A DNA stretch of 36,694 nucleotides from Klenkia terrae (GTDB lineage Bacteria; Actinomycetota; Actinomycetes; Mycobacteriales; Geodermatophilaceae), in assembly GCF_900491935.1 (NCBI RefSeq), contig NZ_UEXK01000004.1, positions 1,957,331-1,994,024 of the forward strand. The letters are read 5' to 3'. Both the position numbers and the translations under genes were made by a program. How positions within the stretch are numbered: the stretch's first letter is position 1; the number at the start of each line of letters is the position of its first letter. Below, in pieces: positions 1-36,694 of the stretch. A model generated the notes under the pieces. It was not told the DNA's origin. It did no database searches and saw only the letters and a program-made list of their open reading frames with translations.

Positions 1-69
1 GGGCCGGGCGGGGCGGGACCTGTGTGGGCTGGCTCACCGGCCCACTTTCCCACGTGCCGGCCCGGCGCA

Positions 70-89
70 CGTTGCAGCCCCGTTGCAGC
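70..89. repeat. Two direct repeats of CGTTGCAGC upstream of the chemotaxis gene
   Basis: CGTTGCAGC occurs at 70-78 and again at 81-89, an 11-base period (about one helix turn). It lies in the 222-base stretch before the first gene and could be a regulator-binding site. I see no gene, RNA or clear promoter hexamers in 1-222. The regulatory role is inference only. Confidence 0.3.
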
Positions 90-222
90 GCCCGCCGACC
101 ACCCGCCCTTGCGGCCTTTCTGGTTCCACCTGGGCTTTCGGGTGGACGGACCCCCGGCGGTCGCCGAGAAGCCCACGACGCGTGGAAGGAACCGCGCGCC
201 GCTCGACCGAGGAGAGTGCCCC

Positions 223-1771
223 GTGTTCGCATCCCGCACCGCCGCCCGCACCCAGGCGGTGGGCCCGAGCGAGGCCGAGCTCGACATCGAGGCGGTCAGC
301 GCGGTGATCACGGCCCTCGCCGCGGCCACCGACACCCGGGGGTGCGGTGGTCGCCGCCCTGACGGCGGTGCGCGAGGCGTTCGGGTACGCCTACGGCTCC
401 CACTGGGCCGTCGACCCGGCGGCGGGCGTGCTGCGGTTCTCCTCGGAGTCCGGCTCGGTCAGCGACGAGTTCGCCCGGGTCACCGCCACGGCGACCTTCG
501 CCCGCGGGGTGGGGCTGTCCGGCCGCGCCTGGTCCGGCCGTGACCTGGTGGTCACCAGCGACCTCGGCGAGGTCGTGGACTGCGTGCGCGCACCGGTCGC
601 CCAGCGGGTCGGCATCCGGTCGGGCATCTGCTTCCCGCTCTTCGCCGACGGGCAGGTCACCGGCACCATGGACTTCTTCTGCATGAAGGAGCTCACGCCG
701 TCCCCCGGCCGGCTGCGCACGCTGCGCCTGGTCGGGACGCTGGTCTCCCAGGCCATCGCCCGCTTCGCCGCCGCCGAGGCCGAGGCGAAGACCGCGCAGG
801 ACGTCGCCGCCGTGACGACCGTGCTGCAGGAGCTGACCACCGCCACCGACGCCGGGACGGCGCTGCGGATCGCCCTGGACACCATCCGGGAGGGCTTCGG
901 CTGGATCTACGGCTCGTTCTGGCGGGTCGACGCCTCGGCGGGCGTGCTGCGCTTCGACCGCGAGTCCGGCGACGCCGGCCCGGAGTTCCGCGCGGTCACC
1001 CTGTCGGCCACCTTCGCCCCCGGCGTGGGCCTGTCCGGCCGCACCTGGCGCAACCGCGACCTGTTCTTCGTCCCCGACCTGGGCCAGATGACCGACTGCG
1101 TGCGGGCACCGGTGGCGCAGCAGGCCGGCGTGCGCTCCGGGGTCTGCCTCCCGGTGGTCGCCGGCGGCGCGATCATCGGCACGATGGACTTCTTCGCCAC
1201 CTGGACCATGGTGCTGTCGCCCGGGCGCGAGGCGGCCCTGCGCAACACCGCCTACCTGCTGGGCCAGGCCCTGGACCGGATCGCCGCCACCGAGCGGCTG
1301 GCCACCGCGGGCAAGGAGCTGGTCGTCTCCATCGAGGAGGTCGAGCGCAACGTGCTCTCGGCGACGAACGTGGCCAGCGAGGGCCGCACCCTGGCCGAGG
1401 AGGCCAACCGGGTGGTCGCCGCGCTCGGTGAGTCCAGCCAGCAGGTGGGCCAGGTCGCGCACACCATCGGCGCCATCGCGGCGCAGACCAACCTGCTCGC
1501 CCTGAACGCCACCATCGAGGCCGCCCGCGCCGGCGAGGCCGGCCGCGGCTTCGCGGTCGTGGCCAACGAGGTCAAGGAGCTGGCCCGGGAGACCGCGGTG
1601 GCCACCACCGACGTCACCGCCAAGATCACCGCCATCCAAGAGCAGGTGGACGCCGTCGTCAGCTCGCTGGCCTCGATCGGCGGCGTGATCGAGACGATCA
1701 ACGAGACCCAGGCGGTCATCGGCGGGGTGCTGACCGAGCAGGTCGCGGTCACCCGGGCGATCCTCGACTGA
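223..1771 (+). CDS. Soluble GAF-GAF methyl-accepting chemotaxis transducer (frameshifted)
   Basis: Cytoplasmic chemoreceptor-like signal transducer. The natural start is GTG at 223, behind the ribosome site GAGGAGAG. That frame reads about 38 residues and is then lost at a run of five G (338-342); the rest continues in the next frame from about 344. Removing one G gives a continuous protein of about 515 residues. Its first GAF domain (about residues 20-180) then aligns without a gap to the second (about 200-355): [20 protein letters not shown] against [20 protein letters not shown]. The C-terminal part (about 360-515) is an MCP signalling domain with the conserved hairpin tip [20 protein letters not shown]. 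There is no transmembrane segment, so it should sense a cytoplasmic ligand or redox signal and talk to CheA/CheW. The frameshift may be a sequencing error or a real lesion. If real, translation could begin at GTG 347 with a damaged first GAF domain. Confidence 0.85.
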
Positions 1772-1819
1772 TCCCGGGCAGGCAGGATCGGGGCCCCACC
1801 CCTGCACCGAGGAGTCCCC

Positions 1820-2110
1820 GTGATCGTCGCCGTGACCTACCGCTACACCGAGGACGTCGCCCTGCGGGACGAGGTCCGCGCCGAGCACCGCGACTACCTG
1901 CGCGGGCTGGCCGACGCCGGCTCCCTGCTGCTCAGCGGACCGTTCGGGGCCGGGGCACCGGCCGGGGCCCTGCTGCTGTTCCGCGCCGAGGACGAGGCAC
2001 AGGTGCAGGGCTGGCTGGACGCCGACCCGTTCGCCGTCCGCGGGGTCGTGGCCAGCTCCACCCTGGCCGAGTGGGACCCGGTGCTCGGCTCGCTGACCGG
2101 CGCCCTCTGA
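1820..2110 (+). CDS. YciI family protein
   Basis: Small 96-residue protein of the YciI/YCII-related fold (dimeric ferredoxin-like alpha-beta barrel). The family pattern is visible: an N-terminal strand, a helix with RAEHRDYLRGLADAG carrying the conserved His, the GPFG turn, then an LLLFRAED strand and the EAQVQGWLDADPF helix ending in W-DP. YciI proteins have a His-Asp pair and are thought to be small enzymes; the substrate here is unknown. It starts with GTG after the ribosome site AGGAG and follows the chemotaxis gene by 48 bases on the same strand, so cotranscription is possible. It converges on the FAD/NAD(P)-binding gene with only 7 bases between the stops. Confidence 0.85.
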   Translation: MIVAVTYRYTEDVALRDEVRAEHRDYLRGLADAGSLLLSGPFGAGAPAGALLLFRAEDEAQVQGWLDADPFAVRGVVASSTLAEWDPVLGSLTGAL

Positions 2111-2117
2111 CCGGTCC

Positions 2118-3935
2118 TCAGGCGGCGTGCGCCGCCTGGGCCGGGACCAGCGCCCACAGGGCGGCCGCCAGGGCGTCGTCCTGGTGGAAGAAGGGGGCGT
2201 TCGTCCGCGGCCGGGCGAACGCGGCCACCTGGGCGCCCGACGTCCAGAAGCCCACCGCGTGCACCCGGGCGGCCGACCGGCCGTGGCGGTCCACCAGCCG
2301 GTAGCCGGCGTCGACGTGCAGCCGCCCGGTGCCGGGCTGCTCGGCGGCGGTCCCGCGGGCCTGCAGGGCGCGCAGCAGCGGGTCGGTGGTCCGTGCGACG
2401 TCGACGGCGGGCACCCGGGCCTCGACCAGCGCAGTCGCGGTGGTCACCTCGTCGGTGCTGGCCGAGCGGGCGACCCAGCGGTCGCCCTCCAGCGTCACCA
2501 CGGTGTCCGCACCGGTGAACCGGACGACGCCGGCCTCGCACAGCGCCAGCAGTTCCGCCAGCCGCGGGGACGGCGGTCCGCTGGCGAGGTGGCTGAACAG
2601 GTTCATCCACCAGCCGCTGACGTCCTCGCGCGCCGACCGCTCGGTCAGCCGGCCGGCCCGCACCAGCCCGGCGATCGTGCCGTGGCAGAACAGCAAGGCG
2701 GTGAAGACGGCCTGGTCGGCGCTGTGCGCCGGGTCGGCGGCGCGGGCCAGGTCGGCCCGGACGTAGCCGCGGACCCACTCCTGCAGCTGCTCGCCGGTCG
2801 CGAACCGGGCTCCGGCCAGCGGGCGGTCCAGGGCGGCGAGGTCGAACCGGTCGGCCGGGTCGAGGACCGCCGCGGCCCACGGGTCCTCGCCGGCGGCGTA
2901 CCGCGCGGCGAACTCCTCCCACGGCATCGCCACCCGCTCCGGGTGCGCCCGGAACAGCTCGGTGGCGTGCGCCCAGCCCAGCTCGCGGGCGATCACCGGG
3001 GCCAGGTCCGCCCGCAGGTCCAGCGGGCGGTCGCCGAACCGGGCGGTCAGCTCGTCGGGGGTGAAGAAGCGCAGCGGGACCGGCGGGCCGGCCCAGTCGT
3101 AGTCGAGCTTGGCCTTGTAGGGGGTGCCGCGGCGGGAGCCCACGTGCAGCACCGGCTCCTGCCCCGAGGGCAGGTAGACCAGCCGGCCGTCCGGGTCGGT
3201 CCGGAACCGTCCCCCGCGACCGCCGGTCAGCAGGGTGACCAGGTCGACGAAGGCCAGCCCGGCCCCGCGGACCAGCACGTCCTCACCCGGGCGGAGCACG
3301 GAGAGGTCCAGGTCGGCGGTGTAGGCGGTGGGCACGTGGGTCAGCCCGGCGGCCGCGGCGGCGTCGGCCAGCTCGACCTCGCCGTCGGTGCGGGTGCGGT
3401 CGAGGTGCCCCTGGGCGAGCACGACGGTGTCGACGTCCAGCCGGCCGCCGTCGGCGAGCTGCACCTCGACGGCGGTGCCGTGCTCGACCAAGTCGACCGC
3501 CCGGGTCCGGTGCCGGTGCACCGTCACCCCGGGCAGCGCGGCGAGGCGGTCGAGCACCCACCCGAGGTAGCCGCTGACCAGCCGGCGGGACGGGAAGGTG
3601 CCGGGGGTGGTCCGGCGGGCCTGCGCGCCGTCCTCGCCGGGCAGCTGCGCGCCGACGTCGGCGGCCCACTGCGCCACGGTGGCGCCGGGGACGACCCGGC
3701 CGGGCACCGTGACGGAGTCGTCGGGCAGCACGGTGACGTCCCGGGCCAATGAGTTGGCCCACAGCAGGTCAGACTGCGCGGTCCGCCAGACCCGTCCGCC
3801 GCCGGGCGGGAACGGGTCTACCAGGTGCACGACGAGGTCGTCGCCACCCGCCCGGGAGGCGAGGCGCTCGAGGACGCCGACGGCGGTGGGGCCGGCACCG
3901 ACGAGGGCGACGGTGAGGGTGTTCGGGCTGGTCAC
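2118..3935 (-). CDS. FAD/NAD(P)-binding protein
   Basis: Flavoprotein of about 605 residues from the FAD-NAD(P)-binding family related to flavin monooxygenases. The N-terminus has a Rossmann dinucleotide motif (VALVGAGPTAVGVLERLA). The segment WANSLARDVTVLPDD follows, the strand VVLAQGHLDRTR lies near the middle of the first half, and a second nucleotide-binding-like motif (VLVRGAGLAFVDLVTLL) lies further on. The open frame extends far upstream, but GTG at 3935 is the sensible start: it begins directly with the Rossmann strand and has GGAG about 8 bases ahead. A cysteine-containing leader peptide (3976-4053) precedes it by 40 bases, and it is divergent from the SAM-IV-controlled transporter operon. 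This places it in sulfur metabolism. The substrate is unknown; an oxygenase acting on an imported sulfur compound is inference. Confidence 0.8.
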   Translation of the reverse strand: MTSPNTLTVALVGAGPTAVGVLERLASRAGGDDLVVHLVDPFPPGGGRVWRTAQSDLLWANSLARDVTVLPDDSVTVPGRVVPGATVAQWAADVGAQLPGEDGAQARRTTPGTFPSRRLVSGYLGWVLDRLAALPGVTVHRHRTRAVDLVEHGTAVEVQLADGGRLDVDTVVLAQGHLDRTRTDGEVELADAAAAAGLTHVPTAYTADLDLSVLRPGEDVLVRGAGLAFVDLVTLLTGGRGGRFRTDPDGRLVYLPSGQEPVLHVGSRRGTPYKAKLDYDWAGPPVPLRFFTPDELTARFGDRPLDLRADLAPVIARELGWAHATELFRAHPERVAMPWEEFAARYAAGEDPWAAAVLDPADRFDLAALDRPLAGARFATGEQLQEWVRGYVRADLARAADPAHSADQAVFTALLFCHGTIAGLVRAGRLTERSAREDVSGWWMNLFSHLASGPPSPRLAELLALCEAGVVRFTGADTVVTLEGDRWVARSASTDEVTTATALVEARVPAVDVARTTDPLLRALQARGTAAEQPGTGRLHVDAGYRLVDRHGRSAARVHAVGFWTSGAQVAAFARPRTNAPFFHQDDALAAALWALVPAQAAHAA

Positions 3936-3975
3936 GAGGGGACTCCGGGGCTGGCGGCGGACGGTGGGCGAGGGC

Positions 3976-4053
3976 CTACCGACAGCGGCCCAGCGCGCTG
4001 CCGGTGCGGCACAGGTCCACGTGGCGACGGCGGACGAGCGGCTGGTCGGGCAT
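3976..4053 (-). CDS. Cysteine-rich leader peptide of the FAD protein gene
   Basis: A 25-codon reading frame opens with ATG at 4053, preceded by a near-perfect ribosome site (GAGAGGAGG, about 7 bases ahead), and stops at 3976. It ends RRRHVDLCRTGSALGRCR. This matches the actinobacterial putative leader peptides with an RRxVDLxR core and a Cys-Arg end that stand before sulfur-assimilation genes. It has two Cys codons near the 3' end. In that family, ribosome stalling at Cys codons is believed to couple downstream expression to cysteine supply. Here the downstream gene starts 40 bases later. The mechanism is inferred; the reading frame and its ribosome site are seen. Confidence 0.8.
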   Translation of the reverse strand: MPDQPLVRRRHVDLCRTGSALGRCR

Positions 4054-4098
4054 CGCGGACCTCCTCTCCGGAGCGGGTGGACGACCTCATTCTCCACC

Positions 4099-4109
4099 AA
4101 GTCGATCGG
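4099..4109. promoter_or_regulatory. Conserved AAGTCGATCGG box in the divergent sulfur promoter
   Basis: AAGTCGATCGG here, followed by ATTTGAC, recurs almost unchanged on the minus strand at 11706-11696, where GATTGAC follows. Both copies lie just upstream of a SAM-IV riboswitch. In this copy the box is in the middle of the divergent region between the FAD protein leader and the transporter operon, so it may serve both. It is a candidate binding site for a sulfur regulator. The regulator is not identified. Confidence 0.4.
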
Positions 4110-4111
4110 AT

Positions 4112-4141
4112 TTGACGCATCGGCCCGGGTTGTCCTACGTT
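4112..4141 (+). promoter_or_regulatory. Promoter of the SAM-IV/leader/ABC operon
   Basis: TTGACG at 4112-4117 and TACGTT at 4136-4141 are separated by 18 bases, a good sigma70-type (SigA/HrdB) arrangement. The expected transcription start, near 4148, is exactly where the SAM-IV aptamer begins. The call rests on hexamers, spacing and the fit to the aptamer start. Confidence 0.55.
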
Positions 4142-4147
4142 CCTGCA

Positions 4148-4229
4148 CAGGTTCTGAGCGCCAGCGACAAGCCCCGGCTCGCTGGCCGGCAACCCTCCGC
4201 TGCGGTGGGGTGCCCCGGGTGACGACCTG
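4148..4229 (+). ncRNA. SAM-IV riboswitch
   Basis: The aptamer core matches the actinobacterial SAM-IV class. The closing stem is CAGGT (4148-4152) with ACCTG (4225-4229). Between them are GAGCGCCAGCGACAAGCCCC, then GGCTCGCTGGCCGGCAACCC, then GCGGTGGGGTGCCCCGGGTG. SAM-IV binds S-adenosylmethionine and usually turns off sulfur-acquisition genes when SAM is plentiful. A perfect CCCCGCC-GGTC-GGCGGGG hairpin at 4259-4276, just ahead of the GAGGAG ribosome site of the leader peptide, is a likely part of the expression platform. The target is the acetyltransferase/ABC transporter operon. Confidence 0.9.
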
Positions 4230-4290
4230 GCGACGGTGCACGACTGTCGCAAGTGCAGCCCCGCCGGTCGGCGGGGGACGAGGAGACGAC

Positions 4291-4398
4291 GTGGAGATCA
4301 CCGAGACCGCCCCGCGGTCCGTGCTGCTGCCTGTCCTCCTCCTGGTCGGGCGGCGGGTCATCGACCTGGTCCGTACCGACAGCGCGCTCTGTCGCTGA
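4291..4398 (+). CDS. Leader peptide between the SAM-IV riboswitch and the acetyltransferase/ABC operon
   Basis: A 35-codon frame starts at GTG 4291 behind GAGGAG and ends GRRVIDLVRTDSALCR-stop. It has the same core (RRxxDLxR, then S-x-L-C-R at the end) as the leader peptide on the opposite strand. A single Cys codon is second from the end, the usual place for cysteine-sensing leaders. A shorter version from GTG 4321 is possible but has no ribosome site. A GC-rich fold (CCCCGGGCGGGG region, about 4440-4452) lies between it and the acetyltransferase start at 4479. The unusual point is that the aptamer and the peptide are arranged in series on one transcript. Confidence 0.75.
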   Translation: MEITETAPRSVLLPVLLLVGRRVIDLVRTDSALCR

Positions 4399-4478
4399 CC
4401 TGTTCCCGCGCTCCCCCACCCACGCCCGGACATCTCCCTCCCCGGGCGGGGTCCCGGCACCGTCCCAGGAGTCCCCGC

Positions 4479-5021
4479 ATGTCCTCAGCACGCCTGCTCG
4501 GCGTCGGCGCCGACGTCGACGTGGTCGTCGTCCACCCCGACGACCCCCTGGCCCGACCCCTGTTCGCCGAGCTCGCCGTGGAGTACGACCGCCGCTACGG
4601 CGACCTGTTCGGCGGCGCCGAGCAGGAGCTCACCCGCTACCCGGTGGAGCAGTTCACCGCGCCGCTGGGTGCCTTCGTGCTGCTGCTCGAGCACGGGGTC
4701 GCCGTGGCCGGTGGCGCCTTCAAGCCGCACCCGGACGACGGCACCGTCGAGGTGAAGCGGATGTGGACCGCCGCCGCCCACCGCCGGCGCGGGCTGGCCC
4801 GCCGGGTGCTCGCGGAGCTGGAGGCGGTGGCCCGGGACCGGGGCGCCGCCCGCGTCTTCCTGACCACCGGACCCCGGCAACCCGAGGCCCGGTCGCTCTA
4901 CCTGGCCGCCGGCTACACCCCGCTGTTCGACCCCGCCGTCCCCCGGCCCACGGACCTCGCGACCCTCCGGTCGCTCCCGGTCGCCGAGCGCATCTACGCC
5001 TTCGAGAAGGACCTCACATGA
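4479..5021 (+). CDS. GNAT family N-acetyltransferase
   Basis: A 180-residue single-domain GCN5-related acetyltransferase. The acetyl-CoA loop is visible as AAHRRRGLARRVLAELEAVA (R-x-x-G-x-A), after the strand VEVKRMWTAA and before ARVFLTTGPRQPEARSLYLAAGYTPL, the standard beta5/alpha4 end. ATG 4479 has AGGAG 9 bases ahead. Its stop overlaps the permease start (ATGA), so it is translationally coupled to the ABC transporter. GNAT genes joined to cystine-type transporters in Bacillus (ytm and yxe operons) N-acetylate S-substituted cysteines so that they can be cleaved. By analogy this enzyme may acetylate the imported amino acid; its substrate is not shown by sequence. Confidence 0.85.
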   Translation: MSSARLLGVGADVDVVVVHPDDPLARPLFAELAVEYDRRYGDLFGGAEQELTRYPVEQFTAPLGAFVLLLEHGVAVAGGAFKPHPDDGTVEVKRMWTAAAHRRRGLARRVLAELEAVARDRGAARVFLTTGPRQPEARSLYLAAGYTPLFDPAVPRPTDLATLRSLPVAERIYAFEKDLT

Positions 5022-5989
5022 CCCTGCTGGAGAACCGCGCCGACGCCCCGCCGGCCGGCACGCCCTACGACCGCCTCACCGTGGTCAAGGCCAAGAACCC
5101 CGGGCGGTGGGTGGCCACCGCGGTGGTCGCCGTCCTGCTGGCCATGGTGGCGAACTCGCTGATCACCAACCCCCGCTGGGAGTGGGGCGTCGTCTGGGCC
5201 TACCTGGGCGAGGTCTCGATCGTCGAGGGCGTCTGGATGACGATCAAGCTGACGCTGATCACCGCCGTCCTCGGGTTCGCCCTGGGCACGGTGCTCGCGC
5301 TGATGCGGCTGAGCCGGTCCCCGCTGCTGCGGGCGGTGAGCTGGGGCTACACCTGGGTGTTCCGCTCGGTGCCGTTGATCCTGCAGCTGCTGCTCTGGTA
5401 CAACCTCGCCTACCTGTACCAGTCGCTGGACATCGGCATCCCGTTCGGCCCGTCGTTCGCGTCGGTCGAGACGCTGTCGCTGATCGACAAGTTCGGCGCC
5501 GCGATCCTCGGCCTGGGGCTGCACCAGGCCGCGTACTCGGCGGAGATCGTCCGGGCCGGGATCCTCTCGGTGGACCAGGGCCAGCACGAGGCGGCGGCGA
5601 GCCTGGGCATCCCGCGGCGCCGGCAGTCCACGAAGATCGTGCTGCCGCAGGCGATGCGGACCATCGTGCCCACCGCGGTCAACGAGATCATCGGCCTGTT
5701 CAAGGGCACCTCGATCGTCTACGTGCTGGCCCTCGGCGAGCTGTTCTACACCGTCAGCGTGATCTACGGCCGGACCCAGCGGGTGCTACCGATGCTGGTG
5801 GTGGCCGCGATCTGGTACGTCGTGCTGACCACCGTGGTGACGGTGATCCAGTACTACGTCGAGCGGTACTACGCCAAGGGCGCGGTCCGCACGCTGCCGC
5901 CGACACCGCTGCAACGGCTGCGCGGCAACCTGACCGCCGGGCTGTCCCGCGTCCGGTCCACCTCCGACCGCGACCCGGTGACCCGGTGA
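5018..5989 (+). CDS. Amino acid ABC transporter permease
   Basis: A 323-residue inner-membrane permease of the polar amino-acid uptake (PAAT/HisM) family. A cytoplasmic N-terminal tail precedes the first membrane segment (about residues 25-45, VATAVVAVLLAMVANSLI). A core of four or five further segments follows, beginning at VWMTIKLTLITAVLGFALG. The EAA loop that docks with the ATPase is clear (EAAASLGIPRRRQSTKIVLP), as is the FRSVPLILQLLLWY signature. It overlaps the acetyltransferase by 4 bases (ATGA) and the ATPase by 4 bases (GTGA). With one permease gene it probably works as a homodimer. The likely substrate is cystine or another sulfur amino acid, inferred from the SAM-IV and leader-peptide control. 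Confidence 0.9.
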   Translation: MTLLENRADAPPAGTPYDRLTVVKAKNPGRWVATAVVAVLLAMVANSLITNPRWEWGVVWAYLGEVSIVEGVWMTIKLTLITAVLGFALGTVLALMRLSRSPLLRAVSWGYTWVFRSVPLILQLLLWYNLAYLYQSLDIGIPFGPSFASVETLSLIDKFGAAILGLGLHQAAYSAEIVRAGILSVDQGQHEAAASLGIPRRRQSTKIVLPQAMRTIVPTAVNEIIGLFKGTSIVYVLALGELFYTVSVIYGRTQRVLPMLVVAAIWYVVLTTVVTVIQYYVERYYAKGAVRTLPPTPLQRLRGNLTAGLSRVRSTSDRDPVTR

Positions 5990-6765
5990 CCGCGGTGCAG
6001 GCCCGCCCGGGCCGCGTCGAGGTGCACGGGGTGCACAAGTCCTTCGGCACCCACGAGGTGCTGCACGGGGTCGACCTGGTCGTCGAGCCGGGCAGTGTGA
6101 CCGTCGTCCTGGGGCCGTCCGGGTCGGGCAAGTCGACGCTGCTGCGGTCGATCAACCACCTGGAGACCGTGGACCGCGGGTTCGTGGCGCTGGACGGCGA
6201 GCTGGTCGGCTACCGCCGCAAGGGCGACAAGCTGCACGAGCTCAAGGAGAAGGAGCTGCTGCGCCAGCGCACCCGGTTCGGCTTCGTCTTCCAGTCCTTC
6301 AACCTCTTCCCGCACCTGACCGCCCTGGAGAACGTCGTCGAGGCACCGGTCTCCGCGCAGGGCCGGCCACGCCGCGAGGTCGAGGCCGAGGCCCGCGAGC
6401 TGCTGTCCCGGGTCGGGCTGGCCGACAAGGCCGACGCACACCCCCGGCAGCTGTCCGGCGGGCAGCAGCAGCGGGTGGCGATCGCCCGGGCGCTGGCGAT
6501 GAAGCCCGCCGTCCTGCTGTTCGACGAGCCCACCTCGGCGCTGGACCCCGAGCTGGTCGGCGAGGTGCTGGCCGTCATCGCCGACCTGGCCCGCACCGGC
6601 ACCACGATGATCGTGGTCACCCACGAGATCGGCTTCGCCCGGCAGGCCGCCGACCAGATCGTCTTCATGGACGACGGCCGCGTCGTCGAGCAGGGCACCC
6701 CCGCCCAGGTCCTCGACGACCCGCAGCACGAGCGGACCCGGGCCTTCCTGGCCAAGGTCCTCTAG
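5986..6765 (+). CDS. Amino acid ABC transporter ATP-binding protein
   Basis: A 259-residue ATPase of the GlnQ/HisP type. Walker A is GPSGSGKST, the Q-loop VFQSFNLFPHLT, the signature LSGGQQQR, Walker B VLLFDEPT, the D-loop SALD and the switch His VTHE. An insertion rich in charged residues (YRRKGDKLHELKEKELLRQ) before the Q-loop is typical of several amino-acid importers in this family. The GTG start overlaps the permease stop. It energises the 5018-5989 permease and works with the two binding proteins downstream. Confidence 0.93.
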   Translation: MTAVQARPGRVEVHGVHKSFGTHEVLHGVDLVVEPGSVTVVLGPSGSGKSTLLRSINHLETVDRGFVALDGELVGYRRKGDKLHELKEKELLRQRTRFGFVFQSFNLFPHLTALENVVEAPVSAQGRPRREVEAEARELLSRVGLADKADAHPRQLSGGQQQRVAIARALAMKPAVLLFDEPTSALDPELVGEVLAVIADLARTGTTMIVVTHEIGFARQAADQIVFMDDGRVVEQGTPAQVLDDPQHERTRAFLAKVL

Positions 6766-6840
6766 CTCCCGCCCCCTACCCCCCGACGGCGCACCCGCGT
6801 CGCCGGTAGTCGAAGCACGCCCAGAAGAGGAAGAACCACC

Positions 6841-7818
6841 GTGACTGCACACCTGCGACGCAGCACCGTCGCACTGTCCCTGGCCACCGCCGCGCTCCTG
6901 GCCCTCGGGGCGTGCAGCAGCAGCGCCGAGATCGAGGAGGAGGCCCGGACCGGGGACGCCGCCGACGGCGCCGCCATCTCGGTGAACACGAGTCCCGAGC
7001 AGGACCGCATCCACTCCACCGTCGACCCCGCCGCGGTGGCCCTGCTCCCCCCGGGCGCGTTCGACGACGGCGTCCTCCGGGTCTCGGTGACCCAGGGCGC
7101 CGTACCGCTGGCGTTCTACGCCGACGACAACTCCACCGTGATCGGCAGCGAGACCGACCTGGCCACGCTGTTCGGCGACGCCCTCGGCCTGCAGGTCGAG
7201 TTCGTGGTCAACGACTGGTCGAACTGGCCGCTGTCGGTCCAGTCCGGCGACGTCGACGCGGTCATCTCCAACGTGACGGTCACCGAGGAGCGCAAGCAGC
7301 TCTACGACTTCGCCACCTACCGGTCCGACGTGCTCGGCTGGCTGGTCGGCGCGGACTCCGGCCTGCAGATCTCCTCGGCACCCGACATCGCCGGCCTCAC
7401 CGTCGGAGTCGCCTCGGGCACCAACCAGGAGCAGATCCTGCTGGCCTGGGACGCGGAGAACGTGGCTGCCGGCCTGGCGCCGGTGACCATCGACTACTAC
7501 CCGAAGTACGACGACGCGATCCTGGCGCTGCAGTCGGGCCGGCTGGACGCCTACGTCGGGCCCAACCCGACGGCGGCCTACAGCGCGGCCACCGCACCGC
7601 AGGACTTCGCCATCGCCGGCACCACCAGCGGCGGCTGGCCGGCCACCGCCGACATCGCGGTCACCACCGTCCGGGGCAACGGCTACGCCGCGGCCTTCCA
7701 GGCGGCGGTCGACCACGTCATCGCCGACGGCACGTACGCCGAGGTCCTGGCCCGCTGGGGCCTGCAGGACGAGGCCGTCGACAGCTCCCAGCTCAACCCG
7801 CCCGGCCTGGGCGCCTGA
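6841..7818 (+). CDS. Extracellular amino acid-binding lipoprotein (first copy)
   Basis: A 325-residue family 3 substrate-binding protein. A lipoprotein signal peptide with a hydrophobic stretch (VALSLATAALLALGAC) ends in the lipobox LGAC, so the mature protein is lipid-anchored outside the membrane. Typical SBP family 3 features follow: GVLRVSVTQGAVPLAFYADDN, the core SGDVDAVISNVTVTEERKQL, GLTVGVASGTNQEQIL and ALQSGRLDAYV. The start is GTG behind AGAGGAAG. It lies 75 bases after the ATPase, and the second copy follows after 4 to 16 bases. The two share most landmarks along their whole length, including the ARWGLQDEAVD end, so they are a tandem duplication. Confidence 0.92.
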   Translation: MTAHLRRSTVALSLATAALLALGACSSSAEIEEEARTGDAADGAAISVNTSPEQDRIHSTVDPAAVALLPPGAFDDGVLRVSVTQGAVPLAFYADDNSTVIGSETDLATLFGDALGLQVEFVVNDWSNWPLSVQSGDVDAVISNVTVTEERKQLYDFATYRSDVLGWLVGADSGLQISSAPDIAGLTVGVASGTNQEQILLAWDAENVAAGLAPVTIDYYPKYDDAILALQSGRLDAYVGPNPTAAYSAATAPQDFAIAGTTSGGWPATADIAVTTVRGNGYAAAFQAAVDHVIADGTYAEVLARWGLQDEAVDSSQLNPPGLGA

Positions 7819-7834
7819 CCGAATGAGGATCCAC

Positions 7835-8800
7835 GTGAAACCCCTGCGCATCGCCGCTGCCCTGCCCGTCGCCGCCGTCCTGCTGCTGACGGCCTGCACC
7901 AGCTCCGCCGACATCGAGGCGGAGGCCCGGGCCGACAGCACCGGCTCGTCGGAGACCGTCCTGGTCGTCGACACCTCGCCGGAGCAGGCCGACCGCGTCC
8001 GCACCGACGAGGACCCGGACGCCGCCGAGCTCGTGCCCGCCGACATCGCCGAGGACGGCGTCCTCCGGGTGGGCATCCCCGGCGCCGGCGACCCGCCGCT
8101 GGGCTTCCTGGCCGACGACAACAGCACCGTCGTGGGCAGTGAGGTCGACATCGCCCAGCTCGTCGCCGACGGCCTGGGCCTGGAGCTCGAGGTGGTCAAC
8201 ACGACGTGGGAGGGCTGGCCGCTGGGCGTGCAGTCCGGCGACCTGGAGGCGGTGTTCTCCAACGTCGGGGTCAACGCCGACCGGCTGCAGCTGTTCGACT
8301 TCGCCACCTACCGGCAGGGGATCATGGCCTTCGTCGCGGCCCCGGACACCGACCTGTCCATCGCCGGCGCGGAGGACATCTCCGGGCTGCGGATCGGGGT
8401 GGGCTCGGGCACCAACCAGGAGCGCATCCTGCTCGACTGGAACGCGCAGCTGGAGTCCGAGGGGCAGGAGCCGGCCCAGCTGGAGTACTACGTCAGCGCG
8501 GGGGACGCCCTGCTGGCGATCCAGTCAGGCCGGCTGGACACCTACCTGGGGCCGAACTCGAACGCGGTCTACCAGGCCTCGGTGGGCGACGTGGAGGTCG
8601 TCGGCACGGTGAACGCCGGCTGGCCGAACACCACCTACGTCGCGGCCACCACGCTGAAGGGCAACGGCCTGGTCACCGCGATCCAGGCCTCGCTGCAGCA
8701 CGCCTTCGACGACGGCACCTACGAGCAGACCCTGGAGCGCTGGGGTCTGCAGGACGAGGCGGTCGACGCCCCCGAGATCAACCCCACGGTCGCCTCCTAG
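7835..8800 (+). CDS. Extracellular amino acid-binding lipoprotein (second copy)
   Basis: A paralogue of the preceding gene, about 321 residues, with a signal peptide (ALPVAAVLLLTAC lipobox) and the same family 3 layout: GVLRVGIPGAGDPPLGFLADDN, SGDLEAVFSNVGVNADRLQL, GLRIGVGSGTNQERIL, AIQSGRLDTYL and the ERWGLQDEAVD end. GTG 7835 is chosen because GAGGA stands 5 bases ahead; an ATG at 7823 would add four residues and has no ribosome site. Two paralogous binding proteins for one permease/ATPase pair resemble Bacillus TcyJ/TcyK and suggest a widened substrate range. A 96-base palindrome follows the stop. Confidence 0.9.
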   Translation: MKPLRIAAALPVAAVLLLTACTSSADIEAEARADSTGSSETVLVVDTSPEQADRVRTDEDPDAAELVPADIAEDGVLRVGIPGAGDPPLGFLADDNSTVVGSEVDIAQLVADGLGLELEVVNTTWEGWPLGVQSGDLEAVFSNVGVNADRLQLFDFATYRQGIMAFVAAPDTDLSIAGAEDISGLRIGVGSGTNQERILLDWNAQLESEGQEPAQLEYYVSAGDALLAIQSGRLDTYLGPNSNAVYQASVGDVEVVGTVNAGWPNTTYVAATTLKGNGLVTAIQASLQHAFDDGTYEQTLERWGLQDEAVDAPEINPTVAS

Positions 8801-8815
8801 CAGCCACCCCCACCC

Positions 8816-8911
8816 CGCAGCGTCGATCAGGGGGTGCCGGGAACTCCGTCCTCCTGCGCCAGATCTGGTGCAGGAGGACGGACTCCGAGGCACCCCCTGA
8901 TCATCGCTGCG
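8816..8911. terminator. 96-base near-perfect palindrome after the ABC operon
   Basis: The two 48-base halves (8816-8863, 8864-8911) are reverse complements at 41 of 48 positions by hand count, with a perfect centre CCAGATCTGG and outer ends CGCAGCG/CGCTGCG. Long exact blocks are GATCAGGGGGTGCC and TCCGTCCTCCTGC with their complements. It sits between the ends of two convergent units (binding protein on plus, higA on minus), so a bidirectional terminator is the simplest reading. There is no U-tract, as is common in actinobacteria. Its length is unusual for a terminator. Confidence 0.5.
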
Positions 8912-8935
8912 GGTCGGGAGGTTCGGCCCTCTCCC

Positions 8936-9238
8936 TCAGGCGGACTGGAGCGGGCGGATCACGTCCAGCGTGTCCCCCAGGGAGTCCGCCTCGACCTCGA
9001 GGTCATGGCGACTCTGCAGATTCAGCCAGAACTGGGCGGATGTACCGAAGTACCGCCCGAGGCGCAGAGCGGTGTCCGCGGTGATGCGCCGCTTCCCGTG
9101 CACGATCTCGTTGATCCGTCGCGGCGGTACGGCGATCGCGATGGCCAGGCTGTGCTGCGTCAGACCCAGCGGCCCGATGAAGTCCTCCATCAGCACCTCC
9201 CCCGGATGGATCGGGGCCAACTTCTCAGTGGTGGTCAA
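8936..9238 (-). CDS. higA: HigA family antitoxin
   Basis: A 100-residue XRE-type helix-turn-helix antitoxin of the HigA/VapI family. Family landmarks are HPGEVLMEDFIGPLGLTQHS at the N-terminus, the recognition region RRINEIVHGKRRITADTALRL, and the end RYFGTSAQFWLNLQSRHDL. It should neutralise the neighbouring HigB-like toxin and repress the shared promoter. The likely start is TTG at 9238, overlapping the toxin gene by 14 bases; the toxin-first order is typical of higBA. It is on the strand opposite the ABC operon. Confidence 0.88.
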   Translation of the reverse strand: MTTTEKLAPIHPGEVLMEDFIGPLGLTQHSLAIAIAVPPRRINEIVHGKRRITADTALRLGRYFGTSAQFWLNLQSRHDLEVEADSLGDTLDVIRPLQSA

Positions 9239-9506
9239 CGATCTCGACCTCCTCGGGTCCCGCGTCGGTCCAGCGGAAGCAGATGCGCCACTGCTGGTTG
9301 ATCCGGATGCTGTGCTGCCCCGCCCGGTCGCCCTTCAACGCCTCGAGCCGATTGCCCGGTGGCACCCGGAGTTCGTCCAGGGTCACCGCCGCATCGACGA
9401 CCGCCAGCTTGCGCAGCGCGACCCGCCGGATGGCCAAATCCATCGACCGCACGGGCTCACGTCTCCAGAGCCGCTCCGTGGGCTTGTCCCCGAACGATCG
9501 GATCAC
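9225..9506 (-). CDS. higB: HigB/RelE-type toxin
   Basis: A 93-residue RelE/ParE-superfamily toxin of the HigB group, probably a ribosome-dependent mRNA nuclease. Visible signatures are the N-terminus VIRSFGDKPTERLW, the central PPGNRLEALKGDRAGQHSIRIN and the terminal strand QQWRICFRWTDAGPEEVEIVDHH. GTG 9506 fits the family N-terminus, and a TATGCT -10 box at 9518-9513 would place the transcript start on that GTG, so the gene is probably leaderless. An upstream in-frame ATG at 9548 would add 14 residues, but it covers the -10 box and is less likely. Confidence 0.87.
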   Translation of the reverse strand: MIRSFGDKPTERLWRREPVRSMDLAIRRVALRKLAVVDAAVTLDELRVPPGNRLEALKGDRAGQHSIRINQQWRICFRWTDAGPEEVEIVDHH

Positions 9507-9512
9507 GGGTCC

Positions 9513-9518
9513 AGCATA
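9513..9518 (-). promoter_or_regulatory. -10 box of higBA (leaderless transcript)
   Basis: TATGCT on the minus strand ends 6 bases before GTG 9506, so transcription should begin at the start codon itself. No convincing -35 hexamer is visible. Confidence 0.45.
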
Positions 9519-9616
9519 ACGCGGTGCGTCAATGACGGCGCGCGTCATGCCGAGCCCGCGCTGACCGGGATCGCGTTGGGCCAGCCCGCCGTGGTCGGCA
9601 GGCTGGCCCGTCGCGG

Positions 9617-10087
9617 TCAGAGGGCGGTGCGGGTCCAGTCGCTCGTGTACTCGAGCCCCGACCGCTGGAAGAGCTGGGTGACCGGGCAGCGCCGCTCGGT
9701 CTCGGCCTGGAGCTTCGCGAACGTCTCCTCGTCGGCGTCGGTGGCCACGGTGGCCCGCACGGTGACGGCGTCGAAGTTCGCGTTGCCCTCCTCGCCGGCG
9801 ACCATGACCGCGGTGTCCAGGTCGCCCTGCACGTCGAAGGTCTAGGCGCCCAGCGCGACGCCGAGCTCCTTGGCCACGATGGAGGCGGTGATCTGGTTGC
9901 ACGAGCTCAGCGCCGCCAGCGCGTAGGACAGCGGGCTGGGCGAGGCGTCCGCGCCGCCGAACGCCGGGTAGGTGTCGACGTCGAACTCGTGCCCGGCGTC
10001 GCCGCCGACGGTCACGCGCTGGCCGACGCCGGTGCCCTCCGCGTGGTGGGTGAAGGGGACGACGCTCGCCTTGGGACGGGTGGCCAC
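9617..10087 (-). pseudogene. OsmC family protein gene interrupted by an in-frame amber codon
   Basis: OsmC/Ohr-fold thiol peroxidase-like protein. GTG 10087 has GGAG nearby and gives 81 residues (TRPKASVVPFTHHAEGTG onward) ending ELGVALGA. A TAG at 9844-9842 follows, and the same frame continues for 74 more residues to a TGA at 9617. The family's two redox Cys are on opposite sides of the stop: SSCNQIT before it and ERRCPVTQ after it. The residue at the stop is expected to be Trp (A-W-T-F-D-V-x-G-D), so a single TGG to TAG change explains it. The gene is probably broken, unless there is a sequence error or readthrough. It follows the class V aminotransferase by 64 bases and shares its SAM-IV control. 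Confidence 0.8.
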
Positions 10088-10151
10088 GGGTGGTTCTCCT
10101 CGGTGCTCGGGGATCTGTCCGCCGGGGTTCGGCGGGCGTTCGGGGGGCGGT

Positions 10152-11519
10152 TCAGCGGGTCGGGGCAGGTCCGCAACCGGCGCCGCGGGCGACCGCGGAC
10201 AGGTCGGCGCCGGCCAGCCCGGCCACCGGACGCGGGTCGGCCACCGGCTGGTGCCGCCCGTCGACGACGGCGTAGGCGACGGCGGGCCCCTCGGCGACGA
10301 ACCGGGCGACCGCCTCGACCAGCCGGGCGACGTCGTCCGCGGACGTGCCGACGCCGACGCTGGCCCGCAGCGCTCCGCCGGGGACGCCGAGCCGGGCCAC
10401 CAGCGGGTGCGCGCAGAACCGGCCGTCCCGGACGCCGATTCCGTGCTCGGCGGAGAGGTAGGCAGCGACGAGGCCCGGGTCGGCGCCCTCGACGGTGAAG
10501 CTGACCACGCCGGTGGGGTCGACCGAGTCCGACCAGATGCGCAGCAGCCGCACCCCGTCGACCTGCGACAACCCGTCGACCAGCTGGGTGCGCAGCGCCC
10601 GCTCGTGGTCCTCCAGCGCGCCGGGGGCCAGGGCCGCGAGCTCGTCGCAGGCGGCGGCCAGCGCGACCGCGCCGAGCACGTTGGGCGAGCCGCCCTCGTG
10701 CCGGTGCGGGGCCGCCACCCACGTCGTCGCGTCCACGTCGACCTGGGCGACGGCGCCGCCGCCGGGGAGGTAGGGCCGGCCGGTGTCCAGCCAGTCCCGC
10801 CGGCCGACCAGCGCGCCGGTGCCGAAGGGTGCGTAGAGCTTGTGGCCGGAGAACGCGACCCAGTCCGCACCGGACTCCACGAGGGAGAACCGGCGGTGCG
10901 GCACCAGCTGGGCGCCGTCGACGACCACCAGGGCACCGGCGGCGTGCGCCAGCTCGGTGACCCGGCGCAGCGGGAGGGACTCCCCCGTCACGTTCGAGGC
11001 ACCGGTGACCGCGACGAGCACGTAGCGCCGGGCGGCCAGCGCGTCGGCCAGGCGGGACAGCGTCCCGGCCACCGTCGGTGCCGCCTCGAGGACGTCGCAC
11101 AGGTCGCGGGAGCGCTGCTGCCACGGCAGCAGGTCGGCGTGGTGCTCGACGTCCAGCACGAGGACGGCGCCGTCGGCGGGCAGGCAGCCGGCCAGCAGCG
11201 CGAGGCTGTCGGTGGTGTTCCGGGTGAGCACGCAGACGTCGTCGGACCGGGCCCCGACGAACGCGGCCACGGTGTCCCGGGCCGACTCGTAGAGCGCGGT
11301 GGAGACCTGGGAGAGGTAGCCCGCGCCACGGTGCACGCTGGCGTAGAGCGGCAGGGCCTCGGCGACCCGGGCGGCCACGGAGGCCAGGGCGGGAGCGCTG
11401 GCCGCGACGTCGAGGTTGGCGTAGCCGACCGACCCGCCGGTCACGAGCGGGACGCTGGTGGCCGCGTCGGCCGTGGGCAGCAGGGCCGGGGTGGTGCGGC
11501 GGTCGAGGAGGACGGACAT
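10152..11519 (-). CDS. Aminotransferase class V, cysteine desulfurase-like
   Basis: A 455-residue PLP-dependent enzyme of the SufS/CsdA-like fold. The PLP lysine sits in WVAFSGHKLYAPFGTG, the aspartate region is VVVDGAQLVPHRR, and the loop RDGRFCAHPLV near the C-terminus carries a Cys at the desulfurase active-cysteine position. The N-terminus has the YANLDVAASAPAL motif (compare YLD-AATS-P in SufS). ATG 11519 has AGGAG ahead. The gene stands alone with osmC behind a SAM-IV riboswitch, not inside a suf cluster, so a role in sulfur mobilisation from cysteine or a cysteine-like compound is more likely than general Fe-S assembly. The exact substrate is unknown. Confidence 0.85.
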   Translation of the reverse strand: MSVLLDRRTTPALLPTADAATSVPLVTGGSVGYANLDVAASAPALASVAARVAEALPLYASVHRGAGYLSQVSTALYESARDTVAAFVGARSDDVCVLTRNTTDSLALLAGCLPADGAVLVLDVEHHADLLPWQQRSRDLCDVLEAAPTVAGTLSRLADALAARRYVLVAVTGASNVTGESLPLRRVTELAHAAGALVVVDGAQLVPHRRFSLVESGADWVAFSGHKLYAPFGTGALVGRRDWLDTGRPYLPGGGAVAQVDVDATTWVAAPHRHEGGSPNVLGAVALAAACDELAALAPGALEDHERALRTQLVDGLSQVDGVRLLRIWSDSVDPTGVVSFTVEGADPGLVAAYLSAEHGIGVRDGRFCAHPLVARLGVPGGALRASVGVGTSADDVARLVEAVARFVAEGPAVAYAVVDGRHQPVADPRPVAGLAGADLSAVARGAGCGPAPTR

Positions 11520-11569
11520 CGAGGACTCCTGGAGGTCAGGGGCCCGTGCTCGCGACGGGACCCGCGCTT

Positions 11570-11590
11570 GCGGCTGCGCTGCGCAGCCGC
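11570..11590 (-). terminator. Perfect hairpin directly after the SAM-IV aptamer
   Basis: Two 10-base arms (GCGGCTGCGC and its exact complement) flank one central base. It begins on the base next to the aptamer's closing stem, 50 bases before the aminotransferase start. It is probably the expression-platform hairpin (transcription terminator or structure controlling elongation). No U-run follows. Confidence 0.5.
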
Positions 11591-11673
11591 CAGGTCGTCA
11601 CCCGGAGCACCCCATCGCGGTGGAAGGGTTGCCGACCAGCGAGCCGGGGCTTCGCGCTGGCACTCGTGACCTG
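11591..11673 (-). ncRNA. SAM-IV riboswitch (second copy)
   Basis: On the minus strand the aptamer reads CAGGTCACGAGTGCCAGCG, then AAGCCCCGGCTCGCTGGTCG, then GCAACCC, then GCGATGGGGTGCTCCGGGTG and GACGACCTG. The closing stem is CAGGT (11673-11669) with ACCTG (11595-11591). It is very close to the 4148-4229 copy, mainly differing in the loop before the GGGGTG stretch. It lies upstream of the class V aminotransferase and osmC and should reduce their expression when SAM is abundant. Confidence 0.9.
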
Positions 11674-11679
11674 TCGTAG

Positions 11680-11706
11680 ACCCTACCAGTCAATCCCGAT
11701 CGACTT
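11680..11706 (-). promoter_or_regulatory. Promoter region of the aminotransferase/osmC unit with AAGTCGATCGG box
   Basis: On the minus strand TAGGGT (11685-11680) is a good actinobacterial -10 box and predicts a start near 11673, the first base of the aptamer. AAGTCGATCGG lies at 11706-11696 and is followed by GATTGAC, matching the box in the other SAM-IV promoter. Its distance to the start differs from the first copy, so it is more likely a protein site than part of the core promoter. Confidence 0.45.
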
Positions 11707-11766
11707 GATGCGCATTGGTCTGCGCGCGCCCGGCCGGTTGTCCGACCGGCCCGGGCGGCAGCGGGA

Positions 11767-12582
11767 TCAGAACGCGGGGATGACCGCACCGTCGTACTCG
11801 TCCTCGAGGAACTGGCGCACCTCGTCGGAGTGCAGCAGCTCCTCCAGCGTCTGGATGCGCTCGTCGGACTCGTCGCCGGCCCGCACCACCAGGAGGTTGG
11901 CGTTCGGGTTGCCCTCGGCCTCCTCCAGCGCCAGGGAGTCGTCGGCCGGGGACAGGTCGGCGTCGATGGCGTAGTTGCCGTTGATCACCGCGATGTCGAC
12001 GTCGGCCAGCGAACGGGGCACCTGGGCGGCCTCGACCTCGGAGATCTCCAGGTCCAGCGGGCTGCTCTCCACGTCCAACGAGGTGGGGGCGGCGTCACCG
12101 GTGTCGGCCAGCACGACCAGGTCGTTGGCCTCCAGCAGCCGGAGCGCGCGGGCGGCGTTCGTGGGGTCGTTCGGGATCGCCACGGTCGCGCCCTGCTCCA
12201 GCTGCGACAGGTCGGTCAGCGACTCCGAGTAGATGCCCAGCGGCTCGACGTGCACCGGCTCCAGGGCGGTGAAGTCGTAGCCGGCGGAGGCCTCCTGCTC
12301 CTCCAGGTAGGGCACGGTCTGGAAGAAGTTCGCGTCCAGCGAGCCGTCGTCGAGGGCCACGTTGGGCTGCACGTAGTCGGTGAACTCGACGACGTCGAGG
12401 TCCAGGCCGGCGTCCTCGGCGAGGTTCTCGTCGATGAACCGGAGGATCTCCGCGTGCGGCACCGGCGAGGCGCCGACGCGCAGCGGCTCGTCCGGCGCGG
12501 AGATCTCGGCGTCGCCGCCCCCGCAGGCGGCGAGGACCGCGGTGGCGGTGAGGGCGGACAGGGTCAGGGCGAGGCGACGCAC
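11767..12582 (-). CDS. metQ: MetQ/NlpA family methionine-binding lipoprotein
   Basis: A 271-residue D-/L-methionine-binding lipoprotein of the NlpA family. The signal peptide RRLALTLSALTATAVLAAC ends in a lipobox. NlpA signatures are VGASPVPHAEIL, VEFTDYVQPNVALDDGSLDANFFQ (family: D-Y-x-x-P-N-x-A-L-x-x-G-x-x-D-A-N-F-F-Q), VAIPNDPTNAARALRLLE and DIAVINGNYA. GTG 12582, with GGAGA ahead, gives a clean signal peptide; an ATG at 12621 would add 13 residues and overlap the permease stop. It is the last gene of the metN-metI-metQ operon and delivers methionine to MetI. Confidence 0.93.
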   Translation of the reverse strand: MRRLALTLSALTATAVLAACGGGDAEISAPDEPLRVGASPVPHAEILRFIDENLAEDAGLDLDVVEFTDYVQPNVALDDGSLDANFFQTVPYLEEQEASAGYDFTALEPVHVEPLGIYSESLTDLSQLEQGATVAIPNDPTNAARALRLLEANDLVVLADTGDAAPTSLDVESSPLDLEISEVEAAQVPRSLADVDIAVINGNYAIDADLSPADDSLALEEAEGNPNANLLVVRAGDESDERIQTLEELLHSDEVRQFLEDEYDGAVIPAF

Positions 12583-12617
12583 GGTGCGGTTCTCCAACGG
12601 GTCGGGACGGGCGGGTG

Positions 12618-13277
12618 TCATCGGCGCGCCAGGCGGCGCGCCCAGGTGTCGCCGCCGAACTGCAGCGCCTGGACGACGACGAGCAGCAGGGCGACGGTGA
12701 GCAGGGTGATGTCGGTGCGGAACTGCTGGTAGCCGAACCGGATGGCGAAGTCGCCCAGGCCGCCGCCGCCGATGGCGCCGGCCATGGCCGAGTAGCTGAT
12801 CAGCGCGACGACGGTGACCGTCGTCCCGGCGACGAGGGAGGGCAGCGCCTCGGGCAGCAGCACCGTGCGGACGACGTCCCGGCGGCGGGCGCCCATGGCC
12901 AGCGCGGCCTCGACCTTGCCGTGCGAGACCTCGCGCAGACTGGTCTCCACCAGCCGGGCCAGGAACGGGACGGCGCCGACGGTGAGCGGCACGATGGCCG
13001 CCGTCGACCCGATCGTGGTGCCGACGAGGCCGCGGGTCAGCGGGGCGACCAGGACCAGCAGGATGATGAACGGCAGGGACCGGCCCAGGTTGACCAGCAG
13101 GCCGAGCACCCGGTGCAGGACCGGCCGCGGGGCCAGCGCGCCGGGTCCGGTGACGGTGAGCAGCACGCCGAGCGGGATGCCCAGCAGGACGGTGATCACG
13201 GTGGCGACCGCGACCATGTAGAGGGTCTCGCCGGTGGCGTCGAGCAGCTGCGGGGCGATCCGGGACCAGTCGCTCAC
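12618..13277 (-). CDS. metI: Methionine ABC transporter permease MetI
   Basis: A 219-residue membrane protein of the MetI family with five predicted membrane segments, starting at LYMVAVATVITVLLGIPLGV. Typical sites are NLGRSLPFIILLVL, the EAA coupling loop EAALAMGARRRDVVRTVLLP, and YSAMAGAIGGGGLGDFAIRF, which is nearly invariant in MetI. The GTG start overlaps the metN stop (GTGA), so the two are coupled. The protein forms the membrane channel with MetN and accepts methionine from MetQ. Confidence 0.93.
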   Translation of the reverse strand: MSDWSRIAPQLLDATGETLYMVAVATVITVLLGIPLGVLLTVTGPGALAPRPVLHRVLGLLVNLGRSLPFIILLVLVAPLTRGLVGTTIGSTAAIVPLTVGAVPFLARLVETSLREVSHGKVEAALAMGARRRDVVRTVLLPEALPSLVAGTTVTVVALISYSAMAGAIGGGGLGDFAIRFGYQQFRTDITLLTVALLLVVVQALQFGGDTWARRLARR

Positions 13278-14281
13278 CGGGCCACCTCCGCCGCGACGCG
13301 CTCCACCCGGGAACCGTCGTCGCGCAGCTGGGCCAGTGCCCGGTCCAGCCCGCTCTGGTCGGCGCCGGTGACCCGCAGCAGCAGCCGGCCGTGCCGCCCG
13401 CCGGCCACGGTCTCCACCGAGCCGCCGGCGACCTCGACGTCCAGGCCGAGCCGGCCGACGAGCACCTGCAGCACGTGGGTCTCGGGCGCGGTGTCGGTGA
13501 CGGTGACCCGGAGCAGGGTGCCCGCCACCCGGTGGTCGGCCACCGGGGCGGGCAGCAGCGCGGCGGCCAGCGGGGAGTCCCCGCGGGCCAGCACCTGGTC
13601 CAGCCGGCCGCCGTCGACGACCCGGCCGGCCTCCAGCAGCACCGCGGTGTCGCAGACGGCCTTGACCACGGCCATCTCGTGGGTGATCAGCAGGACCGTC
13701 AGCCCGAGCTCGTCGCGGACCCGGCGCAGCAGCTCCAGCACGCCGGTGGTGCTGGCCTGGTCCAGGGCGGAGGTGGCCTCGTCGCACAGCAGCACGGTGG
13801 GCCGGGCGGCGAGCGCGCGGGCGATGGCCACCCGCTGCTTCTGCCCGCCGGACAGCTGCGCGGGGCGGGCCTGGGCGCGGTCGCCCAGCCCGACCAGGTC
13901 CAGCAGCTCGCCCGACCGACGGCGGCGCTCGGCGCGGCCGACGCCGGCCAGCTCCAGCGGGTGCTCGACGTTGGCCGCGGCCGTGCGGGAGTCCATCAGC
14001 TCGAAGTGCTGGAAGACCATGCCGATCGAGCTGCGGGCCCGGCGGACCTCGTCGGCCGGCAGGTCGGTGAGCACCCGGCCGTCGACGGTGACCGTGCCGG
14101 ACGTGGGCCGCTCGAGCAGGTTGACCAGCCGGATCAGGGTGGACTTGCCCGAGCCCGAGGGCCCGACCACGCCGGCGAAGTCACCGGCCCGGACGGTCAG
14201 GTCTACGCCGTCCAGGGCCACGACCTCGGGGCCGCGGCCGCGGGCCGGGAAGACCTTGCGGACGTCGTTCAGTTCGATCAC
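13274..14281 (-). CDS. metN: Methionine ABC transporter ATP-binding protein MetN
   Basis: A 335-residue ATPase. Walker A is GPSGSGKST, the Q-loop VFQHFELMDSRT, the signature LSGGQKQR, Walker B VLLCDEATSALD and the switch His ITHE. The C-terminal 100 residues (from about 235, VAGTLLRVTVTDTAPETHVL) form the NIL/ACT-like domain that binds methionine and inhibits transport in MetN, separating it from generic amino-acid ATPases. The start is GTG 14281 with GAGGA ahead. A Cys-ending leader peptide (14378-14449) precedes the gene by 96 bases, giving likely control by cysteine supply. Confidence 0.94.
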   Translation of the reverse strand: MIELNDVRKVFPARGRGPEVVALDGVDLTVRAGDFAGVVGPSGSGKSTLIRLVNLLERPTSGTVTVDGRVLTDLPADEVRRARSSIGMVFQHFELMDSRTAAANVEHPLELAGVGRAERRRRSGELLDLVGLGDRAQARPAQLSGGQKQRVAIARALAARPTVLLCDEATSALDQASTTGVLELLRRVRDELGLTVLLITHEMAVVKAVCDTAVLLEAGRVVDGGRLDQVLARGDSPLAAALLPAPVADHRVAGTLLRVTVTDTAPETHVLQVLVGRLGLDVEVAGGSVETVAGGRHGRLLLRVTGADQSGLDRALAQLRDDGSRVERVAAEVAR

Positions 14282-14377
14282 GGAGCGGATTCCTCGCAGG
14301 GATGAGGCGGTCGGCGCGGACGCGGGCAGGCAGGTGCCCGGGGTCGGCGGCGCGGCGAGAGAGGGGTGTGCGGCGGG

Positions 14378-14449
14378 TCAGCGACAGAGCCAGCTGGCGG
14401 TGCCGGCCAGGTCGACGGCGAGGTCGCGCGTCAGGAGCAGCCGGTGCAC
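14378..14449 (-). CDS. Leader peptide of the metNIQ operon
   Basis: A 24-codon frame from GTG 14449 to the TGA at 14378 ends RDLAVDLAGTASWLCR. It shares the xVDL core and the S-x-L-C-R end with the two leader peptides near position 4000-4400, though the core is more divergent. The ribosome site is weak (GAGGG about 12 bases ahead). The Cys codon is second from the end. Likely a cysteine-responsive attenuator of metNIQ. Confidence is lower than for the other two because the start is not fixed by a good ribosome site. Confidence 0.6.
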   Translation of the reverse strand: MHRLLLTRDLAVDLAGTASWLCR

Positions 14450-14458
14450 CCGTCCATG

Positions 14459-14510
14459 GTGCCCTCACAGGTGCAATCCCCACAAACCAGGTGCACTTTG
14501 TGTGAGGCAC
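14459..14510. promoter_or_regulatory. Inverted repeat between metNIQ and the ssuD-like gene
   Basis: GTGCCCTCACA (14459-14469) and TGTGAGGCAC (14501-14510) are inverted copies apart from one unpaired C, with 31 bases between them. The interior holds two copies of GGTGCA and, on the minus strand, GGGGATTGCAC. It is in the divergent region between two sulfur units and is a candidate operator. The metN-side leader peptide starts 10 bases away, so any metN promoter must lie within or beyond the dyad. Confidence 0.35.
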
Positions 14511-14644
14511 CCCTCAGCCGTCGTGGACCTTCGATGCCGGTGGTCTGCCCCTCCCTCGGCCGTCGATCCGCTGGTCGGATGCCCCGCCGCCGCGGCCCGC
14601 CGAGTCGACCATCCCGATCGGCGTGGTGCACTCCACCGGTGGAG

Positions 14645-15718
14645 ATGCACTGGTTCCTGCCCACCCGCGGCGACAGCCGGGACGTCGGCCCGGCCACCAC
14701 CGACCGGGGCCACGACGCCGCGGCGCTGCGGCGCCGGCCGACCCTGGACTACCTGGGCGCCGTCGCCGGGGCCGCCGAGCAGGCCGGCTTCACCGCCGTC
14801 CTCACCCCGACCGGGTCCGGGTGCGAGGACGCCTGGGTGACCTGTGCGGCGCTGCTGGACCGCACGCAGCGGCTGGAGTTCCTGGTCGCCTTCCGGCCCG
14901 GGTTCATCCTGCCCACGCTGGCCGCGCAGCAGGCCGCCACGTTCCAGCGGCTGTCCGGCGGGCGGCTGCGGCTCAACGTCGTCACCGGCGGCGACCCGGT
15001 GGAGCAGCGGGCCTACGGCGACTTCCTCGACCACGACGCCCGGTACGCCCGGACCGCCGAGTTCCTCGACGTCGTCCGGCGCAGCTTCGCCGGCGAGCGG
15101 TTCGACCTGGCCGGCGAGCACGTGCGGGTCGAGGGCGCCGGGCTGACCACCCCGCCGGAGACCGCGCCGCCGATCTACCTGGGCGGCGCGTCCGGGCCGG
15201 CCGAGGACGTGTCGGCCCGGTACGTGGACACCTACCTGACCTGGGGCGAGCCGCCGGCGATGGTGCGCGGGCGGCTGGACCGGGTGCGGGCCAAGGCCGC
15301 GGCCGTCGGCCGGGAGCTGCGGTTCGGCATCCGGCTGCACGTGGTCAGCCGGGACACCCCGGAGGAGGCCTGGGCGGAGGCCGACCGGATGCTTGCCGGG
15401 ATGCCGGCGAGCGCGATCGCGGCCACCCAGGAGCGCTTCGCCCGGATGGACTCCGTCGGCCAGGCCCGGATGACCTCGCTGCACGGCGGCAGCACCGGGG
15501 ACGGTGCCCGGTCCCTGGAGGTGGCGCCCAACCTCTGGGCCGGGATCGGGCTGGTCCGCGAGGGCGCCGCCACCGCACTGGTCGGCAGCCACGAGCAGGT
15601 CGCCGAGCGGATCAGCGAGTACGCCGAGCTCGGGTTCGACGAGTTCGTGCTGTCGGGCTACCCGCACCTCGAGGAGGCCTGGCGGGTCGGCGAGGAGGTG
15701 CTACCCCTCCTGCGCTGA
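14645..15718 (+). CDS. ssuD: SsuD-like FMNH2-dependent alkanesulfonate monooxygenase
   Basis: A 357-residue bacterial-luciferase-like (LLM) enzyme. The N-terminus MHWFLPTRGDSRDVG is the SsuD family start. Later landmarks are LDYLGAVAGAAEQAGFTAVL, LEFLVAFRPGFILPTLAAQQAATFQRLSGGRLRLNVVTGGDP and YVDTYLTWGEPPAMV, all typical of SsuD. The reaction releases sulfite and an aldehyde from an alkanesulfonate using FMNH2 and O2. A GTG at 14639 is an alternative start. No SsuE flavin reductase or SsuABC transporter is in the window. The gene is divergent from metNIQ, and its 3' end overlaps the second GNAT gene by 18 bases on the other strand. Confidence 0.87.
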   Translation: MHWFLPTRGDSRDVGPATTDRGHDAAALRRRPTLDYLGAVAGAAEQAGFTAVLTPTGSGCEDAWVTCAALLDRTQRLEFLVAFRPGFILPTLAAQQAATFQRLSGGRLRLNVVTGGDPVEQRAYGDFLDHDARYARTAEFLDVVRRSFAGERFDLAGEHVRVEGAGLTTPPETAPPIYLGGASGPAEDVSARYVDTYLTWGEPPAMVRGRLDRVRAKAAAVGRELRFGIRLHVVSRDTPEEAWAEADRMLAGMPASAIAATQERFARMDSVGQARMTSLHGGSTGDGARSLEVAPNLWAGIGLVREGAATALVGSHEQVAERISEYAELGFDEFVLSGYPHLEEAWRVGEEVLPLLR

Positions 15719-16396
15719 CCCCGGCGCCCGGAACCCGGCGAACGTCGTCGTCCGGCGGAGCCGGAAACCCAGGTGCTCGTACAGCGCGATCGCCCCGGTG
15801 TTGCTGGCCGAGGCGTGCAGGAACGGGGTCTCCCCGCGCTCGCGGATGCCGTGCGCGACGGCCAGCACCAGCCGGGTACCCAGCCCCTGCCCGCGGTGGC
15901 CGGGGTCGGTGCACACGGCGCTGATCTCGGTCCAGCCCGGTGGGTGCAGCCGCTCCCCCGCCATCGCCACCAGCTCCCCGCCCCGGCGGATGCCCAGGTA
16001 GGTCCCCATCTCGCGGGTGCGCGGCAGGAAGGGCCCGGGCTTCGTCCGCTCGACCAGCGCGGTCATCTCCGGGACGTCGGCGACCCCCAGCACCACGGCC
16101 TCCCCGTCGGGGGTGGCCGCGATGCCGTCGTCCACCAGCTGGACCCCGGGGATGGCGAACAGCTCGGTCCACCCGGCCGGCGCGGTCGCCGGGAGGGTGA
16201 GCACGACGGCGCCGCCGGGACCCGCCAGCGCCGCGACGTCCGCCCAGTCCTGGTCGCTCGGGTCCGGGGGGAGCGCGCCGAACGGGCAGACGTCGGCCGG
16301 GTAGCGCGCCACCCGGCCGACCCGCTCGGCGAACCGGTCATGCGGGCCGATCAGGGAGGACCAGGCCGCCTGGTCCAGGGGATGCGCCTCGGTCAC
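15701..16396 (-). CDS. GNAT family N-acetyltransferase, two-part
   Basis: A 231-residue protein whose C-terminal half is a GNAT domain: TEISAVCTDPGHRGQGLGTRLV is the acetyl-CoA loop (R-x-Q-G-x-G) and TPFLHASASNTGAIALYEHLGFRLRRT the end of the fold. The N-terminal half (about 1-110) is a degenerate GNAT-like or lid domain with DRFAERVGRVARYPADVCPF. GTG 16396 overlaps the stop of the upstream flavin monooxygenase (GTGA), so the two are coupled. The pairing of an acetyltransferase with flavin monooxygenases recalls salvage of S-substituted cysteines. Substrate unknown. Confidence 0.85.
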   Translation of the reverse strand: MTEAHPLDQAAWSSLIGPHDRFAERVGRVARYPADVCPFGALPPDPSDQDWADVAALAGPGGAVVLTLPATAPAGWTELFAIPGVQLVDDGIAATPDGEAVVLGVADVPEMTALVERTKPGPFLPRTREMGTYLGIRRGGELVAMAGERLHPPGWTEISAVCTDPGHRGQGLGTRLVLAVAHGIRERGETPFLHASASNTGAIALYEHLGFRLRRTTTFAGFRAPGSAQEG

Positions 16397-17760
16397 CCGG
16401 CCAGTGTCCGCGCGCCCTGGTCGCGGTCGCGCAGCGGCAGGCCGAGGTGGTCGCGCAGCGTCGTCCCCTCGTAGTCGGTGCGGAAGACGCCCCGCTCCTG
16501 CAGCAGCGGCACGACCTGCTCGACGAACGGCGCCAGCCCGCCCGGGGTGATGTGCGGGGCGAGCACGAAGCCGTCGCTGGCGTCGGACTGCACGAACTCG
16601 TCGATGGTGGCGGCCACCGTGGCCGGCGTGCCGATGAAGGACTGCCGACCGGTGACCTCGACGATCAGCTCCCGGGTGGTCAGGTGCTCCGCCTCGGCCT
16701 TCGCCCGCCACTCGTTCGCCGTGGCCACCGGGTCGCGGTGCATGCGCACGCTGGCCCGGCCCCGGGCGATGGTGTTCTCCCCGACCACCGGGTCGACCGA
16801 GGGCAGCGGGCCGTCCGGGTCGTGGTCGGACAGGTCCCGGTTCCACAGCTGCTCGAGGAACGTGATCGCCGTCGCCGGGGAGACCTGGGCCAGCCGGACC
16901 TCCTGGGCGAGCTCGGCGGCCTCGGCCTCGGTGTCGCCGAGCACGAAGGTCGCCGCCGGCATGATCAGCAGCTCGTCGCGGGAGCGGCCGAACCGGGGCA
17001 GCCGCCCCTTGACGTCGGCGTAGAACGCCTGCCCGGCCTCCAGCGTGCTGTGCCGGGAGAAGATCACGTCGGCCGCGGCGGCCGCGAAGTCCCGCCCCTC
17101 GTCGGAGTCCCCGGCCTGGAAGACCACCGGCCGACCCTGCGGGCTGCGGGGGACGTCGAACTGGCCGGCGATGTCGAAGAAGGGGTCCCGGTGCGCGAAG
17201 GCGCCGGGGTGCGGGTCGGCCAGGAACCGCCCGCCGTCCTTGTCCGCGACGACCTCGTCGCCCCGCCAGGACTCGAAGAGCTCGATCGCCGTGGCCAGGA
17301 ACGACTTCGCCCGGTCGTACCGGTCGGCCTGGGCCAGGAAGCCGCCGCGGCGGAAGTTCTCCCCGGTGAAGGCGTCCCAGGAGGTCACCACGTTCCAGGC
17401 GGCGCGGCCGTCGGAGAGGTGGTCGAGGCTGGCGAACTGCCGGGCCACCTCGTAGGGCTCGTTGAAGGTGGAGTTGATCGTGCCGGTCAGCCCGATCCGC
17501 TCGGTCACCGCGGCGAGGGCGGCCAGCACGGTGAAGGTGTCGGGCCGGCCGACGACGTCCAGGTCGTAGATGCGGTCGTTCTGCTCGCGCAGCCGCAGGC
17601 CCTCGGCCAGGAAGATGAAGTCGAGCTTGCCGGCCTCGGCGATCTGCGCGAACTCGCGGAACGAGTCGAACTCGATGTGGCTGCCCGACGCGGGGTCGCT
17701 CCAGACGGTGGTGTTGTTGACGCCGGGGAAGTGCGCGGCGAGGTGGATCTGCTTGGTCAT
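16393..17760 (-). CDS. NtaA/SnaA/DszA family flavin monooxygenase
   Basis: A 455-residue LLM flavin monooxygenase. Family motifs are IHLAAHFPGVNNTTVWSDP at the N-terminus, KLDFIFLAEGLRLRE, LDHLSDGRAAWNVVTSWD, NFRRGGFLAQADRYDRAKSF and SPQGRPVVFQAGDSDEGRDF. The family uses FMNH2 from a partner reductase and includes DszA, NtaA and the Bacillus YxeK/YtnJ enzymes of S-modified cysteine breakdown. ATG 17760 has GAGGGA just ahead. It follows the 398-residue LLM enzyme by 9 bases and overlaps the GNAT downstream. An oxidative C-S cleavage role is inference from family and neighbours. Confidence 0.88.
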   Translation of the reverse strand: MTKQIHLAAHFPGVNNTTVWSDPASGSHIEFDSFREFAQIAEAGKLDFIFLAEGLRLREQNDRIYDLDVVGRPDTFTVLAALAAVTERIGLTGTINSTFNEPYEVARQFASLDHLSDGRAAWNVVTSWDAFTGENFRRGGFLAQADRYDRAKSFLATAIELFESWRGDEVVADKDGGRFLADPHPGAFAHRDPFFDIAGQFDVPRSPQGRPVVFQAGDSDEGRDFAAAAADVIFSRHSTLEAGQAFYADVKGRLPRFGRSRDELLIMPAATFVLGDTEAEAAELAQEVRLAQVSPATAITFLEQLWNRDLSDHDPDGPLPSVDPVVGENTIARGRASVRMHRDPVATANEWRAKAEAEHLTTRELIVEVTGRQSFIGTPATVAATIDEFVQSDASDGFVLAPHITPGGLAPFVEQVVPLLQERGVFRTDYEGTTLRDHLGLPLRDRDQGARTLAG

Positions 17761-17769
17761 CGGGATCCC

Positions 17770-18966
17770 TCAGGCGTGCGCGTAGCGGTTGGCGGGGCGG
17801 GTCAGGCCGAGCAGCCCGCGCAGGGTGTCGGCCTCGTACCCGGTGCGGAACAGCCCGCGGCGCTGCAGCTCGGGCACCAGGGCGCGGGTGATCTGCACCA
17901 GGTCGTCGGGGAGCACGGCCGGCCGGAGCCGGAAGCCGGTCAGGCCGGCGCCCTGCCAGTCGGCCAGCAGGTCGGCCAGCTGCGCCGGGGTGCCGGTGAA
18001 CACGTGGGCGTCGCTGCGGTACGGCGTGCCGGCCCGCTCGTCCAGGCGCTGCAGCCGGTCCCGCGCCGCGGTCTCGTCGTCGTCCAGGACGACGACCAGG
18101 TCGCCGAACACGTGCACGGTGGCGGCGTCCCGGCCGGCGGCGGACTGCTCCGCGCGGACGGCGGCGACCAGGCGCGCGGCGTCGGCGGCGTCGGTCGGGG
18201 TGACGAAGCCCAGGTCGGCGGAGCGGCCGATCAGCCGCCACGGCACCTCGGCGTGCCCGAGCGCGGCCACGACCGGCTGGCCCTGCGGCGGGCGCGGGGT
18301 GATCGAGGGCCCGCGAACGGAGAAGTGCCGCCCCTCGACGTCGACGTAGTGCAGCTTGTCGACGTCGACGAACCGGCCGGTGGCGGCGTCCCGGATCTCG
18401 GCGTCGTCCTCCCAGCTGTCCCAGAGCCGGCGGAGCACCTCGACGTACTCGGCGGCCTCGTCGAACAGCTCGGTGACCAGCTGGCCGGTGGCGGCGGTCG
18501 ACCGGTCCAGCGGCGGGAACTCCCGGCGGCCGCAGTTCGCCGCCGTGTCCGGGCGGGCGGCCACCTGGACCCGGACGCCGGCCCGGCCGGTGCTCACGTA
18601 GTCCAGCGTGGCGATCGCCTTGGACAGGTGGAAGGGCTCGGTGTGGGTGACCACGGCGGTCGGCAGGAAGCCCAGGTGCCGGGTCGTCGGAGCCACCCGG
18701 GAGGCGACGAGGACGGCGTCGAGCCGGCCGCGCACCCGGTCGGTGCGGTCGTCGGGGGTGAACGGGTCGTCGGACTGCAGGTTCAGCGCGTCCTCGATCG
18801 TGACGGCGTCGAGCAGGCCGCGCTCGGCCTCCTGGGCCAGGTCGGTCCAGTAGCCGGCGGTGAGCAGCTCGGTCGGTCGGGCCGCGGGTTCGCGCCAGGC
18901 GGCCGGGTGCCAGCCGGCGCCGTCGAGGGCGGCGACGAGGTGGAGCGGGGACGAGGGGTCGGGCAC
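17770..18966 (-). CDS. LLM class flavin-dependent oxidoreductase
   Basis: A 398-residue bacterial-luciferase-like enzyme, more distant from SsuD and DszA. Visible features are LHLVAALDGAGWHPAAWREP, AERGLLDAVTIEDALNLQ, HLSKAIATLDYVSTGRAGVRVQVAARPD, ITPRPPQGQPVVAALGH and ALVPELQRRGLFRTGYEADTLRGLLGL. The last is shared with the C-terminus of the neighbouring NtaA-type enzyme (RGVFRTDYEGTTLRDHLGL). The GTG start has a strong GGAGG site 6 bases ahead. First gene of the LLM-LLM-GNAT operon. It probably needs reduced FMN from an unlinked reductase. The substrate is not evident. Confidence 0.87.
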   Translation of the reverse strand: MPDPSSPLHLVAALDGAGWHPAAWREPAARPTELLTAGYWTDLAQEAERGLLDAVTIEDALNLQSDDPFTPDDRTDRVRGRLDAVLVASRVAPTTRHLGFLPTAVVTHTEPFHLSKAIATLDYVSTGRAGVRVQVAARPDTAANCGRREFPPLDRSTAATGQLVTELFDEAAEYVEVLRRLWDSWEDDAEIRDAATGRFVDVDKLHYVDVEGRHFSVRGPSITPRPPQGQPVVAALGHAEVPWRLIGRSADLGFVTPTDAADAARLVAAVRAEQSAAGRDAATVHVFGDLVVVLDDDETAARDRLQRLDERAGTPYRSDAHVFTGTPAQLADLLADWQGAGLTGFRLRPAVLPDDLVQITRALVPELQRRGLFRTGYEADTLRGLLGLTRPANRYAHA

Positions 18967-19029
18967 GTGCTTCCTCCGGGGACGGGCTGGTCAGGGGTCG
19001 GGACGGCGATCGGGTCGCCGCGCCCGCCG

Positions 19030-19095
19030 TCAGAACCCGTCGAAGGCGTCCGACCGCCGACCGGGCCAGAACGGCTCCAGGTCAGGTCGGATCAC
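19030..19095 (-). CDS. Candidate 21-residue peptide upstream of the LLM operon
   Basis: A short frame from GTG 19095 to TGA at 19032-19030 reads IRPDLEPFWPGRRSDAFDGF after the start. Its third codon positions are almost all G or C, like real genes here, and it lies 63 bases before the flavin oxidoreductase in the 215-base leader. It has no Cys and no clear ribosome site, so it does not belong to the Cys-ending leader class. It may be a different leader peptide or chance. Confidence 0.3.
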   Translation of the reverse strand: MIRPDLEPFWPGRRSDAFDGF

Positions 19096-19181
19096 CCCAC
19101 CAGGGTGCACCCCCGGACCGGGCGACGGCAAATCCCTACCGGTTCGATGGACAAAGTGGGGTTGCTGGTAGGAAGACCGCC

Positions 19182-20168
19182 GTGAGTGCCGAGCGGTTGC
19201 CCCAGTTCGTGATCGCCGGCGCGCCCAAGGCCGGCACGACGGCGCTGCACGCGGCGCTGGCCACCCACCCGGGGCTGTACCTGTCCCCGGTCAAGGAGCC
19301 GAAGTTCTACCTCACCGACGGCCGACCGCCGCCGGCCCGGACCCAGCGCGGACCCGGCGACGCGCACAGCGCGCAGGAGTGGGTGTGGCGGCGGGACCGC
19401 TACCTGGACCTGTTCCGCCGGGCACCGGCCGACGCGGTGCGGGGCGAGAGCACGCCGTTCTACCTCTACGACCGGGCGGCCCAGCGCCGGCTGGTGGCCG
19501 ACGTCCCGGACGTCAAGGTGATCGCCGTCGTCCGCGACCCGGTGGACCGGGCCGTCTCCAACTGGGTCCACCTCCGCGCCGACGGCCTGGAGCCCGAGGC
19601 CGACTTCGGCCGGGCCGTGGCGCTGGAGGACGAGCGGGTCGCGGCCGGCTGGGCACCGTTCTGGCACTACACCCGGATGGGCCGCTACGGCGAGCAGCTG
19701 CGCAACCTGCTGACGCTGGTCCCCCGGGAGCAGCTGCTGCTGCTGCGCTTCCGCGAGGTCGTCGCCGAGCAGGCCCGCACGCTGGACCGGGTGAGCGCCT
19801 TCCTCGGCGTGGCCACCGGGGTGGCCCGCGCCGTGCCGGCGGAGAACGTGAAGCCCTACGTCGCCGACCCCCCCCGCTCCCGCCGGCTGGCCCGGCTGGC
19901 CCGGGCCGGCGCCGCGGCCGGGGCGCACGTGCCCCCGCAGGTGTGGCGGCAGGCCGGCCGCCCCCTGCTGACCGCGCTGCACGCCGGGGCCACGGAGCGC
20001 CCGCCGCTGCCGGTCGAGGTGCGGCGGGCCGTGCTGGCCCGGGTGCTCGACGACATCGCCCTGCTCGAGGAGGTCACCGGGGAGTCCTTCGAGGACTGGC
20101 GCGGGGACACCGGTCGCGGGGACTACGCCAGCCGGGCCGCGGCCCGCGAGGCAGACTCCGGCGCGTGA
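19182..20168 (+). CDS. Sulfotransferase family protein
   Basis: A 328-residue PAPS-dependent sulfotransferase. The 5'-phosphosulfate loop is FVIAGAPKAGTTALHAAL near the N-terminus and the 3'-phosphate-binding region is VIAVVRDPVDRAVSNWVHL (about residues 108-126). KEPKFYLTDG and GESTPFYLYDRAAQRRL are further family markers. It would transfer sulfate from PAPS to an acceptor such as a sugar, glycolipid or other metabolite. The GTG start is 7 bases after TAGGAA (19169-19174), so it may be leaderless, although GGAAG could serve as a ribosome site. It overlaps the next gene by 4 bases (GTGA). Divergent from the LLM operon. Confidence 0.88.
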   Translation: MSAERLPQFVIAGAPKAGTTALHAALATHPGLYLSPVKEPKFYLTDGRPPPARTQRGPGDAHSAQEWVWRRDRYLDLFRRAPADAVRGESTPFYLYDRAAQRRLVADVPDVKVIAVVRDPVDRAVSNWVHLRADGLEPEADFGRAVALEDERVAAGWAPFWHYTRMGRYGEQLRNLLTLVPREQLLLLRFREVVAEQARTLDRVSAFLGVATGVARAVPAENVKPYVADPPRSRRLARLARAGAAAGAHVPPQVWRQAGRPLLTALHAGATERPPLPVEVRRAVLARVLDDIALLEEVTGESFEDWRGDTGRGDYASRAAAREADSGA

Positions 20169-21049
20169 GCCTGCCCCTGGACGTCGACCGCTTCCTCGCC
20201 GACGCCGCACTGGTGCTGGCCCCCGAGGACCCACGCCCGGGTTCGTGGGCCGGCGGCCCGAGCGCCCAGTTCGTCGCGGGCACCTGGTGGGTGGCCTACC
20301 GGCTGCGGCGACCGGTCGGCGAGGGCCGCGGCTTCGCCAACGTGGTCGCCCGGTCGACCGACGGCGTGCACCTGACCCCGGTCGCCACCGTGCTGCGGGA
20401 GTCCTTCGCCTGCGACTCCCTCGAGCGCCCGGCCCTGGTGCACACCCCCGAGGGCCGGTGGCGGCTCTACGTCAGCTGCGCCACCCCGGGCACCAAGCAC
20501 TGGCGGGTCGACCTGCTGGAGGCCGACACCGTCGAGGCACTGCCCACCGCCGCCGCCCGCACCGTGCTGACCTCGGGCCCGGTGCCGGGTTCCGCGGTGA
20601 AGGACCCGGTGATCCGGCACGACGGGTCGCGCTGGCACCTGTGGGCCTCGGTCCACCCGCTCGACGACCCCGACGCCACCGACCGGATGACCACCGAGCA
20701 CGCGGTCAGCGCCGACGGCGTGGCCTGGACCTGGGTGGACACCGCGCTGACCGGCACCCCGGGCGAGTGGGACGCCCGCGGGGTCCGCTTCGCCGCGGTG
20801 CTCGGCGACTGGGCGCTCTACGACGGCCGGGCGACCGCCGAGGAGAACTGGGAGGAGCGCACCGGCATCGCCGTCCGCGACGGCGACACCTGGACGGCGC
20901 TGCCCGGTGGCCCGCACCTGCAGGGCCCGGACGGCGGCCTGCGGTACGCCGACGCCGTCCCGCTGCCCGGCGGCGACGTCCGCTGGTTCTTCGAGATCAC
21001 CCGCCCGGACGGCGCGCACGAGCTGCGCACGGTGCTGCTGCCCGGCTGA
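20165..21049 (+). CDS. Glycosyl hydrolase-like five-bladed beta-propeller protein (GH43/32 type)
   Basis: A 294-residue cytoplasmic protein without a signal peptide. Repeating blade motifs are visible: FVAGTWWVAYRLRRP, NVVARSTDGVHLTPV, RPALVHTPEGRWRLYVSCA, VKDPVIRHDGSRWHLWASVHP, HAVSADGVAWTWVD and ADAVPLPGGDVRWFFEI. This is the pattern of the GH43/GH32/GH68 superfamily, where acidic residues at the blade starts catalyse. KDPVIRHDG matches the family's DP element. It is coupled to the sulfotransferase by a GTGA overlap, which suggests action on a sulfated or to-be-sulfated sugar. Enzymatic activity is not assured. Confidence 0.6.
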   Translation: MSLPLDVDRFLADAALVLAPEDPRPGSWAGGPSAQFVAGTWWVAYRLRRPVGEGRGFANVVARSTDGVHLTPVATVLRESFACDSLERPALVHTPEGRWRLYVSCATPGTKHWRVDLLEADTVEALPTAAARTVLTSGPVPGSAVKDPVIRHDGSRWHLWASVHPLDDPDATDRMTTEHAVSADGVAWTWVDTALTGTPGEWDARGVRFAAVLGDWALYDGRATAEENWEERTGIAVRDGDTWTALPGGPHLQGPDGGLRYADAVPLPGGDVRWFFEITRPDGAHELRTVLLPG

Positions 21050-21077
21050 TGTCGGTGCCGCCGGGCATGATCACCGG

Positions 21078-21617
21078 GTGGACGGATCCCGGGAGGCGAC
21101 GACGGCCCGCCTGCGCCCCCTGCTCCGCGCGGTCCGCGAGGCGCTGGAGGCCGGGGTGGCGGTCAGTCGCCGGATCCACCGGGAGCACGGCTGGCAGACC
21201 GCCGCCGACCCGCACCTGGACCGCCAGCTGGTCCGCCGGCACGCCGTGGAGCAGCTGCGGCCCTGGTCGGCGTCGATCGGCGAGCAGCTGACCTTCGACG
21301 TCGGCGACGGCGGGGGCGAGAACCTCGGGCTGCCGATGAGCGGGCTGATCATCACCACCGACCACGACGTCGTCCGGGTCTGGTACTCCGAGGACGGCGA
21401 GCTGCCGCCGGCCGACACGGCGGCGCTGCGCGCGTTCTACGCCCAGACGCCCACCACCCAGCTGGCGCTGGACGGCACCCCCGCGGCCGGCAACCACCTC
21501 GCCCTGCTGTGGGCCGACCGCGACGGGGTGCTCAGCCGGCTGGAGCTGGTCCGCCCCTGGGGGCTGGCCGGCCGGCACCCCGAGGCCGACTGGCGGGTCG
21601 ACCTCCTGCGCGCCTAG
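21078..21617 (+). CDS. Hypothetical protein
   Basis: A protein of about 179 residues that I do not recognise. It begins with a helix (ARLRPLLRAVREALEAGVAVSRRIHREHGW), then LDRQLVRRHAVEQLRPWSASIGEQL, and a strand-rich second half (MSGLIITTDHDVVRVWYSEDGELP, HLALLWADRDGVLSRLELVRPWG). It is probably a soluble cytoplasmic protein. GTG 21078 is the only plausible start; no ribosome site is seen, and CATGAT about 12 bases before the start may be a -10 box for a leaderless transcript. The gene overlaps the end of mftD on the other strand by 4 bases. Confidence 0.6.
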   Translation: MDGSREATTARLRPLLRAVREALEAGVAVSRRIHREHGWQTAADPHLDRQLVRRHAVEQLRPWSASIGEQLTFDVGDGGGENLGLPMSGLIITTDHDVVRVWYSEDGELPPADTAALRAFYAQTPTTQLALDGTPAAGNHLALLWADRDGVLSRLELVRPWGLAGRHPEADWRVDLLRA

Positions 21618-22810
21618 ACCACGTGCTCCTGGTCCGGGGTGCCGAGCACGCGGGGCCAGTTCGCCGGGACGACGACGTCCTCCGGTCGCAGGTCCTTGAC
21701 GTCGCGGTGGCCCAGGCCCAGGACGGCGGAGTCGATGCCGCTGCGCAGGATGTCCAGCACGTTCTCCACGCCGGCCTGGCCGTTGGCGGCCAGGCCCCAC
21801 AGGTAGGCGCGGCCGATCATCGCGGCCTTGGCGCCCAGGGCGAGGGCCTTGACGACGTCGGAGCCGCGGCGGATGCCGCCGTCGGTGACCACCTCGACCT
21901 CGTGGCCCACGGCCTTGGCGATCGCCGGCAGCGCCCGGATGGGGGCCGGGGTGCCGTCCAGGTTGTTGCCGCCGTGGTTGGAGACGGAGATGGCGGTGAC
22001 CCCGGCGTCCACGGCGCGGTGGGCGTCGTCCACGCGCATGACGCCCTTGAGCATGAACGGCCCGCCCCACTGCTCGCGCAGCCAGGCGACGTCCTCCCAG
22101 GTCGGCAGCGGGGTGCCCATCCACTCCCCGTACGCGCCGAAGAACGTCGGCGCGGGGCCGCCGCCGGCCGGGGCGAGGTTGGGGGTGGTGAGGTCGGGGA
22201 TGGCCCCGGTCTTCAGCCAGGTGTAGAGCCACTGCGGGCGCAGCGCGACCTCGGGGCCGAACTGCAGCGCGGCCTTGAGGTTGACCTTCTCCGGGATGGC
22301 CGGGGAACCCCAGTCGCGGCCGTTGGAGAACGACCAGTCCAGGGTCATGATCAGCCCGACGGCGCCGGCGGCGCGGGCACGCTCCATGCGCTGCACGAGC
22401 ACCTCGCGCGAGCCGACCCAGTACATCTGGAAGAACGTCTGCGGGCTGGCCGCGGCGACCTCCTCCACGCTCTTGGAGGCGAACGAGCTCAGTCCCATCG
22501 TGATGCCGCGGGCGGCGGCAGCGCGGGCGACGGCGACCTCGCCGTCGGGGTGCACGGCCTGCACACCGGTCGGGGAGATCATCACCGGCATCGACAACGG
22601 CTGGCCCATCACCGTGGTGGACAGGTCGCGCTCGCCCTGCAGACCGGCGACGTGCGGGGCGAACCCCAGCTCGGCGTAGGCGCGGGTGTTGTCCTCCACC
22701 GTCCAGCCGCGCTCGGATCCGGCGATCAGCGCGCCGTACACGGACTTCGGCAGCCGGCGCTTGGCCCGGCGCTGGGCCTCCGCGACGGTCTCGAACCACT
22801 GGTTGGCCAT
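21614..22810 (-). CDS. mftD: Pre-mycofactocin synthase MftD (FMN-dependent alpha-hydroxyacid oxidase family)
   Basis: A 398-residue FMN enzyme. It begins MANQWFETVAEAQRRAKRRL and contains LPKSVYGALIAGSERG, FAPHVAG, MPVMISPTGVQAVHPDGEVA, LSSFASKSVEEVAAA, DWGSPAIPEKVNL, SVSNHGGNNLDGTPA and EVVTDGGIRRGSDVVKAL. These match the mycofactocin enzyme MftD, including SNHGGNN where lactate oxidases have HGGRQ. MftD oxidatively deaminates the peptide-derived AHDP to pre-mycofactocin. The catalytic His lies in SNHGG. ATG 22810 has GAGGAGG 6 bases ahead. No mftA, mftB, mftC, mftE or mftF is in the window, so this copy is unlinked; a generic lactate or glycolate oxidase role is the alternative. Confidence 0.85.
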   Translation of the reverse strand: MANQWFETVAEAQRRAKRRLPKSVYGALIAGSERGWTVEDNTRAYAELGFAPHVAGLQGERDLSTTVMGQPLSMPVMISPTGVQAVHPDGEVAVARAAAARGITMGLSSFASKSVEEVAAASPQTFFQMYWVGSREVLVQRMERARAAGAVGLIMTLDWSFSNGRDWGSPAIPEKVNLKAALQFGPEVALRPQWLYTWLKTGAIPDLTTPNLAPAGGGPAPTFFGAYGEWMGTPLPTWEDVAWLREQWGGPFMLKGVMRVDDAHRAVDAGVTAISVSNHGGNNLDGTPAPIRALPAIAKAVGHEVEVVTDGGIRRGSDVVKALALGAKAAMIGRAYLWGLAANGQAGVENVLDILRSGIDSAVLGLGHRDVKDLRPEDVVVPANWPRVLGTPDQEHVV

Positions 22811-22831
22811 GCGTGTCCTCCTCGGAAGGGA

Positions 22832-22849
22832 CTGTGCTCTGGAGCACAG
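22832..22849. promoter_or_regulatory. Palindromic operator candidate before mftD
   Basis: CTGTGCTC-TG-GAGCACAG, perfect 8-base arms with a 2-base spacer, 22 bases before the mftD start. The position between promoter and ribosome site suits a repressor of the TetR or GntR kind. No such regulator gene is adjacent. Confidence 0.5.
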
Positions 22850-22858
22850 CATGCCCTA

Positions 22859-22875
22859 GTGGCACTCAGTGCCAC
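22859..22875. promoter_or_regulatory. Second palindrome upstream of mftD
   Basis: GTGGCAC-TCA-GTGCCAC, perfect 7-base arms, 10 bases upstream of the first palindrome. The two differ in sequence, so they may bind different regulators or include the promoter. Confidence 0.4.
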
Positions 22876-22890
22876 CACCCCTGGACGGCG

Positions 22891-22924
22891 CCGACCCGCC
22901 CCGGCGGAGGCCGGGGCGGGTCGG
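22891..22924 (-). terminator. Strong GC hairpin after the PRC-barrel gene
   Basis: A perfect 15-base stem (CCGACCCGCCCCGGC with its complement) and a 4-base loop GGAG, 17 bases after the stop of the PRC-barrel gene. It lacks a U-tract, like many actinobacterial terminators. It separates that gene from mftD on the same strand. Confidence 0.7.
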
Positions 22925-22940
22925 TGGGTGCGGTGGGGCG

Positions 22941-23816
22941 TCAGCGGGTGCGGCCGCGACCGCCGTCCTCGACCTGCTCGATCTCCTCGTGCGCGACCTG
23001 CTCGTTCACCGTCTGCTGGTCGGTGACGGTCTCGGTGCCCAGCCGGACGCGCTCGACCGGCACGGTCTCCTTGTCCACGACGGGGCGCTCGGCGTGCAGC
23101 GTGACCTCGTGCTCCTCCTCGGACAGCGCGGGGCCGTCGAGGGCGGCACCGCGGTTGGCCTCGGTGATCGGCTCGCGCTCGACCCGGACCTCCTCGTGGG
23201 AGACCGGCACGGTGCGGGTGACGTTCTCGGTCACCACGTACTTGCGCAGCCGGGCCCGGCCGACCTCGGCGGACTCGGTGCCGACCTGCAGCCGCTCCTC
23301 CGAGCGGGTCATGGCGTCGTCCGTGGTCGGGCCGGAGGTGTCGCGGCCGACGGTGCCGGCGGTGGTGCCGGGGCCGTCCTCGGTCGAGCGGGTCGCGTGC
23401 TGCCCGCGGTCGTCGAGGTCGTCGCCGAGGCGGGGAGTGCCACCGTCGGTGCGGGTGCCGCGGTCGTCGAGACCGTCGGCGCGCCCGCCGGTGGTGCCCA
23501 TCTGCTCACCGACCCCGTAGTGGCGGTAGAGCTCCTGCTCCTCCTGCGGGGGCAGGTGCTGGTCGGCGTCCACCTTCGGGGCGTCCTTGACCGCGGCCTT
23601 GGACACCGGGACCCGCACGCCGCCGTCGGTCAGCTGGGCCTCGCGCAGCGGTACGAACGTGGACTTGGTGCCGAAGAGCCCGGTCTTCACGGTGACCCAC
23701 TCGGGGGTGCCGCTCTGGTCGTCGAGGAAGACCTCGGTCGCGGTGCCGATGGTGTCGCCGTCGCTGTCGACGACGTCGTTGCCGATGACCCGGTCGATGT
23801 CCTGGGTGGAGATCAT
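22941..23816 (-). CDS. PRC-barrel and DUF2382 domain stress protein
   Basis: A 291-residue soluble protein. The N-terminal PRC-barrel (about 1-85) begins DRVIGNDVVDSDGDTIGTAT and contains EWVTVKTGLFGTKSTFVPL. A charged, low-complexity linker (about 110-165, rich in D, R, G, T) follows. The C-terminal DUF2382 domain (about 170-285) has SEERLQVGTESAEVGRARLR, KYVVTENVTRTVPVSHEEVR and VDKETVPVERVRLGTETVTD. The architecture is common in actinobacteria and linked with general or oxidative stress in related YsnF-type proteins. ATG 23816 is preceded by GAGGAG. A monocistronic unit with a strong hairpin after the stop. Confidence 0.9.
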   Translation of the reverse strand: MISTQDIDRVIGNDVVDSDGDTIGTATEVFLDDQSGTPEWVTVKTGLFGTKSTFVPLREAQLTDGGVRVPVSKAAVKDAPKVDADQHLPPQEEQELYRHYGVGEQMGTTGGRADGLDDRGTRTDGGTPRLGDDLDDRGQHATRSTEDGPGTTAGTVGRDTSGPTTDDAMTRSEERLQVGTESAEVGRARLRKYVVTENVTRTVPVSHEEVRVEREPITEANRGAALDGPALSEEEHEVTLHAERPVVDKETVPVERVRLGTETVTDQQTVNEQVAHEEIEQVEDGGRGRTR

Positions 23817-23961
23817 GTGGGGTGCTCCTCTGCGCTCGGGAAGGGGGGAGGTGACGTGCCTCACCGTCTTGCTGCCCACCCATGGGGGAGCTGAAAACCT
23901 GGATCCGGCTCGGTTCGATCCGGAAACATGGATCCGCGCGGGAGCCTGCCACGCTCGCCCG

Positions 23962-24699
23962 GTGGACCTCCTCCAGCAACTGCCCCGCGCCGCGGCCTGG
24001 ACGGCGGGGACGGTGCTGCACCCGGCCGGCGCGGTGGCCGCGGCCGGTCTCCTGGTGGGCTCGGTGCTCACGACCGGCTCGCCGTCGGCGGGCGCCCGGA
24101 TCGCCGACGGGCTGCTCTGGGGCGCCGGGCCGGAGAACTCGTTGCTGGCCCTGGCGGCGTCCGGGGTGGCGGCGGCCACGTCCCGCGAGCGCGCGGTGAC
24201 CACCGCCGAGCACGGGTGGGCCGCCGAGGAGCTGCTCGGCGACGCGCTCCCGCCGCGGGAGCGGCTGGTCCTCACCGACGCCCTCGGTGCGGGCGGGCGG
24301 GCGTTCGTCTTCCCGCGGTGGGACGGCGCGATCACCGTGAACGTCGGGCCGGAGCTCTTCGCGGACCCGGTGCGGGCCGACCCGCACACGTTCCTGCACG
24401 AGCTGGTGCACACCTGCCAGGTGCACCACGCGTCGTCCCGGCGGGCCTTCACCAGCGCCGCCGTGGTCACCCAGGTGCGGCACTCACTGGGCCGGGACGC
24501 CTACGCCTACGACCTGCCGGTGCGCCCGCTGGCCGCGTACGGGATGGAGCAGCAGGCCCAGCTGGCCGCCGACTGGTGGCGCGGGCGGCCCGGGCGCTGG
24601 GGCCGGCCGACGGCGCTGCGCGGGCACACCCGCCGACCGAGGGACCCGGCCAGCCCGTGGGCGGCCTGCGTCGCCGACCTGCGTGCGGCCCGGTTCTAG
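23962..24699 (+). CDS. HExxH metallopeptidase-like protein
   Basis: A 245-residue protein. Hydrophobic stretches near the N-terminus (WTAGTVLHPAGAVAAAGLLVGSVL and LLALAASGVAAATS) may be membrane segments. A putative zinc site FLHELVHTCQVHH lies at about residues 143-155. Downstream, LPVRPLAAYGMEQQAQLAADWW could supply the third ligand, as in the HELTHVWQ...YGxEQQAxIxxD pattern of some uncharacterised bacterial proteins with a DUF4157-like peptidase fold. GTG 23962 is chosen as the likely start; no ribosome site is obvious. The stop overlaps that of the small lysine-rich gene on the other strand. Function unknown. Confidence 0.6.
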   Translation: MDLLQQLPRAAAWTAGTVLHPAGAVAAAGLLVGSVLTTGSPSAGARIADGLLWGAGPENSLLALAASGVAAATSRERAVTTAEHGWAAEELLGDALPPRERLVLTDALGAGGRAFVFPRWDGAITVNVGPELFADPVRADPHTFLHELVHTCQVHHASSRRAFTSAAVVTQVRHSLGRDAYAYDLPVRPLAAYGMEQQAQLAADWWRGRPGRWGRPTALRGHTRRPRDPASPWAACVADLRAARF

Positions 24700-24821
24700 C
24701 GGACCTTCTGCTTGATCGCCTGGACGGCGGTGTCCTTGGTGCTGGGCTGCGAGGCGTTGTTCTTGGCCTTGGCGGCCTTGGGCTTCTTGGCCTCGCGGCC
24801 GCCCTTGTTCTTGCCGGACAT
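24696..24821 (-). CDS. Small lysine-rich protein, 41 residues
   Basis: ATG 24821 follows AGGAG and opens a 42-codon frame beginning MSGKNKGGREAKKPKAAKAK and ending TKDTAVQAIKQKVR. It is highly basic, without a membrane segment or signal. Similar short Lys/Ala-rich proteins are common in actinobacteria and have no known function; nucleic-acid binding is possible. It is divergent from the DUF3097 gene and converges on the metallopeptidase-like gene with a 4-base overlap. Confidence 0.7.
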   Translation of the reverse strand: MSGKNKGGREAKKPKAAKAKNNASQPSTKDTAVQAIKQKVR

Positions 24822-24963
24822 GAGGACTCCTGGCCACCGGCACGCCGGCGGACGGTCACGGAGCGTGGTCCGAGGTGGCGTGCGCCTGCGGCTGGAGGGG
24901 GAACGGTACGCCTCCCGCGTGTCGGTCCTCGCCGCTGCGCCGCCCGCTGCGCAGACTCGGTCG

Positions 24964-25773
24964 GTGCCTCCTCGCTCGCAGTACGACAACCTGGTGCACC
25001 CGCGGACGGTCAAGAAGCCCCCGGTGCAGGTCGAGGCCGAGAAGGACCTGGTCGTGGAGGACCCCAGCTCGGGGTTCGTCGGGGCGGTGGTCCGCTGCGA
25101 GAAGGACGTCGTCCACCTCGAGGACCGGTTCGGCCGGGTCCGCGGCTATCCCCTCGGTCCGGGCTTCTGGGTCGAGGGCCGGCCGGTGACCCTGGTGCGG
25201 CCGAAGCAGAACACCCTGTCCGGCCCGCAGCGCAGCGCCTCGGGCTCGACGTACGTGGTCGGCGCCCGGGCGCGGGTCGCCCGTGAGGGCCGGATCTACG
25301 TCGAGGGCAAGCACGACGCCGAGCTGGTGGAGAAGGTCTGGGGCCACGACCTGCGCATCGAGGGCGTCGTCGTCGAGCCGCTGCACGGGGTGGACGACCT
25401 GCCCGGCATCGTGCGCGAGTTCCGGCCGTCGTCCGGCCGACGGCTGGGCGTGCTGGTCGACCACCTGGTCACCGGGTCCAAGGAGACCCGCATCGCCGCC
25501 CAGGTGACCGGCTCGCACGCCCTGGTGGTCGGGCACCCGTTCATCGACATCTGGCAGGCGGTCAAGCCCTCCGTGGTGGGCATCAAGGCCTGGCCGACCG
25601 TGCCCAAGGGTGAGGACTGGAAGGGCGGTGTCTGCCGCCGGCTGGGCTGGGAGGACGACACGGGCTACGTCTGGGCCCAGCGCATCCTGGCCCGGGTCAA
25701 GACCTGGACCGACCTGGAACCCCAGCTCATCGGCCGCGTCGAGGAGCTCATCGACTTCGTCACGACCGACTGA
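24964..25773 (+). CDS. DUF3097 family protein
   Basis: A soluble protein of about 269 residues conserved in actinobacteria. Landmarks are EKDLVVEDPSSGFVGAVVRC, EDRFGRVRGYPLGPGFWVEG, ARVAREGRIYVEGKHDAELV, VVEPLHGVDDLPGIVREF, RRLGVLVDHLVTGSKETRIA, SHALVVGHPFIDIWQAVKP, EDWKGGVCRRLGW and LEPQLIGRVEELIDFV. The EGKHDAELV segment and the later GVLVDHL resemble TOPRIM-like acidic patches, so a nucleic-acid role is possible; no activity is known to me. GTG 24964 is a best guess: the frame is open far upstream, but that part is low-complexity. Confidence 0.8.
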   Translation: MPPRSQYDNLVHPRTVKKPPVQVEAEKDLVVEDPSSGFVGAVVRCEKDVVHLEDRFGRVRGYPLGPGFWVEGRPVTLVRPKQNTLSGPQRSASGSTYVVGARARVAREGRIYVEGKHDAELVEKVWGHDLRIEGVVVEPLHGVDDLPGIVREFRPSSGRRLGVLVDHLVTGSKETRIAAQVTGSHALVVGHPFIDIWQAVKPSVVGIKAWPTVPKGEDWKGGVCRRLGWEDDTGYVWAQRILARVKTWTDLEPQLIGRVEELIDFVTTD

Positions 25774-25802
25774 CCCACCCGGCGGTCCGCCGGATCCGTG
25801 AC

Positions 25803-25863
25803 CCTGCAGATCGACAACGCCCACTCGCCACACCCTGGCGCGCCGCCGTTGCCCATCTGCAAG
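25803..25863 (+). terminator. Hairpin after the DUF3097 gene
   Basis: An imperfect stem: TGCAGAT (25805-25811) pairs with ATCTGCA (25855-25861), CAACG with CGTTG, and CGCCA with TGGCG around a 5-base loop. It begins 30 bases after the stop and is probably its terminator. Confidence 0.5.
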
Positions 25864-26011
25864 CTCGCCGGGCGCTGCGGTCGATCACCCCAGGACCAGC
25901 CGGTCACCCGGCAGCCGTTCGGTCACCGCACACGGTGACCGGATCCCTCCCGGCCGACCGCCTGTCCCTCGCCGCGCCCCGATGCCCCGGGCGTGGCGAC
26001 CATCGCCCACG

Positions 26012-26075
26012 GACTCACGCCGTCCAGGGATCCTGTGCCGCTGCAGGGCCACAAGCCCCCTGGACGGCGTGAGTC
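26012..26075. repeat. 64-base loopless palindrome
   Basis: The outer arms GACTCACGCCGTCCAGGG and its complement are perfect over 18 bases, and the centre CTGCAG is also perfect. Only a few interior pairs fail. It has the same layout as the 8816-8911 palindrome: exact ends, exact centre, imperfect shoulders. It may be a bidirectional terminator or a non-autonomous palindromic element. Confidence 0.5.
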
Positions 26076-26134
26076 TGAAGCCCACCGACCACCGCCGACG
26101 ACCGCCGAATCAGCCGGGGACGCGACAGAGCCCG

Positions 26135-26180
26135 GACGTCGCCGGTCGCGGCGGTCGGAGACCTCCCGACCGGCGACGTC
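26135..26180. repeat. Inverted repeat with perfect 14-base arms
   Basis: GACGTCGCCGGTCG (26135-26148) and its exact complement (26167-26180) enclose an 18-base loop. It is 70 bases past the stop of the aldo/keto reductase and is a candidate terminator for that minus-strand unit. Confidence 0.5.
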
Positions 26181-26250
26181 GCGGGAGCTCAGCTCAGGCC
26201 GGGGACGGCACCTGGCCGCGGTGCGATCCGGAGGATCGCGATGCGATCGC

Positions 26251-27090
26251 TCAGCTCGGGATCATGTTGAACGTGTCCGGGTCCGGGCCGGTGCGCTCGT
26301 CGCGGTTCAGGGTGCTGATCGCGGTGATGTCGTCCTCGGAGAGCTCGAAGTCGAACAGGGCGAAGTTCTCCTCCACCCGGCTGCGGGTGACCGACTTCGG
26401 GAAGACGATGTCGCCGCGCTGGATGGCCCAGCGCAGGGTGACCTGGGCCGGGGACTTCCCGTGGCGCTCGGCCACGCGCACGATGGCCGGGTCGTCGAGG
26501 ACCTTGCCCTGGGCGATGGGCGACCAGGCCTCGGTCAGGATGCCGCGCTCGGCGTTGTACGCCCGCAGCTCGTCCTGGGTGAGGTAGGGGTGCACCTCGA
26601 TCTGGTTGACCGCCGGGGTGATGTCGGTCTGGTCGCGCAGCCGGTTGAGGTGATTGGTCTGGAAGTTGGAGACGCCGATCGCGCGGGCCTTGCCGTCGCG
26701 GTACAGCTGCTCCATCCCCTTCCAGGTCTCGACGAAGTCGACGTCGATGCCCGGCAGCGGCCAGTGGATGAGGAACAGGTCCAGCTGCTCGACCTGCAGG
26801 TCGGCCAGGGACTGGTCGATCGCCTTCGCCACGTCGGCCTCGGCGTGGAAGCCGTTGTTCAGCTTGGAGGTGATGAAGACGTCCTCGCGGGCCAGGCCGG
26901 AGTCGCGGAAGCCCTCGCCGACCTCCTTCTCGTTGCCGTACATCTCGGCGGTGTCGATGTGCCGGTAGCCGACCTCGAGGGCGGTGCGCACCGCCTCCCG
27001 GGTGTTCTCGGGCTCGATCTGGTAGGTGCCGAAGCCCAGCTGGGGGATCTCGACGCCGTTGTTCAGGGTGATGTTCGGGACGTTCGCCAT
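26251..27090 (-). CDS. Aldo/keto reductase
   Basis: A 279-residue NADPH-dependent carbonyl reductase of the AKR5-like (2,5-diketo-gluconate reductase) group. The start MANVPNITLNNGVEIPQLGFGTYQ is typical. The catalytic tetrad is visible: Asp46 and Tyr51 in HIDTAEMYGNE, Lys in ITSKLNN, and His in LFLIHWPLPG. The cofactor end PKSVTRSRVEENFALFDFEL matches the NADPH-binding K-S/T-x-x-x-R-x-x-x-N region. An ATG 12 bases upstream (27102) is possible. It follows the Eis-like gene by 58 bases; an A/T-rich CATATCC upstream may give it its own promoter. Physiological substrate unknown. Confidence 0.92.
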   Translation of the reverse strand: MANVPNITLNNGVEIPQLGFGTYQIEPENTREAVRTALEVGYRHIDTAEMYGNEKEVGEGFRDSGLAREDVFITSKLNNGFHAEADVAKAIDQSLADLQVEQLDLFLIHWPLPGIDVDFVETWKGMEQLYRDGKARAIGVSNFQTNHLNRLRDQTDITPAVNQIEVHPYLTQDELRAYNAERGILTEAWSPIAQGKVLDDPAIVRVAERHGKSPAQVTLRWAIQRGDIVFPKSVTRSRVEENFALFDFELSEDDITAISTLNRDERTGPDPDTFNMIPS

Positions 27091-27148
27091 GACGTGTGCC
27101 ATGCCCTCGTGCGCAACGGATATGCCTGGTGCGACCGAGGTCGCGCGC

Positions 27149-28339
27149 TCAGAAGTAGTCGCGCAGCTGCGGGGCCTGCCCGCAGGCGAGCAGGTCCAGC
27201 GCCGCCGGGTCGCCCGGGCCGGTCACCAGACCGGCCGTCGCGGCCCCGCGCCCGCTGCCGGCGCCGGTCCACAGCAGGGCCAACCCGCGCGGCCCGAGGA
27301 CCCGGTCGGCGGCGTCCGTGCGGGTCAGCCGGCCCTCGCCCGCGTCGAGCTCCAGCCGCCAGCTGCCGGAGTTCCAGGGCGCCACCTCGTCGACCACCGT
27401 GAAGGACACCGCGCCCCGCGCCTGCGACGGCCACCCCCGCGCGGCGACGGCCCGCTCGGCGTCCACCAGGCGGTGCATGAAGACCTGGGTGCCGCGCGCC
27501 GTGGCCCGCTCCAGCGGGAGGACGCCCGAGACGGCGTCCCCGAGCAGCAGCGGGACGTCGACGGTGCGGGTGACGGTCCGCCACCCGGCGAGGACGTCGA
27601 CCAGGGCACGGGCGGCGGCCGGCGTGGTGGCGAGCAGGTCGCTCACGTCCAGGGCGGCCTCGGCGCCGTAGCCGCGGCCGCGCTCGTAGCCCAGCACGCC
27701 GGTGACCACGCCGTCCTGCTCGGCGAGGGTCAGCAGGTCCACGCCGTCGCCGAGGGGCTGCTCGTCCCTCGCCGGCAGCTCCCACCGGCCGCCGCGGCGG
27801 CTCAGCGGGCCGTCGAACCCGCGGGCGACCTGCTCGTACAGGTCGACGACGGCGGCCCGGTCGGCCGGCGTCCCGGGCCGCAGGACGACGCCCTCCGGGG
27901 CGCGGAGCACCGGGAGCGCGGCGGTGTCAAGCACCGCGGAGCCGAGCAGTCCGGTGATCTCCCAGCCCAGCGACCGGTAGGCCGCCGAGACGGTCGGGTA
28001 CAGCGCGCTGACGGCGGCGCCGCGATCGCGGGCGGCGGTCAGCGCGGCGGTGAGCAGGGTGCGGGCCACCCCGCCGCCGCGGACCTCCGGGGCGACCGCG
28101 ACCCCGCTGATGTCGGCCGGGGGCCCCTGCCGGCCGCCCCCCCAGGAGTTCTCCTCGTGGTCGGTCACCTTGCCGACCAGGCGGCCGGTGGCGTCGTCGT
28201 AGGCGCCCCACCGGTGCGTCTCGGGCAGCACCGCCAGCGCCCGCGGCGGCGCCTCCGCCGGGCCGCCGAAGGCCCAGCGGCCCAGCGTCCAGGCCTCGGC
28301 CAGGTCGTCGGCGGTCATCTCGCGGATGGTGAGGGGCAC
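27149..28339 (-). CDS. Eis-type GNAT acetyltransferase
   Basis: A 396-residue protein of the Enhanced Intracellular Survival family: an N-terminal GNAT domain with VAPEVRGGGVARTLLTAAL as acetyl-CoA loop and AVSALYPTVSAAYRSLGWEI, a second degenerate GNAT region, and a C-terminal sterol-carrier-like domain (from about residue 285). It ends exactly in DYF; in Eis the C-terminal carboxylate of Phe is the catalytic base, and it is kept here. Eis enzymes acetylate amines, including aminoglycosides, at several positions. The native substrate here is unknown. GTG 28339 gives the family N-terminus PLTIREMTADDLAEAW. Divergent from the LacI regulator. Confidence 0.9.
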   Translation of the reverse strand: MPLTIREMTADDLAEAWTLGRWAFGGPAEAPPRALAVLPETHRWGAYDDATGRLVGKVTDHEENSWGGGRQGPPADISGVAVAPEVRGGGVARTLLTAALTAARDRGAAVSALYPTVSAAYRSLGWEITGLLGSAVLDTAALPVLRAPEGVVLRPGTPADRAAVVDLYEQVARGFDGPLSRRGGRWELPARDEQPLGDGVDLLTLAEQDGVVTGVLGYERGRGYGAEAALDVSDLLATTPAAARALVDVLAGWRTVTRTVDVPLLLGDAVSGVLPLERATARGTQVFMHRLVDAERAVAARGWPSQARGAVSFTVVDEVAPWNSGSWRLELDAGEGRLTRTDAADRVLGPRGLALLWTGAGSGRGAATAGLVTGPGDPAALDLLACGQAPQLRDYF

Positions 28340-28381
28340 GGCACCGACCTTCTCAGAGGCGCGGGCCGGGGGCGCGCGCCG

Positions 28382-28387
28382 GTAGGT
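28382..28387 (+). promoter_or_regulatory. -10 box of the LacI-family gene (leaderless)
   Basis: TAGGTT ends 7 bases before ATG 28395, which places the expected transcription start at the ATG. No ribosome site stands ahead of the ATG, which supports a leaderless transcript. Confidence 0.45.
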
Positions 28388-28394
28388 TTCGCGC

Positions 28395-29405
28395 ATGCCG
28401 GTGACGCTCACCTCGGTCGCGCAGCTGGCGGGCGTGTCGGTGAGCACGGCCAGCCGGGCACTCACCGGGCACCCCAGCGTGCAGCCGGCCACGCGGACCC
28501 GGGTCGTCGAGGCGGCGGCCAACCTCCGGTACCGCCCGAACCGGATGGCGGCCGCGCTGCGCACCCGCCGGTCCGGGCTGGTCGGCCTGGTGGTGAACAA
28601 CCTCTGGAACGCCACCTTCAACACGGTCGCGGAGACCCTGCAGTCCTGGGGCGCGGAGGCCGGCTGGCAGGTGCTGGTCTGCACCACCGGCGGCGACGCC
28701 GACCGGGAGGCGGCCTTCCTGGACACGGCGCTGGACCACGGGTTCGACGGCGTGGTCGTGGCCGGGTCCGGGGCCAACCACGACCGGGTCAACGCCTTGC
28801 TGGACGCCGGCACCGCGGTGGTCACCACCAACCGCGAGGTGCCCGGCGCCCGTGCCCCGTCCGTGGTGCTGGACTACCGGCGCGCCGCCCAGCTGGCCAC
28901 CGAGCACCTGCTGGCCGCCGGGCACACCCGGATCGCCACCGTCTCCGCCACCGACGCCGTCACGTCGGGCCGGGAGCAGCACGCCGGGGTGGTCGCCGCG
29001 CTGGCCGCCGCGGGCCTCCCGCTGCTGCCCGACCTGGTGCACCGCGGCCCGTTCACCACCGAGTTCGGGCGCGCGGCGGTCACCGCCCTGCTGGCCCACC
29101 CGACGCCGCCGACCGCCCTGCTGGTCACCAACCACGAGGCCGCCGGCGGGGTGCTGCCGGTGCTGACCGGCCAGGGCACCGTGGTGCCCCGCGAGCTGTC
29201 GGTGGTGATGACCGAGGACGAGCCGTTCTTCGGCTGGTGGCCGCCCCGCCTCACCGCGGTGGACAACCGGGCCGCCGAGCAGGCCCGGACGGCGGCCGAG
29301 CTGCTGCACGCGCAGCTCGACGGGACGGCCGCACCCGGCCCGTCGCAGCGGCTGGTCGAGCCGGTGCTCGTCGTCCGGGACTCGGTCGGGCCCCCGCCCC
29401 GCTGA
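28395..29405 (+). CDS. LacI family transcriptional regulator
   Basis: A 336-residue regulator. The N-terminal helix-turn-helix is VTLTSVAQLAGVSVSTASRALTG and the hinge region NLRYRPNRMAAALRT. The ligand domain starts SGLVGLVVNNLWNATFNTVAETL and has the usual AAQLATEHLLAAGHTRIATVS and LSVVMTEDEPFFGWWPPRLTAV elements. It is an intact DNA-binding sugar- or metabolite-responsive repressor. It converges on the amidohydrolase, the last gene of the catabolic operon, with 6 bases between the stops. A LacI-like 14-base dyad lies before that operon's first gene, so it is the likely regulator of the operon. Confidence 0.92.
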   Translation: MPVTLTSVAQLAGVSVSTASRALTGHPSVQPATRTRVVEAAANLRYRPNRMAAALRTRRSGLVGLVVNNLWNATFNTVAETLQSWGAEAGWQVLVCTTGGDADREAAFLDTALDHGFDGVVVAGSGANHDRVNALLDAGTAVVTTNREVPGARAPSVVLDYRRAAQLATEHLLAAGHTRIATVSATDAVTSGREQHAGVVAALAAAGLPLLPDLVHRGPFTTEFGRAAVTALLAHPTPPTALLVTNHEAAGGVLPVLTGQGTVVPRELSVVMTEDEPFFGWWPPRLTAVDNRAAEQARTAAELLHAQLDGTAAPGPSQRLVEPVLVVRDSVGPPPR

Positions 29406-29411
29406 CCGGGA

Positions 29412-30593
29412 TCAGGCCGGGAGCTGGTCCCGCACCACCCGGCCGTCGGCGACCACCATCGCGATGCCGCGCAGGGCGGAGACGTCGCTGGTCGGGTCGG
29501 CGTCGGTGACCACCAGGTCCGCCGCGGCCCCGGTCACCACCTCGCCGATCTGCCCGGACAGGCCCAGCAGGCGGGCCGCCGTCGACGTCCCCGCCTGGAG
29601 GGCCAGCAGCGGGTCCAGGCCGGCCTCGACCAGGAACTCCATCTCGCGGACGGCGACCACGGTGTCCTCGATCGGCTCGCCCGGCGGGTAGTCGGTGCCG
29701 GCCACGATCGTCACGCCGGCCTCGACCGCGCGCCGGATGCTGGCCAGGTGGCCCGGCCCGGTCTCCATCGCGGTGTCGATCTGCTCCCGGGTGAAGGAGT
29801 GGTCGGCCATCCACTCCGGGCAGCGGGTGACGCACAGCGTCGGGGTCAGGAACACCTCGCGGCGGGCCATCTCGGCGGCCACCTCGGCGGACAGCTCGTA
29901 GGCGTGCTCGAAGGACCGCATCCCGGCGTCCATGGCCTGCGCGATCGCCGCACCGGCGCCGGCGTGGGCGACCACGTAGGTCTCGAACTCCGCGGCGGCC
30001 CGGACCACGGCGCGCATCTCTGCGGGGGTCATCTGCTCGGAGCCGAAGCCCTCGTCGGGGTCCGCGATCCCCCCGGTGATGAAGACCTTGACGTGGTCCG
30101 CCCCGGCCTCGAGCTCGGCCCGGGCCGCGGCGTAGAACTCGTCCTCACCCGAGGCATAGGCGCAGCCCCCGCCCACCCCGTGCCCGCCGACCGCGCTGAC
30201 CGCCCGGCCGGCGCCGACGATCCGCGGCACGTCGACCCAGCCCTCCCGGGACGCGGTGCGCAGCAGCAGGTCGGCGCGGTTCACCTCGTGCACCGACCGG
30301 AGCGTGGTCACCCCGGCCTGCAGCGCGTCCCGGGCCCGGGCGAAGGACCGCAGCGTGGTGACACCCGGGTCCTCGGCCTCGTCCAGGGCGGAGAACGGGT
30401 AGACCACCGACAGGTGGCTGTGCACGCTGACCAGCCCCGGGGACAGGTACCGCCCGCCCAGCGAGCGGGTCTCCGCCCCCTGCGGGGCGGCGTCGGCGAT
30501 CGCGCCGATCGTCCCGTCCACCAGCTCGACGGCCCGGCCGCGGGCCACCTGCCCGGTCAGCACGTCCACCACGGACGCGTCGGTCAGCCACAC
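29412..30593 (-). CDS. Amidohydrolase family protein (imidazolonepropionase/prolidase-like)
   Basis: A 393-residue metal-dependent hydrolase. The metal site HSH is in LVSVHSHLSVVYPFSAL, the Lys strand is HVKVFITGGI, later His ligands are in VVAHAGAGAA and SFEHAYEL, and the active-site Asp lies in IVAGTDYPPGEP. The C-terminal composite-domain end IGEVVTGAAADLVVTDADP is typical. The family hydrolyses cyclic amides or dipeptides. The GTG start has AGGAGG a few bases ahead and overlaps the upstream flavoprotein gene by 10 bases. It is the last gene of the five-gene catabolic operon. Confidence 0.88.
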   Translation of the reverse strand: MWLTDASVVDVLTGQVARGRAVELVDGTIGAIADAAPQGAETRSLGGRYLSPGLVSVHSHLSVVYPFSALDEAEDPGVTTLRSFARARDALQAGVTTLRSVHEVNRADLLLRTASREGWVDVPRIVGAGRAVSAVGGHGVGGGCAYASGEDEFYAAARAELEAGADHVKVFITGGIADPDEGFGSEQMTPAEMRAVVRAAAEFETYVVAHAGAGAAIAQAMDAGMRSFEHAYELSAEVAAEMARREVFLTPTLCVTRCPEWMADHSFTREQIDTAMETGPGHLASIRRAVEAGVTIVAGTDYPPGEPIEDTVVAVREMEFLVEAGLDPLLALQAGTSTAARLLGLSGQIGEVVTGAAADLVVTDADPTSDVSALRGIAMVVADGRVVRDQLPA

Positions 30594-31768
30594 GGTTCCT
30601 CCTGCGGGTCGGTCTCGGTGTCAGGGGCGGGGCGCACCAGGCGCCCGGGGTCCAGGCCGGTCAGGTCGACCGGCGGGGCGTGGCCGCTGAGCAGCGCGCC
30701 CACCACGTCGGCCCACAGCGGGGCGAACGTGAAGCTGTAGGTGCCGCCGACGGCGAGCAGCCCGTCGCGACCGGGCACCCACCCCGCCACCGGCATCTCG
30801 TCCGGGGTGGCGGCCAGCGGACCCGGCCAGACGTGCTCGACCGGCCGGTCGACCAGCCCGGGCAGCACCCGGGCGAGCTGGCCCAGGTTGCCGGTCACGC
30901 TGGCCGGGTCGGTGCGCGGTTCGTCGTCCAGCGTCCAGGGCAGCGCCGGCCACCCGCCGCCGACGATCGTCCGCCCGGCCCGGTCCTGCTTCACCGAGAA
31001 GCCCTCCCCCACGTGCTGGACCAGGTGGGGGAGCCGGGCACCCCCGGCGCCGAGCCGGAGCGCCTGGATCGCCAGCGGCGTCATGGCCAGCGCCAGCCCG
31101 ACGAGCTCGACCACCCGGCCCATCCACGGCCCGGCCGCGTTCAGCACCCGGGGTGCGTTCCACGTGGAACCGCCGGCGTGCACCGTCCAGGTCTCGCCGT
31201 CCCGGGTCAGGCCTTGCACGGCGTGGTGCGGCACGACGGTGGCCCCGGCGCGGGTGGCAGCGGCCAGGTACGCCGGGGTGACCAAGGCGGGGTCGGCGAA
31301 GCCGTCGGCGGCGCACCAGGTGGCCGCGCGCACGCCCGGGCCGAGCAGCGGCAGCGCCCGGCGGGCGGTGTCGCCGTCCAGCACCTCGGTCACCACGCCC
31401 GCGTCTGTCTCCCAGCCGTGCTTGCGGTGCAGGTCGGCCACCTGCTCGTCGGTCTCGGCCACCATGAACCCGCCGGTCGGGGAGAACCCGATGTCGGCGT
31501 CCAGCTCGGCGGCGAGGTGGGTCCACCGCTCGCGGGCGGCCCGCTGCAGCGGCAGCAACCGCTGCACGTCGACCGGGACGGCCTGCCCGGGCCGCCGGGT
31601 GTGGATGCCCTGGGAGTGCAGGTTGGCCGCGCTGGCGCCCGAGCCCTGGCCGTTGGGCTCGCCGCTGTCGAGGACGACGACGTCGAAACCCAGCGTCGTC
31701 AGCCGGTGGGCGGCCGCCGCGCCGACGATCCCCGCGCCGATGACGACGACGTCGGCCGTGCCGCTCAC
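30584..31768 (-). CDS. FAD-dependent oxidoreductase (D-amino-acid/glycine oxidase family)
   Basis: A 394-residue DAO-family flavoprotein. The N-terminal FAD motif is DVVVIGAGIVGAAAAHRL, followed by VVVLDSGEPNGQGSGASAANLHSQG. The middle has DPALVTPAYLAAATRAGATVV and NAAGPWMGRVVELVG; the end has HVWPGPLAATPDEMPVAGWVP and LLAVGGTYSFTFAPLWADVV, the usual C-terminal FAD contact. It should oxidise a secondary or primary amine (amino acid) to an imine. GTG 31768 overlaps the DapA-family stop (GTGA). Linkage with a DapA-type lyase resembles hydroxyproline breakdown, but the hydantoinase in the operon points elsewhere. Confidence 0.88.
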   Translation of the reverse strand: MSGTADVVVIGAGIVGAAAAHRLTTLGFDVVVLDSGEPNGQGSGASAANLHSQGIHTRRPGQAVPVDVQRLLPLQRAARERWTHLAAELDADIGFSPTGGFMVAETDEQVADLHRKHGWETDAGVVTEVLDGDTARRALPLLGPGVRAATWCAADGFADPALVTPAYLAAATRAGATVVPHHAVQGLTRDGETWTVHAGGSTWNAPRVLNAAGPWMGRVVELVGLALAMTPLAIQALRLGAGGARLPHLVQHVGEGFSVKQDRAGRTIVGGGWPALPWTLDDEPRTDPASVTGNLGQLARVLPGLVDRPVEHVWPGPLAATPDEMPVAGWVPGRDGLLAVGGTYSFTFAPLWADVVGALLSGHAPPVDLTGLDPGRLVRPAPDTETDPQEEPCG

Positions 31769-32694
31769 GCGGTCAACCCGACCCCGGCCAGAGCCGCGCG
31801 CAGGTCGGCCAACCGGCCGGCGTCGGTGAGCGGCAGCAGCGGTGGCCGCACGTACCCGCCGCCGGGCTGCCCGAGCACGTGCATCGCGGCCTTGACCTGC
31901 GATGTCGGCGAGGCGAACTTGGCGCTGTAGTCGCTGTTGACCAGCGCGGCGACCAGCAGCCCGTACCGGTCCGAGCAGGCCCGGGCGGTGTCCAGGTCGC
32001 CGGCCCAGACGGCGTCGTAGAACGGCGCCGCGAACGGCGCCCCGACCGCGCCGCCGTCGATGTTGCCGTCCCCGCCCAGGCCGGTCAGGAACGCCATCCC
32101 CCGGCGGTGGACGAACCGGCCGAAGAACCGGACCCGGTCCATGACCGCCTCGCAGCCCTCCAGGCACTTGATCTCGTCACCGGTGCTGTCCTTGACCGCG
32201 ACGACCCGGTCGAGGTCGGCGAGCTGGTCCAGCACCGCCACCGAGAGGTCCACGGCCGTCCCCCGGGGCCAGTTGTAGACCATCCACGGCAGGTCCACGG
32301 CCTCGGTGACGGTCCGGTAGAAGGCCAGCACCTCCTCGTCGGAGGGGTGCACGTAGGGCGGCGGGGTGGTCAGCGCACCGTCGGCGCCCGCCGACCGCGC
32401 GTGCTCGGCCAGCCCGATGGTCTCCGCCGCCGTGTAGCTGTTGCAGCCCACCACCACGGTGACACCGGACCCGGCCAGGGCCGCCACGGCGACCTCGGCG
32501 ACCCGGCGCCGCTCGGCGGGGCTCTGCGCGAACCACTCCCCGGTGGTGCCGTTGACCAGGACGCCGTGCACGCCCTGGTCGCGGTAGAGCTGCAGCGTGG
32601 CGGTGATCGCCGGCTCGTCGAGCTCCCCGGTGGCGCTGAAGGCGGTGGGCGCGGCGGCCCAGTAGCCCCGCCAGTCGACGTCGTCCCTGTCCAC
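31765..32694 (-). CDS. DapA family lyase (dihydrodipicolinate synthase-like)
   Basis: A 309-residue class I aldolase-fold enzyme. The Schiff-base lysine is in RVVAVKDSTGDEIK, the proton-relay tyrosine in WMVYNWPRG, and the early motifs are GVLVNGTTGEWFAQSPAERRRV and VVVGCNSYTAAETIGLAEHA. In DapA proper the glycine-rich N-G-T-T-G-E loop is also present, so the family is certain but the reaction (DapA, 2-keto-acid aldolase, or deaminase/dehydratase) is not. Operon position between a hydantoinase and an amino-acid oxidase suggests a catabolic enzyme on a keto or imino acid, not lysine biosynthesis. GTG start. Confidence 0.87.
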   Translation of the reverse strand: MDRDDVDWRGYWAAAPTAFSATGELDEPAITATLQLYRDQGVHGVLVNGTTGEWFAQSPAERRRVAEVAVAALAGSGVTVVVGCNSYTAAETIGLAEHARSAGADGALTTPPPYVHPSDEEVLAFYRTVTEAVDLPWMVYNWPRGTAVDLSVAVLDQLADLDRVVAVKDSTGDEIKCLEGCEAVMDRVRFFGRFVHRRGMAFLTGLGGDGNIDGGAVGAPFAAPFYDAVWAGDLDTARACSDRYGLLVAALVNSDYSAKFASPTSQVKAAMHVLGQPGGGYVRPPLLPLTDAGRLADLRAALAGVGLTA

Positions 32695-32703
32695 GGTGCT
32701 CCC

Positions 32704-34077
32704 CTAGACCGTCAGCGGTGCGGCGGGCAGGTGGCGCCCGCGCGCGGTGTCGTCCACGACCCGTCCGCCGTCGACCACGACGTGCCCGCCGACCACCACG
32801 GTCGTCGGCCAGCCGGTGACCGTGCGGCCCTCGTAGGGCGTGTAGTCGGTGGCCTGGTGCAGCCCGGCGGCGGTGACGGTGCGCTGCGCGGCCGGGTCCC
32901 AGACGGCGATGTCGGCGTCGGACCCGGGGAGCAGGCTGCCCTTGCGCGGGTACAGGCCGTTCAGCCGGGCCGGGGCGGCTGCGGTCACCTCGACGAACCG
33001 GGTCCAGGGCATCCGCCCGGTCGCCACGAAGGCGTCCTGCACGACGACGAGCCGGGTCTCCACGCCGGGGAGGCCGTTGGGCATCACCCGCACGTCGTGG
33101 TCGACGCTGGTCTTCTGCGCCGTGTCGTAGCAGCAGTGGTCGCTGCCCACGGTGGCGATCGTGCCGCTCACCAGCCGGGTGCCCAGCTCCGCGACCGTGG
33201 CGGCCGAGCGCAGCGGCGGGCAGCAGACGAACCGCTCGGGGTGCTCGCCGCGGTAGGCCGAGTCGTCCAGCGTGAGGTGGTGGGCCACGGCCTCCGTGTA
33301 CGCCCGTACCCCGCGCCGCCGGGCGGTGGCCACCTGGTCGACGGCGGCCGCGGTCGACTGGTGCACGAAGTAGACCGGGGTGCCCAGCGCCTCGGCGATG
33401 GCCAGCACCTCGGCCACCGAGGCGTCCTCGGCCAGCTCGGTCCGGGTCTCGTGGTGGTGCGCTGCGGAGATGCGGCCGGCCGCAGCCTGCACGGCCTGCT
33501 GCTCCTCGATCAGGTGGTTGGCCTCGCAGTGCGCGACGACCATCCCGCCCAGCGGCCCGAGGGTCTTCATCACCCGCAGGAACGTGTCCTCGTCGGCCAT
33601 GGACTCGCCGCGGTAGGTGGTGAACATCTTGACGGTGCGCAGACCCTCGTCGCACAGCTGGCGCAGCTGTTCGGCGGTGGTGCCGTCCCACTCCACGACG
33701 CTGGCGTGCAGCGCCGAGTCGCAGAGCCCCTGGTCGGCCTTGGCCCGCTGCCGGACGGCGGCGTCGGCGGGGGCCTCGCCGGGGCGGGGGATGGCGAAGT
33801 CGACGATGGTCGTCGTGCCCCCGGCCACGGCGGCCGTGGTGCACTCGCGGTGGTCGTCGAGGCTGGTGAAGTCCCCTGAGGTGAACCCCACGTGGCAGTG
33901 CGGGTCGACCCCGCCGGGGACGACGACGCGGCCGGTCGCGTCCAGCTCGTCCGGCCCGCGCACGCTGCCCGGTTCGACCAGGGCCTGCACCCGCCCGCCG
34001 GCCACCACGACGTCGGCGGCACCGGACCAGCCATCGGTGACGACGGTCCCGCCCCGGACCACGAGGTCGGGCGTCAC
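32704..34077 (-). CDS. Dihydropyrimidinase/hydantoinase family hydrolase
   Basis: A 457-residue cyclic amidohydrolase. The binuclear metal ligands are visible: His60 and His62 in VDPHCHVGF, the carboxylated Lys in RTVKMFTTYRG (about 150), His in VVAHCEAN and VYFVHQSTAAAV, and Asp in ATVGSDHCCYD. GGTTTIVDFAIPRPGEAP and MPNGLPGVETRL are further family signatures. It opens a six- or five-membered cyclic ureide or imide to the N-carbamoyl or amide product. GTG 34077 overlaps the stop of the allophanate-hydrolase-like gene (GTGA). The real ring substrate is unknown. Confidence 0.9.
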   Translation of the reverse strand: MTPDLVVRGGTVVTDGWSGAADVVVAGGRVQALVEPGSVRGPDELDATGRVVVPGGVDPHCHVGFTSGDFTSLDDHRECTTAAVAGGTTTIVDFAIPRPGEAPADAAVRQRAKADQGLCDSALHASVVEWDGTTAEQLRQLCDEGLRTVKMFTTYRGESMADEDTFLRVMKTLGPLGGMVVAHCEANHLIEEQQAVQAAAGRISAAHHHETRTELAEDASVAEVLAIAEALGTPVYFVHQSTAAAVDQVATARRRGVRAYTEAVAHHLTLDDSAYRGEHPERFVCCPPLRSAATVAELGTRLVSGTIATVGSDHCCYDTAQKTSVDHDVRVMPNGLPGVETRLVVVQDAFVATGRMPWTRFVEVTAAAPARLNGLYPRKGSLLPGSDADIAVWDPAAQRTVTAAGLHQATDYTPYEGRTVTGWPTTVVVGGHVVVDGGRVVDDTARGRHLPAAPLTV

Positions 34078-34445
34078 GCCAGCGTCTCCCGGTAGGCGCG
34101 CCAGCCGCCGTGGCCGGTCATGTCCTCGCCGGCCACGCCCTCCCGCACGACCATCGAGCAGGTGCCGCTGCCGTCGGCCAGCTCGATCACCGAGAGCTCG
34201 AGCTCCGGCGGCTCACCGGGCAGCAGCCGCTCCCGCAGGTCGGCGTAGTCGACGGCGTACAGCTCGCCGGCGATCTCGGTCCCGCCCTCGGCCACCGGCA
34301 CCAGGCCCGGGAAGTCGCCGAAGGAGTGGAAGCGGTACCGGGCGGCCGTGCGCACCTCGCCCAGGAACTCGGCGTCGGCCAGCGCCGGGGCCAGCGACCC
34401 ACCCCGCATGGCCTGGCCGTTCACGAACATCCGGACGGTGCTCAT
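34074..34445 (-). CDS. Allophanate hydrolase C-terminal-like protein (gamma-glutamylcyclotransferase fold)
   Basis: A 123-residue stand-alone protein resembling the C-terminal domain of allophanate hydrolases (AtzF/DUR1 type). MFVNGQAMRGGSLAPAL, ARYRFHSFGDFPGLVPV and GGTEIAGELYAVDYADLRERL match that fold, and GHGGWRAYRETL is the typical end. In AtzF-like enzymes this domain decarboxylates or assists allophanate breakdown. As a separate gene it may act on a carbamoyl product of the hydantoinase encoded next. ATG 34445 has GGAGGAGG ahead. First gene of the operon. Confidence 0.8.
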   Translation of the reverse strand: MSTVRMFVNGQAMRGGSLAPALADAEFLGEVRTAARYRFHSFGDFPGLVPVAEGGTEIAGELYAVDYADLRERLLPGEPPELELSVIELADGSGTCSMVVREGVAGEDMTGHGGWRAYRETLA

Positions 34446-34493
34446 CCGGTCCTCCTCCTGCGCGGGGCCGCGCGCACCCGCGCGGACGACGAC

Positions 34494-34511
34494 CGTGGAA
34501 AGGATTCCACG
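34494..34511. promoter_or_regulatory. LacI-type operator before the catabolic operon
   Basis: CGTGGAA-AGGA-TTCCACG, perfect 7-base arms. The inner 14 bases have the TGGAA-N4-TTCCA layout typical of LacI-family sites, although the usual central CG is GG. It lies about 50 bases before ATG 34445. A second set of dyads (34595-34606 and 34617-34628) lies further upstream, next to the start of the divergent NTF2-like gene. Confidence 0.55.
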
Positions 34512-34594
34512 CACCGACCGTAGGGGTCCCGACCCATCAGGCACCAGCACCAGGAGGCGCTCGGTGGAAGATGTGATGTGCCCGCAACACGCGC

Positions 34595-34628
34595 CGGACC
34601 GGTCCGTTCCACTGGTGGGAAGCTTCCC
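34595..34628. promoter_or_regulatory. Two 12-base palindromes in the divergent region
   Basis: CGGACCGGTCCG at 34595-34606 and GGGAAGCTTCCC at 34617-34628 are both perfect. They lie just upstream of the TAGGCT -10 box of the NTF2-like gene and could be regulator sites. Short palindromes also arise by chance in DNA this GC-rich. Confidence 0.25.
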
Positions 34629-34644
34629 AGGTCGCGCGGCTGGC

Positions 34645-34650
34645 TAGGCT
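34645..34650 (+). promoter_or_regulatory. -10 box of the NTF2-like gene (leaderless)
   Basis: TAGGCT ends 7 bases before GTG 34658, so the transcript should start at the start codon. No ribosome site is visible. Confidence 0.4.
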
Positions 34651-34657
34651 GCCCGAC

Positions 34658-35095
34658 GTGCCAGCTCCCGACGTCACCGTGCGCGGTGCGCTCAGCCAGT
34701 CCGAGGGCGAGGCGGTGTGGGCCGCTGTCGCCACCGTCTACGCCGGGTTCCTCGGTGGGGACGCCGGTGCCGTGGACGCCGTCCTCGCCCACGACGTCAC
34801 CATCTGGAACCACGACCACGTGCCGCTGATGCAGGGCACCGCCGACCTGGACGCCGTCCGCGCGGCGCGGGTCACCGACCCCGCCCCGGGCCCCGCGGTC
34901 GCCGCGCTGGCACCGCACACCGTGCTGGTCGACGCGCACGGCGACGTGGCCTGGTGCCGGCACCTGCTCGACGTCGCCACCGCCGACGGGTCGACGTCCA
35001 CCGCGCGGGTCACCGACGTGCTCCGCCGGGACGGCGAGCGGTGGACGATCGTGCACCACCACGAGCAGGAGATCCCGCCGCACGGCCTGCCGTGA
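34658..35095 (+). CDS. NTF2-like/SnoaL-fold protein
   Basis: A 145-residue alpha+beta cone-fold protein. The N-terminal helix EGEAVWAAVATVYAGFLGGDA, AVDAVLAHDVTIWNHDHVPLMQG and the terminal strands ARVTDVLRRDGERWTIVHHHEQEIPP fit the DUF4440/SnoaL-like group, including AtzH-like proteins found beside ureide and allophanate genes. It is divergent from the catabolic operon, so it may assist the same pathway. The active-site residues are not defined. Probable leaderless gene from GTG 34658. Confidence 0.75.
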   Translation: MPAPDVTVRGALSQSEGEAVWAAVATVYAGFLGGDAGAVDAVLAHDVTIWNHDHVPLMQGTADLDAVRAARVTDPAPGPAVAALAPHTVLVDAHGDVAWCRHLLDVATADGSTSTARVTDVLRRDGERWTIVHHHEQEIPPHGLP

Positions 35096-35096
35096 G

Positions 35097-36694
35097 CTAG
35101 AGCTCCGGCGGGGTGCCCAGCAGCTCCCAGCGCTGCATCGCCAGCGGCACGTTGCCCTCCAGCCACAACCGGTCGTGGAAGGCGCGCAGGTCGAACTCGT
35201 CCCCCTGCGCGGCGACGACGTCGGCCAGCAGCTGCTGCACCTGCACCTTGCCGACCAGGTAGGTCAACGCCTGCCCGGGCGTGCCGGCGAAGAACGCGGC
35301 CTCCTCGCGGGCGGTCTCGACGTCGACCGGCACCCGCTCGGCCAGCATCCGGGCCGCGGTGTCGATGCTCATCGAGCCGGTGGCCAGCCCGACGTCGAGC
35401 AGCACCCGCAGCGCGCGCAGCCGGAGGAACCGGGCGACGACGACCCGGCTGTGCGGCGCGTCGGACCACAGCCCGGAGTCCAGCAGCATCTCCTCGTCGT
35501 AGAAGGCGATGCCCTCGTTGGACTGGGAGTCCACGTACTCCCGGCGCACCGGGTCCGGGTGAGTGGCCGACCAGGTCAGCTGCAGCGCGTGCACGCCCTC
35601 GTGGGCCACGCCCAGCCGTGGGTCGAGCATGTTCGCCCGGTAGAAGAAGGGCAGCTCGGGAGCCGGGTCCGGGGCGTAGCTGACCGGGTCCTGGCCCAGC
35701 CGGGAAGGACCGAGCAGGTCGTCGGTCACGCCCATGCCGGCCAGCGGGGCCAGCCAGGGGGGCCGGGGCGCGAAGAGGTAGCGGCCGGCCCAGGCCGGCA
35801 CGGTGAGCAGGCCCTTCTCGTCGTACCAGCGGCGGACCTCGGCCTCGGCGGCCGCCTCGTCGGCGCAGTGCGCGGCGACGTCGACCGGCAGCGGCGGCAC
35901 GGGGACCCCCGCGGCGGCCGCCGTCGCGACCGCCTCCATGGTCACCGCGCGGGCGAACTCGGCCTCGGCGACGGTGACCATCCAGTCCACCGACTCCGGG
36001 GCCAGCGTGACCTCGCGCAGGAACTCCTCGAACGCGGCCCGCCCGACCGGCGCGAAGGGCGCCATGCGGGGCAGCTCCGCGGTCAGCCAGCCGGCGAGGG
36101 CATCGAGGGCGTCCGCGGCCGGGCCGGCGTCCAGGTCGGGCACCGGCAGCGCCGCGACCGCCGCGCGCAGCCGGGTCCCGGCGTCGGCGAGCATGTCCAG
36201 GGCGACGGCGGCGAGCTCGGCCTCCGCGCCGCCGGCCAGCTGCGCCTGCGCGGTGGCCACCTGCGCGGGGACGACGGCGAGCAGGTGCGCCAACTGCGCC
36301 ACCCGCTCCGGCCCGAACGGCGGGGGCTGCAGCAGCGCGTCGAAGACCGGGCCGAGCGCCTGGTCCACCCAGAAGGAGGCGTCCCGCTCGGGCGAGCGGA
36401 GCACGTCGAGCTCCCAGCGCACCCGGGCCAGCGTGGACCCGACCAGCGCGTGGTCCACCCGGGTGGCGACGTCGGCGCCGGCCAGGTCGATGCCGGCCCA
36501 CCGCGCGTGCAGCTCGGCGCGCCGGGCGCGGGCGGCCTCGACGCCGGCCGCGGAGAAGTCCGGCGCCCAGCCGGCCGGGCGCTCCTGGCGCGGGATGTCG
36601 TCCCGGGACCGCGGCGCCTGCACCCGGCGCCAGGCCCAGACGTCGGCGGCCAGGGCCTGGACGTCGTCCCACCCGGGGCGGGACGGGTCGGGGA
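35097..36694 (-). CDS. DUF885 family metallopeptidase-like protein (5' end beyond the window)
   Basis: The frame runs off the right edge; about 530 residues are in the window. It contains the zinc motif RLGVAHEGVHALQLTWSAT (HExxH) and the downstream YVDSQSNEGIAFYDEEMLLD, the usual second-ligand region of DUF885 proteins, which are thought to be carboxypeptidase-like. The C-terminus LTYLVGKVQVQQLL and FHDRLWLEGNVPLAMQRWEL is typical. An internal GTG at 36623 is not the true start: the upstream frame still reads as protein (RPGWDDVQALAADVWAWRRV). The stop is 1 base from the end of the NTF2-like gene. Confidence 0.85.
   Translation of the reverse strand, partial: PDPSRPGWDDVQALAADVWAWRRVQAPRSRDDIPRQERPAGWAPDFSAAGVEAARARRAELHARWAGIDLAGADVATRVDHALVGSTLARVRWELDVLRSPERDASFWVDQALGPVFDALLQPPPFGPERVAQLAHLLAVVPAQVATAQAQLAGGAEAELAAVALDMLADAGTRLRAAVAALPVPDLDAGPAADALDALAGWLTAELPRMAPFAPVGRAAFEEFLREVTLAPESVDWMVTVAEAEFARAVTMEAVATAAAAGVPVPPLPVDVAAHCADEAAAEAEVRRWYDEKGLLTVPAWAGRYLFAPRPPWLAPLAGMGVTDDLLGPSRLGQDPVSYAPDPAPELPFFYRANMLDPRLGVAHEGVHALQLTWSATHPDPVRREYVDSQSNEGIAFYDEEMLLDSGLWSDAPHSRVVVARFLRLRALRVLLDVGLATGSMSIDTAARMLAERVPVDVETAREEAAFFAGTPGQALTYLVGKVQVQQLLADVVAAQGDEFDLRAFHDRLWLEGNVPLAMQRWELLGTPPEL

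Follow-up and report, generated by a model that had tools for sequence, protein, structure and literature searches.

The locus described here raises the question of whether an RNA sensor and a translated sensor of sulfur status can be joined in series on a single transcript. In the window, that is, the whole 36,694-nt stretch of Klenkia terrae DNA that was analysed, a SAM-IV riboswitch aptamer, a hairpin and a short leader peptide ORF follow one another on the plus strand and all precede an acetyltransferase/ABC transporter operon, an order that had been proposed in an earlier note and is confirmed here. The operon opens with a GNAT acetyltransferase gene (4479–5021; PF00583, E 4e-14), followed on the same strand by an ABC permease of the polar amino acid type (5018–5989; PF00528, E 2.3e-23; TIGR01726 above cut-off), an ABC ATPase (5986–6765) and two family 3 solute-binding proteins (6841–7818, PF00497, E 5.4e-22; 7823–8800, PF00497, E 1.9e-19). 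The best NCBIfam hit of the permease is the cystine permease PRK15100 at 131 bits, under its cut-off of 300, and that of the ATPase is L-cystine TcyN at 317 bits, under its cut-off of 406. Every NCBIfam hit of the first binding protein lies under cut-off, and none gives it a cystine-specific assignment; neither of the two binding proteins has a clear substrate. The genes probably form an operon for the uptake of sulfur compounds.

The aptamer lies at 4150–4261 (plus strand) and matches Rfam model RF00634 with 96.4 bits (E 1.4e-16) over positions 1–116 of 116, which makes it a member of this family by covariance score over the whole model (gathering score 38 bits). The covariance search suggested in the earlier note thus recovered the aptamer placed there at 4148–4229, but that end is too short by 32 nt, because the last hairpin and the 3′ tail, up to 4261, belong to the RF00634 model. 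The aptamer is a putative SAM binder that would lower expression. The strong hairpin that had been read at 4259–4276 is found at exactly that place on the plus strand, as a 7-bp stem (CCCCGCC-GGTC-GGCGGGG) between the aptamer and the Shine-Dalgarno (SD) site of the leader; its 5′ arm shares the final 3 nt of the aptamer match, and it has no U-tract. At 30 of 34 tandem sites, in which a leader of this kind follows the aptamer, a stem of at least 5 bp lies between aptamer and leader SD, as against 1392 of 3400 mononucleotide shuffles. An intrinsic terminator was considered and rejected, as no terminator-like site is present within 3900–4600 of the window, and so none between aptamer and leader.

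Downstream of the hairpin, a GAGGAG SD-like site (4280–4285, plus strand) precedes the leader ORF VEITETAPRSVLLPVLLLVGRRVIDLVRTDSALCR (4291–4398, plus strand), which comprises 35 codons from a GTG start and ends in SALCR before its stop. A leader HMM built without the Klenkia rows gives it 33.2 bits, the best of 2,000 dinucleotide shuffles (450 nt) reaching 8.8 bits, and the 35-codon peptide first noticed by inspection is thereby borne out. Position 4291 is taken as its start from the SD and from the start codons of the genus (ATG in six and GTG in two of eight sequences at the matching place, the window's included), because the frame is open upstream as far as 3571. Across the last 20 codons of the eight Klenkia sequences four vary, three of them synonymously and one as Pro/Arg, changes so few that they alone are thin evidence of coding. 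NF042934, the NCBIfam “putative leader peptide” model, is matched over its entire profile (1–19 of 19; E 0.0011) with 18.5 bits, a weak match under the curated cut-off of 27. The window leader does have the family's features, an SD site and a short ORF ending in a D-L-x-R...C motif, as read in part from the family's sequence matches. A divergent leader peptide, MPDQPLVRRRHVDLCRTGSALGRCR (3976–4053, minus strand), scores 29.1 bits with the same model, above its cut-off of 27; it precedes a FAD/NAD(P)-binding gene (3935–2118), has no SAM-IV of its own and shares one intergenic region with the tandem element.

Cysteine sensing, which the earlier note had attributed to the leader, finds indirect support. 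Among eight tandem leaders scanned, all match NF042934 at E≤0.0012 (four above cut-off), and six match the Cys-rich leader models Ms4527A or Ms5788A, all under cut-off; the window's own leader resembles NF042934 and has no hit to either Ms model. It contains a single Cys codon, TGT, and no run of several such codons, the trait of M. smegmatis-type attenuators according to a cited title. Operon expression may respond to cysteine through the leader ORF.

Relatives carry the same arrangement. Aptamer and leader stand before the permease operon in eight of nine Klenkia genomes, while in the ninth (G006, a draft of 260 contigs) no permease homologue is close (best 33% identity); in G004 (L017) only a short ORF is left of the GNAT gene (by eye), and the permease is still preceded by an intact aptamer and leader. 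The survey of relatives that had been suggested thus found the peptide frame kept in the genus and beyond it. SAM-IV is present in at least 89 of 112 family genomes and at least 114 of 197 class genomes. Such a leader (18–43 bits) lies downstream of the aptamer at 34 of the 163 sites read (genus 8/30, family 16/52, class 10/81), which is not an unbiased frequency, because the regions were hand-selected out of larger lists of hits (30 of 33 genus sites; 40 family and 80 class regions). The HMM was trained on 20 peptides, and the survey scores of the 15 tandem sites among these are partly circular, since they belong to the training set; L120, L126, L147 and L148 are outside it. Start codons and gene starts in the survey, the pattern set, the spacing and the folding are automatic SD-based calls. 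L148, which ends in SSAY without Cys, is counted among the 34 sites and left out of the 33 used for the codon count below. At L067 (G084), left out of the 34, the leader frame is broken and the aptamer and GNAT frame look intact, which could reflect an assembly error or decay.

A pattern scan of genome contigs, in which Asp, Leu and Ser (AGC codon) were fixed and Cys was left as TGY, gave at least 119 loci, and a leader is present in 115 of the 119 listed; L182, L237 and L266 (no ORF by script) and L228 (Bradyrhizobium, lacking the motif) were dropped. The loci listed are mostly from Streptomyces (counted by eye), with others from Micromonospora, Geodermatophilaceae, Kitasatospora, Streptacidiphilus, Actinacidiphila, Pedococcus, Humibacillus, Terrabacter, Luteipulveratus, Microlunatus and Pseudonocardiales MAGs. 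Another 18 tandem loci, hand-picked from the 119 listed, were tested with Rfam, which confirms SAM-IV in all 18, the match overlapping the pattern core each time. As ten of the 115 loci repeat genomes of the first survey set, there are at least about 139 distinct tandem loci (34 + 115 − 10). A tblastn comparison of 11 queries with 149 elements found the same permease-ATPase-binding-protein operon recurring (permease about 49% identity in Streptomyces), and also family 5 binding proteins, a separate Micromonospora family 3 system, luciferase-like (flavin) monooxygenases and an FMN reductase; none of the 11 query proteins had a match in 17 elements, for several of these because the locus stops shortly after the leader. 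A chance ORF beside the riboswitch might explain the score below the NF042934 cut-off and the frame open far upstream, but it is hardly credible given the shuffle comparison, the recurrence of the tandem in both the pattern and covariance-model (CM) sets, and control scores of at most 6.0 bits in antisense and 3.9 bits at 600–1050 nt downstream; conservation refutes it. Aptamer and leader in series are thus confirmed, and the tandem arrangement recurs in many actinobacteria.

How the two parts might work together is best explained, by a slight preference, as a nested two-sensor 5′ element before the GNAT-ABC operon. From the arrangement of the parts we infer that SAM-IV, situated directly before the ribosome-binding site of the leader, would lower leader translation when SAM is bound. 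Once the leader is translated, the ribosome would read its conserved C-terminal peptide, in which the proposed stall codon, UGU for Cys (4390–4392, plus strand; Asp+9 of the motif), is the last codon but one. With enough Cys-tRNA the ribosome would finish and leave, the C-rich stretch beyond the stop would be exposed and transcription would end early, probably via Rho; with little Cys-tRNA, a ribosome stalled at UGU would shield the start of this stretch and the operon would be transcribed. High SAM and high cysteine would each switch the operon off, and the genes may therefore be expressed only while SAM and cysteine are both scarce. Counting against this explanation are the window leader's position under the NF042934 cut-off, its missing Ms-model hit and its one Cys codon.

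Nesting is supported chiefly by the spacing of the leader, which is positional evidence. At the 34 tandem sites the leader starts 14–39 nt after the aptamer (median 33). For 74 of the 124 non-tandem SAM-IV sites with a callable gene, the structural gene begins 26–54 nt after the aptamer, with 10 nearer and 40 farther, and ten of the far sites have another mini-uORF in between; at the 21 tandem sites with a called gene, the gene starts only after 193–614 nt. The leader thus lies where the directly controlled ORF of single SAM-IV sites usually stands, and the sensors look nested rather than independent, since the aptamer lies right next to the ribosome-binding site of the leader itself. It is rather unlikely that the same RNA bears two independent controls, the aptamer acting alone, through transcription or the stability of the RNA, and the leader being an ordinary Cys attenuator that would be the same without it. 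That would agree with the existence of same-family leaders without SAM-IV (only one of nine matches at E<0.03 in the window genome is behind SAM-IV), with the same C-rich sequence following them, and with the 129 of 163 SAM-IV sites that have no such leader; it sits less well with a leader start placed where single SAM-IV sites most often put the regulated gene, and with the window's terminator-free interval between aptamer and leader. The stop codon is followed by a C-rich, G-poor, rut-like stretch (4399–4460, plus strand; 55% C, 24% G), the trait of a Rho-dependent attenuator, here by composition only. C minus G has a median of 0.209 in leader-to-gene stretches (n=86) compared with 0.027 in other upstream regions of the same loci (n=296; p 4e-30, the sequences not being independent owing to relatedness), and a mean of 0.214 after leaders without SAM-IV (n=92), so the bias says nothing about SAM. 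Such a composition suits Rho, already proposed for mycobacterial cys operons in PMC1262725, the accessible part of which describes the prediction made there as rather weak. Just the first few nucleotides of the C-rich stretch would be covered by a ribosome stalled at UGU, which counts against the nested explanation. Cys leaders of M. smegmatis reportedly work by translational attenuation, stalling being proposed to free the SD site of the first gene. Such a release at the first structural gene here is improbable, although it would accord with the Ms-model matches of the tandem leaders and with the translation attenuation ascribed to M. smegmatis cysteine genes in the available text of PMC13236596. 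When 84 elements were folded with the Cys codon masked as if by a ribosome, the gene SD was not opened over the control position (mean unpaired 0.275 free, 0.282 stalled, 0.287 at the control position), and gains in exposure above 0.1 were no more frequent (8 stalled, 9 control). On this ground SD release was rejected; the folding result speaks against it and not against Rho, and the leader-to-gene distance is variable, from 76 to 444 nt.

What the ribosome would sense depends on how the Cys codon and the residues before it are read. At Asp+9, Cys is encoded by TGT in all 33 CM-survey tandem leaders that have this residue and in 115 of 115 leaders among the pattern loci listed, the pattern having allowed TGY, against a background share of TGT among Cys codons of 4–16% (4/103 in window ORFs, 33/577 in family loci, 194/1211 in the first-listed 78 pattern loci). 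TGT is likewise found in 45 of 49 same-family leaders without SAM-IV, so UGU belongs to the leader family and not to the tandem. A single tRNA-Cys would presumably read this codon slowly, by wobble. An inverted repeat around the codon (GACAG-CGCGCT-CTGTC) was considered as the reason for its fixation; this reading is weakened in general, because the partner Ser is not AGC in 29 of the 49 leaders without SAM-IV and at least 25 of those keep TGT, and it may still hold for the window itself. In the 78 of 111 leaders where the pattern imposed Asp, Leu, Ser and Cys of the motif, the constancy of these residues is no evidence. Residues that the pattern did not impose are also kept, with mixed synonymous codons, namely Val or Ile at Asp−1 (111/111) and Arg at Asp+3 (102/111), and a simple codon sensor would have no need of conserved residues well before the Cys. 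They would suit a nascent-chain arrest peptide that senses something other than Cys-tRNA, such as a sulfur metabolite, and that is arrested at the Cys. This is unlikely, however, in that a UGU fixed beyond what the amino acid needs points to the decoding of that codon.

Several further observations concern SAM-IV sites and leaders of other kinds. In Streptomyces loci such as L157, L160 and L164 a different leader form occurs, RRHIDLxRVCSAI, whose Cys stands at Asp+5 and which lacks one at +9; it shares loci with tandem elements, and most of the 44 leaders listed without Cys at +9 look like it. Some of the nine leader-alignment matches of the window genome (L274–L282) precede, by eye, sulfite reductase, alkanesulfonate monooxygenase, cation symporter and cysteine dioxygenase genes. 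Unlike tandem sites, single SAM-IV sites (L045, L046, L074, L134 and others) precede MetF-, MetE-, MetY-, MetX- and SufS-like genes (by eye). A second kind of mini-uORF, of 6–12 residues with an in-frame CGA-ATG (Arg-Met; for example VSKRMR, MTCRMPF and VNHHRMRR), lies 34–60 nt after the aptamer at 10 of 163 sites (L071, L073, L074, L077, L080, L084, L091, L106, L107 and L110), with a SufS-like or MetY-like gene (named by eye) after it; CGAATG itself occurs at 12 of 163 SAM-IV sites and in 4 of 645 control windows. The metL leader of S. lividans contains a Cys-Arg-Arg-Met-Cys stretch, according to the accessible part of PMC8079986. On the minus strand of the window, a leader-like ORF, VHRLLLTRDLAVDLAGTASWLCR (14378–14449), which has no NCBIfam hit, is followed by genes for a MetN-like ATPase, a permease (both named by eye) and a MetQ-like lipoprotein (14281–11767), then by a second SAM-IV aptamer (11671–11559; Rfam 109.3 bits, above the gathering score) and a SufS-like gene (11519–10152).

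In its widest form, the proposal is that the riboswitch licenses an amino-acid-sensing leader, that a single RNA thereby tests in series for low SAM AND low cysteine, that this nested gate stands, across Actinomycetota, ahead of several import and sulfur-scavenging operons that are unrelated to one another, and that the invariant, wobble-read UGU is the stall point; we hold this evenly in the balance. Studies usually treat riboswitches and leader peptides as distinct forms of control, and here they are stacked at near-constant spacing, in what would be a natural logic gate open to direct reporter testing. If the gate is true, it would explain a division of labour in which single SAM-IV sites serve methionine and sulfur-transfer genes, and tandem sites serve importers and flavin monooxygenase/reductase genes, the products of which could feed both cysteine and methionine. 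The fixed UGU offers a sharp and cheap test of codon-level design in attenuators.

Individual traits of this element have counterparts in known systems. In tnaC of E. coli, which senses tryptophan, a ribosome that stalls shortly before a short ORF ends shields the rut site next to it; such shielding is common to tnaC and the proposal made here, while tnaC has no riboswitch. Ms5788A and Ms4527A of M. smegmatis (NF042933, NF042936) are Cys-rich leaders (Canestrari et al., 2020, as cited in the available parts of PMC13236596 and PMC9094748) and, like the tandem leaders, are short ORFs with a C-terminal Cys codon. They differ in being leaderless and polycysteine, going by the cited title, whereas the tandem leaders have an SD site, one fixed motif UGU and SAM-IV in front. 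In the portion of PMC8079986 that is accessible, SAM-IV precedes a cysteine desulfurase gene, and none of eight S. lividans leader peptides is named a Cys leader or joined to SAM-IV. Two inputs, SAM and uncharged initiator tRNA, likewise converge on one leader RNA in SAM-IXcc of Xanthomonas, for which the accessible text of PMC7270179 names no leader peptide.

Riboswitches that work through upstream translation are also known. SAM-II of Sinorhizobium metA (PMC9373788, available part) similarly acts on translation at an upstream start site, although it is of another SAM class and involves an in-frame second AUG and no separate sensing peptide. The B12 riboswitches of M. tuberculosis, with their metE and ppe2 uORFs, likewise combine a riboswitch and a translated uORF in one leader; their ligand is different, and amino-acid sensing by the uORF is not mentioned in the accessible part of PMC11260477. 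The M. tuberculosis Mbox, as described in the accessible part of PMC12810186, acts with Rho on translation of the uORF rv1805A, and resembles the arrangement proposed here in that a riboswitch would control a conserved uORF, with Rho-dependent termination before the operon. The position of the tandem leaders, 14–39 nt after the aptamer, would fit a uORF under riboswitch control of the Mbox kind. The Mbox differs in sensing Mg2+ and in that the role of rv1805A is unclear according to the same source, whereas the uORF here resembles a Cys sensor; the main 3′ end in that system, moreover, is situated before the conserved uORF, and a second model is put forward by the authors of that study, which counts against the Mbox as a precedent. 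SAM-IV joined to a cysteine leader was not found in the literature searched, which covered few subscription papers and is no proof of novelty. Within that literature, to the extent that its texts are accessible, control of a uORF by a riboswitch and Cys-sensing leaders are each already known separately, and it is their union that would be the new part.
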